Shown one piece after another: positions 1-64,000 of a stretch of 64,000 nucleotides of DNA. The notes under the pieces were generated by a model. The model saw nothing but the letters and a program-made list of their open reading frames with translations. It was not told the DNA's origin and searched no databases. The position numbers were made by a program, and so were the translations under genes. This DNA comes from a virus: positions 186,001 to 250,000 of IMG/VR virus record IMGVR_UViG_3300043418_000114; one strand, written 5' to 3'. Each line of letters opens with the position of its first letter. Positions within the stretch are counted from its first letter, which is position 1.

Positions 1-1
1 T

Positions 2-403
2 ACACCAGAACAAGTCTACGATTTCTTCCGCAAGCTAAAACCACTACCAGGTGGACAACTAATTATCAATTGGTTGAAAGAAAACAAAATCCCCTTTACC
101 GTACTGAGTGCTCCTCTACGGGGCCCATACGCCGATGTTAGTAAGCAAGCCAAACGTGATTGGTTAGATGAACATAATCCAGGTACTAGCGAAGATGCTA
201 TCTTTACTAGCGGCAAGCAAAAGTACGCAGTGACAGATGGTGTTGCTAATGTACTAGTTGACGATTTTGGACCCTATATCCAAAAATGGACAGATGCTGG
301 CGGCATACCCGTCAAGCATGAGGATGAATCAGAAGTTGCAAGTGCCGCTGAGGACACTATTGAGAAACTAGAAAAGATTTATTCTCCTTATCTAAAACGA
401 TAA
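2..403 (+). CDS. HAD-type 5'-nucleotidase-like phosphatase, 3' part
   Basis: The reading frame is open from the first complete codon, so the N-terminus with the nucleophile Asp motif lies outside the window. The visible part has the HAD landmarks of the deoxyribonucleotidase (NT5C-type) group: VLSAPL as motif II, SKQAKRDWL supplying the motif III lysine, and VLVDD as motif IV, the acidic Mg2+ site. Such enzymes dephosphorylate nucleoside monophosphates; in phages they are placed in nucleotide recycling. Family is fairly sure, substrate is not. The next gene begins 7 nt after the stop. Confidence 0.7.
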   Translation, partial: TPEQVYDFFRKLKPLPGGQLIINWLKENKIPFTVLSAPLRGPYADVSKQAKRDWLDEHNPGTSEDAIFTSGKQKYAVTDGVANVLVDDFGPYIQKWTDAGGIPVKHEDESEVASAAEDTIEKLEKIYSPYLKR

Positions 404-410
404 GTAGTAG

Positions 411-596
411 ATGACTGCTCCAGGACAAAACCAAACACGTTACGAAGTTATAACACAAGAAGATCCAGAAACTGGTGATCTTCTTATGCCTATTCCACCT
501 GAACTATTGAAAAGTCTGGGATGGAAAGAAGGCGACGAAATAGAATTCGGCATCGACGACTCTGGTAATTATATTCTAAAACGAGTTGATAAATGA
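411..596 (+). CDS. Small SpoVT/AbrB-like (MazE-fold) protein
   Basis: 61 aa with the pattern of a swapped-hairpin AbrB/MazE domain: MPIPPELLKSLGWKEGDEIEFGI followed by a short strand ILKRV. Such domains bind DNA as dimers and occur as antitoxins or small regulators; no toxin partner is adjacent. The stop overlaps the start of the next gene by 4 nt (ATGA). A DNA-binding role is inferred from the motif only. Confidence 0.6.
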   Translation: MTAPGQNQTRYEVITQEDPETGDLLMPIPPELLKSLGWKEGDEIEFGIDDSGNYILKRVDK

Positions 597-1000
597 GCGA
601 ATACGACATAGATTTATCGGACATGGCTTACACAACACTAACATCACCTAATTCAAGTTTAGTCCGGGGTGCAACTGGAACAACAGCAACAAACAACGTA
701 TACACAGTAGCAGGATCAAACGGGTCAAGTGCCATGTGGTCTGATACTGTTACTATATCTGCGGCACCCCACCCATCACTTGCAGTAAAAGGTGATGCCA
801 CGTTTGAAGGCGATGTTAAAATCAATGGCAAGTCAATCGGTGACTCACTTGAGCGTATTGAAGAACGACTAGCTATCTTACGTCCTAACGAAGAACTAGA
901 AGAAAAGTGGGAAAACTTACGTGGCTTACGTAAGATGTATATGGACCTCGAAGCTGAGATTATTGAGAAAGAAAAGATGTGGGGTATACTCAAAAAGTGA
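593..1000 (+). CDS. Conserved phage protein with C-terminal coiled coil
   Basis: 135 aa. The first ~70 residues are Ser/Thr/Gly-rich and non-helical; around 62-80 lies a short beta segment (VKGDATFEGDVKINGKSIG) that resembles tail-fibre or baseplate decoration sequences; residues 83-135 are strongly helical and charged. A virion-associated role is inferred from composition and from the downstream fibre genes. No enzymatic motif is seen. Confidence 0.7.
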   Translation: MSEYDIDLSDMAYTTLTSPNSSLVRGATGTTATNNVYTVAGSNGSSAMWSDTVTISAAPHPSLAVKGDATFEGDVKINGKSIGDSLERIEERLAILRPNEELEEKWENLRGLRKMYMDLEAEIIEKEKMWGILKK

Positions 1001-1003
1001 TAC

Positions 1004-1031
1004 TTGACAATTAACTAAATTCCAATATAAT
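1004..1031 (+). promoter_or_regulatory. Sigma-70 type promoter
   Basis: TTGACA at 1004-1009 and TATAAT at 1026-1031 with a 16-bp spacer, directly upstream of the gene starting at 1062. It is the only clear plus-strand sigma-70 promoter in the first 7 kb. Confidence 0.75.
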
Positions 1032-1061
1032 AGCGCATATATCAACTATGTCCAAACAGCC

Positions 1062-1457
1062 ATGACAATGCATCTCGCACATCCCTCCCTTTCCATGGGT
1101 GGCAAGCGCAAAGGCAAAAAGAAATTTCGCAATGCAGACGAAGCACGTAAAGCACGTGAGCTTGATGCTGAGTGGGAACAAAAGCAAAAAGAGTGGGCTA
1201 AACTCAGTCCACTTGCTAACAAAAAAACAACATTCAAGCCTGCACCTTCCCTGAGTCCGCAGATTCCTGCAGGCCGTGATACAACTCGTCACATCAAGAG
1301 TCTAGACACTGGTCACACTGGTGCAATCGCTAGTAAACAAATCCCACAGTACACTGGCACTAAGATCATCGGCATTGGCACCCTGCACAAATCAAATGCT
1401 GTGCCTATTTTCAGTGATGAAGAAGCGGTTGAAATTTCAAGGATGCGCCGTGGCTAA
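1062..1457 (+). CDS. Basic hypothetical phage protein
   Basis: 131 aa, very Lys/Arg-rich at 13-50, then a low-complexity middle and a hydrophobic stretch TGTKIIGIGTLHKSN; the C-terminus is DEEAVEISRMRRG. It lies behind its own sigma-70 promoter and starts the block leading to infA. A nucleic-acid-binding or scaffold-like role is possible from charge alone. Function unknown. Confidence 0.7.
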   Translation: MTMHLAHPSLSMGGKRKGKKKFRNADEARKARELDAEWEQKQKEWAKLSPLANKKTTFKPAPSLSPQIPAGRDTTRHIKSLDTGHTGAIASKQIPQYTGTKIIGIGTLHKSNAVPIFSDEEAVEISRMRRG

Positions 1458-1701
1458 TTTCTATTTTGAGATTGCTGACTGCATGATAGACAAAGTTGGC
1501 GGCAAGTATTACATGACCAGTAAGTCAATCACTAGTAATCTTGCCGGAAAATCTCAACGACTATTAGAGTATAGCGATAGGGCTTGGTGCGAAAAAGAAG
1601 GCGCAGTCTGGTTTATTAAACACCGCATGGATCCAACTGCCGAAGTTGACTTGAAGGAATTCATGTGGATCAAACTTAGTGCGGAGGATGTACGTGGTTA
1701 A
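1450..1701 (+). CDS. Small protein of the WIKL/LRW-tail family
   Basis: A GTG start at 1450 is chosen because an AAGGA sits 6 nt upstream and the start overlaps the previous stop by 8 nt, as is usual here; a longer version would run inside the previous gene. The 83-aa product ends LKEFMWIKLSAEDV, nearly the same ending as the next gene, and resembles the minus-strand array at 14-19 kb. Function unknown. Confidence 0.6.
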   Translation: MANFYFEIADCMIDKVGGKYYMTSKSITSNLAGKSQRLLEYSDRAWCEKEGAVWFIKHRMDPTAEVDLKEFMWIKLSAEDVRG

Positions 1702-1981
1702 TCAAAAAACTCCAGCAATGGTCAATCAATACTATTGTGAGTTAGAGCATGGCTATCAGAGCATTGAAGCTGGCATCTATACTTTCAACAAAGGCCAAGG
1801 CACAAGACACCCTGCTAGTAAATTGCGATATATAGATATTGCTGATAGAGTTTGGAAAGAAAACGAAGTTGGCGTATTTGTAATAAAAAATACTCACAAG
1901 AGCGTAGGTATACCAAACAAACTCGCAGGTGACGAGTTGAAAGAGTTTATGTGGATTAAACTCAAAGCACAAGATATTTAA
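1694..1981 (+). CDS. Paralogue of the preceding small protein
   Basis: 95 aa from a GTG at 1694 with GGAGG 6 nt upstream, overlapping the preceding stop; an ATG at 1718 is the alternative start. Its end ELKEFMWIKLKAQDI matches the neighbour's DLKEFMWIKLSAEDV, so the two are a tandem duplication that has diverged elsewhere. No catalytic motif. It precedes infA by 21 nt. Confidence 0.65.
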   Translation: MVNQKTPAMVNQYYCELEHGYQSIEAGIYTFNKGQGTRHPASKLRYIDIADRVWKENEVGVFVIKNTHKSVGIPNKLAGDELKEFMWIKLKAQDI

Positions 1982-2002
1982 GGAGCGTAAAGCAAAACAC
2001 AT

Positions 2003-2218
2003 ATGGCAAAAGAAGAAACTATCAATATGGAAGGTAGCGTCATTGAGGTACTACCCAATGCGACATTCCGTGTAACCCTAACATCTGGTCAGACCGTTAT
2101 GGGATTTATCTCAGGCAAGATGCGACAGCATAACATCAAGATTCTACTTGGCGACAGAGTAGAAATTGAGTTCAGTCCATACGACTTGAGTAAAGGACGC
2201 ATTACAAGGCGCAAGTAA
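2003..2218 (+). CDS. infA: Translation initiation factor IF-1
   Basis: 71 aa, the length of bacterial IF-1, aligning from end to end: MAKEE start, [37 protein letters not shown] and the diagnostic [13 protein letters not shown] tail. IF-1 is an OB-fold protein that occupies the 30S A site during initiation. The basic loop and the PYDLSKGRI signature are intact, so it is probably functional. The stop overlaps the next start (TAATG). Phage-borne IF-1 is known from very large phages. Confidence 0.96.
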
Positions 2219-2838
2219 TGCAATTCTATGACAAGTATATTGGTCATTCTCTCGGCAATGACTTTAACAGTCTTGGACATAGATGTAGAGAAATAGATGA
2301 CATAAATCATCGAAATTATATATTGTTTGTTGGTGACAATATAACGCTTGGGTTAGGTACCTCCATTGAGGAAACGTATCCGTATCTAGTCAGTAAACAA
2401 TTGAACATGGATTACTACAATCTTGCGGTGTTCAATGGTGGATTGGATGCATCCAAGTATAATATGATATCATGGCAAGCGAATCAACCTACGCCTAGAG
2501 CTATCGTAGTTGGACATGAGTTCTTAAATTCATTCCTTACAGCAGATCAGAATTTTCAAAACTGGAAAACATGTGATTTATCCGATGCTAGCGTTCAGGA
2601 TATTTTTGATGCTGGCAATACAAATGGCTTTTTTACCACGAGACAATTCTTAGCTGAAAAGATATTGAAGAATCTAATAAAGGTTCCTATCTATCAGATA
2701 GTGTTCAATGACAAAACACCACTGTTTACTAGTGGGATAGTCAATATAAAATATGATGGTGATCCATACAATCACACCGATATCACGACTGTGGTAGTGA
2801 ATGCAATGCGTACTAATACGAGAAAGATGCTACCATGA
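2218..2838 (+). CDS. SGNH-hydrolase-like protein lacking the catalytic Ser
   Basis: 206 aa, homologous to the next gene: both contain the run YILF.G....G.G...E.TYPYLVSK with a Tyr-Tyr-Asn-Leu-Ala strand after it. In SGNH/GDSL esterases the first block carries the nucleophile Ser (GDS); here it reads FVGDNITLG, with Asn where Ser is expected, and the C-terminal half is shorter. It is likely a non-catalytic paralogue, perhaps structural. Fold is inferred from block I and order of strands. Confidence 0.6.
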   Translation: MQFYDKYIGHSLGNDFNSLGHRCREIDDINHRNYILFVGDNITLGLGTSIEETYPYLVSKQLNMDYYNLAVFNGGLDASKYNMISWQANQPTPRAIVVGHEFLNSFLTADQNFQNWKTCDLSDASVQDIFDAGNTNGFFTTRQFLAEKILKNLIKVPIYQIVFNDKTPLFTSGIVNIKYDGDPYNHTDITTVVVNAMRTNTRKMLP

Positions 2839-3566
2839 AGTTTCATGGCGATTTCATAGGTTTAGACAATCAGAATCAAATAGAACAGTTCACTGGTGGT
2901 GATTCTAAGAATCAGTTCGAGCGTCATTTGATTACTCAGCCAGATGATTGGTATTATAGAAATACAGCTATCACATATCAATTTAACGACAATGGTCATC
3001 GTTGTAAGAACATAGAAGATGTAGACTTAGACAATTACATATTGTTCACTGGTTGCAGTCACACTATGGGAATTGGATTAGAGCTAGAAAAGACATATCC
3101 ATATCTTGTCAGTAAACGTTTAGGATATGATTACTACAATCTTGCAATTCCGGCAACTGGCATAGATGTAGTTGAATACAATTTGTTGACTTGGTGGGCA
3201 ACTATAGAGAAAAAGCCAAAATACGTATTCGTGCAGTTGCCAGATCATAGTAGATTTGTGTCATATTTTGCACAATATGATCACCTGGTAGAGCGGGGCA
3301 CGTGGTCGATTGACGATAGGGATTTACGTTTCATTGTGAATGGCGAAGACTCTGGATTCTTTCATGCCAGAAAGATTCTTCATCTAAATAACATTAAGAA
3401 TACAGTGAATGTGCCATTGTACACATTTAACTTTGGGGCACAAGTTTCATATGGATCAGAAGACTGGTGTATGAAACAGATAGATAAAGCAAGAGACTTA
3501 TCTCACAGTGGGATATTGTCCAATATTGAGTTTTCGAATCAAGTTTGTAATAGGATACCATTATGA
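2835..3566 (+). CDS. SGNH/GDSL-hydrolase-like protein
   Basis: 243 aa. Block I reads FTGCSHTMGIG with the Ser in the nucleophile position; an N-terminal extension and FVQLPDHSRF in the middle fit an SGNH fold. Such enzymes remove acyl groups from sugars or lipids; near tail genes this could modify host surface glycans. It forms a tandem pair with the upstream gene (4-nt overlap). Activity is inferred from motif only. Confidence 0.6.
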   Translation: MKFHGDFIGLDNQNQIEQFTGGDSKNQFERHLITQPDDWYYRNTAITYQFNDNGHRCKNIEDVDLDNYILFTGCSHTMGIGLELEKTYPYLVSKRLGYDYYNLAIPATGIDVVEYNLLTWWATIEKKPKYVFVQLPDHSRFVSYFAQYDHLVERGTWSIDDRDLRFIVNGEDSGFFHARKILHLNNIKNTVNVPLYTFNFGAQVSYGSEDWCMKQIDKARDLSHSGILSNIEFSNQVCNRIPL

Positions 3567-3883
3567 TAACATTAACAGAATCGGCAATTGCCAAAATAGC
3601 AGAAGTATTAGAGGACGAGAGTCCAAGTTCCAGACTTAGAATGTATGTCCAGGGCGGTGGATGCGCTGGTTTCTCATATGGATTTACCATCGACGATCAA
3701 ACTAACGACGATGACTTTGAAATCCCAGCTGGCGCTACGACAGTTCTAGTTGATAGCATGAGCGCACAGTATTTGACTGGTAGCACAGTAGATTATGAGG
3801 AAAGTCTAATGGGTGCCAGCTTTAAAATCAAGAATCCACAAGCACAATCTACCTGCGGATGCGGAGCCAGTTTTAGCGCATAA
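3563..3883 (+). CDS. erpA: A-type iron-sulfur cluster carrier, ErpA-like
   Basis: 106 aa matching the IscA/ErpA/HesB family over its whole length: LTESAIAKI at the N-terminus, the first cluster Cys in GGGCAGFSYGF near residue 34, the SxxYLxGSTVDYEESLMGASFKIKNP core and the paired cysteines in STCGCGASFSA. All three cluster-ligating Cys are present. These proteins deliver Fe-S clusters to apo-enzymes. The sequence is closest in feel to proteobacterial ErpA, pointing to acquisition from a host. Confidence 0.92.
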   Translation: MITLTESAIAKIAEVLEDESPSSRLRMYVQGGGCAGFSYGFTIDDQTNDDDFEIPAGATTVLVDSMSAQYLTGSTVDYEESLMGASFKIKNPQAQSTCGCGASFSA

Positions 3884-3901
3884 TCCAGAGTTGCCCGTTT
3901 C

Positions 3902-3937
3902 TCCTTTATTGATAAATACAATAATAAGGATGAAAAC
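3902..3937 (+). promoter_or_regulatory. T4-like late promoter
   Basis: GATAAATACA upstream of the fibre-like gene at 3938 resembles the T4 late element TATAAATA recognised by gp55-type sigma; an AAGGA ribosome site lies between it and the ATG. No -35 element is visible. Confidence 0.5.
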
Positions 3938-5167
3938 ATGGCAATTCCAGGCATTCAAGTCATTAATGTTGGCTTACCTAATGAATCAGCAAACAGCGAT
4001 TCAATACGTAACGCATTTAACAAAACCGTAACTAATTTTAACACTCTATTCGATAACGCTAGTCCGTATAATACATACACTGGCAACACTGGCATTTCAG
4101 TAGCGGCAAATGCTACTAGCGGCACAGTAGACATAACGAATACAGGCGTCACTAACATCATAGCTGGTACTAACATTGTTGTTAGTCAAGCGAATGGTAA
4201 CGTAACAATCTCTGCTACTGGCGGAGGTGGTGGATCTGGAGGCACAGTCACCAGCGTTGGCATCGTGCCAGGAAGCACAAGTAGACTGACTGTTTCAAAC
4301 AGCCCAGTAGTGTCTGCTGGCAACATGACAATCGACTTGGCCACTAGTGGTGCGATTGCTGGCTCATATGTATATCCAGCAATCACAGTTGATAGCTATG
4401 GTCGTGTTACTAACATTGCAAATGGCGCTAGCGTTGGCACTGTCACTAGCGTTGGTATTACCCCTGGTGCAGGTATCCAAGTCACTGGAACTAACCCAAT
4501 AACGACTTCTGGCACACTTACAGTGGTGAACACTGGCGTAACTAGTTTGAGCGCTGGTACGGGCATTATGCTAAGTGGAAGTAACGGTAACGTCACTATC
4601 AGTACTAGCACATCAGGTGGTACCGTAACTAGTATTGTACTCAGTAGTTCAACATTAACAGTAACTGGTAGTCCAATTACCAGTGCTGGCACAATCACTG
4701 TAGATTTGCCAAGCACGATAACCTTGTCTGGTAACATCACAGGTGGTAACTTAAAGACTGCTGGTATAGTATCTGCTACTGGCAATATTAGTGGTGGCAA
4801 TCTATTGTCATCAGGCGGAATCCTCTCAAACAACAGTTCTGGCATTGGTTATGCAACAGGCTCAGGTGGCACAGTCACTCAACTAACATCACGCACAACT
4901 GGTGTAACAATCAACAAGATTTCTGGCGCAATCACTCTATTCTCTGCCGCTGGCACATCATCATATACAACGTTTACTGTCACGAACAGCACAGTAGCGG
5001 CAACTGACGTAATTATCGTCAATCAAAAATCTGGTACTGACAAGTATGAAGCATTCGTAACTAACGTTTCATCTGGTAGTTTTGACATTACTTTCTCAGA
5101 TACTTCAGGTACAACTACTGAGCAACCAGTATTCAATTTCGCTGTTATCAAGGCAGTGGCGGCATAA
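3938..5167 (+). CDS. Tail-fibre / neck-fibre-like structural protein
   Basis: 409 aa built from repeats of the type GTVTSVGI-x(n)-TVSGSPITSAGTITVDL, at roughly 105-140, 165-200 and 220-260, a pattern known from phage fibre proteins. Gly/Ser/Thr-rich, few charged residues. The C-terminal ~80 residues (SYTTFTVTNSTVAATDVIIVNQ...) form a distinct beta domain. Preceded by a late-type promoter, consistent with a virion protein. Confidence 0.82.
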   Translation: MAIPGIQVINVGLPNESANSDSIRNAFNKTVTNFNTLFDNASPYNTYTGNTGISVAANATSGTVDITNTGVTNIIAGTNIVVSQANGNVTISATGGGGGSGGTVTSVGIVPGSTSRLTVSNSPVVSAGNMTIDLATSGAIAGSYVYPAITVDSYGRVTNIANGASVGTVTSVGITPGAGIQVTGTNPITTSGTLTVVNTGVTSLSAGTGIMLSGSNGNVTISTSTSGGTVTSIVLSSSTLTVTGSPITSAGTITVDLPSTITLSGNITGGNLKTAGIVSATGNISGGNLLSSGGILSNNSSGIGYATGSGGTVTQLTSRTTGVTINKISGAITLFSAAGTSSYTTFTVTNSTVAATDVIIVNQKSGTDKYEAFVTNVSSGSFDITFSDTSGTTTEQPVFNFAVIKAVAA

Positions 5168-5176
5168 GGATAAGAA

Positions 5177-6856
5177 ATGATAATCGGATCAATAACAATA
5201 ACATCTTTAGACTCAATCGGCAACAATGTTGCTGGCGATACTCTAATACCGGTTGTAAACATGGATGGTGTCCCAACGACACAAAAGATGACAGTGGCCA
5301 ACTTAATGCAAGCTGGCATAGGAGCTAATCTAGGACCTGTTGCTAATGTGACAATCTCAGGTGGCACTAACGGATACGTACTACAAACAGATGGTACTGG
5401 TAATTTAAGTTGGACTGCTCAGACTGGTGGGGGCGGTAACGGATCAGTGGGCGGTGCGAACACACAAGTTCAATTCAATGATGCTGGTAATTTCGGCGGC
5501 GATACTGGATTTACATTTGATAAAACCACCGGTGCATTAGCAGTTACGAAACTAGATACAGCGACGGTGTATCACTTAAATGGTGTAGTTGTAGAAAACG
5601 CTGATTTAACACACGGTGCAACTTCTGCACTAATTATTCCAACAAATGGAAACACAACTAATCCAGCACAGTTAAACAACTTTTATGGAAACGTTATTGT
5701 CACTAGTGGTGTTGATGTTGACCATCTTAAGGTATGGACATTTAATGCTAATGGCGCAATCACTTTTCCTAATCAACCTACTAATCAGCGAACTGGTAGT
5801 GGCGAAGCACTAATGTTTGCCAAAACAGGCACTCAGAAAATAATTGGCACACAAACAGGAACAGCAAATATACCAGTCGTAGAACGATTAGTAGTTGCAG
5901 GTGGTGATGGATTTGATACTGGTGAAGGTGGTGATATCTATCTATGGGCCGGCTCAAGTGGAGCCAACGGTGGCGGCGGCGGTGATATCAAAGTAGATGG
6001 TGGCACTGGCTACAATGGTAGCGAGGGAGGTACTATTAAGATTCGCGGTGGACAGAGTAATGACACTGGTAATGGTGCTGGATATGGCGGTTTTGTTGAA
6101 ATCTATGCCGGTAGTGGCAAGTACGGTGCACCAGTTGACATTCGTTCCGGTCAAGGTGACAGTCAAGCTAATAGTGCTGATATCAGATTGAACACACCGT
6201 ACGGCGGACAGTGGACGTTTGATAATTATGGCAACTTAACACTACCAAGTGGCGGCAAACTAGGCTATGCTGGCATGGGATGGACAGGTCTGCATGGTGC
6301 TAATACTGGGACTCCGTTGGAAGTAACGGCATACACTAATACTGGAAATACTTCTTCACAACTATTCCTTAATAATAATGGAAGTCTAGCACTCTTTACT
6401 TCCGATGAAGCTAACGCAAACTCTTATTCATGGAATTATAACAGCAATGGTAGTTTGACATTACCTAATATTGGTGTAGGTGTCGGATTAGATGAACAAA
6501 CAGTAATTCAAAGTCAACGTAAGATTATACCACCAAATCGTTATAGCGCATTAATTGATGGTAATACACCAACTGTAGTTTATACTGCTAGTCAGGGTTC
6601 ATTATCACTAAAAACAACACTTGTTGTCCAACATGCTGGTTTTGGATTAGAGATGTTTGATGTGTCCGCAGTCAGTGCGGGCGCTAATGTTATCTATAGT
6701 GTAAGCAATAGATTGAATGCTACTGGTCAACCTGATACTACAGCAGTAGTTGATTGGGATAGTACTCAACTAGCAATAACATTGACTGTTAATTCAGGCG
6801 CAACTACAAGTTGGGTAACATACGATTCTACCGAATTCGGTATCGCAGTAGACTAA
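5177..6856 (+). CDS. Large tail-fibre-like structural protein
   Basis: 559 aa. Begins with a fibre-type N-terminal strand (SITITSLDSIGNNVAGDTLIPVVNM), has VGGANTQVQFNDAGNFGGD near 95, a trimeric-fibre-like motif, and a Gly-rich beta-helix-like centre around 250-330 with repeated GG-DIxxx-GG units. The C-terminal ~120 residues form another beta domain. It follows the other fibre gene by 9 nt and ends before the terminator at 6910. Receptor-binding is inferred. Confidence 0.82.
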   Translation: MIIGSITITSLDSIGNNVAGDTLIPVVNMDGVPTTQKMTVANLMQAGIGANLGPVANVTISGGTNGYVLQTDGTGNLSWTAQTGGGGNGSVGGANTQVQFNDAGNFGGDTGFTFDKTTGALAVTKLDTATVYHLNGVVVENADLTHGATSALIIPTNGNTTNPAQLNNFYGNVIVTSGVDVDHLKVWTFNANGAITFPNQPTNQRTGSGEALMFAKTGTQKIIGTQTGTANIPVVERLVVAGGDGFDTGEGGDIYLWAGSSGANGGGGGDIKVDGGTGYNGSEGGTIKIRGGQSNDTGNGAGYGGFVEIYAGSGKYGAPVDIRSGQGDSQANSADIRLNTPYGGQWTFDNYGNLTLPSGGKLGYAGMGWTGLHGANTGTPLEVTAYTNTGNTSSQLFLNNNGSLALFTSDEANANSYSWNYNSNGSLTLPNIGVGVGLDEQTVIQSQRKIIPPNRYSALIDGNTPTVVYTASQGSLSLKTTLVVQHAGFGLEMFDVSAVSAGANVIYSVSNRLNATGQPDTTAVVDWDSTQLAITLTVNSGATTSWVTYDSTEFGIAVD

Positions 6857-6909
6857 TAACAGTGGTACAACCCAAGTTGTAAATTGGGGCTATACAAAGC
6901 TATAAAATG

Positions 6910-6936
6910 AAAAAGCCCCTCACTTGGGGCTTTTTG
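6910..6936. terminator. Bidirectional rho-independent terminator
   Basis: AAAAAGCCCC-TCACTT-GGGGCTTTTT: a 10-bp A/T-flanked hairpin with T-runs for both directions, at the meeting point of the plus fibre operon and the minus early genes. The last codons of the minus gene ending at 6920 run into it. Confidence 0.92.
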
Positions 6937-7150
6937 CTTTCTTTGGGGTCTTCATCTGAGACAACATGTGTTCAGCGTACTTATGCATACACATCACTGG
7001 AATATTGTCCCAGTATTCTTCTAGATAAAATGGACAACTACCGATCCACTGATTTGTGTCAATGTAATGTTTCAGTTCACGTAAATCTTCATCCCGTGTA
7101 GGATCAAAAAGCCGACGATTACTGACCGCATTAAGTAGAGAATATCGCAT
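6920..7150 (-). CDS. Small hypothetical phage protein
   Basis: 76 aa with RYSLLNAVSNRRLFDPTRDEDLRELKHYID and an aromatic CPFYLEEYWDN segment; the Lys-rich end KTPKKAKSPK is encoded by the terminator hairpin. Last gene of the first minus operon. Function unknown. Confidence 0.65.
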   Translation of the reverse strand: MRYSLLNAVSNRRLFDPTRDEDLRELKHYIDTNQWIGSCPFYLEEYWDNIPVMCMHKYAEHMLSQMKTPKKAKSPK

Positions 7151-7152
7151 GG

Positions 7153-7347
7153 TTAGCTATCCATTTCCATTGAGTTGTATTCTTTAACAACATCAAGTAC
7201 TTCTTCCTCTGTGTTACAGATAATTTTACAGTTCTTCCATTCACTGTCGTCATCGCGGCCGCCAACTTCGACCATCCAACCATTGTCGTAACGATTGATT
7301 GTAATTGATTCGTTTACTTTTGCTAGTTTGCCTAGTTTATTTGCCAT
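7153..7347 (-). CDS. Small conserved phage protein
   Basis: 64 aa; core NRYDNGWMVEVGGRDDDSEWKN and an acidic C-terminal helix EEEVLDVVKEYN. Starts behind AGGAG and a sigma-70 promoter 20 nt upstream. No enzymatic motif; function unknown. Confidence 0.75.
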   Translation of the reverse strand: MANKLGKLAKVNESITINRYDNGWMVEVGGRDDDSEWKNCKIICNTEEEVLDVVKEYNSMEMDS

Positions 7348-7369
7348 TGTTACTTCTCCTTAAAACTTA

Positions 7370-7398
7370 ATGATATCAAATAACTCAGAGTGAGTCAA
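7370..7398 (-). promoter_or_regulatory. Sigma-70 type promoter
   Basis: Reading the minus strand: TTGACT (7398-7393), 17-bp spacer, TATCAT (7375-7370), immediately upstream of the gene starting at 7347. Confidence 0.65.
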
Positions 7399-7412
7399 CT
7401 ATTTGTTTACCA

Positions 7413-7568
7413 TTAACCTGGAATAGCACTCTCAGACATAAGAAGACGACCGTACTGTGCTTTTGCCATCTGCACAGCTTGATGGGGATTATCAGCACGA
7501 ATCATCACACGACCAAAGCCTGCACCAGGTTCGTCTTTGTATTTTACCATCACATAATATGTGTTCAT
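7413..7568 (-). CDS. Very small conserved-looking protein
   Basis: 51 aa (MNTYYVMVKYKDEPGAGFG... ending SAIPG). The ATG overlaps the stop of the upstream gene (ATGA), the usual coupling in this region. Contains AVQMAKAQYGR, a short amphipathic helix. Function unknown. Confidence 0.65.
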   Translation of the reverse strand: MNTYYVMVKYKDEPGAGFGRVMIRADNPHQAVQMAKAQYGRLLMSESAIPG

Positions 7569-7798
7569 TTTACAACTCCAGTTAAAGTGAATTTACCAAG
7601 TGCTTCTTTTGCGTCGAACAAGTTTTCAACATCATCTAAAATCTCGGCAGTCTGTTGAATGAGTTCAGTTCGTGCCATTCTGATCAATTCGATGGCATAC
7701 TGTGCATCATCATCGCTGATTGTAGCATACCAATTCTCAAATTGTTGAGGCGACAGTGACATGATAAACAAATAATTATCGCGGTCATGTTTGTTCAT
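7565..7798 (-). CDS. Small hypothetical phage protein
   Basis: 77 aa, mostly helical: LSPQQFENWYATISDDDAQYAIELIRMA then an acidic helix. Coupled to both neighbours by overlapping stop/start codons. Function unknown. Confidence 0.75.
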   Translation of the reverse strand: MNKHDRDNYLFIMSLSPQQFENWYATISDDDAQYAIELIRMARTELIQQTAEILDDVENLFDAKEALGKFTLTGVVK

Positions 7799-8013
7799 TA
7801 TACGACTCCAGCTTCCTTTGTGTAATCAAGATCGAGTTTGATGTGACCATATCCATTCTTTATCAGATTGGCAGTCACTCGTGAAGATGCCATTCGCTTC
7901 ATCCAAACAGTTGTATGGACACCTCATTTAGTTTCTCGACCAGTTACTCTAGTGCCGTTGATGTAAACAGCACCCAGATTGGTGACTTCTACGTTAACTC
8001 GTTTGGATCGCAT
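7798..8013 (-). pseudogene. Small gene interrupted by one in-frame TGA
   Basis: From the ATG at 8013 the frame reads 29 codons to a TGA at 7924-7926, then stays open in the same frame for 41 more codons to TAA at 7798. The flanks (VTGRETK / GVHTTVWMKRM) look like one continuous ~71-aa protein, and a single TGG-to-TGA change would explain the break. Start and stop overlap the neighbouring genes exactly as for intact genes. It may be a broken gene or a readthrough case; compare the release factor at 35137. Confidence 0.6.
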
Positions 8014-8426
8014 TATGCAACCTCGTATGATTTGTTCCACTGGCCGATGTTCACATCAACATACCAGCCCACATCGAAGTAATCTGATTGAATGTCCGAG
8101 TTGTTGTGATTGCCGTTGTTCATAGCAGTCATGACTTCTTGCAAGAACGTCAATGCTTTGCCATCGAAGTGGTCGTGATACCAGTAAGGGTTAACTTGAA
8201 TAGAACCTTCTGCCTTACGGAAGTTTTGTGGCTCAGCCATGTAACGAGGAGTACGGCTTACAGTACTGTTAAAGTTATCGATAAAGTCGATAGAACCAGA
8301 CTTGATGTTCAACACCAGGGTAGAGTGATTACGAACAGCAAGAGTGCCTTTGACGTTGTACTTTTTCAAGATAGCCTTGACGACTGGTGCGATTTCTGCT
8401 TTGTGATCTTGAGACATGTAAGCCAT
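8013..8426 (-). CDS. Conserved phage protein, early
   Basis: 137 aa; N-terminus MAYMSQDHKAEIAPVVKAILKKYNVKGTL with a beta strand set, an aromatic NPYWYHDHF motif, and C-terminal DVGWYVDVNIGQWNKSYE. The pattern is of a small alpha/beta protein found widely in large phages without known function. First gene after the promoter at 8459-8487; GGAG ribosome site. Confidence 0.8.
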   Translation of the reverse strand: MAYMSQDHKAEIAPVVKAILKKYNVKGTLAVRNHSTLVLNIKSGSIDFIDNFNSTVSRTPRYMAEPQNFRKAEGSIQVNPYWYHDHFDGKALTFLQEVMTAMNNGNHNNSDIQSDYFDVGWYVDVNIGQWNKSYEVA

Positions 8427-8458
8427 TTTGTTTCTCCGGTTTGTTTGTTGATGAATGA

Positions 8459-8487
8459 ATTATATATCCAAATCCATTCGTCGTCAA
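8459..8487 (-). promoter_or_regulatory. Sigma-70 promoter, conserved-spacer early type
   Basis: Minus strand TTGACG (8487-8482), 17-bp spacer containing ATGGATTTGG, TATAAT (8464-8459). The spacer is shared with the promoters at 9366, 20830 and 21634. Confidence 0.8.
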
Positions 8488-8810
8488 GTCAAAGTTAATT
8501 TAACTTCAACAACTTCCAGGTGGGCTGTTTTTTGAGTGTAAGTGTCACGAATGCCGTCAGCCATGTCAGGTCTGGTTGAATTAGCACATTGGTCAATATA
8601 TGCTTGAACATTGGGATGATATCGATCACCGTCAATAGTCCAAGCATTGTATTGCTGTCCGTTTTTCTCACCTTTGAACATGTTCTTGATAGCTTTTTCA
8701 GCATTGGCTCGTGAAACGAATTGTGCCGCACTTTGCATGTCCATGCTAAATGAACGGAAGTTTTGACCTGTACAAAATGCGCCAGTTTCTGTTTCACGAA
8801 TTACAAACAT
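8484..8810 (-). CDS. Hypothetical phage protein
   Basis: 108 aa. Opens with a strand MFVIRETETGAF and FRSFSMDMQSAAQFVSRANAEKAIKNM, resembling small phage proteins with one beta hairpin and a helix. The C-terminal end overlaps the -35 region of the promoter serving the downstream gene. Function unknown. Confidence 0.72.
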   Translation of the reverse strand: MFVIRETETGAFCTGQNFRSFSMDMQSAAQFVSRANAEKAIKNMFKGEKNGQQYNAWTIDGDRYHPNVQAYIDQCANSTRPDMADGIRDTYTQKTAHLEVVEVKLTLT

Positions 8811-8818
8811 TTTTGTCC

Positions 8819-9334
8819 TTAGTTAAAAACTTGACCATCAGCACGAATTTGTGTGATGTTCTCAACATCGAACGTGCGAATCACAACTTTGTCAGACAAG
8901 CCACCTTGTTCGCCTTCGCTAGCTTCTTGGAGACCTTGAATGCTAGATGCAGGAACAACATTCCCGTCAAGAGTGAAGTAAGATGCGCCAGCTTTCAGGA
9001 AGATCACTTCAAGATAGTGCTTAGTATCGCCGTTCTTAGTATGTTCAACGATTGGCATGTTCTCAAGACGAGTACCCCATTGACGAGGACCCAGTGTGAA
9101 GTTTGCAGGGTCTTTGCCTTCTGCAATCAAGCGACGATTAACCATATTCTCGTAGCCGTTGGAGTTTTTGTTTTGAAACACCATGACGTTAGCACCAGTC
9201 ATGAACTTCTGAACACGACCTTGATGTGGGTTAGACTTACCGCCAGTAAGTTTAGGAACAGTAACAGTGTCGATAGTTACGAAAGAAGCGCCATTAACGT
9301 TTGCGATGGCGTTGAGAACTTGAGCGTATTTCAT
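8819..9334 (-). CDS. Conserved phage protein
   Basis: 171 aa from the ATG at 9334, chosen for its GGAG ribosome site and because the promoter TSS lies downstream of the longer frame's start. Contains ASFVTIDTVTVPKLTGGKSNPHQGRV and LGPRQWGTRLENMPIVEH, features of a basic beta-rich protein of the kind that recurs in large phages. A nucleic-acid-binding role is possible but not shown. Confidence 0.78.
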   Translation of the reverse strand: MKYAQVLNAIANVNGASFVTIDTVTVPKLTGGKSNPHQGRVQKFMTGANVMVFQNKNSNGYENMVNRRLIAEGKDPANFTLGPRQWGTRLENMPIVEHTKNGDTKHYLEVIFLKAGASYFTLDGNVVPASSIQGLQEASEGEQGGLSDKVVIRTFDVENITQIRADGQVFN

Positions 9335-9365
9335 TTTTAACTCCGTTTTGTGTGTTGATGGATGA

Positions 9366-9394
9366 ATTATATGCCCAAACCCATTTAATGTCAA
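9366..9394 (-). promoter_or_regulatory. Sigma-70 promoter, conserved-spacer early type
   Basis: TTGACA (9394-9389), 17-bp spacer TTAAATGGGTTTGGGCA, TATAAT (9371-9366) on the minus strand, 32 nt before the start at 9334. Confidence 0.85.
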
Positions 9395-9400
9395 CCGTTT

Positions 9401-9577
9401 TTAGGAATTAATTGTATTAAATGGGTCAGTTTCGTCGTATTGTTGATCGTGAATACTTTCTACTACATCGTAGACAAAGGTAACAGGCACTCCCAATCTG
9501 ACCGCAATCATCTTGGGAGGCACATCCTCGTCCAGCAACATTTCGATTTCAAGTGCTAGTTCGGACATGTGGCTCAT
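9401..9577 (-). CDS. Small protein with a possible helix-turn-helix
   Basis: 58 aa (MSHMSELALEIEMLLD... ending NTINS). The segment VPPKMIAVRLGVPVTFVYDVVE resembles a helix-turn-helix with a turn at LGV. Its ATG overlaps the stop of the upstream gene (4 nt). A regulatory role is inferred only from this pattern. Confidence 0.65.
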   Translation of the reverse strand: MSHMSELALEIEMLLDEDVPPKMIAVRLGVPVTFVYDVVESIHDQQYDETDPFNTINS

Positions 9578-9786
9578 TTTGAGGAATTACTAGTAGTGTG
9601 AAACATAATGCCAGTCAGGATGTTCAAACCCCAGGCTTGCAACCAGGTAACTTCTTTGACACCAGTAACAGCGTCAACCAAGCAACCATTCCACAACATG
9701 TACACTGGCCAACTCAGCAAAAAACTGACGAAGACCAAGAGTGCGATGCCAAAAACTACAGTGATAAGTTTTGCTAGAAAATTCAT
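9574..9786 (-). CDS. Small membrane protein
   Basis: 70 aa. Residues 7-31 (ITVVFGIALLVFVSFLLSWPVYMLW) are one clear membrane segment and 49-63 (LQAWGLNILTGIMF) a second, shorter one. Proteins of this shape with a WNGCLVDAVTGVKEVTWLQAWG-type loop are common in large phages. Function unknown. Confidence 0.75.
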   Translation of the reverse strand: MNFLAKLITVVFGIALLVFVSFLLSWPVYMLWNGCLVDAVTGVKEVTWLQAWGLNILTGIMFHTTSNSSK

Positions 9787-9809
9787 GATGATTCCTTTAA
9801 TTGTATGGA

Positions 9810-10037
9810 TTACTTACTATTGATTTCTTTAATCTTTTGCTCATACTCAAGTCGGTTGAGCGTGATTGCGTAGAACAAATAAATGAACCAAGCGACGAGG
9901 CCGCCCCCAATCGCATTGCCAATGATCTGAGCGGGCACATTTGCAACAATGAATGCAACGGCGAATGAACCTGCAATTACACTAACAATGATGCCTGCTG
10001 TAATAAGCATTGCTTTTTGTTTAAGGGAGAGAGTCAT
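9810..10037 (-). CDS. Small two-pass membrane protein
   Basis: 75 aa with hydrophobic segments at about 10-33 and 38-57 and a charged C-terminal tail EYEQKIKEINSK. Preceded by AAGGA. Neighbours the other small membrane protein; a role at the host inner membrane is inferred. Confidence 0.7.
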   Translation of the reverse strand: MTLSLKQKAMLITAGIIVSVIAGSFAVAFIVANVPAQIIGNAIGGGLVAWFIYLFYAITLNRLEYEQKIKEINSK

Positions 10038-10069
10038 ATTTTTCCTTTATAGAGGAGGGTTGAGAAATC

Positions 10070-10321
10070 TTACATTGTCTTTAACAAATGCATCGTTAGA
10101 TCAGGGCCGCCGATCAATACACATTGTTGTGTGTATTTTAAGTAGCCGGTATCTGAGCGATAACCTGTTAGCATGGGAACTACACGAACTTGTTTGGGCG
10201 TTACCTTAATTACTTTGCCCACATATAACATATTATGATGGCAGAATGCCACCGCGTCATCTTCTTTTACTTCACGACCTAACAGGTCTTTGTGCTGTTC
10301 TTCTGGTTGTTTAATAGTCAT
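10070..10321 (-). CDS. Small SH3-like/beta-barrel phage protein
   Basis: 83 aa starting at the ATG at 10321, which overlaps the previous stop; a longer frame upstream is a shadow of the neighbouring gene. DLLGREVKEDDAVAFCHHNMLYVGKVIKVTPKQVRV has the strand-turn pattern of a small barrel domain. Function unknown. Confidence 0.7.
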   Translation of the reverse strand: MTIKQPEEQHKDLLGREVKEDDAVAFCHHNMLYVGKVIKVTPKQVRVVPMLTGYRSDTGYLKYTQQCVLIGGPDLTMHLLKTM

Positions 10322-10469
10322 CTTTGTATCTATGTTTCGGGCGACGATTGTATTGCCCCTTCTTAGGCTTTTCAACCTTAGGCTGGAAGGGCAATTCATC
10401 ATCAAACAGTGCCTTGTGGACACGGCGTTTCATGGGCTCGATTCGGAAGGTGATAGTTTCTCGTTTCAT
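10311..10469 (-). CDS. Small basic protein
   Basis: 52 aa, MKRETITFRIEPMKRRVHK then FQPKVEKPKKGQYNRRPKHR; strongly basic. First gene behind the promoter at 10479-10507, only about 9 nt after the -10 region's expected start site, so the leader is very short. It overlaps the next gene by 11 nt. Confidence 0.6.
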   Translation of the reverse strand: MKRETITFRIEPMKRRVHKALFDDELPFQPKVEKPKKGQYNRRPKHRYKDDY

Positions 10470-10478
10470 AGTGAGAGT

Positions 10479-10507
10479 ATTATACTTCCAAATCGAGTTC
10501 TTGTCAA
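10479..10507 (-). promoter_or_regulatory. Sigma-70 type promoter
   Basis: TTGACA (10507-10502), 17-bp spacer with CGATTTGGAAG, TATAAT (10484-10479) on the minus strand; it overlaps the last codons of the gene ending at 10504. Confidence 0.8.
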
Positions 10508-11820
10508 ATCTCTTGTTTAATCTGGGTGATTACACTATCCCAGGTGGTATCTGTCTGTCTGAACAATTTTACACAAGAATAGAAGGGACTGTCACTTCTT
10601 TCGGTGAACCAGCGCCAATCGCATCCATATTGACTCAACATTACATACGTTGGTACTCCAAGAGCGCCAGCTAAATGAGCAGTCACGGTGTCAACTGTTA
10701 CGATCAAGTCACATTGAATCATCAACTTTGCAGTTTCATGAAAATTGCCTAGAGTGGGAACCAATACGTTGTATTCCTGCAACAAATGTTTTTCTTCATC
10801 TGTTAGATCGAAGTTCAAACATACAAGTTGAATATCATCACGTGAAATCTCAAGGAGCTTTGCAAGATCCATCTTTCTAAAGCGAGTGATAAATGCAACA
10901 CCATTACTTCCCCACTGAATACCAACACGTTTCTTTGTAGTTGGTTGCAAGAATCTCATGGAGTGTGGAGTTATCGTTGTAGATAGATACTGGTCTGGAT
11001 ATGGGATTGTGTCGATAGTAGTGCCGAAACATTTAGGCAATGAAAGCAAAGGCACATTATAATGATAAGAGGGAACTTCATCTATTTTTGAGGTTACAAT
11101 TACGTTTGGGAAATTTTCTTCGAACAAGCTAACTAGCGGCTGTCTTACAAGTAGCACAACTGTGGCATTAAGATTCGCTAGCATCTTTACATAGCGCACA
11201 AACTGAATACAATCACCAAAGCCTTGTTCTCCGTAAACAAGTACAGTTAAGCCATTGACATTTTGTGTGCCATCCCACTCTGGTCCATGGTACACTGGCT
11301 TAAAGCTAGTTGCACTTTCATAGTACCAACGTGCGTCATAGTTCTTCCAGCCTTCAATTAGATCACCCTTCATTAGGTGACACACACTTTCATTCAAGCG
11401 ATGCACTGGATCATTGCTGTAGGTTTGTGCTATCTTGCAGAAATTCGCACCAATCTCTGGCATGCCAAACTCGCGCAGGCTATTGCCATAGTTGCTGTAC
11501 GCCGATGCGTTCTTTGGATCAAGAATAAATGCTTGACCAAAGTCCATCATTGCTTGTTTGTAGTGTCCTAGAGTTCTGAGGACTGCACCTCTACTGATTA
11601 AACTTTCAGCATAGCCAGCGGCGATCGGTGCTTCGAAATACTTCAATGCCTGATCGAGTTGATTCAACTTTATACAGGTCAATCCACAATTATGTTGAAT
11701 AACGTAATTGTCAATGCCATCATTGAGAATTTTCTCATAGCATTCTTTTGCTAGTTCAAACTCTCCAATCGTGTAATGTGCATTACCTCGATTGAAAAGT
11801 TCAAGTTGTGCTTCATTCAA
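10504..11820 (-). CDS. TPR protein fused to GT9-like glycosyltransferase domain
   Basis: 438 aa. Residues ~1-160 are TPR repeats (e.g. GEFELAKECYEKIL, GHYKQAMMDFGQAFILDPKNASAYSNYG). Residues ~185-430 resemble heptosyltransferase-like (GT9/GT41-type) domains: VLVYGEQGFGDCIQFVRYVKML, then CDLIVTVDTVTAHLAGALGVPTYVML, the donor-site signature. Likely adds a sugar to a protein or surface glycan. Phages use such enzymes for virion or host-surface modification; the acceptor is unknown. Confidence 0.82.
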   Translation of the reverse strand: MNEAQLELFNRGNAHYTIGEFELAKECYEKILNDGIDNYVIQHNCGLTCIKLNQLDQALKYFEAPIAAGYAESLISRGAVLRTLGHYKQAMMDFGQAFILDPKNASAYSNYGNSLREFGMPEIGANFCKIAQTYSNDPVHRLNESVCHLMKGDLIEGWKNYDARWYYESATSFKPVYHGPEWDGTQNVNGLTVLVYGEQGFGDCIQFVRYVKMLANLNATVVLLVRQPLVSLFEENFPNVIVTSKIDEVPSYHYNVPLLSLPKCFGTTIDTIPYPDQYLSTTITPHSMRFLQPTTKKRVGIQWGSNGVAFITRFRKMDLAKLLEISRDDIQLVCLNFDLTDEEKHLLQEYNVLVPTLGNFHETAKLMIQCDLIVTVDTVTAHLAGALGVPTYVMLSQYGCDWRWFTERSDSPFYSCVKLFRQTDTTWDSVITQIKQEI

Positions 11821-12103
11821 TTGATATCTCCACGGACTTTACGCTTTTAACAGTAAAGCTACGCCACTCTTTTTTATCCGTGTCGAATACTCGCATGGAT
11901 TCAGTTGACTCTTTTCGAGGAGTTGCGCCCTCCTTGATTTCAACTTTAGGCAGTTGTGCTGGTTCAAGTGTGCAGTTCATGACACGCTCGGTGCCATCTT
12001 TTTTAGTAAAAGTTACCTTAGCAGGACCAGCTTGTAGCATACCATGAAGCCACTCACGAAACTTATTCCACTCTTGATCTGTAAATTCAGCTTTAATTTC
12101 CAT
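11813..12103 (-). CDS. SH3-barrel (DUF2693-like) phage protein
   Basis: 96 aa from the ATG at 12103. VTFTKKDGTERVMNCTLEPAQLP and MRVFDTDKKEWRSFTVKSVKSVEI match a small phage protein family described as SH3-barrel fold. The acidic N-terminal helix FTDQEWNKFREWLHGML is also typical. Molecular role is unknown in the family. Confidence 0.78.
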   Translation of the reverse strand: MEIKAEFTDQEWNKFREWLHGMLQAGPAKVTFTKKDGTERVMNCTLEPAQLPKVEIKEGATPRKESTESMRVFDTDKKEWRSFTVKSVKSVEISIE

Positions 12104-12395
12104 CTGTTTCTTTCTCTGTTGGCAAACAACCAAATACGATGATAGGAATAATTGTTACAAACGTAACTAAACTAAACCATGGGTTAATTCCTGCGTCACG
12201 GCAACGTCTAGCTGATGTGGCAAACATCAAATAGAATGATAGTATCAACGATACAAATGCCACGATGCTACCGATTACTCCTAGCAACACCGATAGCAAA
12301 ACAATAAACGGCATTACAGCTAGGTAACAAATAAGCAACACACCCCAGAATTCACTGCGGGTTGATCGACCGCTAAAGCTAAAATATTTTTCCAT
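12093..12395 (-). CDS. DUF805-family membrane protein
   Basis: 100 aa. FSGRSTRSEFWGVLL at the N-terminus and RRCRDAGINPWFSL near 62-75 are the two hallmarks of DUF805, separated by a long hydrophobic segment (about 20-58); a further segment follows. Inner-membrane location inferred. The biochemical role of DUF805 is not established. Confidence 0.85.
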   Translation of the reverse strand: MEKYFSFSGRSTRSEFWGVLLICYLAVMPFIVLLSVLLGVIGSIVAFVSLILSFYLMFATSARRCRDAGINPWFSLVTFVTIIPIIVFGCLPTEKETDGN

Positions 12396-12685
12396 TACAG
12401 TACTGCCATTCTGAATAGTGCTACACTGTCGATAGATACCAGCAACAGGTAATTTGAAAGCATGCCTAGACTCTTACGTGTCCATGCGGCCCATGCAAAG
12501 ATCGCACATTGCGAGATAAAGATGGGATACAGAATAAGAAAAGGTGGTGTTGGCACAGTTAACATCATAGTGATTGAGCATCCAATGCTCATGAACCATG
12601 CCAAGATTTCTAAGAAACATCTAAGAGGATTGCTTTTCCAATCCTCTTTAATCCAGTTGATTACGCCGTAAAATAATTCATTCAT
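12395..12685 (-). CDS. Conserved phage membrane protein
   Basis: 96 aa from ATG 12685. MNELFYGVINWIKEDWKSNPLRCFLEILAW then membrane segments at about 23-45, 47-66 and 73-95. Closely resembles a small membrane protein seen in many T4-type phages. Coupled by overlap to the neighbours. Function unknown. Confidence 0.78.
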   Translation of the reverse strand: MNELFYGVINWIKEDWKSNPLRCFLEILAWFMSIGCSITMMLTVPTPPFLILYPIFISQCAIFAWAAWTRKSLGMLSNYLLLVSIDSVALFRMAVL

Positions 12686-12978
12686 TGAGTACATGTCCGT
12701 GTGCGAGTTACTGTACCATTGGGTTGCATTGTTTCTACCCAAGGTGTGCAGTTTTCTTTTGATTGATAGATGATTGGTGGTTGTTGCTGTTGCACAATCA
12801 CTGGCTGTTGTTCAACAATCACAGTTCGTGGATGACTGAGTTCGTAACCAATCACACCTCCAATGATTGCTGGACCTACCCAGCCTCCGCGATAACCACC
12901 ATAGTAATGATGATGGTAATGTTGAGCAAATGCTGGCGCTGATGCTAGTAATGCTACTGCTAATAGAACTTTTTTCAT
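12682..12978 (-). CDS. Secreted His/Gln-rich protein
   Basis: 98 aa with a textbook Sec signal peptide (MKKVLLAVALLASAPAFA, cleavage after Ala-Phe-Ala) followed by a His/Tyr/Gly-rich stretch, a short hydrophobic PAIIGGVIGYEL and a poly-Gln region; C-terminus CTPWVETMQPNGTVTRTRTCTQ may form a disulfide. Looks like a bacterial periplasmic protein acquired by the phage. A periplasmic role during infection is inferred. Confidence 0.75.
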   Translation of the reverse strand: MKKVLLAVALLASAPAFAQHYHHHYYGGYRGGWVGPAIIGGVIGYELSHPRTVIVEQQPVIVQQQQPPIIYQSKENCTPWVETMQPNGTVTRTRTCTQ

Positions 12979-13005
12979 GATAGTCTCCTATTCGTATTTA
13001 ACGTA

Positions 13006-13542
13006 TTAGGAGGTCACCTCGTTGACCTTAGTTTCATTGTGCTTGTCAATAGCCTCTTGCATGAGAATTTCGACCATCTTGTTTAATGTGATATCACGCT
13101 TGTGAGCTTCTAATGCCAGCTTCAATAACATATCATCTTCGAGTGTCAGTGGAACTTCAATACGCTCGTCGAATCCAGTACCAATAGAGATAGCTTCTGC
13201 TTTGTATAGCCAATCTTCCTCGGTCTCAAGATCGTACCACTTTACATCGTCCCATGCTTGATTAGGATCAACTTTACGTTCTTTGGCTTCTGTAATCATT
13301 GCTTCCTTGAATCGTGGATCTAACCAACGATATGGTTTGATTTCACTTGGAAACCATTCATCTGGTTTAACACTGACCTCTGCCTGATAGACTTCTTGCG
13401 TCTTGGAGTTGAATACGACACTAACGTGACAGTACTCAGTTTCATAATCTAAGTATCGTGCATTTGGCCAGCAATCCCATTGATACTCACTGCCATCAGT
13501 GATTTTATGAGCCATGATTTCATTTACTTGTGCTAGTTTCAT
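13006..13542 (-). CDS. Conserved phage protein, acidic
   Basis: 178 aa; aromatic N-terminal half (YQWDCWPNARYLDYETEY, CHVSVVFNSKTQEVYQAEVS) and an acidic helical C-terminus TLEDDMLLKLALEAHKRDITLNKMVEILMQEAI that looks like a ribbon-helix-helix segment. Function unknown. Confidence 0.72.
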   Translation of the reverse strand: MKLAQVNEIMAHKITDGSEYQWDCWPNARYLDYETEYCHVSVVFNSKTQEVYQAEVSVKPDEWFPSEIKPYRWLDPRFKEAMITEAKERKVDPNQAWDDVKWYDLETEEDWLYKAEAISIGTGFDERIEVPLTLEDDMLLKLALEAHKRDITLNKMVEILMQEAIDKHNETKVNEVTS

Positions 13543-13820
13543 TTGTTGTCCTCGAAATACATTTGTGCCAATCGCATCATTAGTGCGGCGTGTTCTTTGC
13601 TTTGTGGAACTTGAACACTACGTCCCTCTTTCAAATCGTTGAATTCTTTCAAGAGTGGTTCAATGTCGTTATTATATATTTGTTCCATCGTTTTGTAAAG
13701 CATAATGGCATCTTGTTCAGTCATGCCTGCTGTCCATGAAGGATCGCCTTGTTCTTTACGTAGACCATAGTCATGACGATAGGTCATGCACATGTTATAG
13801 ATGATTTCTTCTTTTGTCAT
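13539..13820 (-). CDS. Helical hypothetical phage protein
   Basis: 93 aa, nearly all helix: EEIIYNMCMTYRHDYGL, MTEQDAIMLYKTMEQIYNNDIEPLLKEF. ATGA-coupled to both neighbours. No motif of known function. Confidence 0.75.
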   Translation of the reverse strand: MTKEEIIYNMCMTYRHDYGLRKEQGDPSWTAGMTEQDAIMLYKTMEQIYNNDIEPLLKEFNDLKEGRSVQVPQSKEHAALMMRLAQMYFEDNK

Positions 13821-14056
13821 TTTGGATATCCTTTATCATAATCCCAACCTTTACCACCGAGCTTTTCCCAGTTATCCCATTTCTGAGCTTCATCCTTACA
13901 ACGCTGTGGTTGACCCATGGAACCAATTACTGCATTGCATGTATCACATCTATGGGCGCATCCTGAACCAAAATCATAGTAAGCAGTACCACCACATGGC
14001 ATATAGATTGGATCTAACGCAGGATGCTTGTCATCAAAGTCGGTATAGTAGTTCAT
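13817..14056 (-). CDS. Small zinc-ribbon-like phage protein
   Basis: 79 aa with GCAHRCDTCNAVIGSMGQPQRC: two CxxC-type pairs spaced as in a small zinc site, followed by a Trp/Lys-rich tail. Metal binding is inferred from the cysteine spacing; function unknown. Confidence 0.75.
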   Translation of the reverse strand: MNYYTDFDDKHPALDPIYMPCGGTAYYDFGSGCAHRCDTCNAVIGSMGQPQRCKDEAQKWDNWEKLGGKGWDYDKGYPK

Positions 14057-14331
14057 TTCATTATCAATTCTTTGAGTTTCTTGGCAGTGATAATTTCATG
14101 GACACCCTTGACTTCTTTGATGACCATCTCCAATTCAACTACTTCCCATTCACTCACACGATTGCGTCCACTGTCACTTCTGCTATCACTATTCATGACA
14201 CCAGTAACAAACGTTCTTAGTTGCCCCAGTGTCTGAAAGATTCTTCCAGATTTATCGTAACTCTGATAGTAAGGTGTACCCCTCACAAATAACTCAGGGT
14301 CATCCTTTTTTCTAATTTTATAGTATATCAT
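14053..14331 (-). CDS. Hypothetical phage protein
   Basis: 92 aa; an N-terminal RKKDDPELFVRGTPYYQSYDKSGRIFQTLGQLRTFV and C-terminal WEVVELEMVIKEV are typical of a small family of phage proteins with one beta sheet. Function unknown. Confidence 0.75.
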   Translation of the reverse strand: MIYYKIRKKDDPELFVRGTPYYQSYDKSGRIFQTLGQLRTFVTGVMNSDSRSDSGRNRVSEWEVVELEMVIKEVKGVHEIITAKKLKELIMK

Positions 14332-14332
14332 A

Positions 14333-14602
14333 TTATTCCCATCTTAATTTAAACCACATATACTCTTGCTCACACAAAAACTTAAATGTATATCGGCCAG
14401 AGTATATCCTGTTGCCATCGTCATTGTCGTAACCTTCACCCTCGGCACATATAAACTTATACCCACGCTCATCCTGCAACCATTTGTATGCCTGAACGTA
14501 TACCCGATAGTTGGGCACAGTATGTAACAACCAGTCATTACACTCACAATGATTCTCGTGGCGACAAATATCTGTCCACTCTAATTTAACTGTGTCTGTC
14601 AT
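14333..14602 (-). CDS. LRW-tail array protein 1
   Basis: 89 aa from the ATG overlapping the previous stop (ATGA). Shares with the following genes the layout: variable N-terminus, a Trp in the middle (YKWLQDERGYK), then an F-x-F strand and the ending EYMWFKLRWE. First (most downstream) member of the array at 14.3-19.1 kb. Function unknown. Confidence 0.72.
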   Translation of the reverse strand: MTDTVKLEWTDICRHENHCECNDWLLHTVPNYRVYVQAYKWLQDERGYKFICAEGEGYDNDDGNRIYSGRYTFKFLCEQEYMWFKLRWE

Positions 14603-14853
14603 AGCCATCTCAACACAAACCAGGTGCGTTGCTCCTCTGTTTTGAATCTAATGTAATCACCTGGTGGATTGATTGCGCCAAATTTAGCCAATTCTTGATT
14701 CGCAATTACTCGCAAATGCATTACCCGCCATGGATAAGTCAGCTTCTTTACATGATCGCAGAAGTTGTCCCACAGTGGTGTTACATTCATATCATCTGAA
14801 CATACCTGTAACTCATATGGATATGCCCTAAGTTGTTCCGTATCTTCTGTCAT
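14599..14853 (-). CDS. LRW-tail array protein 2
   Basis: 84 aa. The start at 14853 is chosen because the upstream gene's last codons TTG AGG TGG provide the Shine-Dalgarno and its stop overlaps this ATG. Ends RFKTEEQRTWFVLRWL. Carries MNVTPLWDNFCDHVKKLTYPW, the mid-protein Trp region. Function unknown. Confidence 0.75.
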   Translation of the reverse strand: MTEDTEQLRAYPYELQVCSDDMNVTPLWDNFCDHVKKLTYPWRVMHLRVIANQELAKFGAINPPGDYIRFKTEEQRTWFVLRWL

Positions 14854-15236
14854 AGCCACCTCAATATAAACCAAGCATAATCTTTTTCATCACGAAATCT
14901 AATACGATCAATATGTATATCATACCAGCGTGTCCACGCATCCGGTCGTCTAGGGCGTGGACCAAAATGTTCAGTACACCATGCTATGACTTCATCATAA
15001 TCGTCATAATGATGGTCTGCATCGTACCATCGGGCACGGCTGAATTGATATTTTGGCTGTTGTTTGTAGCTGGCTTTCATAGTAAAGATTTCACCCACAG
15101 AATCTGTCATAGTTTGTACACCTAGAATAGATTGGGCTAACAGTTGAGGATATACTTGCCTAATCATGGGCATGAGTATCTGCTGGCCTGTGGCGGTCAC
15201 ACTGGCCGCTAGATTGGGATTATAGTGATGCGTCAT
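14850..15236 (-). CDS. LRW-tail array protein 3
   Basis: 128 aa; longest of the array. Contains IAWCTEHFGPRPRRPDAWTRWYD and ends RIRFRDEKDYAWFILRWL, closely matching array protein 5. Start at the ATGA overlap (15236). The near-identity of the C-terminal third with protein 5 shows recent duplication. Confidence 0.78.
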   Translation of the reverse strand: MTHHYNPNLAASVTATGQQILMPMIRQVYPQLLAQSILGVQTMTDSVGEIFTMKASYKQQPKYQFSRARWYDADHHYDDYDEVIAWCTEHFGPRPRRPDAWTRWYDIHIDRIRFRDEKDYAWFILRWL

Positions 15237-15472
15237 GACCACCTCAACGTAAACCACTCGGCGTCTTTTTCATCACGAAATTCGAACCATTCGATATCCC
15301 ACGTGCCGTCAATCGTTTCACTGCCCAAGAATCCTGGATGATCTTTGCCATAAGTCCAACGCTTTTTATAATTATTGTGTGCTTCTGGGGGACCAAACAT
15401 ATCAGTCATCCATTTCCATATCTCGGTCATTTCCTGAATAGTGCGTTCAGTATTTCTAGTATAGACTTTCAT
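15233..15472 (-). CDS. LRW-tail array protein 4
   Basis: 79 aa; IWKWMTDMFGPPEAHNNYKKRW and the ending FRDEKDAEWFTLRWS place it in the array family. Start at the ATGA overlap with the upstream stop. Function unknown. Confidence 0.75.
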   Translation of the reverse strand: MKVYTRNTERTIQEMTEIWKWMTDMFGPPEAHNNYKKRWTYGKDHPGFLGSETIDGTWDIEWFEFRDEKDAEWFTLRWS

Positions 15473-15810
15473 GACCACCTCAACATAAACCACTCGTAGT
15501 CTTTGCTATCACGAAATCTAAATGTTCTGTTGACATTAAAGTACCAACGTGACCACGCATCAGGATACTTTGGGTCCGGACCAAACTGTTCAATGCACCA
15601 GTTATATGCGCCTGCACCGTCTTTAGGCAATTTAGCTTCATGCCACTTAGCACGGCTGAACTTGTATTTCGATTCACTCATAATAGTTGGAATATAGGGA
15701 GCATAGTATGCTCCATCAATCAATATTGAATCAAGTGTACTTTCTATTGTCTGTGCAGTAAGTAATATTTCCTTGCACAAGTTTGAATTATAAATTTGAG
15801 TTTTATTCAT
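15469..15810 (-). CDS. LRW-tail array protein 5
   Basis: 113 aa; YKFSRAKWHE and YNWCIEQFGPDPKYPDAWSRWYF, ending FRDSKDYEWFMLRWS; sister of array protein 3. N-terminal helix region variable. Function unknown. Confidence 0.76.
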   Translation of the reverse strand: MNKTQIYNSNLCKEILLTAQTIESTLDSILIDGAYYAPYIPTIMSESKYKFSRAKWHEAKLPKDGAGAYNWCIEQFGPDPKYPDAWSRWYFNVNRTFRFRDSKDYEWFMLRWS

Positions 15811-16115
15811 TGGAACTTCAAAATTAACATTGAATAGATTTTTTCAGGTACATCAAAGTATGAATCGAATGTCCATCCAGTGTTAGCCTCAACTGCACAA
15901 TCTTGTTCACGTAACCACTTGCCTGCATCGCTATCTCTGCGGGTTCTAATAGAATACCACTGTTCGCCATCAACAATAGCTTCATCAACTTTTTCAAATT
16001 GAAAATTCTTTGATGTTGGATAGTAGTATGAACTTTTGCCAGTTCGTCTAGCCTGCATAATCAGCATTTCTCCTGCTTTGAAACCACCTGATTCAATGTC
16101 GATAAATGTTTTCAT
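15807..16115 (-). CDS. Array-associated protein, diverged tail
   Basis: 102 aa from ATG 16115 (AGGTGG ribosome site 5 nt upstream). FIDIESGGFKAGEMLIMQARRTGKS at the N-terminus and a weakened family tail YSMLILKFQ. It is coupled to the array but may be a separate small phage family. Function unknown. Confidence 0.65.
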   Translation of the reverse strand: MKTFIDIESGGFKAGEMLIMQARRTGKSSYYYPTSKNFQFEKVDEAIVDGEQWYSIRTRRDSDAGKWLREQDCAVEANTGWTFDSYFDVPEKIYSMLILKFQ

Positions 16116-16390
16116 GACCACCTCAATGTTATGTAAGTGTAAAGCGATTCGTGCACCAGATAGGGCATGCAATTCATTTGGCCCCAAGAAGGCGTTCCTT
16201 CACACCACATGTCGTCTGGTTGTTTCTCGATCCAACGTTGTAAGCTGGTAACGAATACATTGATTTCATACCACATCACACCGCTTGAATCAGGACTGGA
16301 CTCAACATACACAAATGGAGTTAAACCCGCTGTATTAACTACATGTGGGTACATTGAGTTTACATCTGAGTCTAAAAAGTTTATAGCCAT
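16112..16390 (-). CDS. LRW-tail array protein 6
   Basis: 92 aa; WYEINVFVTSLQRWIEKQPDDMWCEGTPSW in the middle and the ending HESLYTYITLRWS. The start overlaps the preceding stop. Function unknown. Confidence 0.72.
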   Translation of the reverse strand: MAINFLDSDVNSMYPHVVNTAGLTPFVYVESSPDSSGVMWYEINVFVTSLQRWIEKQPDDMWCEGTPSWGQMNCMPYLVHESLYTYITLRWS

Positions 16391-16611
16391 TTTAATGCAA
16401 AGATGGTTGCATCTTTGTGTACTGCAAATTTAAATACTGCTTCATCCCATTCATCACTACAGACCCATGATCCTTTGCAATTCTTTTTGCACCATCTGGT
16501 AGCGGCACTAACTCGCTGGTCGTGTTCGTACCAGCGCTGATCTTCAATTGCACGTACAGTAATGACATGCGGATGTTCTCTTCGGGATTTCCTACGTTGT
16601 GCTGAGTTCAT
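16381..16611 (-). CDS. LRW-tail array protein 7
   Basis: 76 aa; basic N-terminus, ATRWCKKNCKGSWVCSDEWDEAVFKFAVHKDATIFALKWL at the C-terminal half matches the family's W-C...W...F-x-F...F-x-L-x-W layout. Function unknown. Confidence 0.72.
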   Translation of the reverse strand: MNSAQRRKSRREHPHVITVRAIEDQRWYEHDQRVSAATRWCKKNCKGSWVCSDEWDEAVFKFAVHKDATIFALKWL

Positions 16612-17303
16612 GATACTGAATATAGAATGTCAGAGGTTTGATATTGTGTGCCAGCGTTTTGATTATTTTCTACCCATTCCATGACTTTCTTATATCCGAA
16701 TGGTTCTATTAATTTGAAAGCATCGTGTTCGCAGTGCCCATAAAATTTATTAAGAAAATCATTTGATTCAATGACAATCACTGGTTTGTATTTCTCAATA
16801 GTAGCCAATGCGCCTTGAATGGCCGCTTGTTCATATCCTTCAATATCAAGATGAATTAAATCTGGACGTAGATTCAATGAATCTATCTTCAATTGAGGAA
16901 TATTTCCGCCACCGACTACTCGAATCGCACCAAGATTTTTGTTGCCGCCCCATGTGTCCGGTGGTGGTGAAATAGCTAGACCACCTGGGTCATTTCCCAA
17001 ACAGCATTGAAACTTGAAAATGTTATCAGCATTCGCATTATGAGTAAGACATTGGAACCATTTACTGTCTGGCTCAAACGTATACACATTTTCAAAATGA
17101 TTGGCATACAATTTAGCATATAGTCCAGAATTACCGCCAGCTTGAATAACTGTCGATCTACCATCAACATACTGCATGATCGTTTCTGGAAAAGTTGCGG
17201 CATCATGACGATTAAAGAAATCCCAACACATGGTATCCTGGGCCGGCCATAGCCAACCCGCACCAAATACGTCACTGTCTCTAATTTCTAACTCTTTGTT
17301 CAT
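16608..17303 (-). CDS. FkbM-family methyltransferase-like protein
   Basis: 231 aa. STVIQAGGNSGLYAKLYANHFENVYTFEPD is the SAM-binding loop and acidic strand of FkbM methyltransferases, and DLIHLDIEGYEQAAIQGA is the second family signature. FkbM enzymes O-methylate sugars or polyketides. Start at the ATG overlapping the previous TGA (17303). It interrupts the LRW array and may be a cargo gene modifying glycans; substrate unknown. Confidence 0.85.
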   Translation of the reverse strand: MNKELEIRDSDVFGAGWLWPAQDTMCWDFFNRHDAATFPETIMQYVDGRSTVIQAGGNSGLYAKLYANHFENVYTFEPDSKWFQCLTHNANADNIFKFQCCLGNDPGGLAISPPPDTWGGNKNLGAIRVVGGGNIPQLKIDSLNLRPDLIHLDIEGYEQAAIQGALATIEKYKPVIVIESNDFLNKFYGHCEHDAFKLIEPFGYKKVMEWVENNQNAGTQYQTSDILYSVS

Positions 17304-17494
17304 TCTTTCCACTTTTTCGATTCTACACTATTGCAATGAATGCAGTAGCGCACTTGTTTTGTAAATGACGAATAACTACTTGTAACAGGATCACTCCACT
17401 TAGTCCACGTGTGCCAATTGAATCGGCACCAGAAGCTAGTCACTGCCGGTGGCAAGTCTTGTAGTGAGCGCCATGTGTTGATCTTCTCGTTCAT
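17300..17494 (-). CDS. Small Trp-rich CxxC phage protein
   Basis: 64 aa: FWCRFNWHTWTKWSDPV and YCIHCNSVESKKW, giving a CxxC and many Trp. Very similar short proteins recur in large phages. Zinc binding would need further ligands and is uncertain. Function unknown. Confidence 0.75.
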   Translation of the reverse strand: MNEKINTWRSLQDLPPAVTSFWCRFNWHTWTKWSDPVTSSYSSFTKQVRYCIHCNSVESKKWKE

Positions 17495-17721
17495 ATCTTT
17501 AACAGAAACATCATTTGATCCTGTGTGTTATCAAACTTCAAGTAGTTACGACCTTCTTTCCAATTATACACCTGTTCAGCATTAAATTCTCTCTTTATAA
17601 AGCCCCATAAATCCATTGTATATCCATTAGGATCCATCAACATCATGTTAATGATGCTGTCTTTGTAGTCCGTAATTGGAACTAACTTTTTGCCTAACAG
17701 TTTATATAGAAAGAATTTCAT
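17491..17721 (-). CDS. LRW-array-related protein 8
   Basis: 76 aa from the ATGA overlap. ITDYKDSIINMMLMDPNGY..LWGFIKREFNAEQVYNWKEGRNYLKFDNTQDQMMFLLKI: keeps the F-x-F and terminal F-L-L-K pattern but lost the final Trp. Function unknown. Confidence 0.68.
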   Translation of the reverse strand: MKFFLYKLLGKKLVPITDYKDSIINMMLMDPNGYTMDLWGFIKREFNAEQVYNWKEGRNYLKFDNTQDQMMFLLKI

Positions 17722-17903
17722 TGCCACCTCAACATGAACCATAATTTATGGGATTCATCAGAGAATTCAAAATGCTCGTCAACATAATCCCAATCGTAAC
17801 CAATCGTATCATCTAACCAAGTTGATAACTGGTACCATTTCCCTTCATTATTATACCAATCACCAGTTCGTGGGAAATAAACACGATAGATATTTTTCTT
17901 CAT
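17718..17903 (-). CDS. LRW-tail array protein 9
   Basis: 61 aa, the shortest full family layout: YQLSTWLDDTIGYDWDYVDEHFEFSDESHKLWFMLRWQ. It shows the minimal conserved unit. Function unknown. Confidence 0.75.
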   Translation of the reverse strand: MKKNIYRVYFPRTGDWYNNEGKWYQLSTWLDDTIGYDWDYVDEHFEFSDESHKLWFMLRWQ

Positions 17904-18130
17904 GCAAACCTCAGTGAAAACATAAACGCATCTTGTTCACGTATGAACACAAAATTAGTGCAATTATTGAATCGTTCATATGTCCAACCACGTTTGTCAT
18001 ACAGACTATATCCATCATTGTCACATTCTACTACATTTAACTTGCACCATGCAAGTGCTTCTGCTACATCCTTTGATGCATATAGTTTTGTCATTACATG
18101 ATAGTCATCTGCCAGACTTCGTTTAATCAT
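17900..18130 (-). CDS. LRW-tail array protein 10
   Basis: 76 aa from the ATG at 18130, after AGGTGG in the upstream gene's last codons. ALAWCKLNVVECDNDGYSLYDKRGWTYERF, ending FIREQDAFMFSLRFA. Function unknown. Confidence 0.74.
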   Translation of the reverse strand: MIKRSLADDYHVMTKLYASKDVAEALAWCKLNVVECDNDGYSLYDKRGWTYERFNNCTNFVFIREQDAFMFSLRFA

Positions 18131-18324
18131 GTCCACCTCAAGCTAAACCACTCGGCTTGTTTTTCGTCGTCAAACTGAAAAGTATAATGAGTCTCAAGAT
18201 TGTAATAATCTGGTTTAAACCATCGCCATTCAACAAGATGCTTCCATCCCTGTTGTTGAATCCATTCAAACACATCAGGAAGAACTTCATCCTTTTTCAG
18301 ATTAACATGTATGTTATAACTCAT
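18127..18324 (-). CDS. LRW-tail array protein 11
   Basis: 65 aa: VFEWIQQQGWKHLVEWRWFKPDYYNLETHYTFQFDDEKQAEWFSLRWT. Same layout, coupled to its neighbours. Function unknown. Confidence 0.74.
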   Translation of the reverse strand: MSYNIHVNLKKDEVLPDVFEWIQQQGWKHLVEWRWFKPDYYNLETHYTFQFDDEKQAEWFSLRWT

Positions 18325-18533
18325 GACATTAGAATTTTAAAAATCTCATGATACGTAGTTTGACATTGTTGCAAAGCCCAGTTCAACTGTTTCGCAGGCA
18401 TGTCATCAACAACGGTGTCAATGTCTTTATCTAAATCCAAATGACTGTACATACGCTTAAACACCATGCGATTCTTGTCCTCAAGCAAGTGCAAAATGCG
18501 TTTAATCTCAGTACGTTTTTGCTTCGGTGTCAT
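18321..18533 (-). CDS. Small helical phage protein
   Basis: 70 aa, charged and helical (KRTEIKRILHLLEDKNRMVFKRMYSHLDLDKDIDTVVDDMPAKQLNWALQQC). Not part of the LRW family. Similar short proteins occur in large phages. Function unknown. Confidence 0.74.
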   Translation of the reverse strand: MTPKQKRTEIKRILHLLEDKNRMVFKRMYSHLDLDKDIDTVVDDMPAKQLNWALQQCQTTYHEIFKILMS

Positions 18534-18535
18534 GA

Positions 18536-18862
18536 TTAAATCTTGAATGTAGCCCAGAATGCAGTCTTCTCTAAGTCACTTTGAAACTCGGGATAGACTT
18601 CATCGAGTTGGTCTTTGTCAACTTCTTTATAGCCCTTGTTTGTTTTCTTTTCAAACATCAACATAGCGTCATAGCTTGATCCAGAAAACAATTTAGTTTG
18701 CAGTTTAGCACCACGACGGCCCCAAAACGAAACGTACTTGTTTGTGCGGAATGGCCATGCTGATGTATTTACTGGCACATCTTGTGCTAACAGAATGATG
18801 CCCCAAACTTTGTCTGCGTTTGTCTTTTCGTCTTTGCACCAACCGATATGCTCATATTTCAT
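18536..18862 (-). CDS. WGR-domain-like phage protein
   Basis: 108 aa. NKYVSFWGRRGAKLQTKLFSG contains the WGR-type core and the flanking Trp and Lys fit a WGR domain, a nucleic-acid-binding module also found in PARP proteins. C-terminal helices QLDEVYPEFQSDLEKTAFWATF. DNA-end or RNA binding is inferred from family knowledge. Confidence 0.7.
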   Translation of the reverse strand: MKYEHIGWCKDEKTNADKVWGIILLAQDVPVNTSAWPFRTNKYVSFWGRRGAKLQTKLFSGSSYDAMLMFEKKTNKGYKEVDKDQLDEVYPEFQSDLEKTAFWATFKI

Positions 18863-18865
18863 ACT

Positions 18866-19120
18866 TTACTCCATTGACAATTGTTTTCGTTCAAACTGTT
18901 CTAACGTTAACACTTCTGGGAATTGTAGCACAAACCAGGTAGCAATTGCTTCGTTGTAGAAAACAAATTCAACAAAATCTTCTGTATCATCATGCCAATA
19001 CCATGTCCAAGTTGATTTGTCATATGAGCATTTGCCAAAGTTTTTCTCGACCCAGTTCCACTTTACCATCATGTCTTCAAAGTGTTTATGACCGTGTCGT
19101 GGGATAACAAACGTAGTCAT
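18866..19120 (-). CDS. LRW-array relative with extended tail
   Basis: 84 aa; KWNWVEKNFGKCSYDKSTWTWYW then FVFYNEAIATWFVLQF, the family layout, but the final LRW is replaced by LQFPEVLTLEQFERKQLSME. Most upstream member of the array. Function unknown. Confidence 0.7.
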   Translation of the reverse strand: MTTFVIPRHGHKHFEDMMVKWNWVEKNFGKCSYDKSTWTWYWHDDTEDFVEFVFYNEAIATWFVLQFPEVLTLEQFERKQLSME

Positions 19121-19506
19121 ACATTGAACCCTGCACTACGCAATTCAACGAGAGCCTTGTTTCGATTAGTAGGATCAACTTCGATTTTGATGACTTTGCC
19201 AGATGAAATCAAGTCACTCATGTCCTTGGCTTCTTTCAGCCCAGGGCCACGCCGGTCAACAGTACGAATAGCTTTAATCATCGCAACACGATTAGCATTC
19301 GGAGAATGACTAGCAATGGTGATGATATTGTTATATTCACCAGTCAGCATTGCAAAGAAAATCTGACCCTTAACGTCAGGGTCAAGAGTACTTGCAATAG
19401 TATCCCACAGTTTCATGCCTTCATCAGTACCGTAGGCTTCTGTGATACTACGCATGAAGTTCATGCCACTTTGGATAATGTCTTGTTTGTTTTCAGCAGG
19501 AATCAT
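19117..19506 (-). CDS. Ribosomal protein L7/L12 C-terminal-domain-like protein
   Basis: 129 aa. Residues ~70-129 (NANRVAMIKAIRTV... GLKEAKDMSDLISSG... NKALVELRSAGFNV) match the bL12 C-terminal domain, the part of the ribosomal stalk that recruits translation GTPases. The N-terminal ~65 residues are a phage-specific helical domain and not the L12 dimerisation domain. Phage bL12-like proteins are known in large phages; here it presumably interacts with the host translation GTPases or ribosome. Confidence 0.85.
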   Translation of the reverse strand: MIPAENKQDIIQSGMNFMRSITEAYGTDEGMKLWDTIASTLDPDVKGQIFFAMLTGEYNNIITIASHSPNANRVAMIKAIRTVDRRGPGLKEAKDMSDLISSGKVIKIEVDPTNRNKALVELRSAGFNV

Positions 19507-19820
19507 TTTTTAATACCAAGAACTTTCTTTTCTTCGGCAGTCAATTTAGACAATGCCTCTTTGCGAATACGTGCTTCGTGTGCTTTCTTTTCTTTTGCTT
19601 CACGTGCTTTACGGTCAGCTTCTTGGTGAAATTCCCACCACTCACGGACTTCATCATCACGTAGAATCAGGAAATCACCTTTGCCTTGTTCCATTAGTTC
19701 AGTTATTACTTTACAAGCAATACGAGCCAACTTGTCATTATTCGCTTTGAGTTCTTTGTACTGCCAACTTTCTGTTGGCGAACCGGTGCGATCATTGTCT
19801 TCATAACTCATGCATGGCAT
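19503..19820 (-). CDS. Hypothetical coiled-coil phage protein
   Basis: 105 aa from ATG 19820 (the longer frame would overlap the upstream gene). An acidic/Trp N-terminal part and a long charged helix EADRKAREAKEKKAHEARIRKEALSKL ending TAEEKKVLGIKK. Its tail resembles that of the protein at 30447 (SDEERELLGL). Function unknown. Confidence 0.7.
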   Translation of the reverse strand: MPCMSYEDNDRTGSPTESWQYKELKANNDKLARIACKVITELMEQGKGDFLILRDDEVREWWEFHQEADRKAREAKEKKAHEARIRKEALSKLTAEEKKVLGIKK

Positions 19821-19821
19821 T

Positions 19822-20088
19822 TTATTGTCCCATCCTGTCAGGGTTGAGTTCCCAACCCATATCTGAATTTTCTTTTTTAAGTTTTTCAAATTGGTCAACG
19901 CACACTTCTACATCAACAAGGATACGCTTGAGTTCGTCAATGTTGATTTCAAGGAATTCCATTGTTACTGATAACGCTCTTGCTTCTCCTTGAGACAGAG
20001 TGTATTGTTTCTGCAACATTTCGGCCATCATCCGTTCCTTGCCGGCGATTGTGTTACGCAGATTCTCTGCTACGGTTTGGATGTTCAT
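19822..20088 (-). CDS. Coiled-coil hypothetical protein
   Basis: 88 aa predicted as two helices: VAENLRNTIAGKERMMAEMLQKQYTLSQGEARAL and MEFLEINIDELKRILVDVEVCVDQFEKLKKE. Similar coiled-coil proteins are common in phages. Function unknown. Confidence 0.74.
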   Translation of the reverse strand: MNIQTVAENLRNTIAGKERMMAEMLQKQYTLSQGEARALSVTMEFLEINIDELKRILVDVEVCVDQFEKLKKENSDMGWELNPDRMGQ

Positions 20089-20360
20089 AGTTCAACCCAA
20101 AAATGTTCTGCCAATTTATTGCGAAGGGTAGCATTATACAGATTCCAATTGATTTTGGAGCCAGGTGTTTGAATGCTTTCATCTGCCTTTAGCTCATTAC
20201 AAGTTTCTTTGCTTATTTTATTACATTCTGCAACAATCAACTCGGCGAACTTTTCTTTGAACAATGTAGCCTGGCTTGGGTTATTTGCATTAGCCCAGTT
20301 CCAGGTTTTATCTACGAATTCCCAAGCCTGCTTCTCAAGTTCTTTAATTCGTTCGTTCAT
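20085..20360 (-). CDS. MNERI-family small phage protein
   Basis: 91 aa: starts MNERIKELEKQA, has EKFAELIVAEC in the middle and AEHFWVEL at the end. Paralogous copies occur at 24735, 29266, 29732 and 29989. The family is abundant in T4-type phages and has no assigned function. Confidence 0.78.
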   Translation of the reverse strand: MNERIKELEKQAWEFVDKTWNWANANNPSQATLFKEKFAELIVAECNKISKETCNELKADESIQTPGSKINWNLYNATLRNKLAEHFWVEL

Positions 20361-20509
20361 TTGACTTCTTTCAAAATTTTGTTGATAGCATCAGGCAGAA
20401 ACTTTTTCATTTCTTCTGCGTCAAGGAAGTCACCAAACGTTCCAGGCGCTTTACTGTATGTTTGTGCATCGAGCCATTTCTTCAATGCCTCAATTTGTGT
20501 CTCAGTCAT
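20357..20509 (-). CDS. Very small hypothetical protein
   Basis: 50 aa (MTETQIEALKKWLDAQTYSKAPG... NKILKEVK), helical and acidic-basic. ATGA-coupled at both ends with AGGAAG upstream of its start. Function unknown. Confidence 0.65.
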   Translation of the reverse strand: MTETQIEALKKWLDAQTYSKAPGTFGDFLDAEEMKKFLPDAINKILKEVK

Positions 20510-20823
20510 TTTTCTTCCTCCGCTTTAAGTTCTGCCAGCATTTCAGCAATCAGTTTGTCAGCAAGTGCGTTGCGGCGCACGGATTCTTCACGGGTCCAAC
20601 CACGTGAAACAAAGTTTTTAAATGCACATGACCCATGACGATCCGAACCGTGAGTAGAACCAATTGGCATACATTCAGGAGCATCAAGGCATCCATCCAA
20701 GTCCAACCAGAAGCCAGTAGATGTGATTTCAGTTGTTTCACGATCTACCAAACAGTACAATGGAGTGCGACCGTATGTGTACTGGTAGCTAGGATGAATT
20801 CGGATGCTGTGTTCGTATGTCAT
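20506..20823 (-). CDS. Hypothetical protein, apparently leaderless mRNA
   Basis: 105 aa from ATG 20823. The -10 box of the promoter lies only 6 nt before the ATG, so transcription should begin at or beside the start codon. Contains WLDLDGCLDAPECMPIGSTHG and ends in a charged helix RNALADKLIAEMLAELKAEEEK. Function unknown. Confidence 0.72.
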   Translation of the reverse strand: MTYEHSIRIHPSYQYTYGRTPLYCLVDRETTEITSTGFWLDLDGCLDAPECMPIGSTHGSDRHGSCAFKNFVSRGWTREESVRRNALADKLIAEMLAELKAEEEK

Positions 20824-20829
20824 GGTTGA

Positions 20830-20858
20830 ATTATACATCCAAATCCATTTAGTGTCAA
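20830..20858 (-). promoter_or_regulatory. Sigma-70 promoter, conserved-spacer early type
   Basis: TTGACA (20858-20853), spacer CTAAATGGATTTGGATG (17 bp), TATAAT (20835-20830) on the minus strand; identical spacer to the promoter at 21634. Confidence 0.88.
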
Positions 20859-21109
20859 CCGATTAACTGTAGAATCTTTTCTTTGCAGTCTTCTCGACTA
20901 CTCTTTGCATTAGGACTGTACTTGAGTCCCGGCTCAGGGTCGCACCTCGATGCACATTCATTGATAAGCAAATTGGCAAATGCCTTGATGAATTCAGCAG
21001 GAATCTCATACGTGATTTCGCCGTTGGAAGTTTGCAACATAAAATCCTGTGAATCGAATCCCATGTTGTATGTGGCTTCTTCTGCTAGTTTACTAATAAT
21101 ATCGTTCAC
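20855..21109 (-). CDS. MNERI-family-related small protein
   Basis: 84 aa: MNDIISKLAEEATYNMGF, AEFIKAFANLLINECASRCDPEPGLKYSPN, ending EKILQLIG. The KAFANLLINEC segment corresponds to EKFAELIVREC of the MNERI family, so it is a diverged member. Function unknown. Confidence 0.68.
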   Translation of the reverse strand: MNDIISKLAEEATYNMGFDSQDFMLQTSNGEITYEIPAEFIKAFANLLINECASRCDPEPGLKYSPNAKSSREDCKEKILQLIG

Positions 21110-21606
21110 TTCACCAACTCCATAACTTTAGTTGCATCAGCTTCGTCACCACGGATGCGAGTGAAAACATCACTGTTATCCATGCGATCATAATAAGTAC
21201 GATTTGCTTTGGCAGCCTCTACGATGACCAGTGGGTTTTGCAACCAACGACCATTATCACCAGCTGGCTTGAATTCAAAAGTACGATCAAACTCAAAGTC
21301 AAAGCCGCTGTCATCATAGATGTAGTTGCCAATAAAACTATTCATCTTTGAAACCCAACCTGGATTATAGTGATAGCTATTGCCAATGTTACTAAAATCC
21401 ATGCCAGAGATTTGCCAGATCATCTGAATAATCTCGCGGCCAATCTTAGCATCAGAGTCGCCGCCACAATAAGCCATCTGGTCACTGTATGCGAGAATGT
21501 AGCGCATCATTTCAGCAACGCCAGGGTCTCTATTGCATGTAGCTTTGAGTTCGTCAATTTGCAGTTGCAGATAGTCGTGTGATTTTTTAGATACGATATC
21601 AAACAT
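21106..21606 (-). CDS. Hypothetical phage protein
   Basis: 166 aa. Helical N-terminus (VSKKSHDYLQLQIDELKATCNRDPGVAEMMRYILAYSDQM), a YHYNPGWVSKMNSFIGNYIYDDSGFDFEFDRTF centre. First gene of the unit driven by the promoter at 21634; ribosome site AAAG is weak. Function unknown. Confidence 0.72.
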   Translation of the reverse strand: MFDIVSKKSHDYLQLQIDELKATCNRDPGVAEMMRYILAYSDQMAYCGGDSDAKIGREIIQMIWQISGMDFSNIGNSYHYNPGWVSKMNSFIGNYIYDDSGFDFEFDRTFEFKPAGDNGRWLQNPLVIVEAAKANRTYYDRMDNSDVFTRIRGDEADATKVMELVK

Positions 21607-21633
21607 TGTGGTCTTTCGTTAATGAATGACTGA

Positions 21634-21662
21634 ATTATACATCCAAATCCATTTAGTGTCAA
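21634..21662 (-). promoter_or_regulatory. Sigma-70 promoter, conserved-spacer early type
   Basis: TTGACA (21662-21657), spacer CTAAATGGATTTGGATG, TATAAT (21639-21634) on the minus strand. Confidence 0.88.
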
Positions 21663-21913
21663 CGACCTTCTGAATTCTTAATAAACTCGAACAAGTTTGC
21701 TTTATTGTATGCGTTCTTTACGATAGGAAGATTGTTTCGCCACGTTGCAAACTTTAATATTGAATTCTCAACAAAGTCCAATGTTCGTATGCGGAACATA
21801 GGAACAATAGAAATGATGCCAGCGATTATCAACATCAAAACAATAAACGGCACAATTGGCACCGTGATTGCCCAAAATATGATATTGAGCTTTGCGTCAG
21901 GACTGAGTTTCAT
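21659..21913 (-). CDS. Small membrane protein
   Basis: 84 aa from the ATG overlapping the upstream stop. Residues ~9-36 (LNIIFWAITVPIVPFIVLMLIIAGIISI) are strongly hydrophobic, followed by a basic C-terminal half RTLDFVENSILKFATWRNNLPIVKNAYNK. One or two membrane passes. Function unknown. Confidence 0.72.
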   Translation of the reverse strand: MKLSPDAKLNIIFWAITVPIVPFIVLMLIIAGIISIVPMFRIRTLDFVENSILKFATWRNNLPIVKNAYNKANLFEFIKNSEGR

Positions 21914-22278
21914 TTGTATCGCTTCGCTTTCTTGTCGTAGCCGATCTTGTCGTAGAAGTCCCATACTCCCTTGCATACCGGCACAGTGTTGATATCAACT
22001 CCAAGATCATCAAGGTATTCTTTGATGGGGCGACCTGTAACTTGCTCACCACAGTACTTCACAGTGCGAGAATACTCCATCCAGTTCATACCCTTGTATA
22101 GTCCACCAGAGGTATCAGGATACGCACGTTTCAATTCACGGTCACGAAACCATTGAAACGAAATGCACTGAGGATAAAAGTTTGGTTCATTTGGTGTCGG
22201 CACTTCAACAATGAAGAATTTACCATAGTCACCAGAATGACGGTTAGGTTCGTGTAGTTCCATTAGATATTGTCGCAT
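21910..22278 (-). CDS. Hypothetical phage protein
   Basis: 122 aa; MRQYLMELHEPNRHSGDYGKFFIVEVPTPNEPNFYPQCISFQWF then GVDINTVPVCKGVWDFYDKIGYDKKAKRYK. Mixed alpha/beta. No known motif. Confidence 0.72.
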   Translation of the reverse strand: MRQYLMELHEPNRHSGDYGKFFIVEVPTPNEPNFYPQCISFQWFRDRELKRAYPDTSGGLYKGMNWMEYSRTVKYCGEQVTGRPIKEYLDDLGVDINTVPVCKGVWDFYDKIGYDKKAKRYK

Positions 22279-22280
22279 GA

Positions 22281-22511
22281 TTATTTTCCTTCAGGCTTGT
22301 TGCATTCCCAGAACACTTCGTTGATGCCGCATTTAATGCAGTGTCCGCCTTCGTGTTCGTAGCCTTTGAGTGCAGATGCAAAGTCATGGTTACATTCAAA
22401 TCGATATGACTTGAGTTCCGCAATCATTGCATCTTGCTCCGCCAATCGTTTGGCAAGTTCGCGGCGCTGTTTTTCAGCGTGTTCGATTTGATCGAGTAGA
22501 GTCACAGACAT
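22281..22511 (-). CDS. Coiled-coil protein with Cys/His cluster
   Basis: 76 aa from ATG 22511. Helix LLDQIEHAEKQRRELAKRLAEQDAMIAELKSYRF then CNHDFASALKGYEHEGGHCIKCGINEVFWEC, where C-x-H ... H-C-x-x-C ... C could bind zinc. Behind the promoter at 22539. Function unknown. Confidence 0.72.
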   Translation of the reverse strand: MSVTLLDQIEHAEKQRRELAKRLAEQDAMIAELKSYRFECNHDFASALKGYEHEGGHCIKCGINEVFWECNKPEGK

Positions 22512-22538
22512 TGCAGTTCCTTTTAAATGTATAGGCTT

Positions 22539-22567
22539 AGTATACATCCAAAATGGTTTAATGTCAA
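22539..22567 (-). promoter_or_regulatory. Sigma-70 type promoter
   Basis: TTGACA (22567-22562), 17-bp spacer TTAAACCATTTTGGATG, TATACT (22544-22539) on the minus strand. Confidence 0.85.
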
Positions 22568-22570
22568 CAA

Positions 22571-23005
22571 TTATGTGGCTAAAAATGCACGTAGATCTGG
22601 GAGAATTCTACGTTGTCGATTGATAACGTCTTGTTCCCAAGGTAGATTTTGATAGTATTGATAGTCGGCGTTCTTAGGAACAGGGTAGTTGTTACCGTTC
22701 CAGATATATTGGCCGTTTGATGTGTTAGACAGTTTGCCTGTCTTAATTTGACTTAAATGTAACAACTCATGTAAGAGAACTTGTGGTATCTCTCTGACTG
22801 TTAATTTAGAATTGACATTAACCCTATTCTTGAATCTAGGGTTAACAGGGGTGTTTCCGTATTCATGGTCTGCGAGTGCCGCAAATACAATTTCAATATC
22901 AACAGGCAGTTCAACTACTGTTGATAAGTATTCAACCACACGAGTTGCCAGTGCCTCTCGTTCTGCTATTTGCTCACCTGCTTGATAAATGAATCTGATT
23001 GCCAT
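22571..23005 (-). CDS. Zincin-type metallopeptidase-like protein
   Basis: 144 aa. VLLHELLHLSQ places HExxH at residues 79-83, and LPWEQD near 125 supplies a plausible third Glu ligand, as in SprT-like or phage metallopeptidases. No signal peptide, so cytoplasmic. Substrate unknown; could act on DNA-protein crosslinks or in virion assembly. Confidence 0.72.
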   Translation of the reverse strand: MAIRFIYQAGEQIAEREALATRVVEYLSTVVELPVDIEIVFAALADHEYGNTPVNPRFKNRVNVNSKLTVREIPQVLLHELLHLSQIKTGKLSNTSNGQYIWNGNNYPVPKNADYQYYQNLPWEQDVINRQRRILPDLRAFLAT

Positions 23006-23298
23006 TAGTGGATTGTCTCGCCGAATGAACTATTGATCCAACGCTTTAGTTCTTTCTTTAGGTCTTTCTCGGTATAGCCCATTGCGCCTAAACGCATGAC
23101 CACCTCTGTAAATAGACCTAGTGTAGCTACGCCATATACGTATTCTGGATCTTCATTCTCGTGTTCGAATTCGTCTAGTTGTTCTAGTACGTTCTCGTTC
23201 AAGAATTCGCTTGCTATCTCGGCACTATGTTCAAATTGCCAGTCTTCGTATTCTTCTTCGGTTAATTCCCTTACTTCGATTCCTGACTTTTCGCTCAT
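23005..23298 (-). CDS. Acidic hypothetical protein
   Basis: 97 aa, strongly acidic (ELTEEEYEDWQFEHSAEIASEFLNENVLEQLDEFEHENEDPEY), overlapping the metallopeptidase start by 1 nt. An acidic mimic or inhibitor is conceivable but not supported by any motif. Confidence 0.7.
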   Translation of the reverse strand: MSEKSGIEVRELTEEEYEDWQFEHSAEIASEFLNENVLEQLDEFEHENEDPEYVYGVATLGLFTEVVMRLGAMGYTEKDLKKELKRWINSSFGETIH

Positions 23299-23302
23299 AG
23301 TG

Positions 23303-23761
23303 TTACTCCTGAATAGTATCTTTATTTATGACGTATTCGTAGTTGGTTGTCTCTAGATTTTCTCTAAAGATAATAGCACCATTTTTCAAATGAAAACGTC
23401 TTGCCATGTTAGTCTTAGGACTCAGAGTTACAAACCTAGTTACACTTGGGTATTTTTCTTGAATCCCTTTCACCGCCCTAAGCAATAATTCCTTGCCTTT
23501 GCCACTCTTATAAGACCAGATTGTGTAGAAGATTGCAGTCGTAGGGACTTGACTTGTGTTATTCAAGTCAGTTACATCTTCTGGTACAAAATCATGAAAA
23601 CTCACACAAACCATCGCCTCTGGATTCTGTTCCTCGTCTGTCAGGGCGGCAATTAAGCGACCGTTTGATACTCGGAAATCCGCAGGAATCTCAGGACGCA
23701 CTGGATCGTCCTTGATGAATTCCAATAATTTGTGTGTGAGGTCTTGAATGAAGTGAAGCAT
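23303..23761 (-). CDS. GNAT-family acetyltransferase-like protein
   Basis: 152 aa from ATG 23761. SGKGKELLLRAVKGIQEKYPSVTRFVTLSPKTNMARRFHLKNGA corresponds to GNAT motifs A and B (acetyl-CoA loop and the following helix-strand). A TATAAATAA element sits 5 nt upstream of the ATG. Closely resembles a small acetyltransferase-like protein found in T4-type phages; acceptor unknown. Confidence 0.72.
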   Translation of the reverse strand: MLHFIQDLTHKLLEFIKDDPVRPEIPADFRVSNGRLIAALTDEEQNPEAMVCVSFHDFVPEDVTDLNNTSQVPTTAIFYTIWSYKSGKGKELLLRAVKGIQEKYPSVTRFVTLSPKTNMARRFHLKNGAIIFRENLETTNYEYVINKDTIQE

Positions 23762-23766
23762 AATGT

Positions 23767-23776
23767 TATTTATACG
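23767..23776 (-). promoter_or_regulatory. T4-like late promoter abutting a start codon
   Basis: Minus strand TATAAATAA ending 5 nt before the ATG at 23761; the transcript would start at about the initiation codon. Confidence 0.5.
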
Positions 23777-23792
23777 TATATTATAAAAATCC

Positions 23793-23818
23793 AAAAAATA
23801 GGGACTTTCGCCCCTAGT
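23793..23818 (-). terminator. Rho-independent terminator (minus strand)
   Basis: On the minus strand AGGGG-CGAAAG-TCCCT followed by ATTTTTT. It separates the unit starting at 24390 from the gene at 23761, which has its own late-type promoter. Confidence 0.75.
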
Positions 23819-23869
23819 ACTGGTTACGAGTTCCAGTGCCACTCAATCTTTGTGGTCGGTTACTATTAT

Positions 23870-24076
23870 TTAATCAGATTTGTGTGACAGGCGTGTGACA
23901 ATCTCACGTAATCTTTCGATTTCAGTTGCCGCCTCGTCCAATAAGTTAGCAATTTTGTCCGGTTTGCCTTCTGTTACAGCGAGTCGTCCTGGAATCTGGC
24001 GTCTGATTTCAGCCCGTTTTCTCAGTCTGAATACTAGACTTTGCTCCGCAACTGGTAAATGTGATTCGTCTTTCAT
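23870..24076 (-). CDS. Small basic helical protein
   Basis: 68 aa from the ATG overlapping the upstream TGA. LVFRLRKRAEIRRQIPGRLAVTEGKPDKIANLLDEAATEIERLREIVTRLSHKSD: basic first half and a heptad-like second half, a layout common in phages. Function unknown. Confidence 0.7.
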   Translation of the reverse strand: MKDESHLPVAEQSLVFRLRKRAEIRRQIPGRLAVTEGKPDKIANLLDEAATEIERLREIVTRLSHKSD

Positions 24077-24390
24077 CGTTTGAGTTCCTCCCATACTTCC
24101 TGTCGCTCACTGTCGTAAATTCGGTGCAATACAACTAACCAGTTGTATAAGAAAAAGATTACAGGATTAGCAAGTAGGATGTAGAGCCAAAATTGATCCG
24201 GGCGTCCGCCTGATAGTCCAACTATTACTAATGCGCCGACAATAAACTGAGCAATGCCCAGTAAAAACGTGAGGACAATTGCCGCAAACATTTCATCTTC
24301 AATTATATCACGATAACCTTCAATCATGCCATAATTACTGTCGAATAATCGAAATTGAATTCTCTTTAAAATCCATACTATAAAATTCAT
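24073..24390 (-). CDS. Small membrane protein
   Basis: 105 aa with hydrophobic segments at about 33-58 and 66-88 and charged ends. Coupled to its downstream gene. Function unknown. Confidence 0.7.
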   Translation of the reverse strand: MNFIVWILKRIQFRLFDSNYGMIEGYRDIIEDEMFAAIVLTFLLGIAQFIVGALVIVGLSGGRPDQFWLYILLANPVIFFLYNWLVVLHRIYDSERQEVWEELKR

Positions 24391-24399
24391 ATCAACTCC

Positions 24400-24738
24400 T
24401 TAAAATGGGATATCGTCATCCCAGCTAGCTGGATATTCAACTGGCTTAGGCTTAGGCGCTACGTAGTTTTCATCATGGAAGTTATCGAATACTTCTTGGT
24501 AACCACCACTCCAATCACTAACACTACGCAACCTGTCTTGATTATCACACAAGATTTCAACCTTGTCTAAGCTAGAGTAGTCACCGCTAGGGCAGTCATG
24601 AACCGTGACATACCCATCAATGTATGTACCGTTCCAACGACCATTGACCACATGAAAGTCAAAATGGGTGGGACTGTATTCTTGCTCGACATTAACAAGC
24701 AAACTTGGTTTATCTTTTGTACCTAACATTAGTCTCAT
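24400..24738 (-). CDS. Protein with an SSB-like acidic C-terminal tip
   Basis: 112 aa. The body has strands (SLLVNVEQEYS, TYIDGYVTVHD) and no OB-fold SSB signature, but the last residues are PASWDDDIPF, the same DDDIPF tip by which bacterial SSB binds repair and replication proteins. A decoy or recruiter of host SSB-binding proteins is a reasonable inference; the rest of the function is unknown. Confidence 0.75.
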   Translation of the reverse strand: MRLMLGTKDKPSLLVNVEQEYSPTHFDFHVVNGRWNGTYIDGYVTVHDCPSGDYSSLDKVEILCDNQDRLRSVSDWSGGYQEVFDNFHDENYVAPKPKPVEYPASWDDDIPF

Positions 24739-24944
24739 TCTTCAACTCCGAAATGTTCTTTAATCCTGTGTTCAATCTTTACTGCTACATCGGCATTGAG
24801 TTCTGCCTTGTCCCACATGTCATACGGAACACGGATACATTCCCGAACAATCAACTCGGCGAACTTTTTAGAATTAAACCAAGGTGGACCATATTGTTTC
24901 GGCTCCCAGCATTGCGCTTCAAGTTCTTGAATTCGTTCGTTCAT
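24735..24944 (-). CDS. MNERI-family small phage protein
   Basis: 69 aa: MNERIQELEAQC, KKFAELIVREC, and IKEHFGVEE at the end, the complete consensus of the family. Coupled by ATGA to both sides. Function unknown. Confidence 0.78.
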   Translation of the reverse strand: MNERIQELEAQCWEPKQYGPPWFNSKKFAELIVRECIRVPYDMWDKAELNADVAVKIEHRIKEHFGVEE

Positions 24945-25282
24945 TCGTCATCCTCGTTATAGAAAACTTTGGTATGGTCAGTGATGTTGTAACCACTTAA
25001 ATTTAGTCGGCTTCTTGCAGGAATATCACCACGTACATATTCGTACTTGATAAACTTACCCAACTTGGCATCAATCTCAGCTACAGTACATCCATGCCAT
25101 CCTCTGCCAAGAATGTATTTTACTTTCACCCATTTGACATTGTTTTCAGGTGCACCGGTATAGCAACTTTGAAAACTGTAATAGTCACTATGTCCACCAT
25201 TCATGCTCATAAGAGACAGAGGACGACACCAATCTTCTGGATCAACTGTGTCATTGGCTTCAAGTAATTGCAGTGTTATCAT
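24941..25282 (-). CDS. Hypothetical phage protein
   Basis: 113 aa with EDWCRPLSLMSMNGGHSDYYSFQSCY and VKYILGRGWHGCTVAEIDAKLGKF; mixed beta and loops. Function unknown. Confidence 0.7.
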   Translation of the reverse strand: MITLQLLEANDTVDPEDWCRPLSLMSMNGGHSDYYSFQSCYTGAPENNVKWVKVKYILGRGWHGCTVAEIDAKLGKFIKYEYVRGDIPARSRLNLSGYNITDHTKVFYNEDDE

Positions 25283-25542
25283 TTAACTACCCTTAATGTT
25301 GTTGGGTCTTCCCTACGCTTGTGCATTTCACACATACCATGACCCTTTTCAAAGAACACGATTGCTGGCATATCTGGCACAGTACAGCCATATCCAATCA
25401 CAGTAGTGATGGATGATTTCGTAGCTAGACTTTTGTTCCAGGGATGACCTACGATGGCACGATGATACTTGCAGTTACAACAGCAACTGCCACTACTGTT
25501 GCCGTCTTCTTCTCGCCATCCCTCGAAGCATAATTCTAGCAT
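25279..25542 (-). CDS. Cys-rich, probable zinc-binding phage protein
   Basis: 87 aa: CFEGWREEDGNSSGSCCCNCKYH and, later, GYGCTVPDM...GMCEMHKRR. At least seven Cys plus His in metal-site-like spacing. Similar Cys-rich proteins are frequent in T4-type phages. Function unknown. Confidence 0.75.
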   Translation of the reverse strand: MLELCFEGWREEDGNSSGSCCCNCKYHRAIVGHPWNKSLATKSSITTVIGYGCTVPDMPAIVFFEKGHGMCEMHKRREDPTTLRVVK

Positions 25543-26051
25543 ACTTTACTTTCGTCAATCTTTTCGCACAACGATTCGTACTGTTTAAAACTTACTCCGA
25601 GTGCTTCTAGCCATTTGGTAAAATAACGATCCAGTTCATTGCTTCTGGCATGTTTTCCATAATGATATGTAGCGAAGTCCTTCAGGTTCTGTACCTTATC
25701 AGCAATCAGCATTTCATTGACTTCAAGAATAGGACTCAATTTCAATGGATAATCTGTATCAATCTTGTCGCTTAGATATGCATTGGCAATGTTACGATAT
25801 TCCATCGTTAGGAGCAATACATGTGGCTCAACAAAGGAAGCCATATAGTAGTTCTCTTGCAGGTCTTCATCTGCCTGAAACAATGGATGCAAACAGAATG
25901 CCTTCTTGGTTGTTTCTACTGCACCGATTTCTTTTAGAATAATCAAGCCTTCGTTGATGTGATTAATCAGAGGGACCTGACTGCGCTTGGCAACACGGTC
26001 GCCATAGTGCTTGGCAATCAACTTGTATTCGACAGAATTTTTGATACTCAT
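25536..26051 (-). CDS. Conserved phage protein, HD-like fold possible
   Basis: 171 aa, mostly helical. VPLINHINEGLIILKEIGAVETTKKAFCLHPLFQADEDL is the conserved core; the His/Asp placement resembles small HD-type helical proteins of T4-like phages, but a complete HD metal site is not certain. Function unknown; nucleotide hydrolase activity is only a possibility. Confidence 0.68.
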   Translation of the reverse strand: MSIKNSVEYKLIAKHYGDRVAKRSQVPLINHINEGLIILKEIGAVETTKKAFCLHPLFQADEDLQENYYMASFVEPHVLLLTMEYRNIANAYLSDKIDTDYPLKLSPILEVNEMLIADKVQNLKDFATYHYGKHARSNELDRYFTKWLEALGVSFKQYESLCEKIDESKVC

Positions 26052-26155
26052 GTTACCACCCTATATCGTGAGTGCGGATACGTTTCAACAAGCCATTCTA
26101 ACAGGTCTTCGCTGTATGGCAATCTGATTGAATCATATTTGTTTGTGATGTACAT
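26048..26155 (-). CDS. Tiny possible protein after a terminator
   Basis: 35 aa (MYITNKYDSIRLPYSEDLLEWLVE... RVVT), ATGA-coupled to the next gene. The ATG directly follows the T-run of the terminator at 26155-26184 and has no Shine-Dalgarno, so it would be translated only from readthrough RNA. Weak call. Confidence 0.4.
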   Translation of the reverse strand: MYITNKYDSIRLPYSEDLLEWLVETYPHSRYRVVT

Positions 26156-26184
26156 AAAAGAAAAGGGCGAACAAGTCGCCCTCT
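26155..26184 (-). terminator. Rho-independent terminator (minus strand)
   Basis: Minus strand AGGGCGA-CTTGT-TCGCCCT followed by TTTCTTTT; ends the single-gene unit from the promoter at 26707. Confidence 0.9.
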
Positions 26185-26200
26185 CACATGGGAGCAACTG

Positions 26201-26626
26201 TTATGCAGTTTGTGTTTCGGCAGTGTCTGCTTCTTGAGTAGTGGCAGTAGCACGTGCTTTGATTGCGTCAAGAGAGAGTTCAACCTTGACTTCTTTTTGC
26301 TTTGCAGGCTTGGCGGTACGCTCAGAGAGAGCTTCTTGAATAGTTGCCTGATCTGCGGGAGATTGGAAATCTGCATGTTGAGCCAAGAAAGCAAGTGCTT
26401 GCTCTTTAGTCATTGCGTTAGGCAATTCGACCAGGTCAACACGTTTGCTGTCCAGGAAGCCATCACCACGACCACCCAGATCATAAGAGACACCGATCTT
26501 GCGATCAGAGGACAGAGTTTTCACAAGACGGATCATGTCGTTACCATAGCGAACTTTGGTAACAGTGACATTCTCGCGAGAGTGAGTAGTAATACCAGCA
26601 ACAGTAAAAAGTTTAGAAGTAGACAT
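26201..26626 (-). CDS. Conserved early phage protein
   Basis: 141 aa from ATG 26626, the first gene behind its own strong promoter and terminator: a monocistronic unit, suggesting high expression. LFTVAGITTHSRENVTVTKVRYGNDMIRLVK and VDLVELPNAMTKEQALAFLAQH are typical of a widespread phage family; the last ~40 residues are low-complexity Ala/Thr/Glu/Lys. Function unknown. Confidence 0.75.
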   Translation of the reverse strand: MSTSKLFTVAGITTHSRENVTVTKVRYGNDMIRLVKTLSSDRKIGVSYDLGGRGDGFLDSKRVDLVELPNAMTKEQALAFLAQHADFQSPADQATIQEALSERTAKPAKQKEVKVELSLDAIKARATATTQEADTAETQTA

Positions 26627-26706
26627 ATATTTCTCTTTCAAGATAACACCTGAGATTAAAATATCGTAATTGCTGTCAGGCACCACAATCACGACTTGGA
26701 ATAATT

Positions 26707-26735
26707 AGTATAAGTGGAACGGTATCAAATGTCAA
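26707..26735 (-). promoter_or_regulatory. Sigma-70 type promoter
   Basis: TTGACA (26735-26730), 17-bp spacer, TATACT (26712-26707) on the minus strand; ~75-nt leader before the gene at 26626. Confidence 0.85.
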
Positions 26736-26752
26736 CAGTATCTTACCAGAAA

Positions 26753-27823
26753 TTAAACCATTTTGTATCCAACGGAAAACTTCATTGCATTTTTGTAGCT
26801 TTCCAGCAACACAATGCGTTGATCTTCACTAGGAACTGTGTTAGATTTCAACGGAGACAAGTCAATATTAAAACTTTTGCTTACATCTTCGATATTGCAA
26901 TCTGGATGAATTAATGGCAAGCAATCATTATAGATTGATTCAATGAATCTGTAATTGGAGAAACAATGAGAATCGTAGCTAGGCAACATGAACGTAAACT
27001 TAGAACGTTTCACTTTGTCAAGGTACTCATTCCCTGGAATATGTGAGTTCTCGCCAGTGAATTCATTTTTGCAATACACGTTTGCGACCTTGAATTGACT
27101 AGCAATATTATTGACATATTCTGGATAATGTTCACGACCGCTATCATCTAGAATTGTATATCCAAACGTGAAGTCGTAGCACTTGTCTACTGCTTCCTCG
27201 AATAGTGGATTCTGCTTCGCTTCAAAATAATATTGCAGACTATCTAATCGATTCGCGTTGTACTTAGGAATGTCGTATCCGTGATACAGATAGAAGTTGT
27301 CGCCAACAGCAACGTCCGTATGAAATAAGTCACAACTCATTTCATTTGGATCATATGCCATTTCATGCAGAGGAATTCCATACTCACGATGTGCTTTCAA
27401 CATAGCAAGAATGTTGGTCAAGTGAGTGCCGAGAGATTCAAACTTGATCTGTCCACCATCATGTGGGAAAACACCCTTACGCTTTTGGTGACGACCGATA
27501 TTGCTATTGTGAAAATCTAGTCCACCAATGATATACAAGGCATCGTAGTCCTTCAAGAATGCTGGGTTAATATCGTTGTAGATATCAATCCACTTGTCAA
27601 ACTTTTTTGCCTCGTTATCGTAGTATAGACGATAGCTATCATTCATTTCATTGATGCGAATCATTGAATGCTGTTCGATCAACTTCTTTGATGCGGGTGA
27701 TTTCTTACTAGTGAGTAAATCGATTTGATCGTGGTGATGTTTCAGAATAGTGAAGTGGCGACAGATGTTCGGGCCTTCTCGACCATCAATCGCACGTGTT
27801 GTATAAAATAGACATTTTGACAT
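26753..27823 (-). CDS. Putative glycosyltransferase
   Basis: 356 aa. KVKRSKFTFMLPSYDSHCFSNYRFIESIYNDCLPLIHPDCNIEDV resembles the C-terminal donor-binding part of exostosin-like/GT1-like glycosyltransferases. The N-terminal half has ALYIIGGLDFHNSNIGRHQKRK and PLHEMAYDPNEMSCDLFHTD. Probably glycosylates DNA, protein or surface sugar; family assignment is tentative. Confidence 0.6.
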   Translation of the reverse strand: MSKCLFYTTRAIDGREGPNICRHFTILKHHHDQIDLLTSKKSPASKKLIEQHSMIRINEMNDSYRLYYDNEAKKFDKWIDIYNDINPAFLKDYDALYIIGGLDFHNSNIGRHQKRKGVFPHDGGQIKFESLGTHLTNILAMLKAHREYGIPLHEMAYDPNEMSCDLFHTDVAVGDNFYLYHGYDIPKYNANRLDSLQYYFEAKQNPLFEEAVDKCYDFTFGYTILDDSGREHYPEYVNNIASQFKVANVYCKNEFTGENSHIPGNEYLDKVKRSKFTFMLPSYDSHCFSNYRFIESIYNDCLPLIHPDCNIEDVSKSFNIDLSPLKSNTVPSEDQRIVLLESYKNAMKFSVGYKMV

Positions 27824-27827
27824 ACTG

Positions 27828-27980
27828 TTACTTATAGTGGTCGAACCACTGAAAACTAATTCTTCGCCAAGGCTGATACCATGTGAAATAGCCGCCAGTC
27901 AAGTGGACCATACGAACCCCAAACTTTCCAATCTGGAGTTCGTATGCAGTAGCGCCTTTAATACAGCCAATGTAAATCAT
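27828..27980 (-). CDS. Small aromatic-rich protein
   Basis: 50 aa (MIYIGCIKGATAYELQIGKFGVRMV... FDHYK) with HLTGGYFTWYQPWRRISFQWF near the C-terminus. Its ATG overlaps the upstream stop and AGGTGG in the upstream LRW codons is the ribosome site. Function unknown. Confidence 0.6.
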   Translation of the reverse strand: MIYIGCIKGATAYELQIGKFGVRMVHLTGGYFTWYQPWRRISFQWFDHYK

Positions 27981-28156
27981 GCCCACCTCAATTGATATAA
28001 GGTATATTGAATATCAGTTAGCCTCAACCCATACTTTCCAGTACTGGGTTGGTGGGTAGATTTATAGTCATCATTCCACACTGCCCTGCACCAAGCGTGT
28101 ATTTCTTGATATGCAGGTACACGAAGGTGTCTCAAATCAACATATGTTAGATGCAC
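27977..28156 (-). CDS. Isolated LRW-tail family member
   Basis: 59 aa from a GTG at 28156 with GAAGGA 7 nt upstream, right after the RNA-ligase stop. AYQEIHAWCRAVWNDDYK and the ending TLYQLRWA match the 14-19 kb array, showing the family extends beyond it. Function unknown. Confidence 0.62.
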   Translation of the reverse strand: MHLTYVDLRHLRVPAYQEIHAWCRAVWNDDYKSTHQPSTGKYGLRLTDIQYTLYQLRWA

Positions 28157-28157
28157 T

Positions 28158-29063
28158 TCAATTTCCTTCTACAAAGTTACGAACCCATGCTAAACGAGCT
28201 TGCTCGTCCATAGCAGTGTACTCAACAATGTTGGCACGAATAGCGTCAACAAGTGGATAATACTCCTCGTCTAGGTTTTGCTTGATATCTTTGTTCATAT
28301 CAACCAATTTATCTGTACGAGGATTACGTGCTACCCACTTAGAGGTCAAGTAGTAAGGACTCTTGATCTTGGAGCTAACTCCATCTTGTGTATAGAACAC
28401 ATAGCCTTCATGCTTACATTCCTTGACTAAGTTCTTTAGTTGAGCCAGATTAGTTGTTACACTTTCTGGTACAAAACAGTTGAACATTGCGCCAAGTTCT
28501 TTCAACATGAAAACATCATGACCTACCTTAGAACCCCATGCGTTCTCACGATGACCCAAGATGTACATACCTGGCTTTTCAATCACGATATGTGGATCGT
28601 TAGGATGTACGCACTCAAACATGAAAGTCATGTCACGGCAGTCGTCACCCATGAGTGCCATTTGCCAGTCTGTCCAAGGCATGTGCTTTAGCATCATTTC
28701 TTTTGCCATGGTAACAAAATCACTGTCAGTAGAACCAGTAGTAGATACCAATACATCGCCATTGTGCCAAGTCACTGAAACCATAAAGCCATTGACCTTA
28801 CGGAAAGCAGTCACTTGAGTATCATCGGACAACACAGGTGCTTCTTTTTCGATACCATAATTGTAGATTTTTGTGAATGGATATGCAACTAGGTTGAAAT
28901 CCTTGTCAACAATCGTACCACGGCATTCAGCAATGTAGTCGTTCCACAAGTTATCGTAGAACACTTTCTTCTTGTACTTTAACACATAGATGCCGTCGCC
29001 AGCCTCTTTCATGTTCACAAGGCCAGAAGTCTCTACGTAGTTTTTCAATTCATCTTTAAACAT
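28158..29063 (-). CDS. T4 Rnl1-like RNA ligase
   Basis: 301 aa from ATG 29063 (an ATG at 29075 is the alternative). Nucleotidyltransferase motifs are in order: FRKVNGF (motif I, catalytic Lys; the usual KxDG reads KVNG), ECRGTIV just before it, TFMFECVHPND (III), HEGYVFYT (IV) and KIKSPYY (V). Joins 5'-phosphate and 3'-OH RNA ends; in T4 it repairs cleaved tRNA with polynucleotide kinase. The kinase-like gene at 31308 is a possible partner. Confidence 0.88.
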   Translation of the reverse strand: MFKDELKNYVETSGLVNMKEAGDGIYVLKYKKKVFYDNLWNDYIAECRGTIVDKDFNLVAYPFTKIYNYGIEKEAPVLSDDTQVTAFRKVNGFMVSVTWHNGDVLVSTTGSTDSDFVTMAKEMMLKHMPWTDWQMALMGDDCRDMTFMFECVHPNDPHIVIEKPGMYILGHRENAWGSKVGHDVFMLKELGAMFNCFVPESVTTNLAQLKNLVKECKHEGYVFYTQDGVSSKIKSPYYLTSKWVARNPRTDKLVDMNKDIKQNLDEEYYPLVDAIRANIVEYTAMDEQARLAWVRNFVEGN

Positions 29064-29262
29064 CTTTAGTTCCATTTTGTTGAAGACTAGATACGTATTT
29101 TACATCATACCATCCAATTGAGCAATACTTTCTATCAAGTATTTCTGCTTGCAGACGTTTGCCGTTGTCATATTTGACAGAAAGCAACACATATCCATCT
29201 TCACCTTTTTTGCCATCAAGTAGCACAAATTCGCCAATGTCTTGTAGAGTAATTGCAGTCAT
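29056..29262 (-). CDS. Small beta-rich phage protein
   Basis: 68 aa: LQDIGEFVLLDGKKGEDGYVLLSVKYDNGKRLQAEILDRKYCSIGWYDVKYV, the strand pattern of a small barrel. Overlaps the RNA-ligase start. Function unknown. Confidence 0.72.
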   Translation of the reverse strand: MTAITLQDIGEFVLLDGKKGEDGYVLLSVKYDNGKRLQAEILDRKYCSIGWYDVKYVSSLQQNGTKDV

Positions 29263-29265
29263 TCC

Positions 29266-29463
29266 TCAACTCCGAAAATGTTCCTCTACACGATACGATA
29301 GTGTTCCAGTATCTTCTCCACGGTTGTTGCGAAGTATAGTCTGAAATTCTTCCACCATCAACTCGGCGAACTTTTCCAAGTACCACGCTGGAATATTCAT
29401 GGTATGAGTGGTTGAACCGTGATGTGTTGCCTGTTCAGCAAGTTGCTTAATTCGTTCGTTCAT
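29266..29463 (-). CDS. MNERI-family small phage protein
   Basis: 65 aa: MNERIKQLAEQATHHG, YLEKFAELMVEEF, YRVEEHFRS. One of four family copies within 30 kb. Function unknown. Confidence 0.78.
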   Translation of the reverse strand: MNERIKQLAEQATHHGSTTHTMNIPAWYLEKFAELMVEEFQTILRNNRGEDTGTLSYRVEEHFRS

Positions 29464-29732
29464 TTCACAATCTCCACTCGACCTTCGTCGATCATTTTAT
29501 CCCACGCTTGGCAACGATATCCGTTGCAAAAACTTTTGTACACTGTACCGTCTTTTTTGATTTTCTCAAAATTGTAGCTTTGACGGCGAGGGTCTTCTTT
29601 GTCTTTGCCGTAGCAGAATGGGGCCCAGATATGTTTCACACGATACAACCCAGTCTTCCAGTCATCACATTTGTGAATACCTGGAATAGTTTCATTCAGT
29701 TTTACAACATCACCGACTTTGAGTTTGAACAT
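29460..29732 (-). CDS. Small conserved phage protein
   Basis: 90 aa; FKLKVGDVVKLNETIPGIHKCDDWKTGLYRVKHIW then NGYRCQAWDKMIDEGRVEIVK. Barrel-like N-terminus; function unknown. Confidence 0.74.
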   Translation of the reverse strand: MFKLKVGDVVKLNETIPGIHKCDDWKTGLYRVKHIWAPFCYGKDKEDPRRQSYNFEKIKKDGTVYKSFCNGYRCQAWDKMIDEGRVEIVK

Positions 29733-29989
29733 TACTTTGCTCCTAGTTTAGCTATCATACGTTGTTGTGCAATGAACAGTGCCTTGGCTTGGTCTTCGTT
29801 ATTGATTCTTTGTGCCTTGGCGGCATCACGATATTCAATAACTAGATCAGCACAGATTGTAACACATTCCCGAATAAGCAACTCGGCAAACTTCTCAAGA
29901 TGCGGCGCGATGCACAATTCAGTGCCGTATTCCAGATGATACTCTGGAATTTTAGCCTTTTCTGCAAGTTCTTTAAATTGTTTGTTCAT
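29732..29989 (-). CDS. MNERI-family-related protein
   Basis: 85 aa: MNKQFKELAEKAKIPEY, HLEKFAELLIREC, then a longer helical tail IEYRDAAKAQRINNEDQAKALFIAQQRMIAKLGAK in place of the KEHFGVE ending. Function unknown. Confidence 0.75.
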   Translation of the reverse strand: MNKQFKELAEKAKIPEYHLEYGTELCIAPHLEKFAELLIRECVTICADLVIEYRDAAKAQRINNEDQAKALFIAQQRMIAKLGAK

Positions 29990-30222
29990 TATTCAACTCC
30001 GAAATGTTCTTTGATTCTGTCTTTAACAACTTGGGAAATATTGCCATTTATACCATCTTCACGAGTATACCAAACCTGATCTATACATTCCCGAACAATC
30101 AGCTGGGCGTGTTTACCAGCGGCAATGGCATAGTAAATGTCATTGTATCTGCGTTCAGCAGGCACAACGCTGTCTGCATATTCAATAGCCTGCATGTACA
30201 GTTCTTGAATTCGTTCGCTCAT
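29989..30222 (-). CDS. MNERI-family small phage protein
   Basis: 77 aa from ATG 30222: MSERIQELYMQAIEYADSVV, KHAQLIVRECIDQV, VKDRIKEHFGVE. Adjacent to two other copies, indicating tandem duplication. Function unknown. Confidence 0.76.
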   Translation of the reverse strand: MSERIQELYMQAIEYADSVVPAERRYNDIYYAIAAGKHAQLIVRECIDQVWYTREDGINGNISQVVKDRIKEHFGVE

Positions 30223-30226
30223 AATA

Positions 30227-30445
30227 TTACCGTTGAGTAAAAAGTCGGTCATCCACAAACAGCGTATACTCATGCTCTGCTATTCCGGGAATAGGATCGG
30301 AGACACTGATCATTACTTTGAGTTTCTTTCCTAGAAAGAAGTCAATCAATGTATGCAGGTCTTCTTCTACAACAGCATTATGCTGATATCCGTATTGCTC
30401 AAGTTTAACTGAGCCTGCCCAAGAGAAAATTAAAACTTTGTTCAT
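30227..30445 (-). CDS. Small hypothetical phage protein
   Basis: 72 aa from ATG 30445; MNKVLIFSWAGSVKLEQYGYQHNAVVEEDLHTLIDFFLGKK then PIPGIAEHEYTLFVDD. Alpha/beta. Function unknown. Confidence 0.68.
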   Translation of the reverse strand: MNKVLIFSWAGSVKLEQYGYQHNAVVEEDLHTLIDFFLGKKLKVMISVSDPIPGIAEHEYTLFVDDRLFTQR

Positions 30446-30446
30446 T

Positions 30447-30878
30447 TTACAGTCCAAGTAGTTCACGTTCTTCGTCACTAAGCAGTTCATTTACCTTACG
30501 TTGAGCTTCACGCTTAACTTCTAGTCGGCGTTGTGCTTCTCGTTGTTCTTCTTCAAGTTGATCAAGTTTCCATTCCAGACTATCTAAAGTGTCTTGAGTG
30601 TCAACATTCCAACTATAGCTAAGTTCATATTCGGAGTCATATCGTTCACGACTATTCTTCACCACGAACAATCCATTTCGCACTTTAAGATCCATGTCGT
30701 ATTGATTGTTCAGGCGCTCGAATGCCGCCATCAATCGCGCAGGATACTCACGAGCCTGCTCTGCCAAACGATTTACTTCTGCTTGACGTTCACGCTCTTG
30801 GCGTTCAGCTTTTGTTTCTTTTGCCATATCTTTTGCCCAGTTACGTGCGTCACGTTGTTTTGTAGTTTCACGTACCAT
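30447..30878 (-). CDS. Highly charged coiled-coil protein
   Basis: 143 aa: ETKAERQERERQAEVNRLAEQARE at the N-terminus, a short beta part KVRNGLFVVKNSRERYDSEYELSYSWN, and a second charged helix ending NELLSDEERELLGL. Nucleic-acid or protein scaffold possible; function unknown. Confidence 0.72.
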   Translation of the reverse strand: MVRETTKQRDARNWAKDMAKETKAERQERERQAEVNRLAEQAREYPARLMAAFERLNNQYDMDLKVRNGLFVVKNSRERYDSEYELSYSWNVDTQDTLDSLEWKLDQLEEEQREAQRRLEVKREAQRKVNELLSDEERELLGL

Positions 30879-30891
30879 TTTAGGCTCCTAG

Positions 30892-31242
30892 TTACATATA
30901 TTTCAATTCGTCCAGTGCTTCTGCATATGCAGATGCTTCATATTGTTCCATCAGATTGGAAGTAGGACTAGTGCTTTGTGCAGGATAACGTGCTTTGCTC
31001 ATAACACGATCAAGCAATGTTTCACGTGCCTGTTCGATTGTGCAAACTTCTTCGCCTTCGCGTGGAGTAAATGAATACACCAACATGGTAGCTACTTTCA
31101 ATCGTGCCGCATTGTGAAATGCATCGAGGCCCCAGCTAAGTGCGTGTGCAGGATCTTTATCCAAGGCTTCTTTGAATTTGTCGATTTTTGCTTGAGCTTG
31201 CTCGGCGATTGCGGTGAACTTCTTGAGTGCTTTGGCTGACAT
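30892..31242 (-). CDS. Helical early phage protein
   Basis: 116 aa from ATG 31242, 26 nt behind the -10 of a strong promoter. MSAKALKKFTAIAEQAQAKIDKFKEALDKDPAHALSWGLDAFHNAARLKVA then an acidic helix ATLLDRVMSKAR. Fully helical. Function unknown. Confidence 0.74.
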   Translation of the reverse strand: MSAKALKKFTAIAEQAQAKIDKFKEALDKDPAHALSWGLDAFHNAARLKVATMLVYSFTPREGEEVCTIEQARETLLDRVMSKARYPAQSTSPTSNLMEQYEASAYAEALDELKYM

Positions 31243-31273
31243 TTTGGGCTCCAGTGTGTTAAACAATGACTGT

Positions 31274-31302
31274 ATTATATGCCCAAAATGTTTTGTTGTC
31301 AA
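31274..31302 (-). promoter_or_regulatory. Sigma-70 type promoter
   Basis: TTGACA (31302-31297), 17-bp spacer with CATTTTGGGCA, TATAAT (31279-31274) on the minus strand. Confidence 0.87.
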
Positions 31303-31307
31303 CCGTT

Positions 31308-31772
31308 TTACTGAGCGTACCAGATTTCTTTGAAGCCTTCGTCTTCGGTAGGAGGATCGTAACTCTCAATCATGTTTTTCATCACATGCTCAGGAATGTT
31401 TTTGCCAACTCGTGAGTTCAATCGACGATCATGTTCTTCCTTCTCAGGAGTCTTAAAGACCACCGCGATAAACTCATAACCAGGCAACATATTGAACTTG
31501 CGTTCACGACTGCGAATGGTAGTAGAAGTCTGGTCCCAGATCACATCCAAGTTGTTTGCATGACAGACTGCCGCCTGATTAGCCATCAACTTAACAGCAA
31601 TAGGCATGTAGTCTTTGAACACTTCATTGTAAGTCTTGCCTTGGCGAACTGCCTCAGCTTCAACGAAATTGTCAGTAGAAACAACAGGCATGTCCTTGGT
31701 CCAATCTTGGTTCTTAATCCAAGTAGACTTGCCTGCGGCAGGCACACCAATCAACATATAACACTTAGGCAT
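31308..31772 (-). CDS. P-loop polynucleotide-kinase-like protein
   Basis: 154 aa. Walker A GVPAAGKST at residues 9-17; VVSTDNF and VIWDQTSTTIRSRERKF are the acceptor-side elements of T4 PNK-like 5'-kinase domains; DRRLNSRVGKNIPEHVMKNM is the lid region. Phosphorylates 5'-OH RNA or DNA ends, if the resemblance holds; the 3'-phosphatase domain of T4 PNK is missing. Together with the ligase at 28158 it could repair nicked tRNA. Confidence 0.78.
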   Translation of the reverse strand: MPKCYMLIGVPAAGKSTWIKNQDWTKDMPVVSTDNFVEAEAVRQGKTYNEVFKDYMPIAVKLMANQAAVCHANNLDVIWDQTSTTIRSRERKFNMLPGYEFIAVVFKTPEKEEHDRRLNSRVGKNIPEHVMKNMIESYDPPTEDEGFKEIWYAQ

Positions 31773-31781
31773 ATTTTCTCC

Positions 31782-32189
31782 TTACTGAAACACTGTCTTT
31801 GCTACGGTTGATGCCAACTTGCCGTCATACTGACCGGCATATGCTTCTTTCAAATGTTTCATGAATGAAGGCATGCTCTCGTGATGGAGGGCAATTTCAC
31901 GAAGGGCGCCTTCTCCAAGTTGCTGAGGCAAAAACTGTTCCAAAACTTCGCGTTCGACCACGAATTCAACGAATAGTTGATTACGAGCTTGAAGGGCGGC
32001 AATGGTTTCATCGATATTCTTGATGAATTTCTTTACCACAGCAACAACTTCTTGGTCAGTAGTTTCTCGATTGGCATTCTTACCAACCATGCTAGCTTCG
32101 CCCAACAGCGTAGTCAACAGACTCGCTTGTGGATCACCGGACTTACGTGCGGCAACTTGTCTTGTTTTGATTTGTTCCATCAATGTCAT
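31782..32189 (-). CDS. YqeY/GatB-domain protein
   Basis: 135 aa covering a YqeY-like domain: LLTTLLGEASMVGKN, TTDQEVVAVVKKFIKNIDETIAAL, then EREVLEQFLPQQL and FMKHLKEAYAGQYDGKLASTVAK. The domain is shared with the tRNA-binding part of GatB amidotransferases, so tRNA interaction is possible. It sits beside the kinase-like gene in a phage rich in tRNA genes. Confidence 0.85.
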   Translation of the reverse strand: MTLMEQIKTRQVAARKSGDPQASLLTTLLGEASMVGKNANRETTDQEVVAVVKKFIKNIDETIAALQARNQLFVEFVVEREVLEQFLPQQLGEGALREIALHHESMPSFMKHLKEAYAGQYDGKLASTVAKTVFQ

Positions 32190-32199
32190 TTTGTTTTCC

Positions 32200-32742
32200 T
32201 TAGTGATGGGCGCGAATTTCGCCCTTTAATGCATCAGCAATCATATCATCTAAATTGCTAACTACTCGACCAGTTGCGTCAAATGCAACATCACGGGCAC
32301 GATATTTCTCCATGCCAGTTTTGTTACCATGAACATGTCCATAGAAATGAACACTGCCACGATGCATTTGGTCCCATTCCCAGATAGGGTAGTGCAACAT
32401 AATCACGATTTGTCCATTGTGATTATAACGCAAATATTGATGAACTTCTTTAAACTGAAGGCGAAACAATTCATCCTGCAACAATTTGCGGTCATGATTG
32501 CCTTCAATCAAAATCTTTTCACCATTTAATCTGCATAAGATATCAACTGCATCTTTTGCAGGCAAGAAAGCAAAGTCACCCAAGATGAATGTTTCATCTT
32601 CTGGAGCTACCTTACTGTTCCACTCTGCAATCATCTTCTCTCGCATATCTTCTACATCCTTAAAGCCTGCCCGAGTTACTGGACAGAACTTCATGATGTT
32701 TGCGTGACCGAAATGCAGGTCACTTGTAATCCATTTTGTCAT
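32200..32742 (-). CDS. Calcineurin-like metallophosphoesterase
   Basis: 180 aa with the whole motif set: WITSDLHFGHANI (DxH), FILGDFAF (GD), EGNHD (GNHD), MLHYPIWEW (H) and FYGHVHGN (GHxH). Two-metal phosphoesterase of the type common in large phages; substrate (nucleotide, RNA end or phosphoprotein) not determined. Confidence 0.9.
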   Translation of the reverse strand: MTKWITSDLHFGHANIMKFCPVTRAGFKDVEDMREKMIAEWNSKVAPEDETFILGDFAFLPAKDAVDILCRLNGEKILIEGNHDRKLLQDELFRLQFKEVHQYLRYNHNGQIVIMLHYPIWEWDQMHRGSVHFYGHVHGNKTGMEKYRARDVAFDATGRVVSNLDDMIADALKGEIRAHH

Positions 32743-32942
32743 TTTGTTGTCTTTCTTAAACTTTTCTCAAACCATTCAGTTAGGTATGAGTTTTGACTAG
32801 TAACATTGTCCTCGTAGAACTCTTGTTCTGCGGCAACACGAATCATAGTGTATAACTCAGTGATGCGTTGTGGATGATCGAATCCTTGACGCACTTGCTT
32901 ACGAAATACGCGAGTCAAGAACCAACGTTCAAATTTTGTCAT
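32739..32942 (-). CDS. Small basic phage protein
   Basis: 67 aa: MTKFERWFLTRVFRKQVRQGFDHPQRITELYTMIRVAAEQEF. Resembles a short family present across many phages. Function unknown. Confidence 0.76.
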   Translation of the reverse strand: MTKFERWFLTRVFRKQVRQGFDHPQRITELYTMIRVAAEQEFYEDNVTSQNSYLTEWFEKSLRKTTK

Positions 32943-33199
32943 ACGTATTCCTTATTCAAACGTTCACGTGCGGCACTTGCGAATTCGCTGATGTTACCAC
33001 ACTTATCTTCCCAACGCAACAGATTTCGACAAGTGTAACCAATGTCACGCTTATTGTAGCAAACTGCTTCCTGATTTACTTCACCATTAACCAACACACG
33101 GCAGTGATAGTTGCCATTGATATTGCGAACAGTTACTTCATGTTCTACTGCACCAACGAGACAACGCTGGATGCGAATGAGTTGTTTATATCGTTCCAT
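32939..33199 (-). CDS. Hypothetical phage protein
   Basis: 86 aa from ATG 33199, chosen because the longer frame would overlap the neighbour entirely. GAVEHEVTVRNINGNYHCRVLVNGEVNQEAVCYNKRDIGYTCRNLLRWEDKC. Function unknown. Confidence 0.7.
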   Translation of the reverse strand: MERYKQLIRIQRCLVGAVEHEVTVRNINGNYHCRVLVNGEVNQEAVCYNKRDIGYTCRNLLRWEDKCGNISEFASAARERLNKEYV

Positions 33200-33200
33200 G

Positions 33201-33398
33201 TTATTCTCCAATGTACTCACGAACCCATTCAAACTTAGCTTCGCTAGCTTTGACCCATTTGAATTGTTCACGGCGTCTGTTAATCTTGTCAAAGTCGAAA
33301 CATATAAAGATCCAACCTTTGTCCTCTGAGAACATGACGGTATCTTGGACTTTGACAATCTGTACGATTTTGTCTTTCATCTTTGCTACAATCATCAT
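33201..33398 (-). CDS. Small hypothetical phage protein
   Basis: 65 aa; MMIVAKMKDKIVQIVKVQDTVMFSEDKGWIFICFDFDKINRRREQFKWV. GGAGA ribosome site, short leader from the promoter at 33422. Function unknown. Confidence 0.72.
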   Translation of the reverse strand: MMIVAKMKDKIVQIVKVQDTVMFSEDKGWIFICFDFDKINRRREQFKWVKASEAKFEWVREYIGE

Positions 33399-33421
33399 TA
33401 TGTTCTCCGGTTAATGCATGT

Positions 33422-33450
33422 ATTATATAACCAATTCCATTTAATGTCAA
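33422..33450 (-). promoter_or_regulatory. Sigma-70 promoter, conserved-spacer early type
   Basis: TTGACA (33450-33445), spacer TTAAATGGAATTGGTTA, TATAAT (33427-33422) on the minus strand. Confidence 0.87.
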
Positions 33451-33749
33451 CCGAATCTTGCTTTGTCAGGAAAGAGTCGTCTTGCATCAATTCTAGCCTG
33501 TAGATAAGTTTCTACCACTTGAGTATCCATTTTCTTAAATCCAGATTTAAGCAAAAAGAATAATTCATCCTTCTCAGACTCTACAGTAACTGCGTGTACA
33601 TCACCTTCGCTGATTTTGGCAACTGAGTTGCAAATAAATGTTATCTGCACTCCCAGTTCTCGTGTTAACACATCAGGTCCAGTCATGTCACCTGGGACAT
33701 AATCATACTGATAGGTATTAGGAACGTCAACGTAGAATACGTAGCTCAT
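33447..33749 (-). CDS. Hypothetical phage protein
   Basis: 100 aa; VDVPNTYQYDYVPGDMTGPDVLTRELGVQITFICNSVAKISEGDVHAVTVESEKDELFFLL: beta-rich first part, helical tail. Its end overlaps the -35 of the promoter at 33422. Function unknown. Confidence 0.7.
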   Translation of the reverse strand: MSYVFYVDVPNTYQYDYVPGDMTGPDVLTRELGVQITFICNSVAKISEGDVHAVTVESEKDELFFLLKSGFKKMDTQVVETYLQARIDARRLFPDKARFG

Positions 33750-33982
33750 GTGCGTTCTCGTTGTACTCGGCCTATACGTGCTGACTTGTTCCAGTCATAC
33801 TTTACACCGTCAGGAGTCTTACCGTCTACAACAGAGTCAACTCCAAACATACCCACGATTTCAAAGTCCGGACCTGTGATAGTCACAAACTCGTTCATCT
33901 TCTTTGCGTACTTCATAGCTTCGTCCAACGACAAAACTTCATGTTCTACACTCTTACCTTTTACTTTATACATTAAAGTCAT
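33746..33982 (-). CDS. Conserved small phage protein
   Basis: 78 aa; LSLDEAMKYAKKMNEFVTITGPDFEIVGMFGVDSVVDGKTPDGVKYDWNKSARIGRVQRE, a pattern repeated in many phage proteins. AGGA 9 nt before the ATG. Function unknown. Confidence 0.76.
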   Translation of the reverse strand: MTLMYKVKGKSVEHEVLSLDEAMKYAKKMNEFVTITGPDFEIVGMFGVDSVVDGKTPDGVKYDWNKSARIGRVQRERT

Positions 33983-34220
33983 TTAAACTTATCCTTTTCA
34001 ATCCATACTTGTTTGATATTTCTATGTGATCGGCAATTGCCTCTTTCTTTGTTTTATATCGTCCTAACACCGCACTCTCACCATTACCATAAAAGATACA
34101 ACTTTCATATGGGGCATACTTATACAAGTCGCCATCTAATTCAACTGTGCTTAGTGAGATATCAGCTGGGAACATCCAAACATGATCATCGCTTACAATT
34201 TGCCAACGCTTGCTATGCAT
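33966..34220 (-). CDS. Conserved small phage protein
   Basis: 84 aa from ATG 34220. RWQIVSDDHVWMFPADISLSTVELDGDLYKY...CIFYGNGESAVLGRYKTKKEAIADHIEISNKYG is a recurrent phage pattern. Function unknown. Confidence 0.74.
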   Translation of the reverse strand: MHSKRWQIVSDDHVWMFPADISLSTVELDGDLYKYAPYESCIFYGNGESAVLGRYKTKKEAIADHIEISNKYGLKRISLNDFNV

Positions 34221-34224
34221 ACTA

Positions 34225-34725
34225 TTAAGTGTCACCAAGTTGTTGCGGACTACGCTTAGGGATGATAAGTCCGGATTCAAGTTCGATTCCATTAATTGTA
34301 TGAGGCTCGTTTTCGTCATAAGTCCATCCCAATGCTTTCATCATCTTGTGCTTTACTAGCAAGTTAGGACTGCGAAACACTTCTGTGTCTTGAAATCCCA
34401 TCATTACGCCAATCTCACAAACTGCGCCACTACGACACACACCGGCATGACAATGAACAATCACGTTCATGTGATTTTCTTGTGCATGTTGTAGCAATCG
34501 AACTAGTTCATCGGCTTGCTCTTGACTGCATCTCCATGCTTCGTCAAGTGAGTAATCATTTGCTTCAATATCAAGAAACTCAAACTGATGAACTTCTTTG
34601 AATTTGTACAAGGGAGTAGGAAATTCATAAGCAGGATCAACAATTTGAATCAGCATTGCATTGTCGCCAGGGTTGATATGAAACCCTTTCTTGATATCAC
34701 TGAGTGATACGTTTTGAATCCACAT
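34225..34725 (-). CDS. Cys-based protein phosphatase (DSP/PTP-like)
   Basis: 166 aa from ATG 34725 (GAGAGGA ribosome site). VIVHCHAGVCRSGAV contains the HCx5RS phosphate loop with Cys92 and Arg98; an Asp/Asn before it (EANDYSLDEAW) may act as general acid. Dual-specificity-type phosphatases in phages probably dephosphorylate nucleotides or host proteins; the exact substrate is open. Confidence 0.82.
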   Translation of the reverse strand: MWIQNVSLSDIKKGFHINPGDNAMLIQIVDPAYEFPTPLYKFKEVHQFEFLDIEANDYSLDEAWRCSQEQADELVRLLQHAQENHMNVIVHCHAGVCRSGAVCEIGVMMGFQDTEVFRSPNLLVKHKMMKALGWTYDENEPHTINGIELESGLIIPKRSPQQLGDT

Positions 34726-34727
34726 TG

Positions 34728-35135
34728 TCAATCCTCTCGAAACATTTTAATCATGGGTCCGTCAAGATAATCTCGACCTGGATCCATGTCACTGTAAACA
34801 GTCTTACTACCAAACTTCTTTTTCAATCGTTCATATTCAGCTAGTTCTTTGGCTTCTTTCGCCGCCTTGTCGGCTTTGTTTTTTGCTTTAGTTTTAGCTT
34901 CAACTGCGAGTCGTGCGTTATATTCTTTGTCAGTTTCTTCACGGCGTTCACGCAACTTTAATTCTTTGCCACCATCATAGCCGTAGTGTTCGATATCGAA
35001 ATACACATCACGATTGCCCATTTCTTCTCGGAGTGCCTTCATGCGTTCGATGATTTCCTCAGGAGTTCTACCGTCAAACTCACAGAAGTCAACATACTCA
35101 TTTGCTTCAACATCTAAAATTTTACGTTTGCTCAT
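34728..35135 (-). CDS. Charged coiled-coil phage protein
   Basis: 135 aa from ATG 35135 (AGATA ribosome region). FDGRTPEEIIERMKALREEMGNRDVYFDIEHYGYDGGKELKLRERREETDKEYNARLAVEAKTKAKNKADKAAKEAKELAEYERLKKKFG. Very high charge in the helix. Function unknown. Confidence 0.72.
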   Translation of the reverse strand: MSKRKILDVEANEYVDFCEFDGRTPEEIIERMKALREEMGNRDVYFDIEHYGYDGGKELKLRERREETDKEYNARLAVEAKTKAKNKADKAAKEAKELAEYERLKKKFGSKTVYSDMDPGRDYLDGPMIKMFRED

Positions 35136-35136
35136 A

Positions 35137-35808
35137 TTATCTCCAAAGTAAATCAAAGTTGCCAGCTAGTACTTTAGTAGCATTAGCAACTTTACCTGTT
35201 AAGTGATCTTGAACTTTATCATCTTGGAAACGATATGTGCGAATCTTGTCACCGCGCATGCCAGAACCAACCTGAGTCTTTCTATCACTAGCTATTTCGT
35301 TATTGTACATCATTTGGTTATTGCTGTCAACACGTTCTTGTATTGCACTCAATGCTTCGTTATAGCTATTCTCACGGCTACGACATTGAGCCGTTGCAAC
35401 TACGCCGCTTGGGATGTGCGTGATTCTGCAACTGTTTTGATGCTTGTTACGATGTTGACCACCTGCACCAGTGCCACTATACCATTCGATTCGTAAATCT
35501 TTTTGTTGTATAGTTGTTGTGATTTTAGCAGGATCGATAACGGCAACTGTCACTGTGCTTGTATGCACTCGACCTTTGCGTTCTGTTGGCGGTACACGTT
35601 GTATTCTGTGTCCACCTGGCTCGTTGTATAAGCCGGATAAATCAGTACCCTCTATCTCTAGATGGATCTCGCCTTGATGCTCATTTATCAGGCGGGTAGT
35701 TCAGCCGAGCTTGGAAGCCATGCGAATATAAGACTTCGCTAAATCTTTTACAAACAACTTACTGTCATCGCCACCTTCTGCGGCTCTAATCTCAATTACA
35801 CGTTTCAT
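35137..35808 (-). CDS. Class-I release factor (RF1-like) with in-frame TGA
   Basis: Start ATG 35808 after AAAGGAG. The frame encodes IEIRAAEGGDDSKLFVKDLAKSYIRMASKLG, then TGA at 35701-35703 (codon 36), then continues in the same frame: GGHRIQRVPPTERKGRVHTS (RF1-type PxT region), GTGAGGQHRNKHQNS (GGQ peptidyl-hydrolysis loop) and a full C-terminus. The N-terminal domain of bacterial RFs is absent, as in short phage/organellar types. The TGA stands where RFs usually have Trp. Product depends on readthrough, frameshift-free suppression or is broken. Confidence 0.85.
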
Positions 35809-35870
35809 GATATTCTCCTTTAATTGTGTTGAGTATTTATTATACACTATAAATCCGTATCTGGAAATAA

Positions 35871-35908
35871 GAATGGCCGGACACTTCCACCACAGAAGCC
35901 CCGGCCTT
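35871..35908 (-). terminator. Hairpin, possible terminator
   Basis: Minus strand AAGGCCGG ... CCGGCCATT followed by a modest T-rich tract; 6-7 bp GC stem with a ~20-nt loop. It could end the RNA running out of the Ro-like gene before the release-factor unit. Confidence 0.45.
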
Positions 35909-35909
35909 A

Positions 35910-36262
35910 GTTGTTTACACTGTCTCACGTTATAGTTTCTGGAAACTACTATTCGTCAACCTAGGGCTTTGTCCGTATCCTGAAATTGGATCGTGTAGTA
36001 GTCCCTATGCACTAAACTACGTTGTGGTTGTAGTCAATACCTCACACATCATAACGACTGTGTGACGCCGGGTTTTAGGTTTGATATGTCACTAAATGCT
36101 CAATCCTGAGAAAGATTTTACGGCATGCCAGCATTTTTTACTGTGAACAGAAGGTGTCTCGGATACTATTTTAAACTTCTTCATATCAAATTAGGGGTTG
36201 AATGATTAGGCTGACTCCTGGGCGTCCCCTGGCTTTATTTAAAGTGACTCACACTCACCTAA
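35910..36262 (-). ncRNA. Gene-free structured RNA region downstream of the Ro-like gene
   Basis: No coding frame. On the minus strand several closed helices follow one another: TGATTAGG/CCTAATCA (8 bp), TTTGATATG/CATATCAAA (9 bp, ~100 nt apart), TCACACA/TGTGTGA (7 bp) and TAGTTT/AAACTA. This looks like a string of small structured RNAs rather than an untranslated tail. Function unknown; Ro-bound RNAs are a possibility given the neighbour. Confidence 0.5.
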
Positions 36263-36273
36263 TCAATCAGTAG

Positions 36274-37695
36274 TTACGACAAGTCGTAACGTGTCTTCAT
36301 CACTGTCTTCAACATGACGGCTTCTGGTGTGAAGTCTTCCAAGTCGTTAGACAATACAGAAGTTGCTAGTGCTGGGCTAAAGCCTGACACTAGTGCAGTA
36401 CCACTCTTATCGAATGACACTGGTGTGTTACCGTAACTTGCGTTCAAGTTCCAGAAGACAACTTTTGGAAGTGCGTAGCCTGCGGCTTCGTACTTACGTG
36501 CGATCATTTGCATCGCGGTGTCGTCATGCTTAACACATTGGTTAAATTGCATGTCTGAGAAGATAACAAGAGTTTCAGGCATTTCTGCTTGTGGAACACT
36601 GTTTTCTGTCGCAGTCTTCAGGATCTTTTCAAACGCCTTGTGAAGGTCTGTACTCATATCCCAGTTAGACTTGACCATTTGGTCAATCTTTTGGTTGATG
36701 TTACCCTTTAGGTGCATCAATTCTGGCTTGCTTGAGAAGGTCAAGAAGGTATCTTTGAACTTACCCTTGTTCTTATCAGCAAAGTACAAACCTAGGCTAA
36801 CAGCAACTTCCATGCAAGACAGGTTGCTCTTAGAGCCATGACCACCTGCTGGACAAGACATTGAACCAGAAACGTCAACCAGAGGAAGAACGTTTGCATC
36901 GCCAACGTAGTTAGGCATTGCTTCCCATTGCTTTTGGATCAAGTCAGTTTCAGTCTTGTTAAACTGCATCCAACCACCAATACGACCCTTCAGTACGTCA
37001 TATGGGAACACTGCGCCTGCGTTAACCTTAACACCAGCTTCGCCCTTAACGAGCTTAGTTACATATTCAGCGTATGTAGTACCATGACGGCCAAACGCTT
37101 TCTTGTAACGTGCATGTGCCACTGAAGGAACATGTGAGTAGTTGATGTTATCCCAATTTTGGGCACACATTTGTGTTTCAACAACATTAGTAAGGCCGAC
37201 TAGGCTCTTACGATATTGTTTAGGGGTCATTCCGAAGAATTGACGGATTTCACGTGCTACTTCACCTTTACGTGGAGTCCACTTAGCCGCAAGACCGTTA
37301 CCTGCACGTAGTGCATCGCCGAGCATAGTGTATGCCTTGGCCTTCACAGGCTGAGTCTTAAACACTAGCAAGTCGTCGTAACGACCCAATTCTGGAATCT
37401 TAGCCATCAAACGCATTGCGTCTTCTGGGTTAGTCTTTTCCAAGTGAACGAGGATGTCTCGGAAGACTTGACGTTCACCTGAACCACCACGTGCATCACG
37501 TGCCCATTGAGCGATACGCAATGCAAGATCAGAGTTCTCTACATAAGCCGCTGTGAAAGCCGGCACGATGTTTTTACCACGGCTTGCACCGATGTTGTAA
37601 AACAAATCAACACATGCGTTAGCACTTGATTTGCGAGCCTTCATACCATTGGTGGTACGAGTTGATTGATTCTTAACTGCTTCTGCGAATTGCAT
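36274..37695 (-). CDS. Ro60/TROVE-like vWA protein (DUF2828 type)
   Basis: 473 aa. Residues ~1-240 are helical repeats resembling the TROVE ring of Ro60 (e.g. NIVPAFTAAYVENSDLALRIAQWARDARGGSGERQVFRDIL, IPELGRYDDLLVF); ~265-470 is a von Willebrand A domain with intact MIDAS DVSGSMS (Asp274, Ser276, Ser278), VIFSDMQFNQC and FWNLN. Ro60 proteins bind Y RNAs and misfolded RNAs and help RNA decay. Structured RNA flanks the gene on both sides, and a sigma-70 promoter lies at 37793. Ribosome site AAAGGAG. Confidence 0.85.
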   Translation of the reverse strand: MQFAEAVKNQSTRTTNGMKARKSSANACVDLFYNIGASRGKNIVPAFTAAYVENSDLALRIAQWARDARGGSGERQVFRDILVHLEKTNPEDAMRLMAKIPELGRYDDLLVFKTQPVKAKAYTMLGDALRAGNGLAAKWTPRKGEVAREIRQFFGMTPKQYRKSLVGLTNVVETQMCAQNWDNINYSHVPSVAHARYKKAFGRHGTTYAEYVTKLVKGEAGVKVNAGAVFPYDVLKGRIGGWMQFNKTETDLIQKQWEAMPNYVGDANVLPLVDVSGSMSCPAGGHGSKSNLSCMEVAVSLGLYFADKNKGKFKDTFLTFSSKPELMHLKGNINQKIDQMVKSNWDMSTDLHKAFEKILKTATENSVPQAEMPETLVIFSDMQFNQCVKHDDTAMQMIARKYEAAGYALPKVVFWNLNASYGNTPVSFDKSGTALVSGFSPALATSVLSNDLEDFTPEAVMLKTVMKTRYDLS

Positions 37696-37721
37696 AGTAA
37701 CTCCTTTCTATGTGTGTTATG

Positions 37722-37789
37722 CAACAGGATGCGCTTTTAGTTTCATCTATGAATTGAAATTTTAAAGTTTGCTGAATGCATCCTAAAAC
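37722..37789 (-). ncRNA. AGGAT/ATCCT-helix RNA element A
   Basis: Minus strand: TTTTAGGATGC-ATTCAGCAA ... GCGCATCCTGTT; 7-bp closing helix AGGATGC/GCATCCT, conserved CAGCAA, internal hairpin TTCAAT/ATGAA-like. It begins at the start site expected for the promoter at 37793 and is therefore the 5' leader of the Ro-like mRNA or a separate RNA. Member of a seven-copy family. Confidence 0.65.
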
Positions 37790-37792
37790 TTG

Positions 37793-37821
37793 ATTGTACT
37801 ACAGTAGTCATTGTATGTCAA
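37793..37821 (-). promoter_or_regulatory. Sigma-70 promoter for the Ro-like gene
   Basis: TTGACA (37821-37816), 17-bp spacer, TACAAT (37798-37793) on the minus strand; transcription would begin at the edge of element A. Confidence 0.82.
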
Positions 37822-37835
37822 CTGTAGTTCGAAAA

Positions 37836-37995
37836 ATAAAACAGGATCGTTGTTGACTGCTTTTTGAATAGGGCCATCACTCCTATTGCGATAGATGCAT
37901 TTCAATAACTACCTTCAAAGTCCGTAGACTCCAGTAGTTACCATGCGATCCATCAGTTCCAATAAAGTAAATTATTGCTGTACCGATCCTAAAAA
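37836..37995 (-). ncRNA. AGGAT/ATCCT-helix RNA element B, multi-branched
   Basis: Closing helix AGGATCG/CGATCCT with CAGCAA next to it. Inside on the minus strand: hairpin CAATAA/TTATTG; an 11-bp stem GATGGAT-C-GCAT/ATGC-ATCTATC with one bulged C, topped by TAACTAC/GTAGTTA; and AATAGG/CCTATT. Three arms on an outer stem give a cloverleaf-like plan. A bulged C in a long helix is a feature of Ro-binding Y RNAs, but the sequence is not the classical one. Confidence 0.6.
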
Positions 37996-38305
37996 TAAAC
38001 GGGATGTTTGAACGTAGTTTATTTTATTGTCTGGTTGAGTCTAACTCACCTTTGCAGGACTTACGTTCCTCAACCATATCAACAATTCATGTTGACTATC
38101 TAGTAATTGAGTCTGCTACTAGCAACATAGAATGTCTTTCCATTCTGTCGTCTATTCCCTGAATGCTTAGTTGCCTAAGAGTATTGCTACTGTCTCCCGA
38201 CCACCTTCTATAGCTGATAGTTTGATTTTTAAATGCTGAACACATCCCAGTCATTCAATACAAGTATTGTATCATCAATACATGTGATTTTAAACTGTTT
38301 TGGGT
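37996..38305 (-). ncRNA. Gene-free structured region upstream of the Ro-like gene
   Basis: No coding frame. Minus-strand helices include TGGTTGAG/CTCAACCA (8 bp), AGAATG/CATTCT, TCAACA/TGTTGA and, at 38252-38265, CAATAC-TT-GTATTG. The last includes a TACAAT with a weak upstream TTTAAA 17 bp away, matching the -10 region of the tRNA-array promoters, so transcription of this region may begin near 38250. Confidence 0.5.
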
Positions 38306-38307
38306 AA

Positions 38308-39441
38308 CTATCGTAAATTAATTTTTACGTTAGGGTCTAATGTGATGCTAGACCAATTCTTGTTGAAATTGCCCCATATATCTTTCTCATTCTTGTAATC
38401 AGAAAGCAATGATAGCAATTGTGGATTGAATCGCTCAACTATCTTACGTTGAATAAGACCTGTTGTGGAATTCAGGGTGATATCCTCTACTGACATTCTA
38501 TGAATCGTTTGAGGGATTCGTATGTCTGCGAAAGGACTAAAAGTCATGTTGTTGTCAATGTGCCAATACTGATGATCATAAAAAATTGTTGAGTATAAAA
38601 ACTTCATCAACTGTTCTTGGTCGTAGTATTCTTCCATTGAATCTTTGTACTTGGCTACAACATTGGGACGCTTCAAAAACCAATAAAGATAATCAGTTTC
38701 TTTAGCTAGTTCGTCAATGTGTTTGCCTTGATAGTTTGCCAATGCGTTGATTGCTTCGCCGTCACGGTACTGATATGTCTCTGCATAGAAGCCAGTTGCA
38801 TACCAATTTAATTCCGTAAATGCACTTGATACATCATATCCCCAGTGTTTACTGGATACAAAGTCTACCAAGTCACTATCGTACTCTCTAACTCTGCCCA
38901 AAAACTTATGTAACGTATCGTCACCTTGTTTAGGCACATATGCTGTTAGAGTATAGTCTTTTGTGTAGCTGTCTAGTACAGCCCATGTTGTTAGGGTATC
39001 CAGTCCTGCTGAATACAACACATTCATGCGTTCAATATTATTGTACTTGTAGAAGTTTCGTGTGTTTTCTAACAATATATCGCCGATGATAATCGACGAC
39101 TCTTCCAATGACAGTAGGGTATCATTGGGAATTTTAGGTTCATTGTATGTAACAATGCCGTAGCCTTCAGTGGCTAGGTTTGTTTGTTCACCATTGCGTT
39201 CATATAATGGAAAACCTCTGAGAACTGGGTGATACACTTTTTCGTCATGTATCACGCACCATTTCCCAGCTGGCTGATAGCCATCAAGTATTTCTAGTAG
39301 CGTATCTGCTAGAGTACAATCTACGCTATAACCCTTATACCAGATGTTATCTTTTTGTTTCCAGCCGCCATCTAAAAACAGGCGATCTGAAACTTTGTTC
39401 ATCGCCTGTATTGGACAATTGGATCCGATGTAGAAAAACAT
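38308..39441 (-). CDS. Asparagine-synthetase-like PP-loop ATPase
   Basis: 377 aa. MNVLYSAGLDTLTTWAVL at ~140-157 is a PP-loop (SxGxDS/T variant) of the N-type ATP pyrophosphatases; the C-terminal ~200 residues with HIDELAKETDYLYWFLKRPNVVAKY fit asparagine-synthase-like domains. The N-terminal part resembles the beta-rich half of such enzymes but lacks the Cys1 glutaminase residue. Could amidate or adenylate an acceptor, possibly tRNA or peptide; unassigned. It overlaps the omega gene by 1 nt. Confidence 0.7.
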   Translation of the reverse strand: MFFYIGSNCPIQAMNKVSDRLFLDGGWKQKDNIWYKGYSVDCTLADTLLEILDGYQPAGKWCVIHDEKVYHPVLRGFPLYERNGEQTNLATEGYGIVTYNEPKIPNDTLLSLEESSIIIGDILLENTRNFYKYNNIERMNVLYSAGLDTLTTWAVLDSYTKDYTLTAYVPKQGDDTLHKFLGRVREYDSDLVDFVSSKHWGYDVSSAFTELNWYATGFYAETYQYRDGEAINALANYQGKHIDELAKETDYLYWFLKRPNVVAKYKDSMEEYYDQEQLMKFLYSTIFYDHQYWHIDNNMTFSPFADIRIPQTIHRMSVEDITLNSTTGLIQRKIVERFNPQLLSLLSDYKNEKDIWGNFNKNWSSITLDPNVKINLR

Positions 39442-39665
39442 TATCGCTTGTTGCCGATGCGCTTTAGATAATCACGGCCGACTAGGCCCTTTTCGATTTC
39501 TTGCAATGCAGTAACAAGATGGCCTGCTTTTGTTGCTAGTTTTGGTCGATGACCACGGGATAATTCACGAGTACGTTGACTTGCGATTAGAATCAAATCA
39601 TATCGATTGCCAACTGCATTAACTGCATCTTCGCTAGTATAGCGAACTCTACTTTCTGTCGTCAT
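39441..39665 (-). CDS. rpoZ: RNA polymerase omega subunit homologue
   Basis: 74 aa. SEDAVNAVGNRYDLILIASQRTRELSRG is the conserved omega core (T/S-x-E-D-A-V-x-x-x-G-N-R-x-D-L-x-L-x-A), followed by TALQEIEKGLVG. Omega wraps the beta' C-terminus and helps polymerase assembly. The homology is convincing; whether it joins the host RNA polymerase or a phage one cannot be seen here. Phage omega homologues are rare outside very large phages. Confidence 0.88.
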   Translation of the reverse strand: MTTESRVRYTSEDAVNAVGNRYDLILIASQRTRELSRGHRPKLATKAGHLVTALQEIEKGLVGRDYLKRIGNKR

Positions 39666-39694
39666 TTTTTACCTTTTAAGGTTGTTAATAAACA

Positions 39695-39770
39695 TGGAGC
39701 GGGAAAAGGGGCTCGAACCCTCGACCTATACCTTGGCAAGGTATCGCTCTACCAACTGAGCTATTCCCGC
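39695..39770 (-). tRNA. tRNA-Gly(GCC)
   Basis: Minus-strand cloverleaf; anticodon loop TTGCCAA, stems ATACC/GGTAT; acceptor GCGGGAA paired with TTCCCGC, discriminator T and encoded CCA. Ends the minus-strand tRNA array at its low-coordinate side. Confidence 0.97.
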
Positions 39771-39776
39771 ATGTTC

Positions 39777-39851
39777 TGGTACATCGACACGGTTTCGAAC
39801 CGCGGACCCTCTCCGTGTAAAGGAGACGCTCTACCCCTGAGCTATCGATGC
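39777..39851 (-). tRNA. tRNA-Val(TAC)
   Basis: Anticodon loop TTTACAC on TCTCC/GGAGA; acceptor GCATCGA/TCGATGT; ACCA end encoded. Confidence 0.96.
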
Positions 39852-39862
39852 ATATATTCTAT

Positions 39863-40051
39863 TTAGCCACCCTGTTGGCTATCTTTAATTTCTGTTCCCC
39901 AGTCAATTTCCTTCTTGTCATCAGACATATCAGGTAATGGAGGTGGAACGTAACGTTCACGCTTTGGCTTTTCACCAAAGATTTTGTCCATGTTCTCACC
40001 GAATTCTGTAGGACTAATACTAAATGGACGAGGACGAGAACCCTTGCTCAT
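39863..40051 (-). CDS. Small Pro-rich phage protein
   Basis: 62 aa: MSKGSRPRPFSISPTEFGENMDKIFGEKPKRERYVPPPLPDM. Coupled to the next upstream gene (stop overlaps start). Similar short proteins are seen in large phages; function unknown. Confidence 0.68.
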   Translation of the reverse strand: MSKGSRPRPFSISPTEFGENMDKIFGEKPKRERYVPPPLPDMSDDKKEIDWGTEIKDSQQGG

Positions 40052-40218
40052 TACTTAGATTCCTTACGTGAACCCTTCTGACGGGCATCGCTCTCTGCGA
40101 TTTGTGTAAAGCTACGCAAGAATGCGCCACGCTTGTGTGAATCTAGAATTGTTGCAGATGCTATCTTAACTAGCTTGCCTAGCTTCACTGCTTTTGGATC
40201 ATAACCTCTACATGTCAT
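40051..40218 (-). CDS. Small basic protein between tRNA genes
   Basis: 55 aa: MTCRGYDPKAVKLGKLVKIASATILDSHKRGAFLRSFTQ, ending KGSRKESK. AAGGA ribosome site; located just downstream of tRNA-Pro. Function unknown. Confidence 0.66.
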   Translation of the reverse strand: MTCRGYDPKAVKLGKLVKIASATILDSHKRGAFLRSFTQIAESDARQKGSRKESK

Positions 40219-40241
40219 ACTATTTTCCTTTTATGTTAAAT

Positions 40242-40319
40242 TGGTCTCGGTAGTAGGATTCGAACCTACGACCCTCTGCTCCCAAAGCAGATGCGCTAAC
40301 CAGACTGCGCTACACCGAG
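40242..40319 (-). tRNA. tRNA-Pro(TGG)
   Basis: Anticodon loop TTTGGGA on TCTGC/GCAGA; acceptor CTCGGTG/TACCGAG; ACCA encoded. Confidence 0.97.
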
Positions 40320-40325
40320 ATTGTT

Positions 40326-40399
40326 TGGATGCGGGTGACAGATTCGAACTGCCGATGCTCCGAGCTTATGAGACTGGAGTGGTGACCACCCTACCCGCG
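40326..40399 (-). tRNA. tRNA-Met(CAT), initiator-like acceptor
   Basis: Anticodon loop CTCATAA. The acceptor CGCGGGT/ACCCGCA leaves C1 opposite A72, the unpaired 1-72 position typical of initiator tRNA, but the three G-C pairs of the initiator anticodon stem are absent and the D arm is short (GGTG-GTCAC-CACT). TCCA encoded. Confidence 0.85.
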
Positions 40400-40410
40400 T
40401 AAATCGTTTT

Positions 40411-40485
40411 TGGTGCGTGATAGAGGGATCGAACCTCTGACCTTCTCAATGTCACTGAGATATTCTACCGCTGAAATAATCACGC
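40411..40485 (-). tRNA. tRNA-Val(GAC)
   Basis: Anticodon loop GTGACAT on TCTCA/TGAGA; acceptor GCGTGAT/ATCACGC; ACCA encoded. Confidence 0.93.
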
Positions 40486-40488
40486 ATT

Positions 40489-40613
40489 TTAACAGGTTCT
40501 CTTTTTTCGTGCTACCACTACACCAACGCGAAGACCAACTCGCGCCTGGGATTCGAACCCAGCCCCTCTTTTTTACAGAAAGATTATTAAGATTGCTGAA
40601 AAGAACCTAATGG
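40489..40613 (-). ncRNA. RNA element G: permuted tRNA(GTA) body in an AGGTTC/GAACCT helix
   Basis: Minus strand order: outer helix AGGTTC(TTTT), CAGCAA, anticodon-type hairpin TCTTT-CTGTAAA-AAAGA (anticodon GTA), T arm CTGGG-TTCGAAT-CCCAG, 3' acceptor GCGCGAG, 6-nt loop, 5' acceptor TTCGCGT, D arm GTG-TAGTGGTAG-CAC, then GAACCT closing the helix. The 3' half of a tRNA thus precedes its 5' half, and the acceptor strands pair over 7 bp. Either a permuted tRNA or a Y-RNA-like tRNA mimic. Confidence 0.7.
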
Positions 40614-40620
40614 TCAAACT

Positions 40621-40696
40621 TGGTGGAGGTGACAGGACTCGAACCCGCTACCTATTGCTTGCAAAGCAACCGCTCTCCCAGGTGAGCTACACCCCC
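40621..40696 (-). tRNA. tRNA-Ala(TGC)
   Basis: Anticodon loop TTTGCAA; acceptor GGGGGTG/CACCTCC; ACCA encoded. Confidence 0.96.
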
Positions 40697-40771
40697 GAAA
40701 TTTGTTACACACTACTTATCTCATTATACGCCATGTGTAAGGGCGAGGCTTCTAACTCTTTCGAGTTTTGT

Positions 40772-40848
40772 TGGTGCGGATGGTGGGACTCGAACCCACA
40801 AAATTTGGCTTCTAAGACCAACACGTATACCAATTCCATCACATCCGC
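40772..40848 (-). tRNA. tRNA-Leu(TAG), short variable arm
   Basis: Anticodon loop CTTAGAA on TTGGT/GCCAA; Leu-type D arm (GATGGAATTGGTA). The variable region is only ATTTT instead of the long class-II arm normal for tRNA-Leu. ACCA encoded. Confidence 0.92.
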
Positions 40849-40857
40849 GTAATTCTA

Positions 40858-40940
40858 TTTATACTGAAACACACTAACCAAGTCTCCTAACCTGTATCAA
40901 CTGCCCCACTTGTGCAGTTATCAATGCGTTTTAGTATAAA
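40858..40940 (-). ncRNA. Inverted-repeat RNA, AAACAC/GTGTTT family
   Basis: TTTATACTGAAACAC pairs with GCGTTTTAGTATAAA (13 of 15). Inside on the minus strand: hairpins AACTGC/GCAGTT and CAGGT/ACTTG. One of several similar elements between tRNA genes. Confidence 0.5.
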
Positions 40941-41118
40941 GGCTATCAGAGGCTTGCCATCGCCCTTAGGTTATACTGATATTACTCGTTGAAATATACC
41001 GAAGTATAGAGTTGGATTCAACAAGACCCTACTACTCACCTAAACTCATGTAGTCTGTAACGCATCATCATGAAGGGTCCAGCGACCTCTATCGTTACAG
41101 CATCTGGTTACATTCTTT
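40941..41118 (-). ncRNA. Structured non-coding stretch
   Basis: No gene. Minus strand has TATAC-TTCG-GTATA, a UUCG-capped hairpin (about 40996-41009), and CTGTAACG/CGTTACAG closing a ~48-nt loop (41057-41100). Confidence 0.4.
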
Positions 41119-41200
41119 CTATACTGAAACACACTGACTCTCCAGTATTTCTACTTTCGCCGAGTTTGACCGCGTAGTCGTGCAATGTGTTTTAGTATAG
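41119..41200 (-). ncRNA. Inverted-repeat RNA, AAACACA/TGTGTTT family
   Basis: CTATACTGAAACACA pairs with TGTGTTTTAGTATAG (14 of 15) around a ~52-nt interior with a GACT/AGTC helix. Confidence 0.55.
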
Positions 41201-42083
41201 TGGAGCACTGAGAATACATGCTTACCGAGTAACACCTCAGACATTATTACAATCCTTGCGAGACTGCTTTCTTCTGACTTCCACTGCAACCTCTTGCGAG
41301 TATCACAGTCTGTTACCAACATCGCCGTTTTAAGTCAGGCATTAGACTTGACGCTGTATGCTATTCTACGCTTTCTATCCCGTTGACCTTTAGAGCCATT
41401 CACTACCGCTAAGTAGTTACGAAACTTCCTGCATAAACAGATTTCACCTTGCGAGTTACGTCTGACTGGATTATCTTGCGACTCCAGTATTAGATGCTTT
41501 TCACATACAACCGAGACAGACTTTGCTTTTTTAATCGATAGAAGGGATCGAACCTTCAGCCGACTGCTTGAAAATGCAGTTGATCTACCATTGATCTATA
41601 TCAACCTACTGTGATGTGCTGTCTCAGTTGCTTCATAATCTTTTGGACTACAAAATACAACACGCCACGTACCTTTTGTCTCGCGGACTACTCAGTCGTC
41701 TTTCACGATTAATGTCGGGTCTCGGCTTTCGCGTACCTCCATCAACCATTCAAACTGCATTACAACTCTTAGATGCGACTCCTCGAATCATAACACTACC
41801 CTTTCTCATACCAATTAACTGGACTGGTTTTGTCGTGAGGTCAGCACCACCTGTTACTCTCTAATGACTTGCGTTACCCTCGATATTATCTCAGGCGCTT
41901 AAGCCACTAATTCTTTCCACAACTTCCAGCGTCATTGTTATCACCACCGGTCTTATCAGTGATGAAACCCTCGCGGGTTTGAGCAGGCTTGCTTAGATGA
42001 ACTATTTCTAGCGCGGGTCTGTAGGAGACTACCGCTTTGGGCCGATCACTCGGCTTATTCTAATGAGGCTAAGCCCCCATAAA
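41201..42083 (-). ncRNA. Large gene-free structured RNA region with an embedded tRNA
   Basis: About 880 nt without a credible gene. The minus strand repeats CTCGCAAG three times plus GTCGCAAG (41255-41490), has GNRA-capped hairpins AAACCC-GCGA-GGGTTT (41965-41980) and GCCGA-GTGA-TCGGC (42042-42055), and encloses a tRNA (41533-41605) in a GAGACAG/CTGTCTC helix. Size, tRNA neighbourhood and an internal tRNA recall the GOLLD RNA class; this is a hypothesis. Confidence 0.45.
41533..41605 (-). tRNA. tRNA-Glu(TTC)-like with 8-nt anticodon loop
   Basis: Acceptor GTTGATA/TATCGAT, D arm GATC/GATC, T arm GAAGG-TTCGATC-CCTTC are good. The anticodon stem ACTGC/GCAGT closes an 8-nt loop ATTTTCAA instead of 7, so TTC is the likeliest reading but not certain. 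CCA is not encoded. Lies inside an outer GAGACAG/CTGTCTC helix. Confidence 0.75.
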
Positions 42084-42200
42084 TTCTTATACTCGCATAC
42101 ACTTGCAATATTGAAATTGCCTACCGGAAGGATATCTCACATCCAGCTGTGTCCGCTCACATCCGTATGGCCTATACGTTTATGTATGCGAGTATAAGAA
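42084..42200 (-). ncRNA. Inverted-repeat RNA with an 18-bp perfect stem
   Basis: TTCTTATACTCGCATACA pairs perfectly with TGTATGCGAGTATAAGAA; the interior contains CGTAT/ATACG, GGAT/ATCC and GCAAT/ATTGC hairpins on the minus strand. Confidence 0.6.
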
Positions 42201-42212
42201 CTACTTTCTTAA

Positions 42213-42301
42213 CATTGTTGAACATACTAGTGCATTTCCAAATTATGCTACTCCTCATCAGGGATGGAATCGAACCAACATCCCTAATACATTCAACAAT
42301 G
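42213..42301 (-). ncRNA. tRNA-like element in permuted order, 10-bp closing helix
   Basis: CATTGTTGAA/TTCAACAATG close the element. On the minus strand a T-arm-like GTTGG-TTCGATT-CCATC is followed by a D-arm-like GCAT-AATTTGGAA-ATGC; the acceptor between them is reduced to CCT/AGG. It has the same permuted order as elements D and G but is degenerate. Confidence 0.45.
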
Positions 42302-42323
42302 CTAAGAAAATTCTTAGCAATAA

Positions 42324-42394
42324 TTTTTTAAAGAACATCACTGATTTCTCAGTGTCAATACAAGTATTGTATAAGGTTTTTAATTCACTGTCAA
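42324..42394 (-). promoter_or_regulatory. rRNA-operon-like promoter and antitermination leader 1
   Basis: Minus strand: TTGACA (42394-42389), 17-bp spacer, TACAAT (42371-42366), then boxB-like hairpin CACTGA-GAAA-TCAGTG (42354-42339) and boxA-like TGTTCTTTAAA (42337-42327). The same order stands at 46332 and 46121. It drives the gene-poor RNA region and tRNAs below 42.3 kb. Confidence 0.82.
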
Positions 42395-42424
42395 CAACTT
42401 TTTTAAGATTGTTAACCATTTTAT

Positions 42425-42500
42425 TGGAGCGGGAGGCGGGAGTCGAACCCGTCTATTTCAGTTTGGAAGACTAACGTGTAACCACAAACACTTCACCCGC
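42425..42500 (-). tRNA. tRNA-Gly(TCC)
   Basis: Anticodon loop CTTCCAA; acceptor GCGGGTG/CTCCCGC; TCCA encoded. Its 5' edge touches the late promoter of the plus-strand gene at 42513. Confidence 0.95.
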
Positions 42501-42512
42501 ATAAATAACTTT
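42501..42512 (+). promoter_or_regulatory. T4-like late promoter abutting a start codon
   Basis: CATAAATAACTTT immediately before the ATG at 42513; the transcript would carry almost no leader. Confidence 0.5.
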
Positions 42513-42677
42513 ATGCATATCTATGACGCTATCACAAACTCTGGATTACACATCCACTTGTCCATGAGCGCCGATAATACATTTTACATTCTAGTATACG
42601 ACATTGATAACTTCATGTTAACTATGAAATTTTTCAACAATGTAGATACTGCAATGCAATTTATCCATTCACTATGA
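42513..42677 (+). CDS. Small hypothetical late protein
   Basis: 54 aa: MHIYDAITNSGLHIHLSMSADNTFYILVYDIDNF... FIHSL. Plus strand, opposite to the surrounding tRNA genes, with a late-type promoter 5 nt upstream and no Shine-Dalgarno. Stop overlaps the next start (ATGA). Function unknown. Confidence 0.6.
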   Translation: MHIYDAITNSGLHIHLSMSADNTFYILVYDIDNFMLTMKFFNNVDTAMQFIHSL

Positions 42678-42865
42678 GTAGCCCAACAGATTACGAAATC
42701 TTATATAGATTAAACACTAGTCCATATGCAGAGACTAAGAGTTGGGTACTGCCTAATACATTCAAAGCAATGTTCTCAAATGAGAACTTACCTGAATTTG
42801 TTATTGATGAACTATTAAAGAAACAGACGTTTAAATTAGACGATCAGTTTCCTCAATACAAATAA
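42674..42865 (+). CDS. Small hypothetical late protein
   Basis: 63 aa: MSSPTDYEILYRLNTSPYAETKSWVLPNTFKAMFSNENLPEFVIDELLKKQTFKLDDQFPQYK. Second gene of the small late unit inserted between tRNA genes. Function unknown. Confidence 0.68.
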   Translation: MSSPTDYEILYRLNTSPYAETKSWVLPNTFKAMFSNENLPEFVIDELLKKQTFKLDDQFPQYK

Positions 42866-42867
42866 TC

Positions 42868-42943
42868 TGGCATCCCGGGAGGGATTTGAACCCCCAACTT
42901 ACGGTTTTGGAGACCGTTGCTCTGCCAATTGAACTACCGAGAT
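42868..42943 (-). tRNA. tRNA-Trp(CCA)
   Basis: Anticodon loop CTCCAAA on ACGGT/ACCGT; acceptor ATCTCGG/CCGGGAT; GCCA encoded. D-stem position 24 is G, so it is not the Hirsh-type UGA suppressor form. Confidence 0.97.
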
Positions 42944-42947
42944 ATAT

Positions 42948-43013
42948 AAAACAGGATGCTTATTTTTCAATTAAAAGTTGAATTATAAGATGTTGCTGGA
43001 CGCATCCTAAAAC
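42948..43013 (-). ncRNA. AGGAT/ATCCT-helix RNA element C
   Basis: Minus strand TTTTAGGATGCGTCCAGCAA ... GCATCCTGTTTT; closing helix AGGATGC/GCATCCT, conserved CAGCAA, inner hairpin TTCAA/TTGAA. Lies between tRNA-Trp and tRNA-Ser. Confidence 0.62.
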
Positions 43014-43014
43014 T

Positions 43015-43104
43015 TGGCGGAAACGGTGAGATTCGAACTCACGGACCCTTTGAAAGATCGCCGGTTTTCAAGACCGGAGCCATAGACCACTCGACCACGT
43101 TTCC
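43015..43104 (-). tRNA. tRNA-Ser(TGA)
   Basis: Anticodon loop CTTGAAA on CCGGT/ACCGG; long class-II variable arm; acceptor GGAAACG/CGTTTCC; GCCA encoded. Confidence 0.97.
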
Positions 43105-43117
43105 ATTAAAATATTTA

Positions 43118-43203
43118 TACCATATGTAAACACACTAGCGTTTTTCACTAAACTACAACTTGACTGGACTTGACCAGTGACTCTATTGTGCTTGCATATG
43201 GTG
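43118..43203 (-). ncRNA. Inverted-repeat RNA, AAACACA/TGTGTTT family
   Basis: TACCATATGTAAACACA pairs with TGTGCTTGCATATGGTG; the interior on the minus strand contains ACTGG/CCAGT. Confidence 0.52.
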
Positions 43204-43312
43204 ACAGTTTAGTCCGATAACTGCCAAGAGTTGTGGTGATCCGGCACACCTTTTATGTATAAGTTGACTACAAGAGGCTTATACACTAGGGCCTTCACGT
43301 TGCCCTATTTTT
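43204..43312 (-). ncRNA. Short structured stretch
   Basis: No gene. Hairpins CAGTT/AACTG and GTATAAG/CTTATAC (7 bp, 43256-43283) are visible. Confidence 0.35.
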
Positions 43313-43442
43313 TAATACCATATAGAAACACACTGTCGTTTCTCTTTCCAGTCTAGACAACCTCGCTTACGAAGCACGATTATATCACAGGATTACGCAT
43401 CCTGCTCGTCACTGTACTCAAGCAATGTGTTTTTATATGGTA
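43313..43442 (-). ncRNA. Inverted-repeat RNA, AAACACA/TGTGTTT family
   Basis: ACCATATAGAAACACA pairs with TGTGTTTTTATATGGT (15 of 16). The interior holds AGGAT/ATCCT and GCTT/AAGC hairpins. One strand runs into the CCA end of tRNA-Lys. Confidence 0.52.
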
Positions 43443-43512
43443 GGGGCACAGGGAATCGAACCCTGATAGACCGGTTAAAAGCCGGATATTCTAGCCGTTG
43501 AATTATACCCCC
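43438..43512 (-). tRNA. tRNA-Lys(TTT)
   Basis: Anticodon loop CTTTTAA on CCGG/CCGG; acceptor GGGGGTA/TGCCCCT; ACCA encoded. Confidence 0.95.
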
Positions 43513-43515
43513 ATA

Positions 43516-43590
43516 TGGTCCCAGTGCTGAGATTCGAACTCAGTTCTCTCGGCTTAAGAGGCCGGACTTCACCTTCAAAGTTTCTCTGGG
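43516..43590 (-). tRNA. tRNA-Lys(CTT)
   Basis: Anticodon loop CTCTTAA on CGGC/GCCG; acceptor CCCAGAG/CACTGGG with one A-A mismatch; D arm ACTT/AAGT; ACCA encoded. Confidence 0.9.
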
Positions 43591-43689
43591 ATGGATCGTA
43601 AGAAATTTTCTTTTACGTGCCATCTGAGACCATACGGGGGTCAAAGATGACACTATCGTTTACCTGAACGTTTCATGTCATTTACCTTT

Positions 43690-44046
43690 TTAAGATTTAA
43701 GTGCTTTTAAAATATTATCCCAAGATTCAGTTGGATTATGACCTTGATCTAGCAAGGCAACATAAGTCTTAACTGCATCTTCTGGAATCTTGAAATAGAT
43801 GTTTGCGTAGGTGCAGTCGAATGAATCATCTTCATCACGAACGTACCATGGATGACTTGACATTTCATCAAATACATCTTCATAGTCTTCACGATTGCCA
43901 CCACCATTACGTGTGTGAACAACAATGTGACCATCTTCTACATAAACATCACGAAAGCGACCGAAGTCACCTTTTGTTTTATCTAACAGACTCAGGAGTT
44001 GATCCGAGTTAGGGTTAGTGCCAAACATCATGTTATACAAACTCAT
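43690..44046 (-). CDS. Conserved T4-type phage protein
   Basis: 118 aa from ATG 44046 (AAAGGAG). FGRFRDVYVEDGHIVVHTRNGGGNREDYEDVFDEMSSHPWYVRDEDDSFDCTYANIYFKIPEDA is a pattern repeated in many T4-type phages. Inserted between tRNA genes. Function unknown. Confidence 0.78.
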   Translation of the reverse strand: MSLYNMMFGTNPNSDQLLSLLDKTKGDFGRFRDVYVEDGHIVVHTRNGGGNREDYEDVFDEMSSHPWYVRDEDDSFDCTYANIYFKIPEDAVKTYVALLDQGHNPTESWDNILKALKS

Positions 44047-44144
44047 TTCATTCTCCTTTGTTAATTTGTGGAAGTTCCGATAGCACCCATCGTCACTTAC
44101 AACCGTTGAGTAGCCTTGCATCAAAACAGTGCTACTATTTGCTC

Positions 44145-44219
44145 TGGAGGACAGGATAGGAATCAAACCTACCTAGAACGGATTTGCAATCCGCCACATA
44201 ATCGCTCTGTCACCTGTCC
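44145..44219 (-). tRNA. tRNA-Cys(GCA)
   Basis: Anticodon loop TTGCAAA on GCGGA/TCCGT; acceptor GGACAGG/CCTGTCC; TCCA encoded. Confidence 0.96.
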
Positions 44220-44228
44220 ATATTTTGT

Positions 44229-44316
44229 TGGCGGAGCATGTAGGAATCGAACCTACTCACCTCTTTCGAAATGATGGATTAGCAATCCATTGCCTTAACC
44301 GGTCGGCCAATGCTCC
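44229..44316 (-). tRNA. tRNA-Ser(GCT)
   Basis: Anticodon loop TTGCTAA on TGGA/TCCA; class-II variable arm; acceptor GGAGCAT/ATGCTCC; GCCA encoded. Confidence 0.97.
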
Positions 44317-44345
44317 GTAAAATATCTGATTAAAAATCATAAAAT

Positions 44346-44486
44346 AGTGTATTCAGCTGGCAGACTGCAACAAGATACTATCCTCTAATATATTAGTATC
44401 ACAGTGATATTAAGTTCCGGACCCTAATATCACCAAAGTCTGGCAAATAAGATATATAAATTCAAAGTTTATTAAATGAATACACT
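44346..44486 (-). ncRNA. Structured RNA with nested helices and two hairpins
   Basis: Closing helix AGTGTATTCA/TGAATACACT (10 bp perfect), then CAGACT/AGTCTG, enclosing GATACTA/TAGTATC and GTGATATTA/TAATATCAC (9 bp). The perfect nesting over 140 nt without any gene is strong evidence of a folded RNA. Not recognised. Confidence 0.65.
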
Positions 44487-44499
44487 AATTTATGATTTT

Positions 44500-44576
44500 T
44501 GGTGGGCCCAACAGGACTCGAACCTGTGGCCAAGGAATTATGAGTTCCCTGCTCTAACCAACTGAGCTATAGGCCC
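44500..44576 (-). tRNA. tRNA-Met or Ile2 (CAT)
   Basis: Anticodon loop CTCATAA on GGAA/TTCC; acceptor GGGCCTA/TGGGCCC; ACCA encoded. Body could be elongator Met or Ile2 whose C34 is lysidine-modified; sequence alone does not decide. Confidence 0.93.
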
Positions 44577-44591
44577 ATAATCTAAAACCAT

Positions 44592-44619
44592 ATTATAATA
44601 CACTCCCAATGCATGTCAA
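44592..44619 (-). promoter_or_regulatory. Sigma-70 type promoter
   Basis: TTGACA (44619-44614), 16-bp spacer, TATAAT (44597-44592) on the minus strand, upstream of tRNA-Met/Ile2 and tRNA-Ser(GCT). Confidence 0.75.
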
Positions 44620-44633
44620 GCACTGTAACTTCA

Positions 44634-44707
44634 TGGTACATCTTGAACCACAGTTTCGAACCTGTGAAATGTAGCACTATCTAGTATCAACTCTTTCGAA
44701 TTCAAAA
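44634..44707 (-). tRNA. tRNA-like element, anticodon not recognisable
   Basis: T arm CACAG-GTTCGAA-CTGTG and an 8-bp acceptor TTTTGAAT/GTTCAAGA are visible, followed by TGTACCA; the D and anticodon arms do not fold normally. A decayed tRNA or tRNA mimic. Confidence 0.4.
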
Positions 44708-44762
44708 CATACTAGACCCGGCAAGCTGGGGCCTCTATATATGACAAGAGTATACTATAATA

Positions 44763-44849
44763 TGGTGCGGGTGGCCGGAATCGAACCGGCACGGTGTCTC
44801 CACCGACGGATTTTAAGTCCGTTACGTCTACCTATTTCATCACACCCGC
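44763..44849 (-). tRNA. tRNA-Leu(TAA)
   Basis: Anticodon loop CTTAAAA on ACGGA/TCCGT; normal long variable arm; acceptor GCGGGTG/CACCCGC; ACCA encoded. Confidence 0.97.
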
Positions 44850-44856
44850 ATATTAC

Positions 44857-44933
44857 TGGCGCCTCGTAGGGGACTCGAACCCCTGGCCTCTTGCGTGACA
44901 GGCAAGCGATCTAACCAACTGAGCTAACGAAGC
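44857..44933 (-). tRNA. tRNA-Asp(GTC)
   Basis: Anticodon loop CTGTCAC on CTTGC/GCAAG; acceptor GCTTCGT/ACGAGGC; GCCA encoded. Confidence 0.96.
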
Positions 44934-44938
44934 GTAAA

Positions 44939-45014
44939 TGGTGGGCTATCGCGGATTCAAACCACGCAACAACTCTATGTTGTAGAGTTAGGATTTCCAA
45001 TCACTCTAAAGCCT
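44939..45014 (-). tRNA. tRNA-like element with CCA end, atypical arms
   Basis: 3' end is tRNA-like: T arm CGTGG-TTTGAAT-CCGCG, ATAGCCC, ACCA. The 5' side AGGCTTT pairs at 5 of 7 positions. The middle hairpin ACTCT-ACAACAT-AGAGT has no T at position 33, so no anticodon can be assigned. Degenerate tRNA or mimic. Confidence 0.45.
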
Positions 45015-45139
45015 ATAAATTCATCACCGTTGACGTTTTACCATTGAAAGACACGGTGCCATCTGTCTCAGTCGCATTACCTATCACCCCATGCTCGGAT
45101 TCATAGATAGGCATTCTACTGATAATTCAATGTTTATCT
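45015..45139 (-). ncRNA. Structured stretch with a D-arm-like hairpin
   Basis: No gene. CACCGT/ACGGTG closes a hairpin with a D-loop-like CAATGGTA; CTATC/GATAG lies beyond it, and CTGTCTCAGTCGC repeats a motif seen at 41621. Confidence 0.35.
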
Positions 45140-45226
45140 TGGTGGATGCGGCTGGAGTTGAACCAGCAGTGCCTTTCGGGCGGCGGGTTTACAGCCCGCT
45201 GGGGTTACCAATTTTCCTACACATCC
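45140..45226 (-). tRNA. tRNA-Tyr(GTA)
   Basis: Anticodon loop CTGTAAA on CGGG/CCCG; class-II variable arm; acceptor GGATGTG/CGCATCC; ACCA encoded. Confidence 0.96.
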
Positions 45227-45227
45227 A

Positions 45228-45656
45228 TTATTTGTTTTTGCCACACCAAGTGTCAGTCTGTGAATGACAATTGGGACAGAGTAATCTTAAGTTTTTAAAC
45301 TTGTGATTGTGATTATCGCCGTCTATGTGATCTAAATGTAGAGAAATTTCTTTTCCCATCCATTCTTCTAATCCACACGACGAGCATTTGTTATCTAATA
45401 TTTTTTCTTTTAACAAACGCTTTTTCAGTTTTAGTGTTTGATATGTAGGATGCAATCCTTCTAGAATTTCATTCAACTCTATCTTCTTTGCACCACCACC
45501 TATCTTAAAATCTAAACCTAATCTTTTTGCTCTACGCCAAACTGTAACATCTGGCACATTAAAATAATGTGCTAACTTGCTCAAGACTGGCGTAATGTTA
45601 TACTGTTCTATCAATTCAGTATCTGTAAACTTTTCTGTACTATGTTTTTGTTTCAT
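45228..45656 (-). CDS. HNH homing-type endonuclease
   Basis: 142 aa. N-terminal helix-turn-helix-like PVLSKLAHYFNVPDVTVWRRAKRLG; CSSCGLEEW ... ISLHLDHIDGDNHNHKFKNLRLLCPNCHSQT is an HNH nuclease with CxxC pairs. Sits 1 nt from tRNA-Tyr inside the array and starts 4 nt after a CATAAATA late-type element without a Shine-Dalgarno. Probably a selfish endonuclease. Confidence 0.9.
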   Translation of the reverse strand: MKQKHSTEKFTDTELIEQYNITPVLSKLAHYFNVPDVTVWRRAKRLGLDFKIGGGAKKIELNEILEGLHPTYQTLKLKKRLLKEKILDNKCSSCGLEEWMGKEISLHLDHIDGDNHNHKFKNLRLLCPNCHSQTDTWCGKNK

Positions 45657-45660
45657 ACAG

Positions 45661-45670
45661 TATTTATGAA
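45661..45670 (-). promoter_or_regulatory. T4-like late promoter abutting a start codon
   Basis: Minus strand CATAAATA, then CTGT and the ATG at 45656. Confidence 0.45.
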
Positions 45671-45699
45671 AAGTTAGATATGAAATCTAAAAATAAACT

Positions 45700-45776
45700 T
45701 GGTGCCCCCAGCGGGACTCGAACCCGCAGAATCTTGATTTTGAGTCAAGCACGTATACCAATTCCATCACAAGGGC
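45700..45776 (-). tRNA. tRNA-Leu(CAA), short variable arm
   Basis: Anticodon loop CTCAAAA on CTTGA/TCAAG; variable region only ATTCT; acceptor GCCCTTG/TGGGGGC; ACCA encoded. Confidence 0.93.
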
Positions 45777-45813
45777 AAAAAGAAACATACTAGCGATCTA
45801 CTGTTGTTGTGAT

Positions 45814-45875
45814 TGAACACAGGACTTAGTATAAGTCGTCCCAACTCCGCATCTTTTTAACACAAGTCCTGCGGT
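45814..45875 (-). ncRNA. Inverted-repeat element CAGGACTT/AAGTCCTG
   Basis: An 8-bp perfect closing helix around ~45 nt between tRNA-Leu(CAA) and tRNA-Glu. It recalls the AGGAT-helix family but lacks the CAGCAA motif. Confidence 0.4.
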
Positions 45876-45904
45876 TGCTTGTGAGCTAATATATTTCAAA
45901 AACT

Positions 45905-45980
45905 TGGTACTCCGTATGGGAATCGAACCCATCTTACCAACGTGAAAGGCTGGTGTCCTAAACCGATAGACGAACGGAGC
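45905..45980 (-). tRNA. tRNA-Glu(TTC)
   Basis: Anticodon loop CTTTCAC on CCAGC/GTTGG; acceptor GCTCCGT/ACGGAGT; ACCA encoded. Confidence 0.96.
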
Positions 45981-45989
45981 ATAGTTATT

Positions 45990-46106
45990 CACTATATGTA
46001 AACACAAAAGCAATACTAACCGGGCGGTCGATATCGGCGTTAGCCAAGTCACTTACCCAGACTTTCAAACTAATGTGCTTACATATAGTGACTGCTTCAC
46101 AGCAGT
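45990..46106 (-). ncRNA. Inverted-repeat RNA plus adjacent hairpin
   Basis: CACTATATGTAAACACA pairs with TGTGCTTACATATAGTG (45990-46090, 15 of 17); next to it ACTGCT-TCAC-AGCAGT (46091-46106). First RNA downstream of promoter 2. Confidence 0.55.
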
Positions 46107-46120
46107 GTATATGTTGGTTG

Positions 46121-46192
46121 TTTTTTTAAAGAACAGTGCTGATTTCTCAGCGTCAATACATGTATTGTATAACATGTTTGAATCATTGTCAA
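46121..46192 (-). promoter_or_regulatory. rRNA-operon-like promoter and antitermination leader 2
   Basis: Minus strand TTGACA (46192-46187), 17-bp spacer, TACAAT (46169-46164), boxB-like GCTGA-GAAA-TCAGC (46151-46138), boxA-like TGTTCTTTAAA (46136-46126). Drives tRNA-Glu, Leu, Tyr and beyond. Confidence 0.85.
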
Positions 46193-46201
46193 ACTATTTT
46201 T

Positions 46202-46314
46202 AAGTATTTTAGATGGATTCGAACCATCGTTTCACTGGCGATTCCCACCATACAGTTACTATGACTTCACTGTGTGGGCCCTTGCGTCCTAAGCCCCTAG
46301 ACGATAAGACACTT
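46202..46314 (-). tRNA. Large tRNA-like RNA with a long middle arm
   Basis: T arm GATGG-TTCGAAT-CCATC, D arm CGTC/GACG and a ~9-10-bp acceptor AAGTGTC-TTA/TAA-AATACTT (one mismatch). In place of a normal anticodon arm there is a ~10-bp stem CCCAC-ACAGT/ACTGT..GTGGG with a 12-nt loop. First RNA after promoter 3; no CCA encoded. tRNA mimic or tRNA with insertion. Confidence 0.45.
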
Positions 46315-46331
46315 AGAAATAGTCTGACAAA

Positions 46332-46400
46332 TTGTTAAAGAACAGTGATTGATTTCTCAATCGATACACGTATTGTATGCGAGTTTTTATTTAGTGTCAA
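46332..46400 (-). promoter_or_regulatory. rRNA-operon-like promoter and antitermination leader 3
   Basis: Minus strand TTGACA (46400-46395), 17-bp spacer, TACAAT (46377-46372), boxB-like GATTGA-GAAA-TCAATC (46362-46347), boxA-like TGTTCTTTAACAATT. The last motif is very close to proteobacterial rrn boxA leaders. Confidence 0.87.
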
Positions 46401-46445
46401 GCGTTTCCTAAAATATTTTGATAAATAGTTAAAAGGAACCCCAAA

Positions 46446-46943
46446 ATGAAAAAGTACGCAACATTAAGCATTGATAGCTCAACTCTAGCAACTGAAATCA
46501 TGACATATTTGAAATCTTCAATCGATGTTGAGGATAACGATCATCATATCCATGCATTTCACGTGTTAAATTTGACTGATCTTGCCAACACTACACTCAA
46601 CACTACGTTTACCGGATTAACCGCAAAATTCGTGGGGCATTTGACAATCAATGGCAGTCAAATGTTTAATCATTGCTATGATTCTGCATTTATGCTTATT
46701 CCATTGGAAGATTGTGAATCAACAGTGGTTAAGATTTTTGACGTTGCTCCTGGCGCAGTATTTAATCCAACTGACTCTTGCTACATGGACCAAGACTGCA
46801 CACTAGCAAATGCATTGCCACTTACATCACCTATTGTGATTAGTGCGAATACAACTCACACCATTGAAACAACCAACTTCACAAAACTAGCAGATGTGTT
46901 AATGATCATCTTCAATGAAGATGTATCAACGTTACTAGCTTAA
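46446..46943 (+). CDS. Hypothetical late protein
   Basis: 165 aa, beta-rich and neutral: KKYATLSIDSSTLATEIMTYLKSS, FTGLTAKFVGHLTINGSQMFNH, ISANTTHTIETTNF. Plus strand, opposite to the tRNA genes; GATAAATAG late-type element and AAAAGGAA ribosome site upstream. Probably a virion or assembly protein; not recognised. Stop lies 1 nt before the tRNA-Arg 3' end. Confidence 0.72.
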   Translation: MKKYATLSIDSSTLATEIMTYLKSSIDVEDNDHHIHAFHVLNLTDLANTTLNTTFTGLTAKFVGHLTINGSQMFNHCYDSAFMLIPLEDCESTVVKIFDVAPGAVFNPTDSCYMDQDCTLANALPLTSPIVISANTTHTIETTNFTKLADVLMIIFNEDVSTLLA

Positions 46944-46944
46944 G

Positions 46945-47019
46945 TGGTCCGGCGTAGTGGAATCGAACCACTATAATCACTTTAGAAGAATGATGTCCTA
47001 TCCGTTGAACGAACGCCAG
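46945..47019 (-). tRNA. tRNA-Arg(TCT)
   Basis: Anticodon loop CTTCTAA on TCATT/AGTGA; acceptor CTGGCGT/ACGCCGG; ACCA encoded. Confidence 0.95.
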
Positions 47020-47028
47020 ATAACTGAT

Positions 47029-47057
47029 AGCATATCACAATAAAAAGAAAAAGTCAA
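47029..47057 (-). promoter_or_regulatory. Sigma-70 type promoter
   Basis: TTGACT (47057-47052), 17-bp spacer, TATGCT (47034-47029) on the minus strand, just before tRNA-Arg(TCT). Overlaps the terminator hairpin. Confidence 0.65.
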
Positions 47058-47083
47058 GAGATTTTTAGTTTCTTGACTTTTTT
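47049..47083. terminator. Hairpin terminator between tRNA-Asn and tRNA-Arg
   Basis: AAAAGTCAAGA ... TCTTGACTTTTTT: 9-10-bp hairpin with T-run. Its arm contains the -35 box of the promoter at 47029, an economical terminator/promoter overlap. Confidence 0.7.
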
Positions 47084-47086
47084 GTT

Positions 47087-47162
47087 TGGCTCCCCTACGT
47101 GGGCTCGAACCACGGACATTTTGATTAACAGTCAAACGCTCTACCAACTGAGCTATAGGAGA
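47087..47162 (-). tRNA. tRNA-Asn(GTT)
   Basis: Anticodon loop CTGTTAA on TTTGA/TCAAA; acceptor TCTCCTA/TAGGGGA; GCCA encoded. Confidence 0.97.
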
Positions 47163-47169
47163 ATAAATG

Positions 47170-47244
47170 TGGTGCCCTCGAGGTGAATCGAACACCTGAT
47201 CCTCCGCTTACAAGGCGGATGCATTACCACTCTGCTACAAGGGC
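47170..47244 (-). tRNA. tRNA-Thr(TGT)
   Basis: Anticodon loop CTTGTAA on TCCGC/GCGGA; acceptor GCCCTTG/CGAGGGC; ACCA encoded. Confidence 0.97.
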
Positions 47245-47262
47245 ATAATTTTATTTATAGTG

Positions 47263-47291
47263 AGTATATCACAGCAAAACTTTTTTGTCAA
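47263..47291 (-). promoter_or_regulatory. Sigma-70 type promoter
   Basis: TTGACA (47291-47286), 17-bp spacer, TATACT (47268-47263) on the minus strand, upstream of tRNA-Thr(TGT). Confidence 0.85.
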
Positions 47292-47310
47292 GTCTTGCCA
47301 TGATATCTTC

Positions 47311-47871
47311 CTACGAAAGCAAGATTCTAGAATGCTTTGGCACACCTGCCATCAAGTATTCCATTTGGTCTGCAAGAATTGTTCGTTGTTGCAGAATCAT
47401 GTTTTCATAGTGGTTAGGTTCATAAGGAACATAAAGTAGTTCCATACGTGCTTCTTTCAAAGACTTATGACCCTTCTTAGAGTTACATTCCTTACATGCA
47501 GTAACTACGTTCATCCAAGTGTTGTCGCCGCCATGGTACCGAGGTACAATGTGGTCACGGCTTAGATTGTGATAGTTAGGGAAATGTCCACCACAGTATG
47601 CACAAACATACCGGTCACGACCAAACAATGTCTTGTTAGTCAATGCAACATGTGCGTGACGATGTGGGTTATAACCATGACCCTTGATAGCAATAATAGA
47701 AGGAGATTCTAGGTAGCTTAGTGATCCGTCACGTTGTACGCCACCACGATACTTCGCAACAATTTCACCCATAGACCATGCTACGGAGTCAGTTGCGTGA
47801 TATGCAATTGCGTCATCGTTTGAGATCCATTGCCGGGGAACTCCTGAAATATCTAGTGCTAGAACAGCCAT
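47311..47871 (-). CDS. HNH endonuclease
   Basis: 186 aa. DRYVCAYCGGHFPNYHNLSRDHIVPRYHGGDNTWMNVVTACKECNSKKG is a complete HNH domain with CxxC...CxxC zinc site and the DH general base. The rest is a conserved N-terminal beta region and a helical tail. AAAGGAG ribosome site. Likely a phage DNA endonuclease or homing enzyme. Confidence 0.92.
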   Translation of the reverse strand: MAVLALDISGVPRQWISNDDAIAYHATDSVAWSMGEIVAKYRGGVQRDGSLSYLESPSIIAIKGHGYNPHRHAHVALTNKTLFGRDRYVCAYCGGHFPNYHNLSRDHIVPRYHGGDNTWMNVVTACKECNSKKGHKSLKEARMELLYVPYEPNHYENMILQQRTILADQMEYLMAGVPKHSRILLS

Positions 47872-47916
47872 GCTTTTCTCCTTTGTGTTACTGTCTACAT
47901 TTATTTAATGTTCCTT

Positions 47917-47991
47917 TGGAGGGTCGTACAAGATTCGAACTTGTGACTGCTGGTTTCGAAGACCAGAACTCTTCCACTGAGCTAACGACCC
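47917..47991 (-). tRNA. tRNA-Arg(TCG)
   Basis: Anticodon loop CTTCGAA on CTGGT/ACCAG; acceptor GGGTCGT/ACGACCC; TCCA encoded. Confidence 0.97.
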
Positions 47992-48000
47992 ATGTTAATG

Positions 48001-48029
48001 ATTATATGACAAACACCATTATTTGTCAA
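48001..48029 (-). promoter_or_regulatory. Sigma-70 type promoter
   Basis: TTGACA (48029-48024), 17-bp spacer, TATAAT (48006-48001) on the minus strand, upstream of tRNA-Arg(TCG). Confidence 0.87.
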
Positions 48030-48032
48030 ACT

Positions 48033-48108
48033 TGGTGGCCTCGGGCGGGATCGAACCACCGACACATGGATTTTCAATCCACTGCTCTACCATCTGAGCT
48101 ACGAGGCC
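48033..48108 (-). tRNA. tRNA-Phe(GAA)
   Basis: Anticodon loop TTGAAAA on GTGGA/TCCAT; acceptor GGCCTCG/CGAGGCC; ACCA encoded. Confidence 0.97.
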
Positions 48109-48109
48109 A

Positions 48110-48283
48110 TTATTTTTGTTCTGGTATCTTACGCAAGCTATCTAGCTTCACTAGACAATCACGTTGAGTACCCATTCTGAATACGCGCAGATAATCTACG
48201 CCATCAATCTTTTGAATGTCCTTCATGTTTTTACAGAAGAACTTTTCCTTGTTTCTGACATTTTCGAAATAAGTTGTTTTCAT
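48110..48283 (-). CDS. Small conserved phage protein
   Basis: 57 aa from ATG 48283 (AAGGAG): MKTTYFENVRNKEKFFCKNMKDIQKIDGVDYLRVFRMGTQRDCLVKLDSLRKI. Resembles a short T4-type phage family. Placed between tRNA-Leu and tRNA-Phe. Function unknown. Confidence 0.74.
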   Translation of the reverse strand: MKTTYFENVRNKEKFFCKNMKDIQKIDGVDYLRVFRMGTQRDCLVKLDSLRKIPEQK

Positions 48284-48297
48284 ATCATTCTCCTTCT

Positions 48298-48374
48298 TGG
48301 TACCCCAGATGGGACTCGAACCCACAGATACAACGACCTCAACGTTGCGTGTCTACCAATTCCACCACCGGGGC
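48298..48374 (-). tRNA. tRNA-Leu(GAG), short variable arm
   Basis: Anticodon loop TTGAGGT on CAACG/CGTTG; variable region only TATCT; acceptor GCCCCGG/CTGGGGT; ACCA encoded. Confidence 0.93.
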
Positions 48375-48482
48375 ATATATTAGTGCCAGGTTGTCCTTGT
48401 CCCTAGCGTTGCGGCAAGTTGTTTTAGGTTTTGCTTTTACTATGGATCCGCTTTACCTTAAACCACAAAAGGATTTAAACAC

Positions 48483-48572
48483 TGGCAGAGAGTAAGGGAT
48501 TCGAACCCTTGTGCCGCGCTAGCGACCATCACCTTTCCAAGATGCGCCCTTAAGCCTCTCGGGCAACTCTCT
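48483..48572 (-). tRNA. tRNA-Ser(GGA)
   Basis: Anticodon loop TTGGAAA on CATC/GGTG; class-II variable arm; acceptor AGAGAGT/ACTCTCT; GCCA encoded. Confidence 0.96.
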
Positions 48573-48577
48573 ATATT

Positions 48578-48676
48578 TGGTGCCTCTGGCAGGACTCGAA
48601 CCTGCACACTGTGGCTTATCTAGCCACTGCTTTGGGGAGGTATAAGCTCCCTTCTTTACCATTAAGCTACAGAGGC
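48578..48676 (-). tRNA. tRNA-Ile(TAT) with a long variable arm
   Basis: Anticodon loop CTTATAC on GGGAG/CTCCC; acceptor GCCTCTG/CAGAGGC; ACCA encoded. Between the anticodon and T arms are ~29 nt with hairpin GTGGCT/AGCCAC, a class-II-like arm not expected in tRNA-Ile. Confidence 0.88.
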
Positions 48677-48683
48677 ATTATCT

Positions 48684-48775
48684 TGGCGGAAAGCAGAGGA
48701 GTCGAACCCCATCCCCGTTAGGAGAACCCAGTTTTCAAGGCTGGTCGGCACACCAACGCGCCTGCATTACTTTCC
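48684..48775 (-). tRNA. tRNA-Ser(TGA), second copy
   Basis: Anticodon loop CTTGAAA on CCAGC/ACTGG; class-II variable arm CTCCTAACGGGG; acceptor GGAAAGT/GCTTTCC; GCCA encoded. Diverged from the copy at 43015. Confidence 0.95.
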
Positions 48776-48776
48776 T

Positions 48777-49781
48777 TTATTTTTTGACGCCACGGGATGG
48801 ATTGAGCAATTCATGTAGATGCTCAATATATCGGTGGACTTCTTGATACACTAATTTTAGGTATCGTCTACGAACCTGCACTTCTTGTGGGTTGCGCGGT
48901 TCGGCGAATCTATTGCTGATTCTATTGTTTATGTAAGAAATGATATCTTCACTTTCAATGCGAGGAATATCTTGTAGTCTTTCAACTTTATCTAAGCCAT
49001 TTGCTTTAATAACGTCTAATGCCATTTGATGTGCAAATGCGGCAATTTCTTGTGGACTAGCATAATACAAGTCGTAGTAACGATCTTTGTTCTTAGACTT
49101 TACAGCCTTTTGTGCGGCGCTGTAGAACTCACCCTTAGTTTTATCTAAGTAGCTACGATATTCAGTCTTGCCTAGTGGTCTATGTGCCTGTTGCTTGTGT
49201 TGAACTAAGTGTACTGCCTCGTGAACTACAATTGATACAATCTTGTCGATTGCACTGTCCATGTCTTTCAAAAGTACATTAAGAATTTCTCTGTCATTAG
49301 ATTTCAACATCTTGAACAAGAAACTCATGCCCTTTGTTCTATCGCCTGCCTCATAATTGTCATACAAATAAATGCTAAAACGATTCATGATTGTACGAGC
49401 AATTGCTGGCAAGTAAGCACGATTAATAACCATGTTAGAACCCTGTGCGTAACCGCCCATGCCCTTCATGGTACCAAATCTGAACTTAGATATTGCGTCT
49501 TTACCAAGGATCTTTTCCAAGGTAAGTTTCATTTGTTTGGTAATACCTTTTTCAATCTTTTCATTACCTTCACGTTGCATGAACTCACGTACATAACGAT
49601 CACTTAGGTTATCGTCGTTTAAGATTTCTTGCAAGTTTGGATTGTTCATGAATGACTTTTCCAATGCAGACACGCCATTAATAATGCCGTCTTTAACAGC
49701 CCTTGACAAGTCTTCTTCATACTTGGTCATACTTATGGCTTCATCGACCACTTCTTCATTAACAAATTCAAATATACGCAT
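48777..49781 (-). CDS. Zincin metallopeptidase-like phage protein
   Basis: 334 aa from ATG 49781. VSIVVHEAVHLVQHKQQ gives HExxH at 187-191 and YYASPQEIAAFAHQ a downstream Glu ligand. The N-terminal ~110 residues are helical and Asn/Glu-rich; the C-terminus contains RNPQEVQVRRRYLKLVYQEVHRYIEHLHELL. GATAAATA stands 8 nt before the ATG. Possibly a late, virion-associated protease; substrate unknown. Confidence 0.75.
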   Translation of the reverse strand: MRIFEFVNEEVVDEAISMTKYEEDLSRAVKDGIINGVSALEKSFMNNPNLQEILNDDNLSDRYVREFMQREGNEKIEKGITKQMKLTLEKILGKDAISKFRFGTMKGMGGYAQGSNMVINRAYLPAIARTIMNRFSIYLYDNYEAGDRTKGMSFLFKMLKSNDREILNVLLKDMDSAIDKIVSIVVHEAVHLVQHKQQAHRPLGKTEYRSYLDKTKGEFYSAAQKAVKSKNKDRYYDLYYASPQEIAAFAHQMALDVIKANGLDKVERLQDIPRIESEDIISYINNRISNRFAEPRNPQEVQVRRRYLKLVYQEVHRYIEHLHELLNPSRGVKK

Positions 49782-49802
49782 AGTACATATATTTATCTTA
49801 TT

Positions 49803-49880
49803 TGGTGTGTCCTGTTGGAATCGAACCAACTTCTCCGATTTTTCAGACCGGCGCTGAATGACCACACTAGCTCAGGACAC
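49803..49880 (-). tRNA. tRNA-Phe(GAA), second copy
   Basis: Anticodon loop CTGAAAA on CCGGT/ATCGG; acceptor GTGTCCT/AGGACAC; unusually long D arm; ACCA encoded. Confidence 0.93.
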
Positions 49881-49881
49881 A

Positions 49882-50244
49882 TTAAATTGTTTTATATCTT
49901 TTATCTTTTTGCTTGTGTTCTACGTCCCACTTGATTGCGGCGCCAGAACAAAACTTTTCATCTTTCCAGAATCTTGCTCCATTCAATATGAATGGCTTCA
50001 ATACTCTATCACCGTTCCACCAACCACGTTGGCATTTAATGAAGCCTTTTGCTTCTAATTCGTTTCGTAGTTCTTTGAACTCTGGATGATCATCATGTGA
50101 CAATGACTTACATCGATCCTCGCCCTTGATAATCTTAATCAATTGATCTGGTGTTAGTTCGTTTACTGGAATGTGATCATACATTCCCCACTCTTTTTCA
50201 ATCTTAACATCACATAATGAATTCATGTCGATTTCAAACTTCAT
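49882..50244 (-). CDS. Hypothetical phage protein
   Basis: 120 aa from ATG 50244 (GGAGGAAG ribosome site). DHIPVNELTPDQLIKIIKGEDRCKSLSHDDHPEFKELRNELEAKGFIKCQRGWWNGDRVLKPFILNGARFWKDEKFCSGAAIKW. The mid helix and Trp-rich C-terminus look like a small DNA- or RNA-associated domain; unassigned. Confidence 0.72.
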   Translation of the reverse strand: MKFEIDMNSLCDVKIEKEWGMYDHIPVNELTPDQLIKIIKGEDRCKSLSHDDHPEFKELRNELEAKGFIKCQRGWWNGDRVLKPFILNGARFWKDEKFCSGAAIKWDVEHKQKDKRYKTI

Positions 50245-50410
50245 GCTTCCTCCATTGTAGGTTTTTGAGCGCCCAACTATCTTTCTCAAGGACTCACTGG
50301 ATTGTCTCGTATGAAGGAGTTTAGCAACCTTGTACTGCTACTGGCGTGTCAGTCACAAGAATAGGGACCTAGCGCACAAGGGACTCTACTTCTACGTCTA
50401 TCTCAAAAAT
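50245..50410 (-). other. Gene-free stretch
   Basis: No credible gene, tRNA or strong helix seen; probably spacer or unrecognised RNA between the gene starting at 50244 and the mini tRNA-like element. Confidence 0.3.
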
Positions 50411-50464
50411 TGGTGGTAGGCTTTCCTGGCACATGTAACCAGTAAGGCCCGGGCGCCGCCTACC
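50411..50464 (-). tRNA. Mini tRNA-like hairpin with CCA
   Basis: Only 54 nt: acceptor GGTAGGC/GCCTACC (7 bp perfect) followed by A and CCA; inside, CTGG/CCAG forms one short arm. It looks like a tRNA acceptor minihelix with an encoded CCA end and no anticodon arm. Confidence 0.45.
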
Positions 50465-50474
50465 ATAACTCGAA

Positions 50475-50556
50475 TGTGTGTTGTAGGATTCGAACCTACA
50501 TCAGGAGGTTTTTAGGCCTCTTGTAATGATGCCCTAAACATTTATACGAAACACAC
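50475..50556 (-). tRNA. Atypical tRNA with large D region and 8-nt anticodon loop
   Basis: Acceptor GTGTGTT/AACACAC and T arm GTAGG-TTCGAAT-CCTAC are perfect. GAGG/CCTC closes an 8-nt loop CCTAAAAA; the D region is ~25 nt. Anticodon TAA (Leu) or AAA is possible. CCA is not encoded. Confidence 0.6.
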
Positions 50557-50561
50557 AAAAC

Positions 50562-50640
50562 TGGCTTCGTTAGCAAGACTCGAACTTGCGATAGTGGCTT
50601 CAAATCGCGTATGCTGGGTGCCACCGTGTTTCCCAAAGTT
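50562..50640 (-). tRNA. tRNA-like 3' part with CCA, expanded anticodon loop
   Basis: T arm GCAAG-TTCGAGT-CTTGC, TAACGAA and GCCA are tRNA-like; GTGGC/GCCAC could be an anticodon stem around a 21-nt loop. No 5' acceptor partner for TAACGAA is found upstream. Boundaries uncertain. Confidence 0.35.
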
Positions 50641-50826
50641 ACCCTCGTATCCCCTCTGCTAGTTTATCTCACTTTTCTCACATTTCGACCTGTTCCGCAC
50701 TTCCCGGACTCACAGTGTTTGGTTTTAAAGCCTACGCGATTGTTATCTACTTTGTTTTACTAGTTGCCTTATTAATAGCATACTCAATACTACTCTACCT
50801 TCCTCTACACTATAACGAAATAAAAT
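50641..50826 (-). other. Gene-free stretch
   Basis: About 185 nt without a gene or clear tRNA; A/T-rich, no convincing helix family member seen. Confidence 0.3.
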
Positions 50827-50902
50827 TGGCACCGTAGACGGGAATCGAACCCGCCGCGTCTTCATAGACAGTGAAGTATCACCCCTAGGTGAACTCTACG
50901 GT
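50827..50902 (-). tRNA. tRNA-Asp(GTC), second copy
   Basis: Anticodon loop CTGTCTA on CTTCA/TGAAG; acceptor ACCGTAG/CTACGGT; GCCA encoded. Confidence 0.93.
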
Positions 50903-50907
50903 ATAAA

Positions 50908-51447
50908 TCATTTTACAACATCTTGCCAACGAATGACTAGTGATTTGTCGTAATTTTGAGTTTTGTTCTTTCTGCGATTTTCCAATGCAGGAAGATACTG
51001 AAAGTTATCAGGATGATGTAGACCTCCGCATGCCAATGGCACAATATGGTCGACTTCGTATCCAGTTGGACAACTCTCGTAAATTTTTCGAATTAACTGA
51101 CTATCAACGTAATCAGGTGTTGCGTTGTACTTTCTCGCTCTATAGTTTTGTACATTCAACACATTTAATTTTGCAGATTCGTCTTTCGTTTTTCTTCCAA
51201 CTTTATCCCAATAAGCTATTCTAGCCTCTGATATTTTGGCAGAATGTTCTGCTGTTCTCGGCTTAAGTTTCTTTCCTTTGGTACTGGTTTGCTTAATTGA
51301 ACCAGAAGCAATTCCTTCTTTAACCGAGTTGGCTATTTTTCGTTTCGTTTCATCGGATCTAACTCTAGAGTTAGCACACGGTCTACAACAATACTTTCCT
51401 GATCCATATGATCCATCATGTTCACTATTACATTTGAGGCAAAACAT
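50908..51447 (-). CDS. HNH homing endonuclease with zinc and NUMOD-like region
   Basis: 179 aa. CLKCNSEHDGSYGSGKYCCRPCANSR is a zinc site; RSDETKRKIANSVKEG resembles a NUMOD DNA-binding repeat; GYEVDHIVPLACGGLHHPDNFQYLPALENRRKN is the HNH core. GATAAATA and AAAGGAA lie upstream. Selfish endonuclease embedded in the tRNA array, with no intron visible next to it. Confidence 0.9.
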   Translation of the reverse strand: MFCLKCNSEHDGSYGSGKYCCRPCANSRVRSDETKRKIANSVKEGIASGSIKQTSTKGKKLKPRTAEHSAKISEARIAYWDKVGRKTKDESAKLNVLNVQNYRARKYNATPDYVDSQLIRKIYESCPTGYEVDHIVPLACGGLHHPDNFQYLPALENRRKNKTQNYDKSLVIRWQDVVK

Positions 51448-51496
51448 ATTAAATTCCTTTAATATATTTATCGAACCTCGCTCATTCTTTAGTTTT

Positions 51497-51572
51497 TGGC
51501 TCCCCAGGATGGGATCGAACCACCGACATCCTGATTAACAGTCAGGCGCAACTACCGCTGTGCTACTGGGGA
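51497..51572 (-). tRNA. tRNA-Asn(GTT), second copy
   Basis: Anticodon loop CTGTTAA on CCTGA/TCAGG; acceptor TCCCCAG/CTGGGGA; GCCA encoded. Confidence 0.96.
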
Positions 51573-51580
51573 ATAATTCT

Positions 51581-51655
51581 TGGTGCCTCCACCTGGGCTC
51601 GAACCAGGGACTCCCACCTTATCAAGATGATACTCTACCACTGAGTTATAGAGGC
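51581..51655 (-). tRNA. tRNA-Ile(GAT)
   Basis: Anticodon loop TTGATAA on TCATC/GGTGG; acceptor GCCTCTA/TGGAGGC; ACCA encoded. Confidence 0.96.
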
Positions 51656-51665
51656 AATTAATTGT

Positions 51666-51739
51666 TGGTACCCAGTGCAAGAATTGAACTTGCGTCTATC
51701 GATTATCAGTCGATTGCTCTTCCGTTGAGCTAACCGGGC
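51666..51739 (-). tRNA. tRNA-Ile(GAT), second copy
   Basis: Anticodon loop CTGATAA on ATCGA/TCGAT; acceptor GCCCGGT/ACTGGGT; ACCA encoded. Confidence 0.94.
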
Positions 51740-51745
51740 ATTGTT

Positions 51746-51821
51746 TGGTAGATGTGAGTGGATTCGAACCACCGACCTGCTCCGTATGAAGGAGATGCAC
51801 TAGCCGCTGTGCTACACATCC
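51746..51821 (-). tRNA. tRNA-Met or Ile2 (CAT)
   Basis: Anticodon loop TTCATAC on TCTCC/GGAGC; acceptor GGATGTG/CACATCT; ACCA encoded. Confidence 0.93.
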
Positions 51822-51827
51822 ATTGTA

Positions 51828-51902
51828 TGGTGCTCCTTGACAGAATCGAACTGCCACCCCTAGATTACAAAACTAGTCCACTACCATTATGATTAAAAGA
51901 GC
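51828..51902 (-). tRNA. tRNA-Thr(TGT), second copy
   Basis: Anticodon loop TTTGTAA with one T-T mismatch closing it; acceptor GCTCTTT/AAGGAGC; ACCA encoded. Somewhat degenerate. Confidence 0.88.
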
Positions 51903-51905
51903 AAA

Positions 51906-52025
51906 TAAAACAGGATACATTCTTGACGAATGCTCTACCAATTGAGCTAATCTCGCATGAAGCGAAATGTTGGAATCGAACCAACGACACATCGTTTGAT
52001 GTAGTTTGCTGTATGTATCCTAAAA
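51906..52025 (-). ncRNA. RNA element D: permuted tRNA body in an AGGATACAT/ATGTATCCT helix
   Basis: Minus strand order: AGGATACAT, ACAGCAA, hairpin ACATC/GATGT, T arm GTTGG-TTCGATT-CCAAC, 3' acceptor ATTTCGC, 5-nt loop, 5' acceptor GCGAGAT, TA, D arm GCTC-AATTGGTA-GAGC, linker, ATGTATCCT. The acceptor strands pair over 7 bp and the closing helix over 9. No standard anticodon loop forms. This is the topology of YrlA-type Y RNAs or of a circularly permuted tRNA. Confidence 0.7.
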
Positions 52026-52026
52026 T

Positions 52027-52146
52027 TGGCGCCGCCGGAGGGATTCGAACCCCCATCTCTTCCTTGACATGGAATTTTTATATGCTGAACGTACTCTGTA
52101 CAGAGTCACTTTTTATAAGTGTCCTGATCCATTAGACGACAGCGGC
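52027..52146 (-). tRNA. tRNA-Asp(GTC)-like with insertion before the anticodon arm
   Basis: Acceptor GCCGCTG/CGGCGGC, D arm GTC-TAATGGATCAG-GAC, anticodon hairpin TTCC-ATGTCAA-GGAA and T arm GGGGG-TTCGAAT-CCCTC with GCCA end. About 45 nt are inserted between D and anticodon arms, containing hairpins CACTT/AAGTG and ACTCT/AGAGT. Could be an intron or a tRNA mimic. Confidence 0.72.
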
Positions 52147-52153
52147 GATAAAT

Positions 52154-52227
52154 TGGTGCGGGGTAAGGGAGTTGAACCCTTGACTAAACGTTGGCAACGT
52201 TTGATTTTACCGTTAAACTAACCACGC
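52154..52227 (-). tRNA. tRNA-Gly(GCC), second copy
   Basis: Anticodon loop TTGCCAA on AAACG/CGTTT; acceptor GCGTGGT/ACCCCGC; ACCA encoded. Confidence 0.94.
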
Positions 52228-52235
52228 ATAAAAAC

Positions 52236-52312
52236 TGGAATACGGAGTGAGATTTGAACTCACGAATAACTGGTTTGCAATCAGTCCCCTTAGGCCGCTC
52301 GGGCATCCGTAC
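52236..52312 (-). tRNA. tRNA-Cys(GCA), second copy
   Basis: Anticodon loop TTGCAAA; acceptor GTACGGA/TCCGTAT; TCCA encoded. Confidence 0.92.
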
Positions 52313-52322
52313 ATAAATTGAT

Positions 52323-52398
<76 letters not shown>

Positions 52399-52411
52399 AA
52401 ATTCACTTAGG

Positions 52412-52485
52412 GGTGACCGGTGGGACTTGAACCCACAAAAACCTGAGTCACAGTCAGGGTCGTCTACCAATTCCGACACGGCCAC
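52412..52485 (-). tRNA. tRNA-His(GTG)
   Basis: Anticodon loop CTGTGAC on CCTGA/TCAGG; acceptor GTGGCCG/CGGTCAC; discriminator C as expected for His. CCA not encoded; flanks CTTAGG/CCTAAG extend the acceptor helix. Confidence 0.93.
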
Positions 52486-52506
52486 ACCTAAGTAAACTTA
52501 GGAGAA

Positions 52507-52574
52507 ATAAAACAGGATGCGTTTTTGCTTTTTACCAATAAAAGTTTTTTTAATTGCTGAATGCATCCTAAAAA
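52507..52574 (-). ncRNA. AGGAT/ATCCT-helix RNA element E
   Basis: Minus strand TTTTAGGATGCATTCAGCAA ... GCATCCTGTTTTATTT; closing helix AGGATGC/GCATCCT as in elements A and C. Directly follows the terminator at 52575. Confidence 0.62.
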
Positions 52575-52604
52575 CAAAAAACCCTGAGAGGATCAGGGTT
52601 TGTA
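52575..52604 (-). terminator. Rho-independent terminator (minus strand)
   Basis: Minus strand AAACCCTGA-TCCTC-TCAGGGTTTTTTG; 8-bp hairpin and T-run after the gene at 52622. Confidence 0.92.
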
Positions 52605-52621
52605 ATGTGTTGCAAGTATGT

Positions 52622-53275
52622 TTACTTTTTAGGATAAACATACAGTTTTTGCAAGTCTGGTCTTTCAGGTTCTAACCACTCGCCTTTCTTGCACATAGCA
52701 ATGATGCTTTTTGGGCATCCTGCTAACTCTAATTGTGTATAAGAACTAAGTCCTCTACCTTGAATTTTAGGTTGCATATGACATGGCTGAGGAACTTCTC
52801 TCCAATAACCGGTGCCATTGTCTACACCTGATGCAATGTAGTTAGTGTATTCTGCTTTGATACCAGGACGAAAATAAATTGTCAAGCCACGATCAGGTGT
52901 TTCATACACTCTAGGACCATCAACAAATATTTCTGCCATGTCTAAGCATGTCATTACAGCAGTAGGTCGCTGTAGATGATCTAACCTTGTGCCATCAGGG
53001 CATGCACCGTTGTCTAACTCAGTTTTATCGCCGTTAGGCAACTCCATGAACTCGCCATGCTGAGTTTTGAATTCACCGAACAAGTCTTGGTAATTCTCAC
53101 TGATCCAGTATTTCTCGCGTGTCCAATCTTCATCCCTATCGATGGTAGTAGTCACACCTTTAAACACTTTAATATAGCCACTATCGCCGCCATCAAGTGC
53201 TTCATAAGATAATTCTTTATTGACTGTTAATGTCAATTTCTTTGTATTGTAATCATAAATCCATGGTAAAATCAT
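52622..53275 (-). CDS. Hypothetical phage protein
   Basis: 217 aa. FKGVTTTIDRDEDWTREKYWISENYQDLFGEFKTQHG, then a Cys-containing C-terminal half (CPDGTRLDHLQRPTAVMTCLDMAEIF; PCHMQPK; ELAGCPKSIIAMCKKGEW). TATAAATACTAG late-type element and GGAG ribosome site; own terminator. Late expression suggests a structural or lysis-stage role; not recognised. Confidence 0.7.
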   Translation of the reverse strand: MILPWIYDYNTKKLTLTVNKELSYEALDGGDSGYIKVFKGVTTTIDRDEDWTREKYWISENYQDLFGEFKTQHGEFMELPNGDKTELDNGACPDGTRLDHLQRPTAVMTCLDMAEIFVDGPRVYETPDRGLTIYFRPGIKAEYTNYIASGVDNGTGYWREVPQPCHMQPKIQGRGLSSYTQLELAGCPKSIIAMCKKGEWLEPERPDLQKLYVYPKK

Positions 53276-53294
53276 AGTTCGTCTCCGATACTAG

Positions 53295-53306
53295 TATTTA
53301 TAGATT
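53295..53306 (-). promoter_or_regulatory. T4-like late promoter
   Basis: Minus strand TATAAATACT, 19 nt before the ATG at 53275 with GGAG between; the spacing is that of a normal leader. Confidence 0.6.
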
Positions 53307-53315
53307 AATGAATAA

Positions 53316-53392
53316 TGGCGCCACCGAAGAGATTCGAACTCCTGACTCCTTCGTTCGTAGCGAAGTACTCTAATCCACTGAGTTACGGCGGC
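53316..53392 (-). tRNA. tRNA-Arg(ACG)
   Basis: Anticodon loop CTACGAA on CTTCG/CGAAG; acceptor GCCGCCG/CGGTGGC; GCCA encoded. Confidence 0.97.
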
Positions 53393-53397
53393 ATAAT

Positions 53398-53503
53398 ATA
53401 ACAGGATAGTTGTTTTGCAGGGGGAATTGAACCCCCAAGGTTTGATTAGAAGTCAAATTGTGAACCGTTCACATGCGTATTGTTTGCTGTAACTATCCTA
53501 AAA
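53398..53503 (-). ncRNA. RNA element F: tRNA(TCT)-like cloverleaf in an AGGATAGTT/AACTATCCT helix
   Basis: The 9-bp closing helix and ACAGCAA motif place it in the AGGAT family. Inside, in normal order: D-arm-like GTG-AACGGTT-CAC, anticodon-type TTTGA-CTTCTAA-TCAAA (TCT), T arm GGGGG-TTCAATT-CCCCC. The tRNA acceptor is reduced to GCA/TGC and replaced by the outer helix; no CCA. Arg(TCT) mimic. Confidence 0.65.
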
Positions 53504-53504
53504 C

Positions 53505-53579
53505 TGGCATCCTGTACGGGAATCGAACCCGTCTTTATGACTTGAAAGGCCATCGTTCTTACCGATAAACTAACAGGAT
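53505..53579 (-). tRNA. tRNA-Glu(TTC)
   Basis: Anticodon loop CTTTCAA on ATGGC/GTCAT; acceptor ATCCTGT/ACAGGAT; GCCA encoded. Its acceptor resembles the outer helix of the adjacent element F. Confidence 0.94.
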
Positions 53580-53689
53580 ATTAATTCGTTCCCGTGCTAC
53601 GACTTTTACGCAACGACCGTAGTGCCCGATCTCGCAAGTTGCTCCGGACGGGAGTAGAGCAACGTTGTCTTCTTTCTGGCCAGAAATAC
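53580..53689 (-). ncRNA. Short structured RNA stretch
   Basis: No gene. Minus-strand hairpins CTACG/CGTAG, GTTGCTC/GAGCAAC (7 bp) and the palindrome TTTCTGGCCAGAAA. Confidence 0.45.
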
Positions 53690-53765
53690 TGGCACCCCGT
53701 GATGGACTCGAACCACCGCATGTCGGAATCAAAATCCGATGCCTTACCAACTTGGCGAACAGGGT
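53690..53765 (-). tRNA. tRNA-Gln(TTG)
   Basis: Anticodon loop TTTTGAT on TCGGA/TCCGA; acceptor ACCCTGT/ACGGGGT; GCCA encoded. Confidence 0.95.
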
Positions 53766-53771
53766 ATAATT

Positions 53772-53846
53772 TGGTGGAAGCCGAGGGAGTTGAACCCTTC
53801 TAGACAGCGATCTTGCAAGGATCACCCGTAGCCCGCTACTGCCCCC
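53772..53846 (-). tRNA. tRNA-Ala(TGC)-like, degenerate D arm
   Basis: Anticodon loop CTTGCAA; acceptor GGGGGCA/GGCTTCC with wobbles; ACCA encoded. The D region GTAGC-GG-GCTAC cannot form a standard D loop. Confidence 0.75.
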
Positions 53847-54050
53847 AATTGTATGGCGTCCACCGTCGGTATCACACCGCACTCCAAGTCAGCTGGTAAG
53901 TGCTGACCTACGTATCTCACGTTGAGTGGACTGTCTTATACTTCCATCGTTGCCACCACAGCATTGACTACTCATATAAGCACTAACTTGAATAGACGCT
54001 ACCGGGCATTAATATCCGCCCGTATCACAGTTAGTTGGTCTACATAAACT
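53847..54050 (-). other. Gene-free stretch with hairpins
   Basis: About 200 nt without a gene; GTCAGC/GCTGAC and CGGGC/GCCCG hairpins on the minus strand suggest further small RNA. Confidence 0.35.
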
Positions 54051-54137
54051 TGGTGGAACCCTAAGGAATCGAACCTCTTGCCACCACCCACCTTATTATG
54101 GCTACGATTTTACAGACCGCAAGCGGGAAAGGGCTCC
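54051..54137 (-). tRNA. tRNA-Tyr(GTA)-like lacking a normal D arm
   Basis: Anticodon loop CTGTAAA on GCGGT/ATCGT, class-II-like variable arm (GCCA/TGGC), acceptor GGAGCCC/GGGTTCC, ACCA encoded. The D region is too short (CCGC-TT-GCGG conflicts with the anticodon stem). Confidence 0.65.
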
Positions 54138-54148
54138 ATTAAATTGTT

Positions 54149-54222
54149 TGGTCTGGGTGGCAAGAATCGAACTTGCTCCTCGAGTATCCAAGACTCGCCG
54201 ACTTCCATTATCCTACACCCAG
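54149..54222 (-). tRNA. tRNA-Pro(TGG), second copy
   Basis: Anticodon loop CTTGGAT on CGAGT/ACTCG; acceptor CTGGGTG/CACCCAG; ACCA encoded. Confidence 0.95.
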
Positions 54223-54224
54223 AT

Positions 54225-54238
54225 TGATAAATACTATT
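54225..54238 (+). promoter_or_regulatory. T4-like late promoter abutting a start codon
   Basis: GATAAATACTATT immediately before the ATG at 54239; no Shine-Dalgarno between. Confidence 0.5.
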
Positions 54239-54802
54239 ATGAATACACAAAAACTACGCCAACTAATGAATCTATGCGAGGGTCGTAACCCTGATCTAGA
54301 ATATCAAGACGCAGAAGATAAAGTCATTGCTAGACTTCAAAGTTATAAGAGTCAATCTTATACTAAACTTGCTCAAAAAGTCAACCGCATCAAAGAATTA
54401 AAAGATGAGGTCAAGGCCTTAGAGGAAGAAGTCAAACAAGAAACTCGTGAAAACATCAATGATTTGTTTGATGCCGAAGATGCTGTAAAAACACGCATCG
54501 TTGAAACTATGAGTTTTATTCTTACTCTAAGCAAGAATCCAAAAGCTACAGAAACTCCTAAGTACAAGGACATTCTGAATGAACTTACTAATCACTTGAC
54601 TCCAGAGTTGATTAACGTCCTAGAAGGTCTTAAGAAACAAATGGTTACTGTTACTCAGAAAGAACCATCATTGAAAATTGAACCACTTAAGGAAGGTTTC
54701 TTAGGCTCATACTTTGCACGTTTGAAAAACGCTGTTATGAGTTGGGGTCAACGTTATGACCAGAAACTCGATAACTTAAAGCGTTTAGCTTACTCAAAAT
54801 AA
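54239..54802 (+). CDS. Helical late protein, possibly virion-associated
   Basis: 187 aa from ATG 54239. Long charged helices RLQSYKSQSYTKLAQKVNRIKELKDEVKALEEEVKQ, then helical bundle ILTLSKNPKATETPKYKDILNEL; C-terminus LGSYFARLKNAVMSWGQRYDQKLDNLKRL. Late-type promoter, plus strand among minus tRNAs. Could be an assembly or structural factor; unassigned. Confidence 0.72.
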   Translation: MNTQKLRQLMNLCEGRNPDLEYQDAEDKVIARLQSYKSQSYTKLAQKVNRIKELKDEVKALEEEVKQETRENINDLFDAEDAVKTRIVETMSFILTLSKNPKATETPKYKDILNELTNHLTPELINVLEGLKKQMVTVTQKEPSLKIEPLKEGFLGSYFARLKNAVMSWGQRYDQKLDNLKRLAYSK

Positions 54803-54804
54803 GT

Positions 54805-54882
54805 TGGCAGAGGTAACTGGATTCGAACCAGTGTTCACGATTTCAAAGACCGTAGCTTTAGGCCAGACTAAGCTATACCCCA
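54805..54882 (-). tRNA. tRNA-Gln(TTG), second copy
   Basis: Anticodon loop CTTTGAA on ACGGT/ATCGT; acceptor TGGGGTA/TACCTCT with 1-72 mismatch; GCCA encoded. Highest-coordinate tRNA of the array. Confidence 0.9.
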
Positions 54883-55123
54883 ACAAAAAACGCTATTCAT
54901 TAGTATACAGGACATAAGGCCGTCAGGAGGCGAAATGCAGTGTTCATCCTATGATACTAGTGAATAGCATCTTGCGATGCTATGCTAGAGTCAATGCTCT
55001 AGCCAGTTATTTGTACTCCCGGGTTCTCGCCCACGGTTTCATCCAACTGTCCGCCCGTTCAAAGTTTATTATAGTGTTCTTTCAGGACCTCGTTTCCTGG
55101 GCTTACGCTCTTATTCAACACTG
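54883..55123 (-). ncRNA. Structured leader region of the tRNA array
   Basis: No gene. GCTATTCATTAGTAT pairs with ATACTAGTGAATAGC (54892-54968, 14 of 15); GCATC-TTGC-GATGC and CTAGAG/CTCTAG hairpins follow. This RNA would be transcribed from the promoters at 55649-55775 ahead of the first tRNA. Confidence 0.5.
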
Positions 55124-55376
55124 TTAATCAGCATAGTTTACTAGCTTTTTCAAACTAGCTAACTTTTCCTGATCCTTTTTCGCTCTCTCATACTTGTTTC
55201 GCATGAGAATTCTAACTTGTTCTTTTGACAGAGTATGGTTCTTTAACCAGTTATCTTTGTCAGAAGAACTTAATCTTATTTCATCCTTCAATTTTTATCA
55301 ATCTTTCTTTTTGTTCTGTTGTATTTTTGCTACATTCAAAACAAAAAACCTCTGGGTTTTTAATCCAGAGGTTTCA
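55124..55376 (-). pseudogene. Frameshifted gene fragment
   Basis: On the minus strand one frame encodes PEVFCFECSKNTTEQKERLIKIEG and stops; a -1 shift at that point continues DEIRLSSSDKDNWLKNHTLSKEQVRIL...KLVNYAD to TAA at 55124. The CxxC start resembles the zinc element of HNH-type endonucleases; no start codon is found. Probably a decayed endonuclease remnant. Confidence 0.4.
55343..55373 (-). terminator. Rho-independent terminator (minus strand)
   Basis: Minus strand AACCTCTGG-ATTAAAAA-CCCAGAGGTT then TTTTGTTTT; terminates the small gene at 55398 and overlaps the fragment's 5' end. Confidence 0.88.
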
Positions 55377-55397
55377 TAATCTTTTTGGAGTGTTACT

Positions 55398-55571
55398 TTA
55401 AGCGTAACCGTCTCCTTCTATGAAACTCTCTGGTGTTCTCGCATCATAATTGCTCTCTGATCCGCGAATACTAGATAAGCCTGATGTACCAAACGTAGCC
55501 CATACCGGCTGTTGCAATGCGAAAGCATTTAGCCCTGTATGTTTAGCGGTTTGACACATTATGTTTTTCAT
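55398..55571 (-). CDS. Small hypothetical late protein
   Basis: 57 aa: MKNIMCQTAKHTGLNAFALQQPVWATFGTSGLSSIRGSESNYDARTPESFIEGDGYA. GATAAATAA lies 8 nt before the ATG and no Shine-Dalgarno is seen; a terminator follows. Short acidic C-terminus. Function unknown. Confidence 0.65.
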   Translation of the reverse strand: MKNIMCQTAKHTGLNAFALQQPVWATFGTSGLSSIRGSESNYDARTPESFIEGDGYA

Positions 55572-55648
55572 AGTAAGTTTATTTATCTCTGATTAAAAAT
55601 TTAGTCATTTAAGACTGGTTTTTTGTTGTTTTTGCAACGTATGAGTGA

Positions 55649-55677
55649 AGTATAACTTGTTTTCGATTAGTTGTCAA
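55649..55677 (-). promoter_or_regulatory. Sigma-70 type promoter (array, inner)
   Basis: TTGACA (55677-55672), 17-bp spacer, TATACT (55654-55649) on the minus strand, pointing into the tRNA array. Confidence 0.87.
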
Positions 55678-55719
55678 CAACTTTTTTCGTTAACTTGTCC
55701 AAAACTTCAAAATTCTTTT

Positions 55720-55775
55720 TTGCTCGATTTCTCAAGCAATGTGTGTAGTATATATCTGTTTTGAGTTGTTGTCAA
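55720..55775 (-). promoter_or_regulatory. Sigma-70 promoter with boxB-like hairpin (array, outer)
   Basis: TTGACA (55775-55770), 17-bp spacer, TATACT (55752-55747), followed by GCTTGA-GAAA-TCGAGC, the same GAAA-capped hairpin as in the rrn-like leaders at 42.3 and 46 kb. No good boxA is seen after it. Confidence 0.82.
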
Positions 55776-55791
55776 ACTTTTTTGGACATCT

Positions 55792-56820
55792 TCACAACAA
55801 CCATCGTTGATTCTTCATTGTCCACTCTACAACATCACGAAGTTTATCTTGAAATGTGTACTTTGGTTTCCAACCCAACGATGCCAGATACTCTCCTGAC
55901 AAACTGTAGCGAAAATCATGACCAGGTCGTTGACTATCATTTCCAGTGATTTGATATTGTAGCGTCTTGTTCATCACTGTAGCAATCATTTTGGCAACTG
56001 CTAGATTACTAAATTCCTCATTTGCTGTGATGTTGAATTTAGGACAGGTGATGCCTTCTGTGTTGGATGGCAATGAAAACTGCTTGTGTGGCAGATTCAT
56101 AATGAACAATGTGGCTAGAGCCACGTCTTCTACATAGATCCAATGACGTAGTCCACTCACTGTGCCAGTACTATCGCCATGAATTGTAACAACTTCATCG
56201 TTCGATAACTTATTCATCACTAAACCAATGAACTTTTCTGGATTCTGTCTCTCGCCGAACGTGTTCATAACGTGTAGGCAGTATATTGGCATGCCATACG
56301 TATTCTCATATGCTACGCACAGTTCTTCTGCCGCGGCCTTACTTGCACTATATGGACTACGACTGTTATATCTGTCGTATTCGTTGAAATTTACACCAGC
56401 TGGAGCACTTCCAAAAATCTCATCCGTCCCAAAATAGATGAACTTTTCTAGATTAGGAAGATGATGCCTTGCATATTCCAATAGGTTACATGTGCCTACC
56501 ACGTTGTCTTGAATGAATTGAACTGGATTTTGTATGCTTCTGTCAACGTGACTACCCGCGGCTAGGTGAATAATATAGTCAACGTTGCCTAGTTGTTTGG
56601 CTAGCTGAGGATTAATTTCTGCACGAAGATCATGGTAGATTACTCTAAGATTATGATTTACTGGATCTAACTCATCGCGTATTTCGACTAATCTATTCAG
56701 ATTGCCAGAAAAATCCAGTCTATCCAGACTAGTCACCTGGTAGCCTCTCGACAATAGTTGTTTTATTAGATGATGACCAATGAATCCTGCTCCACCTGTC
56801 ACTAGTACATTTTTACCCAT
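55792..56820 (-). CDS. dTDP-glucose 4,6-dehydratase-like SDR enzyme
   Basis: 342 aa extended SDR: NAD-binding VTGGAGFIGHHL at 6-17, LAAGSHVDRSI, FGTDEIFGSAP, catalytic YSASK near 157-161 and C-terminal RPGHDFRYSLSGEYLASLGWKPKYTF, the RmlB-type substrate region. Makes 4-keto-6-deoxy nucleotide sugars for surface glycans. The TATAAATA late element is 4 nt before the ATG. Exact sugar substrate not certain. Confidence 0.87.
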   Translation of the reverse strand: MGKNVLVTGGAGFIGHHLIKQLLSRGYQVTSLDRLDFSGNLNRLVEIRDELDPVNHNLRVIYHDLRAEINPQLAKQLGNVDYIIHLAAGSHVDRSIQNPVQFIQDNVVGTCNLLEYARHHLPNLEKFIYFGTDEIFGSAPAGVNFNEYDRYNSRSPYSASKAAAEELCVAYENTYGMPIYCLHVMNTFGERQNPEKFIGLVMNKLSNDEVVTIHGDSTGTVSGLRHWIYVEDVALATLFIMNLPHKQFSLPSNTEGITCPKFNITANEEFSNLAVAKMIATVMNKTLQYQITGNDSQRPGHDFRYSLSGEYLASLGWKPKYTFQDKLRDVVEWTMKNQRWLL

Positions 56821-56824
56821 CCAG

Positions 56825-56832
56825 TATTTATA
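56825..56832 (-). promoter_or_regulatory. T4-like late promoter abutting a start codon
   Basis: Minus strand TATAAATA then CTGG and the ATG at 56820; the divergent plus operon has AATAAATATC just before its ATG at 56862. Confidence 0.55.
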
Positions 56833-56848
56833 GACAAGGTTCCTTCAG

Positions 56849-56861
56849 AATAAATATCAAC
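56849..56861 (+). promoter_or_regulatory. T4-like late promoter for the biosynthetic operon
   Basis: AATAAATATCAAC ends directly before the ATG at 56862. No sigma-70 promoter is visible, so the operon appears to be expressed late. Confidence 0.5.
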
Positions 56862-57764
56862 ATGGACATACTGACTATTACATGCGACCGCGACTTCGAT
56901 ATCATGGAGTCTCACGCCAAAAGCATTCAACGTTTTTTGGCACCATGTAAGCATTGGGTTTTCGTAAATCAGTCAAAACGCTCACGCCAAGACTGGATGG
57001 AAATGCTAGAGCCATATTACACAAGGCATGAACTAGAAATTGTCTTCACCGATGACATAGAATCATTTGGTGACTTGAATGGTTGGATCGTTCAACAGAT
57101 ATGGAAGATACGTGCAGTAGATTGGATCAAAAAGGATTACGTTGTTTTTGATTCTAAAAACATATTTGTGCGTGACACTGACGTTGGCACATGGACTCAT
57201 GAAGGACCTGGTGTGTTTGGATACTTACCCGACACTGAGCAGAAGCCAGATGATCCTGACTTTGATTTAACTATCAACTACATTCTGTCTGCCAGAGATT
57301 GCTATGTAAAGTACTATAATTTACCAGCAATTAAAAAGACTATGAACATTATCACGCCATTCGTAGTGCGTGAAAAAGTAATGTCTGAGTTGTCAGCTAT
57401 GATCAAAAAGAATAACGTGTTTGTAGACGTACCAATCGACGACAAGGTTATATGGCATGGTGACTTTTTGCTATACAGTATGGTAGCAGAAAAATATGGA
57501 CTACTAGACACTGAACCTGACTTCCATCTTCCAGGCGATGTTACTAGTAAATCTGTATTCTATCATCATTCAGAATGGGAACAAGATGCATACAAGAGTG
57601 GGTTTGATAGATTACGCAACAATGAAAACTATGCGTGTTTGAGTCTACATCATACCTGGTTAGCGAATGCTTCAATGAATGAGCGTGTGGAAATGGCAGA
57701 GTTCTTAGAGCAATTGGATGTGCTACCAGAACGATTAAAAAAACAAATATTGAGAATAAAATGA
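56862..57764 (+). CDS. Putative glycosyltransferase (DUF6492-like)
   Basis: 300 aa. MDILTITCDRDFDIMESHAKSIQRFL opens a GT-A-like fold; VVFDSKNIFVRD is in the position of a DxD strand; SVFYHHSEWEQDAY and SLHHTWLANASM occur at the C-terminus. Comparable proteins are annotated as DUF6492 in glycan clusters. First gene of the plus operon; its stop overlaps the next start. Sugar transfer to the product is inferred. Confidence 0.68.
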   Translation: MDILTITCDRDFDIMESHAKSIQRFLAPCKHWVFVNQSKRSRQDWMEMLEPYYTRHELEIVFTDDIESFGDLNGWIVQQIWKIRAVDWIKKDYVVFDSKNIFVRDTDVGTWTHEGPGVFGYLPDTEQKPDDPDFDLTINYILSARDCYVKYYNLPAIKKTMNIITPFVVREKVMSELSAMIKKNNVFVDVPIDDKVIWHGDFLLYSMVAEKYGLLDTEPDFHLPGDVTSKSVFYHHSEWEQDAYKSGFDRLRNNENYACLSLHHTWLANASMNERVEMAEFLEQLDVLPERLKKQILRIK

Positions 57765-58537
57765 GACATGAACAAACTAAATTAGACAATCATATTCTTT
57801 TTGCAATTCAGTTACTGAGTTATGCCTCCATTCCATTGATGTTCATGTATGCTACTATTGGACAATGGATTATTGCCAGTATCATGTGTTTCTTGTTATA
57901 TCACGTTGGTGTTGCAGTTACATTCCATCGTTTGTTAACTCATAATTCGTTCAGCACAGGTCCAATCACTAAAGTGGTGATGACAATCTTAGGCACATTA
58001 GCTACTAATGGCAGTTCATTGTACTGGGTTGCACTGCACACAACACATCACAAGTATTCAGATAGTGATAAAGACGTTCACAGTCCACGCTTTGGCTTCT
58101 GGAAGACTTGGTTCATGCCTATGTATCCACATAGCCCAGTTGACTCTACTAAGCTAGCTATCCGTTTAGCTAAAGAGCCATTGCAATTGTTCTTACACAA
58201 GTACTATTGGTTCGTTATTGCCGCATATGTTCTAATGTTGTATGTCATTAGTCCATTCGCTATCGTATATGCTTACTTGTTCCCTGTAATGTTCTCATGG
58301 GCAATGTCAGCAGGCATCGTCAACACACTATGCCATGTTCGTGGATATCGCAATCACGAGACTAAAGACAATTCAACAAACATTCGTTGGTTCTCTTGGA
58401 TCACAAACGGTGAAAGCTATCATAACAATCATCACGCTAGACCAAGCAGTGCTAATTTTGGTAGCGATACCGAGTACGACCCAGGCTACTCGTTTATCAA
58501 GTTGTTAGCAAAGTTGAAACTGGCAACCTTAAAATGA
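57761..58537 (+). CDS. Membrane fatty-acid (acyl-CoA-type) desaturase
   Basis: 258 aa with the three His boxes of front-end/delta-9 acyl desaturases: HRLLTH (56-61), HTTHH (93-97) and ESYHNNHH (221-225). Hydrophobic pairs at ~13-50 and ~145-185 give four membrane passes. Introduces a double bond into a membrane-bound acyl chain using a di-iron centre. A phage-borne desaturase next to a ketoacyl synthase points to a lipid or polyketide product. Confidence 0.9.
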   Translation: MRHEQTKLDNHILFAIQLLSYASIPLMFMYATIGQWIIASIMCFLLYHVGVAVTFHRLLTHNSFSTGPITKVVMTILGTLATNGSSLYWVALHTTHHKYSDSDKDVHSPRFGFWKTWFMPMYPHSPVDSTKLAIRLAKEPLQLFLHKYYWFVIAAYVLMLYVISPFAIVYAYLFPVMFSWAMSAGIVNTLCHVRGYRNHETKDNSTNIRWFSWITNGESYHNNHHARPSSANFGSDTEYDPGYSFIKLLAKLKLATLK

Positions 58538-58851
58538 TAATTGGCAAACCTAAAGGCAAAGACCACTATACTTGTTCCTTGAGTGATAAGTATTATGAGA
58601 ATCAATGTAAGAATCCACCAGATTATTACAGTTTGTTTGACTTCCATCAAGTGCCAGATAGCTATACCTTCGTTCCTGACATAAAGAACTATGATAAATT
58701 AGAGAAAGTATGTTATCTATTTCATCACAGGCTAGTTCAGTATTATATTGATCACAATTTAGATCCTGATACCCCGTGGTGGTGGTATGATGACAAAGAG
58801 TTACATGCATTAGCAGATAGGCTAGCACAAAGAATAAAGGACACACTATGA
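58534..58851 (+). CDS. Small acidic hypothetical protein
   Basis: 105 aa: KGKDHYTCSLSDKYYENQCKNPPDYYSLFDFHQVPDSYTFVPDIKNY, then a Trp-Trp-Trp-Tyr stretch and helix ELHALADRLAQRIKDTL. Coupled in the operon on both sides. No known motif; an accessory of the pathway. Confidence 0.7.
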   Translation: MIIGKPKGKDHYTCSLSDKYYENQCKNPPDYYSLFDFHQVPDSYTFVPDIKNYDKLEKVCYLFHHRLVQYYIDHNLDPDTPWWWYDDKELHALADRLAQRIKDTL

Positions 58852-59672
58852 GTACTAAACGAATTTCACACAAAAACACGCCAATGGTCATGCGTATTCC
58901 ATTGCCAGCATCACTAGCACAATTGCAAAAAGAAACACTAGATTTGATTGCTAAACCAAAAGAAGAACGCCGTAGAGTTGACAATGATTCAACATTCGCC
59001 GCACTTGACGCAGGCGAAGAAGGCAAGTACTCAGTCTATTCGAATGATGGCATCGATATGCAAGGCACGACTGGTGAAAAGTTTGAGTACAACGTTGCAT
59101 CGTTCTTTGAAATGAATGACAAAGCCAAGCAATGGGTAGCTGACAATGGCGGCCATCGTCGTGTTATCAGTCCACTAAATCGCTATCGTGGCTACATGAA
59201 TCCTTGGGTCAGTGAGTACTGGGATCCAGGACTAGACGAGCGTGTGTTTGACAAGCCAACTGAGTTGAACGTTGGTATCTTTAAAGAACTAAACGATTGG
59301 TTCAGTAACAAAGGCTATAGTGTTCGTCGTAGTGCTTTAGTCAGAGTTATGCCGCACCAATTCTTGAGTCCCCACGTTGACACTGGTCCTGATTTTATCG
59401 TTCGATTCCAAATCCCAGTTATTCACAATGACAAAGCGGTAATGGGTTTCAGAAAGTCTAAGACTGATCCATGGACAGTATTCAACTTCGAACCAGGTTA
59501 CATCTATGCTGTTAACTCAGGACTAGAACATTTTGCACGTAACGATGGCGACGATGACCGAGTTCAATTCCGTATCTGTGTTGAAGAATACAATGTATTA
59601 GAAGAACTAGGTTTCGAAGAATGGAATCAAGCCATGACTTGGGAAGATTGGGAAACACCCAAGTATGACTGA
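58848..59672 (+). CDS. 2-oxoglutarate/Fe(II) oxygenase, Asp/Asn-hydroxylase-like
   Basis: 274 aa. SPHVDTG gives His176 and Asp178, SGLEHFARN gives His228, and FRI (Arg242) is placed to bind 2-oxoglutarate: the ligand order of aspartyl/asparaginyl beta-hydroxylase-type oxygenases. Likely hydroxylates the pathway product or a carrier-bound intermediate. Followed by a second enzyme of the same class. Confidence 0.82.
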   Translation: MSTKRISHKNTPMVMRIPLPASLAQLQKETLDLIAKPKEERRRVDNDSTFAALDAGEEGKYSVYSNDGIDMQGTTGEKFEYNVASFFEMNDKAKQWVADNGGHRRVISPLNRYRGYMNPWVSEYWDPGLDERVFDKPTELNVGIFKELNDWFSNKGYSVRRSALVRVMPHQFLSPHVDTGPDFIVRFQIPVIHNDKAVMGFRKSKTDPWTVFNFEPGYIYAVNSGLEHFARNDGDDDRVQFRICVEEYNVLEELGFEEWNQAMTWEDWETPKYD

Positions 59673-60303
59673 TTGCTATCAAAGTCATGGTAGCGTTGAC
59701 GAACAAATTGTACTTGAGTTGCACAAATATCTAGACAGTATTTTTCCTCAAGAGATTCGTAATAGTTATCCATTGTCTGAGAATGTGTATTACACATTCC
59801 ACATGAAATACTTGTTTGACAAAAGCGTACCATTGGACATGGACGCATTGTCGTGGTATGGCGATGGTGAACGCACAGTTGACTTGATATATGATATGCA
59901 TCCCTTGAAGATTTACAAGGTCATTGAATCAGTTAGACGAGGGGTAATTGATATCATCGCTGTGGTAGATGATGCGCCTGGTAATGAGACCTTCAAAGAA
60001 TTCATCGGGGCCATGGAAGAAAAAATGGGTCGCAAAGTCCTGAAGGTTGCATTCAGTGTGTGTGGCGAAGGCCATAGAATTAAAATACACAAAGACTTTT
60101 CTGTTAAATACGACAACAAACTTCACTTAGTTATTAAGAACGGTGGAGTTAGTTCGCTTGTATGGTACGACGACAATTTCAAAGAACTTGCTAGATGTAA
60201 TGGGCAAAGTGGTGAATTGTTCTATTTTGAGGGTGACAAATACTTTCACCGTTTTGATAGACCAAAGAGCGAACGCATACATCTAATTATGTGCTTTGAA
60301 TGA
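59665..60303 (+). CDS. Second 2OG/Fe(II) oxygenase-like protein
   Basis: 212 aa. IKIHKDFS gives His142 and Asp144, followed by LHLVIKNGG, and YFHRFDRPKSERIHLIM gives His195 and Arg204, the beta-hydroxylase arrangement. Shorter than its neighbour and different in sequence, so a distinct enzyme rather than a duplicate. Overlaps the upstream gene by 8 nt. Confidence 0.75.
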   Translation: MTDCYQSHGSVDEQIVLELHKYLDSIFPQEIRNSYPLSENVYYTFHMKYLFDKSVPLDMDALSWYGDGERTVDLIYDMHPLKIYKVIESVRRGVIDIIAVVDDAPGNETFKEFIGAMEEKMGRKVLKVAFSVCGEGHRIKIHKDFSVKYDNKLHLVIKNGGVSSLVWYDDNFKELARCNGQSGELFYFEGDKYFHRFDRPKSERIHLIMCFE

Positions 60304-61718
60304 AACAGGTTGACTTTCTAATAATTGGCGCAGGCCTTGCTGGAATTGGTGCGGCAGTTCACTTCCAAAAACAATACCCAAACAAAACTTTTGCTATCGT
60401 AGAGAAACGTGGTAGTATTGGTGGCACATGGGATGTGTTCAAGTACCCAGGTGTTCGTTCAGATAGCGACATGTTTACACTGGGTTACAGTTTCAAACCG
60501 TGGACTGGTAGTTACTATGCCACAGGACAAGAGATTAACAACTACATCAAAGAAACTGCCCAAGAATACAACATTACACAACACATCCATTTCAACACTA
60601 CAGCTAGTGGCTTAGAATGGCAAGACAATCAATGGACTCTATATACTAACAACGATATGTTCGTTGCCAAATTCGTATTGTTTGCTACCGGTTACATCAA
60701 CCACGAACGTTCACACTTCCCATTCATCAAGAACCACAATAGTTTTAAAGGCAAAATCATTCATACTCAGTACTGGGATAGTGACATAGACTATACAGAC
60801 AAGAAAATAGTCGTGATTGGCAGTGGGGCTACTGCATACACATTAGTGCCAGAACTTGCAAAGACAGCAAAACACGTGACTATGATACAGCGTAGTCCTA
60901 GCTATGTACGCAGTGAAGAACGTAACCCTGAATGGTTAAAAGACATTCGTAAAGAACTATCAGACCCACAAGAGATTCATGACAAGGTTAGATTGTACAG
61001 CACTCATATACAGCACAATCAATTTCACAATAGCAGACAAAGACCTGAAGTAATGAAACGGTTGCTTATTAACGATGTTAAGAAACAACTGGATCCAACT
61101 GTTGATATTAAACACTTCACTCCAAACTACATGCCATGGGACCAGCGTATCTGCAAGATTATTGACAATGATTTCATTCAGACTGTCAATAGTGGCACAG
61201 TTTCAATCGAGACTGACACGATTGAATCGTTTACGGTGAACACCGTTGTATTATCATCTGGCAAAGAAGTTGAAGCTGACATTATTGTTATGGCAACTGG
61301 ATTCAAGACTCGCATGATGGGAGATATCTCTATCAAAGTCGATGACGTTGACAAAGATTATACCAAACTAAAAGCATACAAAGGAACAATGATTGAAGAC
61401 TTGCCTAACTTAGGCTATATATTTGGGTATGCCAGCATGTCATGGACGTTGAAGTTAGAACTAGCACTGTCATTCTATTCACGTGTATTTGATTACATGG
61501 ATAAAAACAACTATTCAGTGTTTGTACCATTTGATGAAAACACAGTTGAGTCTGGCACAGGCTTTATTGATTTGAGTGCAAACTTCTATACACGCAGTGA
61601 AGATAAATTCCCTAGACAAGGTGTTGAGTTACCTTGGCAAAACACAAACAATATCGTAGTCGATAAGACTATGTTATTAGAAGACCCAATAGATGATGGA
61701 GTATTGAAATTCAAATGA
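60300..61718 (+). CDS. Flavin-containing (Baeyer-Villiger-type) monooxygenase
   Basis: 472 aa. FAD loop IGAGLAGIGA at 8-17, YPGVRSDSDM near 52, FKGKIIHTQYWD at ~157-168 matching the BVMO fingerprint FxGxxxHxxxW, NADPH loop VIGSGATA near 177. Inserts oxygen next to a ketone, or oxidises S/N atoms. In context it may act on a keto-acyl chain made by the ketoacyl synthase. Confidence 0.88.
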   Translation: MKQVDFLIIGAGLAGIGAAVHFQKQYPNKTFAIVEKRGSIGGTWDVFKYPGVRSDSDMFTLGYSFKPWTGSYYATGQEINNYIKETAQEYNITQHIHFNTTASGLEWQDNQWTLYTNNDMFVAKFVLFATGYINHERSHFPFIKNHNSFKGKIIHTQYWDSDIDYTDKKIVVIGSGATAYTLVPELAKTAKHVTMIQRSPSYVRSEERNPEWLKDIRKELSDPQEIHDKVRLYSTHIQHNQFHNSRQRPEVMKRLLINDVKKQLDPTVDIKHFTPNYMPWDQRICKIIDNDFIQTVNSGTVSIETDTIESFTVNTVVLSSGKEVEADIIVMATGFKTRMMGDISIKVDDVDKDYTKLKAYKGTMIEDLPNLGYIFGYASMSWTLKLELALSFYSRVFDYMDKNNYSVFVPFDENTVESGTGFIDLSANFYTRSEDKFPRQGVELPWQNTNNIVVDKTMLLEDPIDDGVLKFK

Positions 61719-62362
61719 GAGCTTGGACTAAATTCGAACACGGTAATGAAGTACACGAACACATGCTAGATGAGTTTTTAAAGACTCCTGGCATGCCTGA
61801 ACACATGTCAAGTAGAGAAGGCATTAAGATTGCAAAGTTCCAAGAGCATCCTGCTAGTGAGTTCTATATGCTAGTTGTTAGTGGCAAGATGGTAGGATGC
61901 TGTGGCTTCTATGTGTTGCATGATGACAATGGCATATTGTACTGCAAGAGCCCATATCGTTTATACATTTTACCTGAAGGCAATGGTGCATACACTGCTA
62001 ATCGTACCAGTTGGGAAAACATCAGTAGAGATTGGCTAAGTCGTTGGCCTGATATTCCATTCTTGGCAACAGTAAATGTAGGCAATGAAAAGATATTGTA
62101 TTATGAGATTCTTGGCATGCAACGATATACTGACAGATTGCCACTAGATGATCCATTCAGACAAAATCAAAAGTCATTCTACTTGCATCCCAAATTAGTC
62201 AAAGAAATGTACACGTGGCAATATGCATGGTATACCACTAACTATGTTGGATTTCAACGTGAAGAAATGGACATGGATGTTGAAGTCAAGAAACAAATTG
62301 AAGACTACTGGGCTAAAGGATATTGGCTTGGCAAGGGCAACACTGACAGGACAACAGTATGA
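61715..62362 (+). CDS. Acyltransferase-like protein (GNAT-type fold possible)
   Basis: 215 aa. EHPASEFYMLVVSGKMVGCCGFYVLHDDNGILYCKSPYRLYILPE has the beta-sheet core of GNAT-like N-acyltransferases; the CoA-binding loop is not canonical. C-terminal helix EMDMDVEVKKQIEDYWAKGYWLG. Could load or transfer the acyl chain onto an amine; assignment is weak. Confidence 0.55.
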   Translation: MRAWTKFEHGNEVHEHMLDEFLKTPGMPEHMSSREGIKIAKFQEHPASEFYMLVVSGKMVGCCGFYVLHDDNGILYCKSPYRLYILPEGNGAYTANRTSWENISRDWLSRWPDIPFLATVNVGNEKILYYEILGMQRYTDRLPLDDPFRQNQKSFYLHPKLVKEMYTWQYAWYTTNYVGFQREEMDMDVEVKKQIEDYWAKGYWLGKGNTDRTTV

Positions 62363-63561
62363 CAGACATAGCCATTATTGGAGTAGGTATTGTTGACAGT
62401 TTAGGTTTCAACAAAGACGAATGCTGGAACAACATGCTCAACGGTGTTGTTGGACTAAGCCCTAATGTTCTATTCAATAGAGAACAATATCCTATATCAA
62501 AAATCAATAGTGTTCATAGCGTAGACTTGAACAAGATAACACTTGCCGAGTTCACTGACAAAGAAAGACAGAATATGGATCGCATCTTTTTGCTTTCCAT
62601 GCATTCAATATTAGACTGTATCAAAGACAGTAATGTTACATCCACTGATGTTTCAATGATTGTAGGCATGACTAGTTCTATGAAGAATTTAGAACTAGAA
62701 TCTTGGAACAGATTACTCAATAATAAACGCACTGCGCCTAGACAAATGTACTTTGCAATGCGTGATACTATCACATCGACAATCACTCGAATGTTTGGGT
62801 ATACGGGTGCAACAAGTACCATGAGTAACATGTGTACTACATCTATAAGTTCGTTAGATTATGCTGTGCGTTTGTTAAACGACAACGACTGTGCATATTC
62901 ATTAGTCACTGGAGTAGATTCGTTCGTACACCCTCTTGACATGTATGTTATGCAATCAATGGGTGCAACATGCATTGACGAAAATCCATTAACCAAACCA
63001 TTTGACGAGAATCGTAATGGTATCACATTAGGTGAAGGCAGTTGTTCATTCATGCTAACCACCTTAGCTAATGCTAAAAATAACAATCATAAAATCTATG
63101 GCATTATTAAGGGAATAGGTCACGGTACTGAATCTGTGCATGAAACTGACATGAGTACAGATGGTATTGGTTCACGCAATGCTATCAACATGGCACTAAG
63201 AAAAGCAAACTTGTCCAGTGCCGATATTGGATACGTTAATTGTCATGCAACAGGAACACCTCAAGGAGATACTGTCGAATATGATATTGTCAGTAGCATG
63301 TTCCCAAACGTAACAGTAGGTGCAAACAAATCAAATATCGGACACACCATGGGTGCGTGTGGTATGCTTGAGTTGTTCTACACGATCATGGCGTTGAATC
63401 GTCAGGTAGCACCACCTATCGCTAATTTAATTACCCCTATAGGTCATTCAATAAATATCCCAATGACCATGCAAACAATTGACACTATGTATGCCCTAAA
63501 GAATTCTTTTGGCTTTGGTGGCAAAAGTAGTTGCGTTGTCATTGAACGGGGAACATTATGA
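62359..63561 (+). CDS. Beta-ketoacyl synthase (KAS/FabF-like)
   Basis: 400 aa, thiolase fold with complete catalytic set: Cys159 in SNMCTTSISS, His296 in NCHATGTPQGD, Lys324 and His329 in GANKSNIGHTMGACG, and C-terminal NSFGFGGKSSCVV. Catalyses decarboxylative condensation of malonyl thioesters. Shorter than FabF-type by few residues and diverged at the N-terminus. No acyl carrier protein or KR gene lies within the window, so it may use the host ACP. Confidence 0.92.
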   Translation: MTDIAIIGVGIVDSLGFNKDECWNNMLNGVVGLSPNVLFNREQYPISKINSVHSVDLNKITLAEFTDKERQNMDRIFLLSMHSILDCIKDSNVTSTDVSMIVGMTSSMKNLELESWNRLLNNKRTAPRQMYFAMRDTITSTITRMFGYTGATSTMSNMCTTSISSLDYAVRLLNDNDCAYSLVTGVDSFVHPLDMYVMQSMGATCIDENPLTKPFDENRNGITLGEGSCSFMLTTLANAKNNNHKIYGIIKGIGHGTESVHETDMSTDGIGSRNAINMALRKANLSSADIGYVNCHATGTPQGDTVEYDIVSSMFPNVTVGANKSNIGHTMGACGMLELFYTIMALNRQVAPPIANLITPIGHSINIPMTMQTIDTMYALKNSFGFGGKSSCVVIERGTL

Positions 63562-64000
63562 AGTTAGCAATGGTTTCAGCACATACAGTTGACTTTTACC
63601 ATTTTTTCAAAATTCAATATGCAATGATGCAGATGTATGACCCATTGGTTAAAATCACTGTAGCAAAGAGTGATACATTCGAGCAGTTCAATGAGAAGGT
63701 TGATTGGGTAGATTTAGGATATCCTGATTTCTTGCATCCAATGCATCGTAACTATACAACCAAATTCAACTTTGCACGTGCTCCGTTGGCACAATCAGTA
63801 GATGCAGACCGAGTAGCATGGGTAGATGCAGATATATTGCCTCTAGTTCCAACCGCTATTAGCAACTTCATGACTGTAAGTGACAAGCCCACAGTAGCAC
63901 ACAATGTATACATGAGCGATGAACAATATGATGGGTGGAATAGTCTTACTGAATGGTATGGAGTTGGTAAGTTACCATGTTATAATTGCGGATTGGTTGC
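63558..64000 (+). CDS. Glycosyltransferase-like protein, 5' part
   Basis: Begins at ATG 63558 overlapping the previous TGA and runs off the window end. MKLAMVSAHTVDFYHFFKIQYAMMQMYDPLVK then RVAWVDADILPLVPTAI, a DxD-type metal site of GT-A glycosyltransferases. Ninth gene of the operon; a second sugar-adding step is inferred. Confidence 0.65.
   Translation, partial: MKLAMVSAHTVDFYHFFKIQYAMMQMYDPLVKITVAKSDTFEQFNEKVDWVDLGYPDFLHPMHRNYTTKFNFARAPLAQSVDADRVAWVDADILPLVPTAISNFMTVSDKPTVAHNVYMSDEQYDGWNSLTEWYGVGKLPCYNCGLV

What the first reader, a model, noticed from the sequence alone, without database searches (positions are those of the whole stretch)
35137..35808. Release factor with an in-frame TGA at a Trp position
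The RF1-like gene is open in one frame across TGA at 35701-35703; both sides align to RFs, and the TGA stands where RFs commonly have Trp after the ...LG/RR segment. In bacteria RF2 is autoregulated by an in-frame UGA with +1 frameshift; here +1 does not stay open, so simple readthrough is required. The phage's own tRNA-Trp is CCA with G24. Could be a new readthrough-based control, a recoding signal, or inactivation.
Basis: partly seen in the sequence, partly recalled or inferred. Interest (0 to 1): 0.82.

Follow-up and report, generated by a model that had tools for sequence, protein, structure and literature searches.

The report
Release factor made by stop-codon readthrough
A huge phage carries a small translation-termination factor whose own gene is interrupted by a stop codon (UGA) that must be read through; the same interruption is kept in more than 100 related phage genes and in sporadic bacterial copies, together with an RNA hairpin just after it in the phages, so the cell's stop-codon machinery appears to control production of a stop-codon-reading protein.

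Summary
The minus-strand gene 35808-35137 is a domain-1-less RF1-like release factor, open in one frame except for TGA at codon 36, where cellular RF1 has Trp. All 110 distinct phage/bacterial genes with that codon recovered keep TGA there; other Trp codons in the gene are always TGG, and canonical bacterial RF1s have TGG. Both sides of the TGA are under purifying selection, and UGA is an ordinary stop elsewhere in the window. Directly 3' of the UGA lies an RNA hairpin (7-nt spacer, about 62 nt) supported by compensatory changes, threefold lower dS and folding z about -3.4; the +4 base is never U (0/110). In outlying relatives the stop moves (codon 38, 39-57) or is replaced by an RF2-type +1 frameshift site (CTT TGA C, CTT TAG C): a bypassable stop is selected, not the Trp codon. 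Best explanation: programmed UGA readthrough, probably by near-cognate tRNA-Trp, gates synthesis of the factor. A 2016 review calls zero-frame readthrough unknown for bacterial RF genes; the nearest precedent is the Mimivirus eRF1 gene. Readthrough itself, its efficiency and the regulatory logic were not measured.

The parts
35137..35808 (-). Small (domain-1-less) RF1-like release factor gene, 223 codons, with PxT motif (RVPPTERKGRVHTS) and GGQ
35701..35703 (-). In-frame UGA, codon 36, at an RF1 Trp position; same codon in 110 distinct genes
35694..35700 (-). 7-nt spacer ACUACCC between UGA and hairpin; +4 base A (never U in the 110 genes)
35632..35693 (-). RNA hairpin (putative readthrough stimulator): 5' arm 35693-35674, 3' arm 35651-35632; weaker in the window than in most relatives
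   Evidence: covariation; codon-shuffle folding z; low dS
35302..35330 (-). Conserved sigma70-like promoter inside the 3' part of the gene (TTGACA, 17 nt, TACAAT here; TTGAC and TATAAT both exact in 63/81 genes), probably for the downstream gene; not part of the recoding
42868..42943 (-). Phage tRNA-Trp(CCA), 5-bp anticodon stem, U11-G24; candidate near-cognate reader of the UGA

Best explanation
The gene is expressed by programmed, zero-frame readthrough of an early UGA. Most ribosomes should stop after 35 codons; a fraction insert an amino acid (most likely Trp from near-cognate tRNA-Trp CCA), helped by a leaky context (UGA-A/G/C, never U) and a hairpin placed 7-9 nt downstream in most phage members, and make the full 223-aa factor. 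SHOWN by sequence: conserved UGA, coding constraint on both sides, hairpin with covariation, UGA used as an ordinary stop elsewhere in the window, no UCA-anticodon tRNA found. INFERRED: that readthrough happens, its efficiency, and the amino acid. INFERRED MORE WEAKLY (about 35%): the regulatory sense. UGA is read by host RF2, while the product carries the RF1 motif and should read UAA/UAG. When RF2 is scarce relative to demand in infection, readthrough rises and the factor is made; by taking over UAA termination it frees RF2 for UGA, closing an indirect negative loop.
For: TGA at codon 36 in 80/80 and 110 distinct genes, including Jiella, Thalassospira, Gemmobacter, Rhodovibrio, Sphingomonas and other bacterial loci and Bosea and Rhizobium plasmids; Trp109 and Trp222 always TGG. 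dN/dS 0.065 before and about 0.08 after the stop; dS 0.325 at codons 37-60 versus about 0.93 further on. Folding z -3.42 for the 66-nt window starting at codon 39 versus about -0.5 through most of the gene, 56 non-redundant genes. Covariation: 43 double-change cells versus 12.0 +/- 3.4, 0/500 shuffles; wider set 86 versus 34 +/- 7, 0/1000. +4 base U 0/110 versus 8/38 ordinary TGA stops in the window, p 1e-5. TGA ends 38 of 87 window ORFs. Stop shifted to codon 38 in L384, which the tree nests in the UGA36 group; L214 and L192 use +1 frameshift sites CTT TAG C and CTT TGA C.
Against: No expression data. RNAalifold does not recover the hairpin, one subgroup uses a shifted register, and several phage and bacterial members have no clear hairpin at this place. 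The hairpin of the window itself has mismatches. One distant huge-phage factor (L193) has no internal stop at all. If this were direct autoregulation, an RF1-type factor should use UAG, not UGA.
Confidence: 0.85

Rival explanations
1. Pseudogene or sequencing error: the TGA is a nonsense mutation of TGG.
For: Single window read in isolation; TGA is one step from TGG.
Against: Same TGA in 110 distinct genes from independent assemblies, including isolate genomes; low dN/dS on both sides; no other stop in those genes.
Confidence: 0.01
2. Genome-wide reassignment of UGA to Trp in these phages (code 4), so nothing special happens at this codon.
For: The codon sits at a Trp position; the phage encodes many tRNAs.
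Against: TGA ends 38 of 87 window ORFs, many in overlapping gene junctions; Trp109 and Trp222 are TGG in 81/81 and 80/80; no tRNA with UCA anticodon in the window or among 1264 redundant tRNA calls in all loci; bacterial carriers have an ordinary RF2 match.
Confidence: 0.02
3. UGA encodes selenocysteine, the hairpin being a SECIS element.
For: UGA followed by a downstream hairpin is the bacterial Sec arrangement (own knowledge); hairpin.
Against: The site is Trp in canonical RF1s; tRNA-Sec model hits were weak and, where re-scanned, were tRNA-Ser or CUA tRNAs; the UGA moves to non-equivalent positions in relatives. SelA/SelB were not searched.
Confidence: 0.02
4. The two parts are made separately: a 35-aa peptide and a C-terminal factor from an internal start.
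For: Variovorax plasmids are annotated as two CDS around the stop.
Against: First in-frame ATG/GTG/TTG after the UGA in the window is GTG at codon 81, after the PxT motif; amino acids 37-60 have the same dN as the rest.
Confidence: 0.05
5. Readthrough is real but unregulated: the UGA merely keeps the amount of a potentially harmful termination factor low at a fixed ratio. (A variant of the best explanation that differs only in the regulatory sense.)
For: Excess release factor is harmful: RF2 strongly, RF1 mildly, in B. subtilis (PMC12421855); a hairpin could give a set efficiency.
Against: A fixed low dose could be had by a weak start site; retention of a stop through changes of position and recoding type suggests that sensitivity to termination matters. 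Not decisive.
Confidence: 0.4

Closest known systems
Mimivirus/Megavirus class-I release factor (R726/mg280), Jeudy et al. 2012, PMC3521657
   Same: Virus-encoded class-I release factor whose gene needs UGA readthrough; outlying relatives of ours also use a +1 frameshift
   Different: That factor is of eukaryotic/archaeal eRF1 type, in an amoeba virus, and needs both events in one gene; ours is a bacterial-type RF1 relative in phages and bacteria with (in the core group) one event and a conserved 3' hairpin
Bacterial prfB (RF2) programmed +1 frameshift (PMC12421855, PMC5009743)
   Same: Early in-frame UGA in a release-factor gene, bypass needed for the full protein
   Different: Ours stays in frame, has no CUU UGA C at the site, has a downstream hairpin, and belongs to an RF1-type factor. 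PMC5009743 calls the zero-frame version unknown. PMC12421855 finds no UAG in the prfB motif, yet L214 (RF1-like) shows CTT TAG C
Canonical RF1 (prfA)
   Same: PxT and GGQ motifs, domains 2-4 fold
   Different: No domain 1, far below the prfA family cut-off, TGA instead of TGG; searched carriers also have normal prfA and prfB matches
PrfH
   Same: Truncated release-factor relative
   Different: Weak match only (45.5 bits versus cut-off 166.65)

Membership tests
Class-I release factor, RF1 type (prfA) | PxT codon-recognition motif and GGQ | tested here: met
   RVPPTERKGRVHTS and GGQ in the window protein and nearly all aligned members; L211 has PLG and L192 lacks PxT
Class-I release factor, RF1 type (prfA) | Full length with N-terminal domain 1 and score above the prfA equivalog cut-off | tested here: not met
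   Match starts at profile position 107; 201.6 bits versus 400
prfB-type +1 programmed frameshift | Stop bypassed by shift to +1 frame at CUU UGA C | tested here: not met
   Frame is the same on both sides in the window and in the 110 genes; seen only in outliers L192 (UGA) and L214 (UAG)
Programmed stop-codon readthrough | Stop conserved, coding constraint on both sides in one frame | tested here: met
Programmed stop-codon readthrough | Leaky context and 3' stimulatory structure a few nt downstream | tested here: met
   +4 base never U; hairpin with covariation 7-12 nt after the UGA; not clear in every member; stimulation itself not measured
Programmed stop-codon readthrough | Full-length product made in vivo | not testable with these tools
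   needs protein or ribosome-profiling data
Genetic code 4 (UGA = Trp) | UGA not used as stop; UCA-anticodon tRNA | tested here: not met
   TGA ends 38 of 87 window ORFs; no such tRNA found
Selenoprotein | tRNA-Sec and SelB present | tested here: inconclusive
   No convincing tRNA-Sec; SelB not searched
PrfH | Score above the PrfH cut-off | tested here: not met
   45.5 versus 166.65 bits

The most novel reading that the evidence does not exclude
Domain-1-less RF1-like factors of huge phages and some bacteria are almost always gated by a stop codon in the N-terminal part of their own gene. The recoding type is interchangeable (UGA readthrough at several positions, +1 frameshift at UGA or UAG), so the genes act as sensors of termination capacity: the factor is made when termination at the sensed stop becomes slow, and then restores termination, in competition with the host factors.
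Probability: 0.35. Interest if true: 0.93.

Novelty: new variant of a known kind. Interest (0 to 1): 0.86.

Why it matters
In-frame UGA readthrough was a control once considered for RF2 before its gene was sequenced, and a 2016 review (PMC5009743) states that no bacterial RF2 gene has it and that the RF1/UAG counterpart is unknown. Here it appears, conserved across more than 100 phage genes and in sporadic bacteria, with a structured RNA element beside it. It gives a natural, compact prokaryotic readthrough element to test, suggests that huge phages tune host termination, and explains why such genes are missed or split in annotation.

Tried and rejected
RNAalifold on the mixed and on the group-1 alignment did not find the hairpin; individual folds, codon-preserving shuffles and a named structure did. 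An alternative short hairpin CGCC/GGCG has no covariation. Pseudogene, code 4, selenocysteine and internal restart were considered and set aside (see rivals). Hirsh-type A24 or a 4-bp anticodon stem in tRNA-Trp as the general explanation: seen in many relatives' tRNA-Trp but not in the window, so not required. Searches of 385 genomes of the class of Gemmobacter, 369 of the class of the Hahella MAG, and three families found no further bacterial copies beyond the seed genomes, so bacterial occurrence is sporadic. In the tree rows RF2_L303 and RF1_L296 have branch length 10 and appear to be wrong-frame extractions of mine; they are ignored. Huge phages L188-L191 were first suspected of code 4; their TGAs lie only in the N-terminal part of the gene, and reading TGA as sense hardly raised coding density in three of the four 35-kb stretches (0.73 to 0.79 for LR756501, similar to the window's 0.66 to 0.72).

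Full report
OBSERVATION. The minus-strand gene 35808-35137 reads MKRVIEIRAAEGG...SKLG-(TGA)-TTRLINEHQGE...RVPPTERKGRVHTS...GAGGQHRNKHQNS...LLWR-stop; the only internal stop is TGA at 35703-35701, codon 36. Pfam finds the PCRF domain across the stop and the RF-1 domain after it. NCBIfam ranks prfA best but far below its cut-off, the match starting at profile position 107: the protein lacks RF1 domain 1. T. maritima RF1, a solved structure, aligns with Trp (AERKGWNLEV) at the site. An AlphaFold2 model with Trp at 36 is good (mean pLDDT 82.5, block around residue 36 about 93) and matches ribosome-bound RF1 best.

CONSERVATION. A first scan of viral contigs gave 80 relatives of 66-93% identity; all 80 have TGA at codon 36 and no other in-frame stop. 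More scans with distant queries brought this to 110 distinct genes with TGA there. This count covers genes in which codon 36 is TGA; the exceptions found among further relatives are listed below. A scan of bacterial genomes found the same small factor in Jiella, Thalassospira, Gemmobacter, Rhodovibrio, a Sphingomonas MAG and two other alphaproteobacterial MAGs, 45-51% identical to the phage query, again TGA at that codon. Plasmids of Bosea and Rhizobium leguminosarum also have it. The searched bacterial carriers also have separate, uninterrupted prfA and prfB matches. By contrast the canonical RF1 loci L215-L286 have TGG (71) or CTG (1), and the other two Trp codons of the phage gene are TGG in 81/81 and 80/80. 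Bacterial copies are rare: no more turned up in 385 genomes of the class of Gemmobacter, 369 of the class of the Hahella MAG, or three families.

NOT A CODE CHANGE OR PSEUDOGENE. In the window TAA ends 42, TGA 38 and TAG 7 of 87 ORFs. No tRNA with a UCA anticodon occurs among the 45 of the window or in 1264 (redundant) tRNA calls over all loci then held. dN/dS is 0.065 for codons 1-35 and about 0.08 for codons 61-222, and dN at 37-60 is the same as later, so the part after the stop is translated as part of this protein. An internal start would first be possible at codon 81, after the PxT motif.

A DOWNSTREAM RNA ELEMENT. Synonymous codons are unusually conserved at codons 37-60; dS there is 0.325 against about 0.93 further on. 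Shuffling synonymous codons within each of 56 non-redundant genes shows one strong signal: the 66-nt window starting at codon 39 has mean z -3.42, 88% below -1, while most of the gene lies near -0.5. Individual folds show a hairpin 7 nt after the UGA in most of the window's group, 8-9 nt in several others, and 12 nt in members of one subgroup with a shifted register. On 34 same-register sequences 87.1% of cells pair, with 43 double-change cells against 12.0 +/- 3.4 in shuffles (0/500), and sliding the partner drops pairing to 48% or less. Those rows were chosen by register, so a wider set of 52 ungapped rows, including the shifted subgroup, was also tested: 86 double-change cells against 34 +/- 7 (0/1000). 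Such shuffles do not keep relatedness, so the counts overstate independence. The window's own hairpin is weaker, with mismatches. RNAalifold missed it. Some phage and bacterial members lack a clear hairpin. The base after the UGA is A 77, G 24, C 9, U 0, whereas ordinary TGA stops in the window have U in 8 of 38.

THE STOP MOVES. In L384 codon 36 is TGG but codon 38 is TGA; the tree places it beside L363 (UGA36) inside the UGA36 group. A Variovorax plasmid (L401; three more plasmids give near-identical hits) has GGG at the site and TGA at the 57th codon of the ORF, about query residue 43, annotated as two CDS. Huge phages LR756502, LR745206, LR756501 and LR756504 have TGA at codons 52; 46 and 54; 39 and 52; and 44 of their genes. 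Two members replaced readthrough by +1 frameshift-like sites: L192 (AGG GGT CTT TGA C, the prfB pattern) and L214 from a Hahella MAG (TCT CTT TAG C, with the RF1 stop). L193 has no stop. Most of these variants rest on one contig each. Together they argue that a bypassable stop early in the gene is what is selected.

MECHANISM. Shown: the sequence facts above. Inferred: ribosomes read the UGA, most likely with tRNA-Trp CCA by near-cognate pairing. The window's tRNA-Trp has a normal 5-bp anticodon stem and G24. Many relatives' tRNA-Trp genes have A24, the position of the classical UGA-suppressor change, or a mismatched 27-43 pair; a 4-bp anticodon stem was shown to raise UGA readthrough in E. 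coli (PMC13092985). A24 also occurs naturally in some bacteria (own knowledge), so this is a lead only. Regulation: UGA is read by host RF2; the product has the RF1 motif. The simplest loop is that RF2 shortage raises readthrough and the new factor relieves RF2 by taking UAA; a fixed low dose is an equally simple rival. Neither was tested.

WHAT IS KNOWN. A review (PMC5009743) says that zero-frame readthrough of an early UGA was once considered for RF2 but no sequenced RF2 gene has it, and that the RF1 counterpart with UAG is unknown; it names one giant virus as exception. That is the Mimivirus/Megavirus eRF1-type factor with a UGA readthrough and a frameshift (PMC3521657). A survey of prfB found no TAG in its frameshift motif and no evidence of programmed frameshifting in prfA (PMC12421855). 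Ten full-text searches of open papers found no report of this phage/bacterial family; subscription papers and preprints were not covered.

VERDICT. A real, conserved and new variant of recoding-controlled release factors. Programmed readthrough is strongly supported by comparison but not measured.

Noticed in passing
window 35302-35330 (-): Conserved sigma70-like promoter (TTGAC, then TATAAT at 17-nt spacing; both exact in 63/81 genes) inside the 3' part of the release-factor gene, fixing synonymous codons 158-169; TTGACA/TACAAT in the window.
   Followed up: partly
window 41205-41668 (-): GOLLD RNA (Rfam RF02032, 203.5 bits) within the tRNA array; the odd tRNA with a four-base anticodon call (tttc, 41532-41606) lies inside it.
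   Followed up: no
window 35820-36273: About 450 nt without clear genes between the release-factor gene and a DUF2828/DUF7788 gene (36274-37695, phrog_850 RNA-binding protein); no Rfam match there.
   Followed up: no
L308, L318 15612-15770, L322 8385-8461, L323 6271-6345: Several related phages encode tRNAs with CUA anticodon (amber-suppressor-like), and two carry genes called as permuted tmRNA (L322, L323), while keeping the UGA-interrupted RF1-like gene.
   Followed up: no
L311, L313, L315, L328, L330: tRNA-Trp(CCA) genes of relatives often have A24 in the D arm or a mismatched 27-43 pair, features linked to UGA reading.
   Followed up: partly
L192 around 1090-1115: Huge-phage release-factor relative with a prfB-like +1 frameshift site AGGGGTCTTTGAC and without a PxT motif.
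   Followed up: partly
L214 3121-3127: CTT TAG C, a +1 frameshift-like site in a small RF1-like gene of a Hahella MAG contig.
   Followed up: partly
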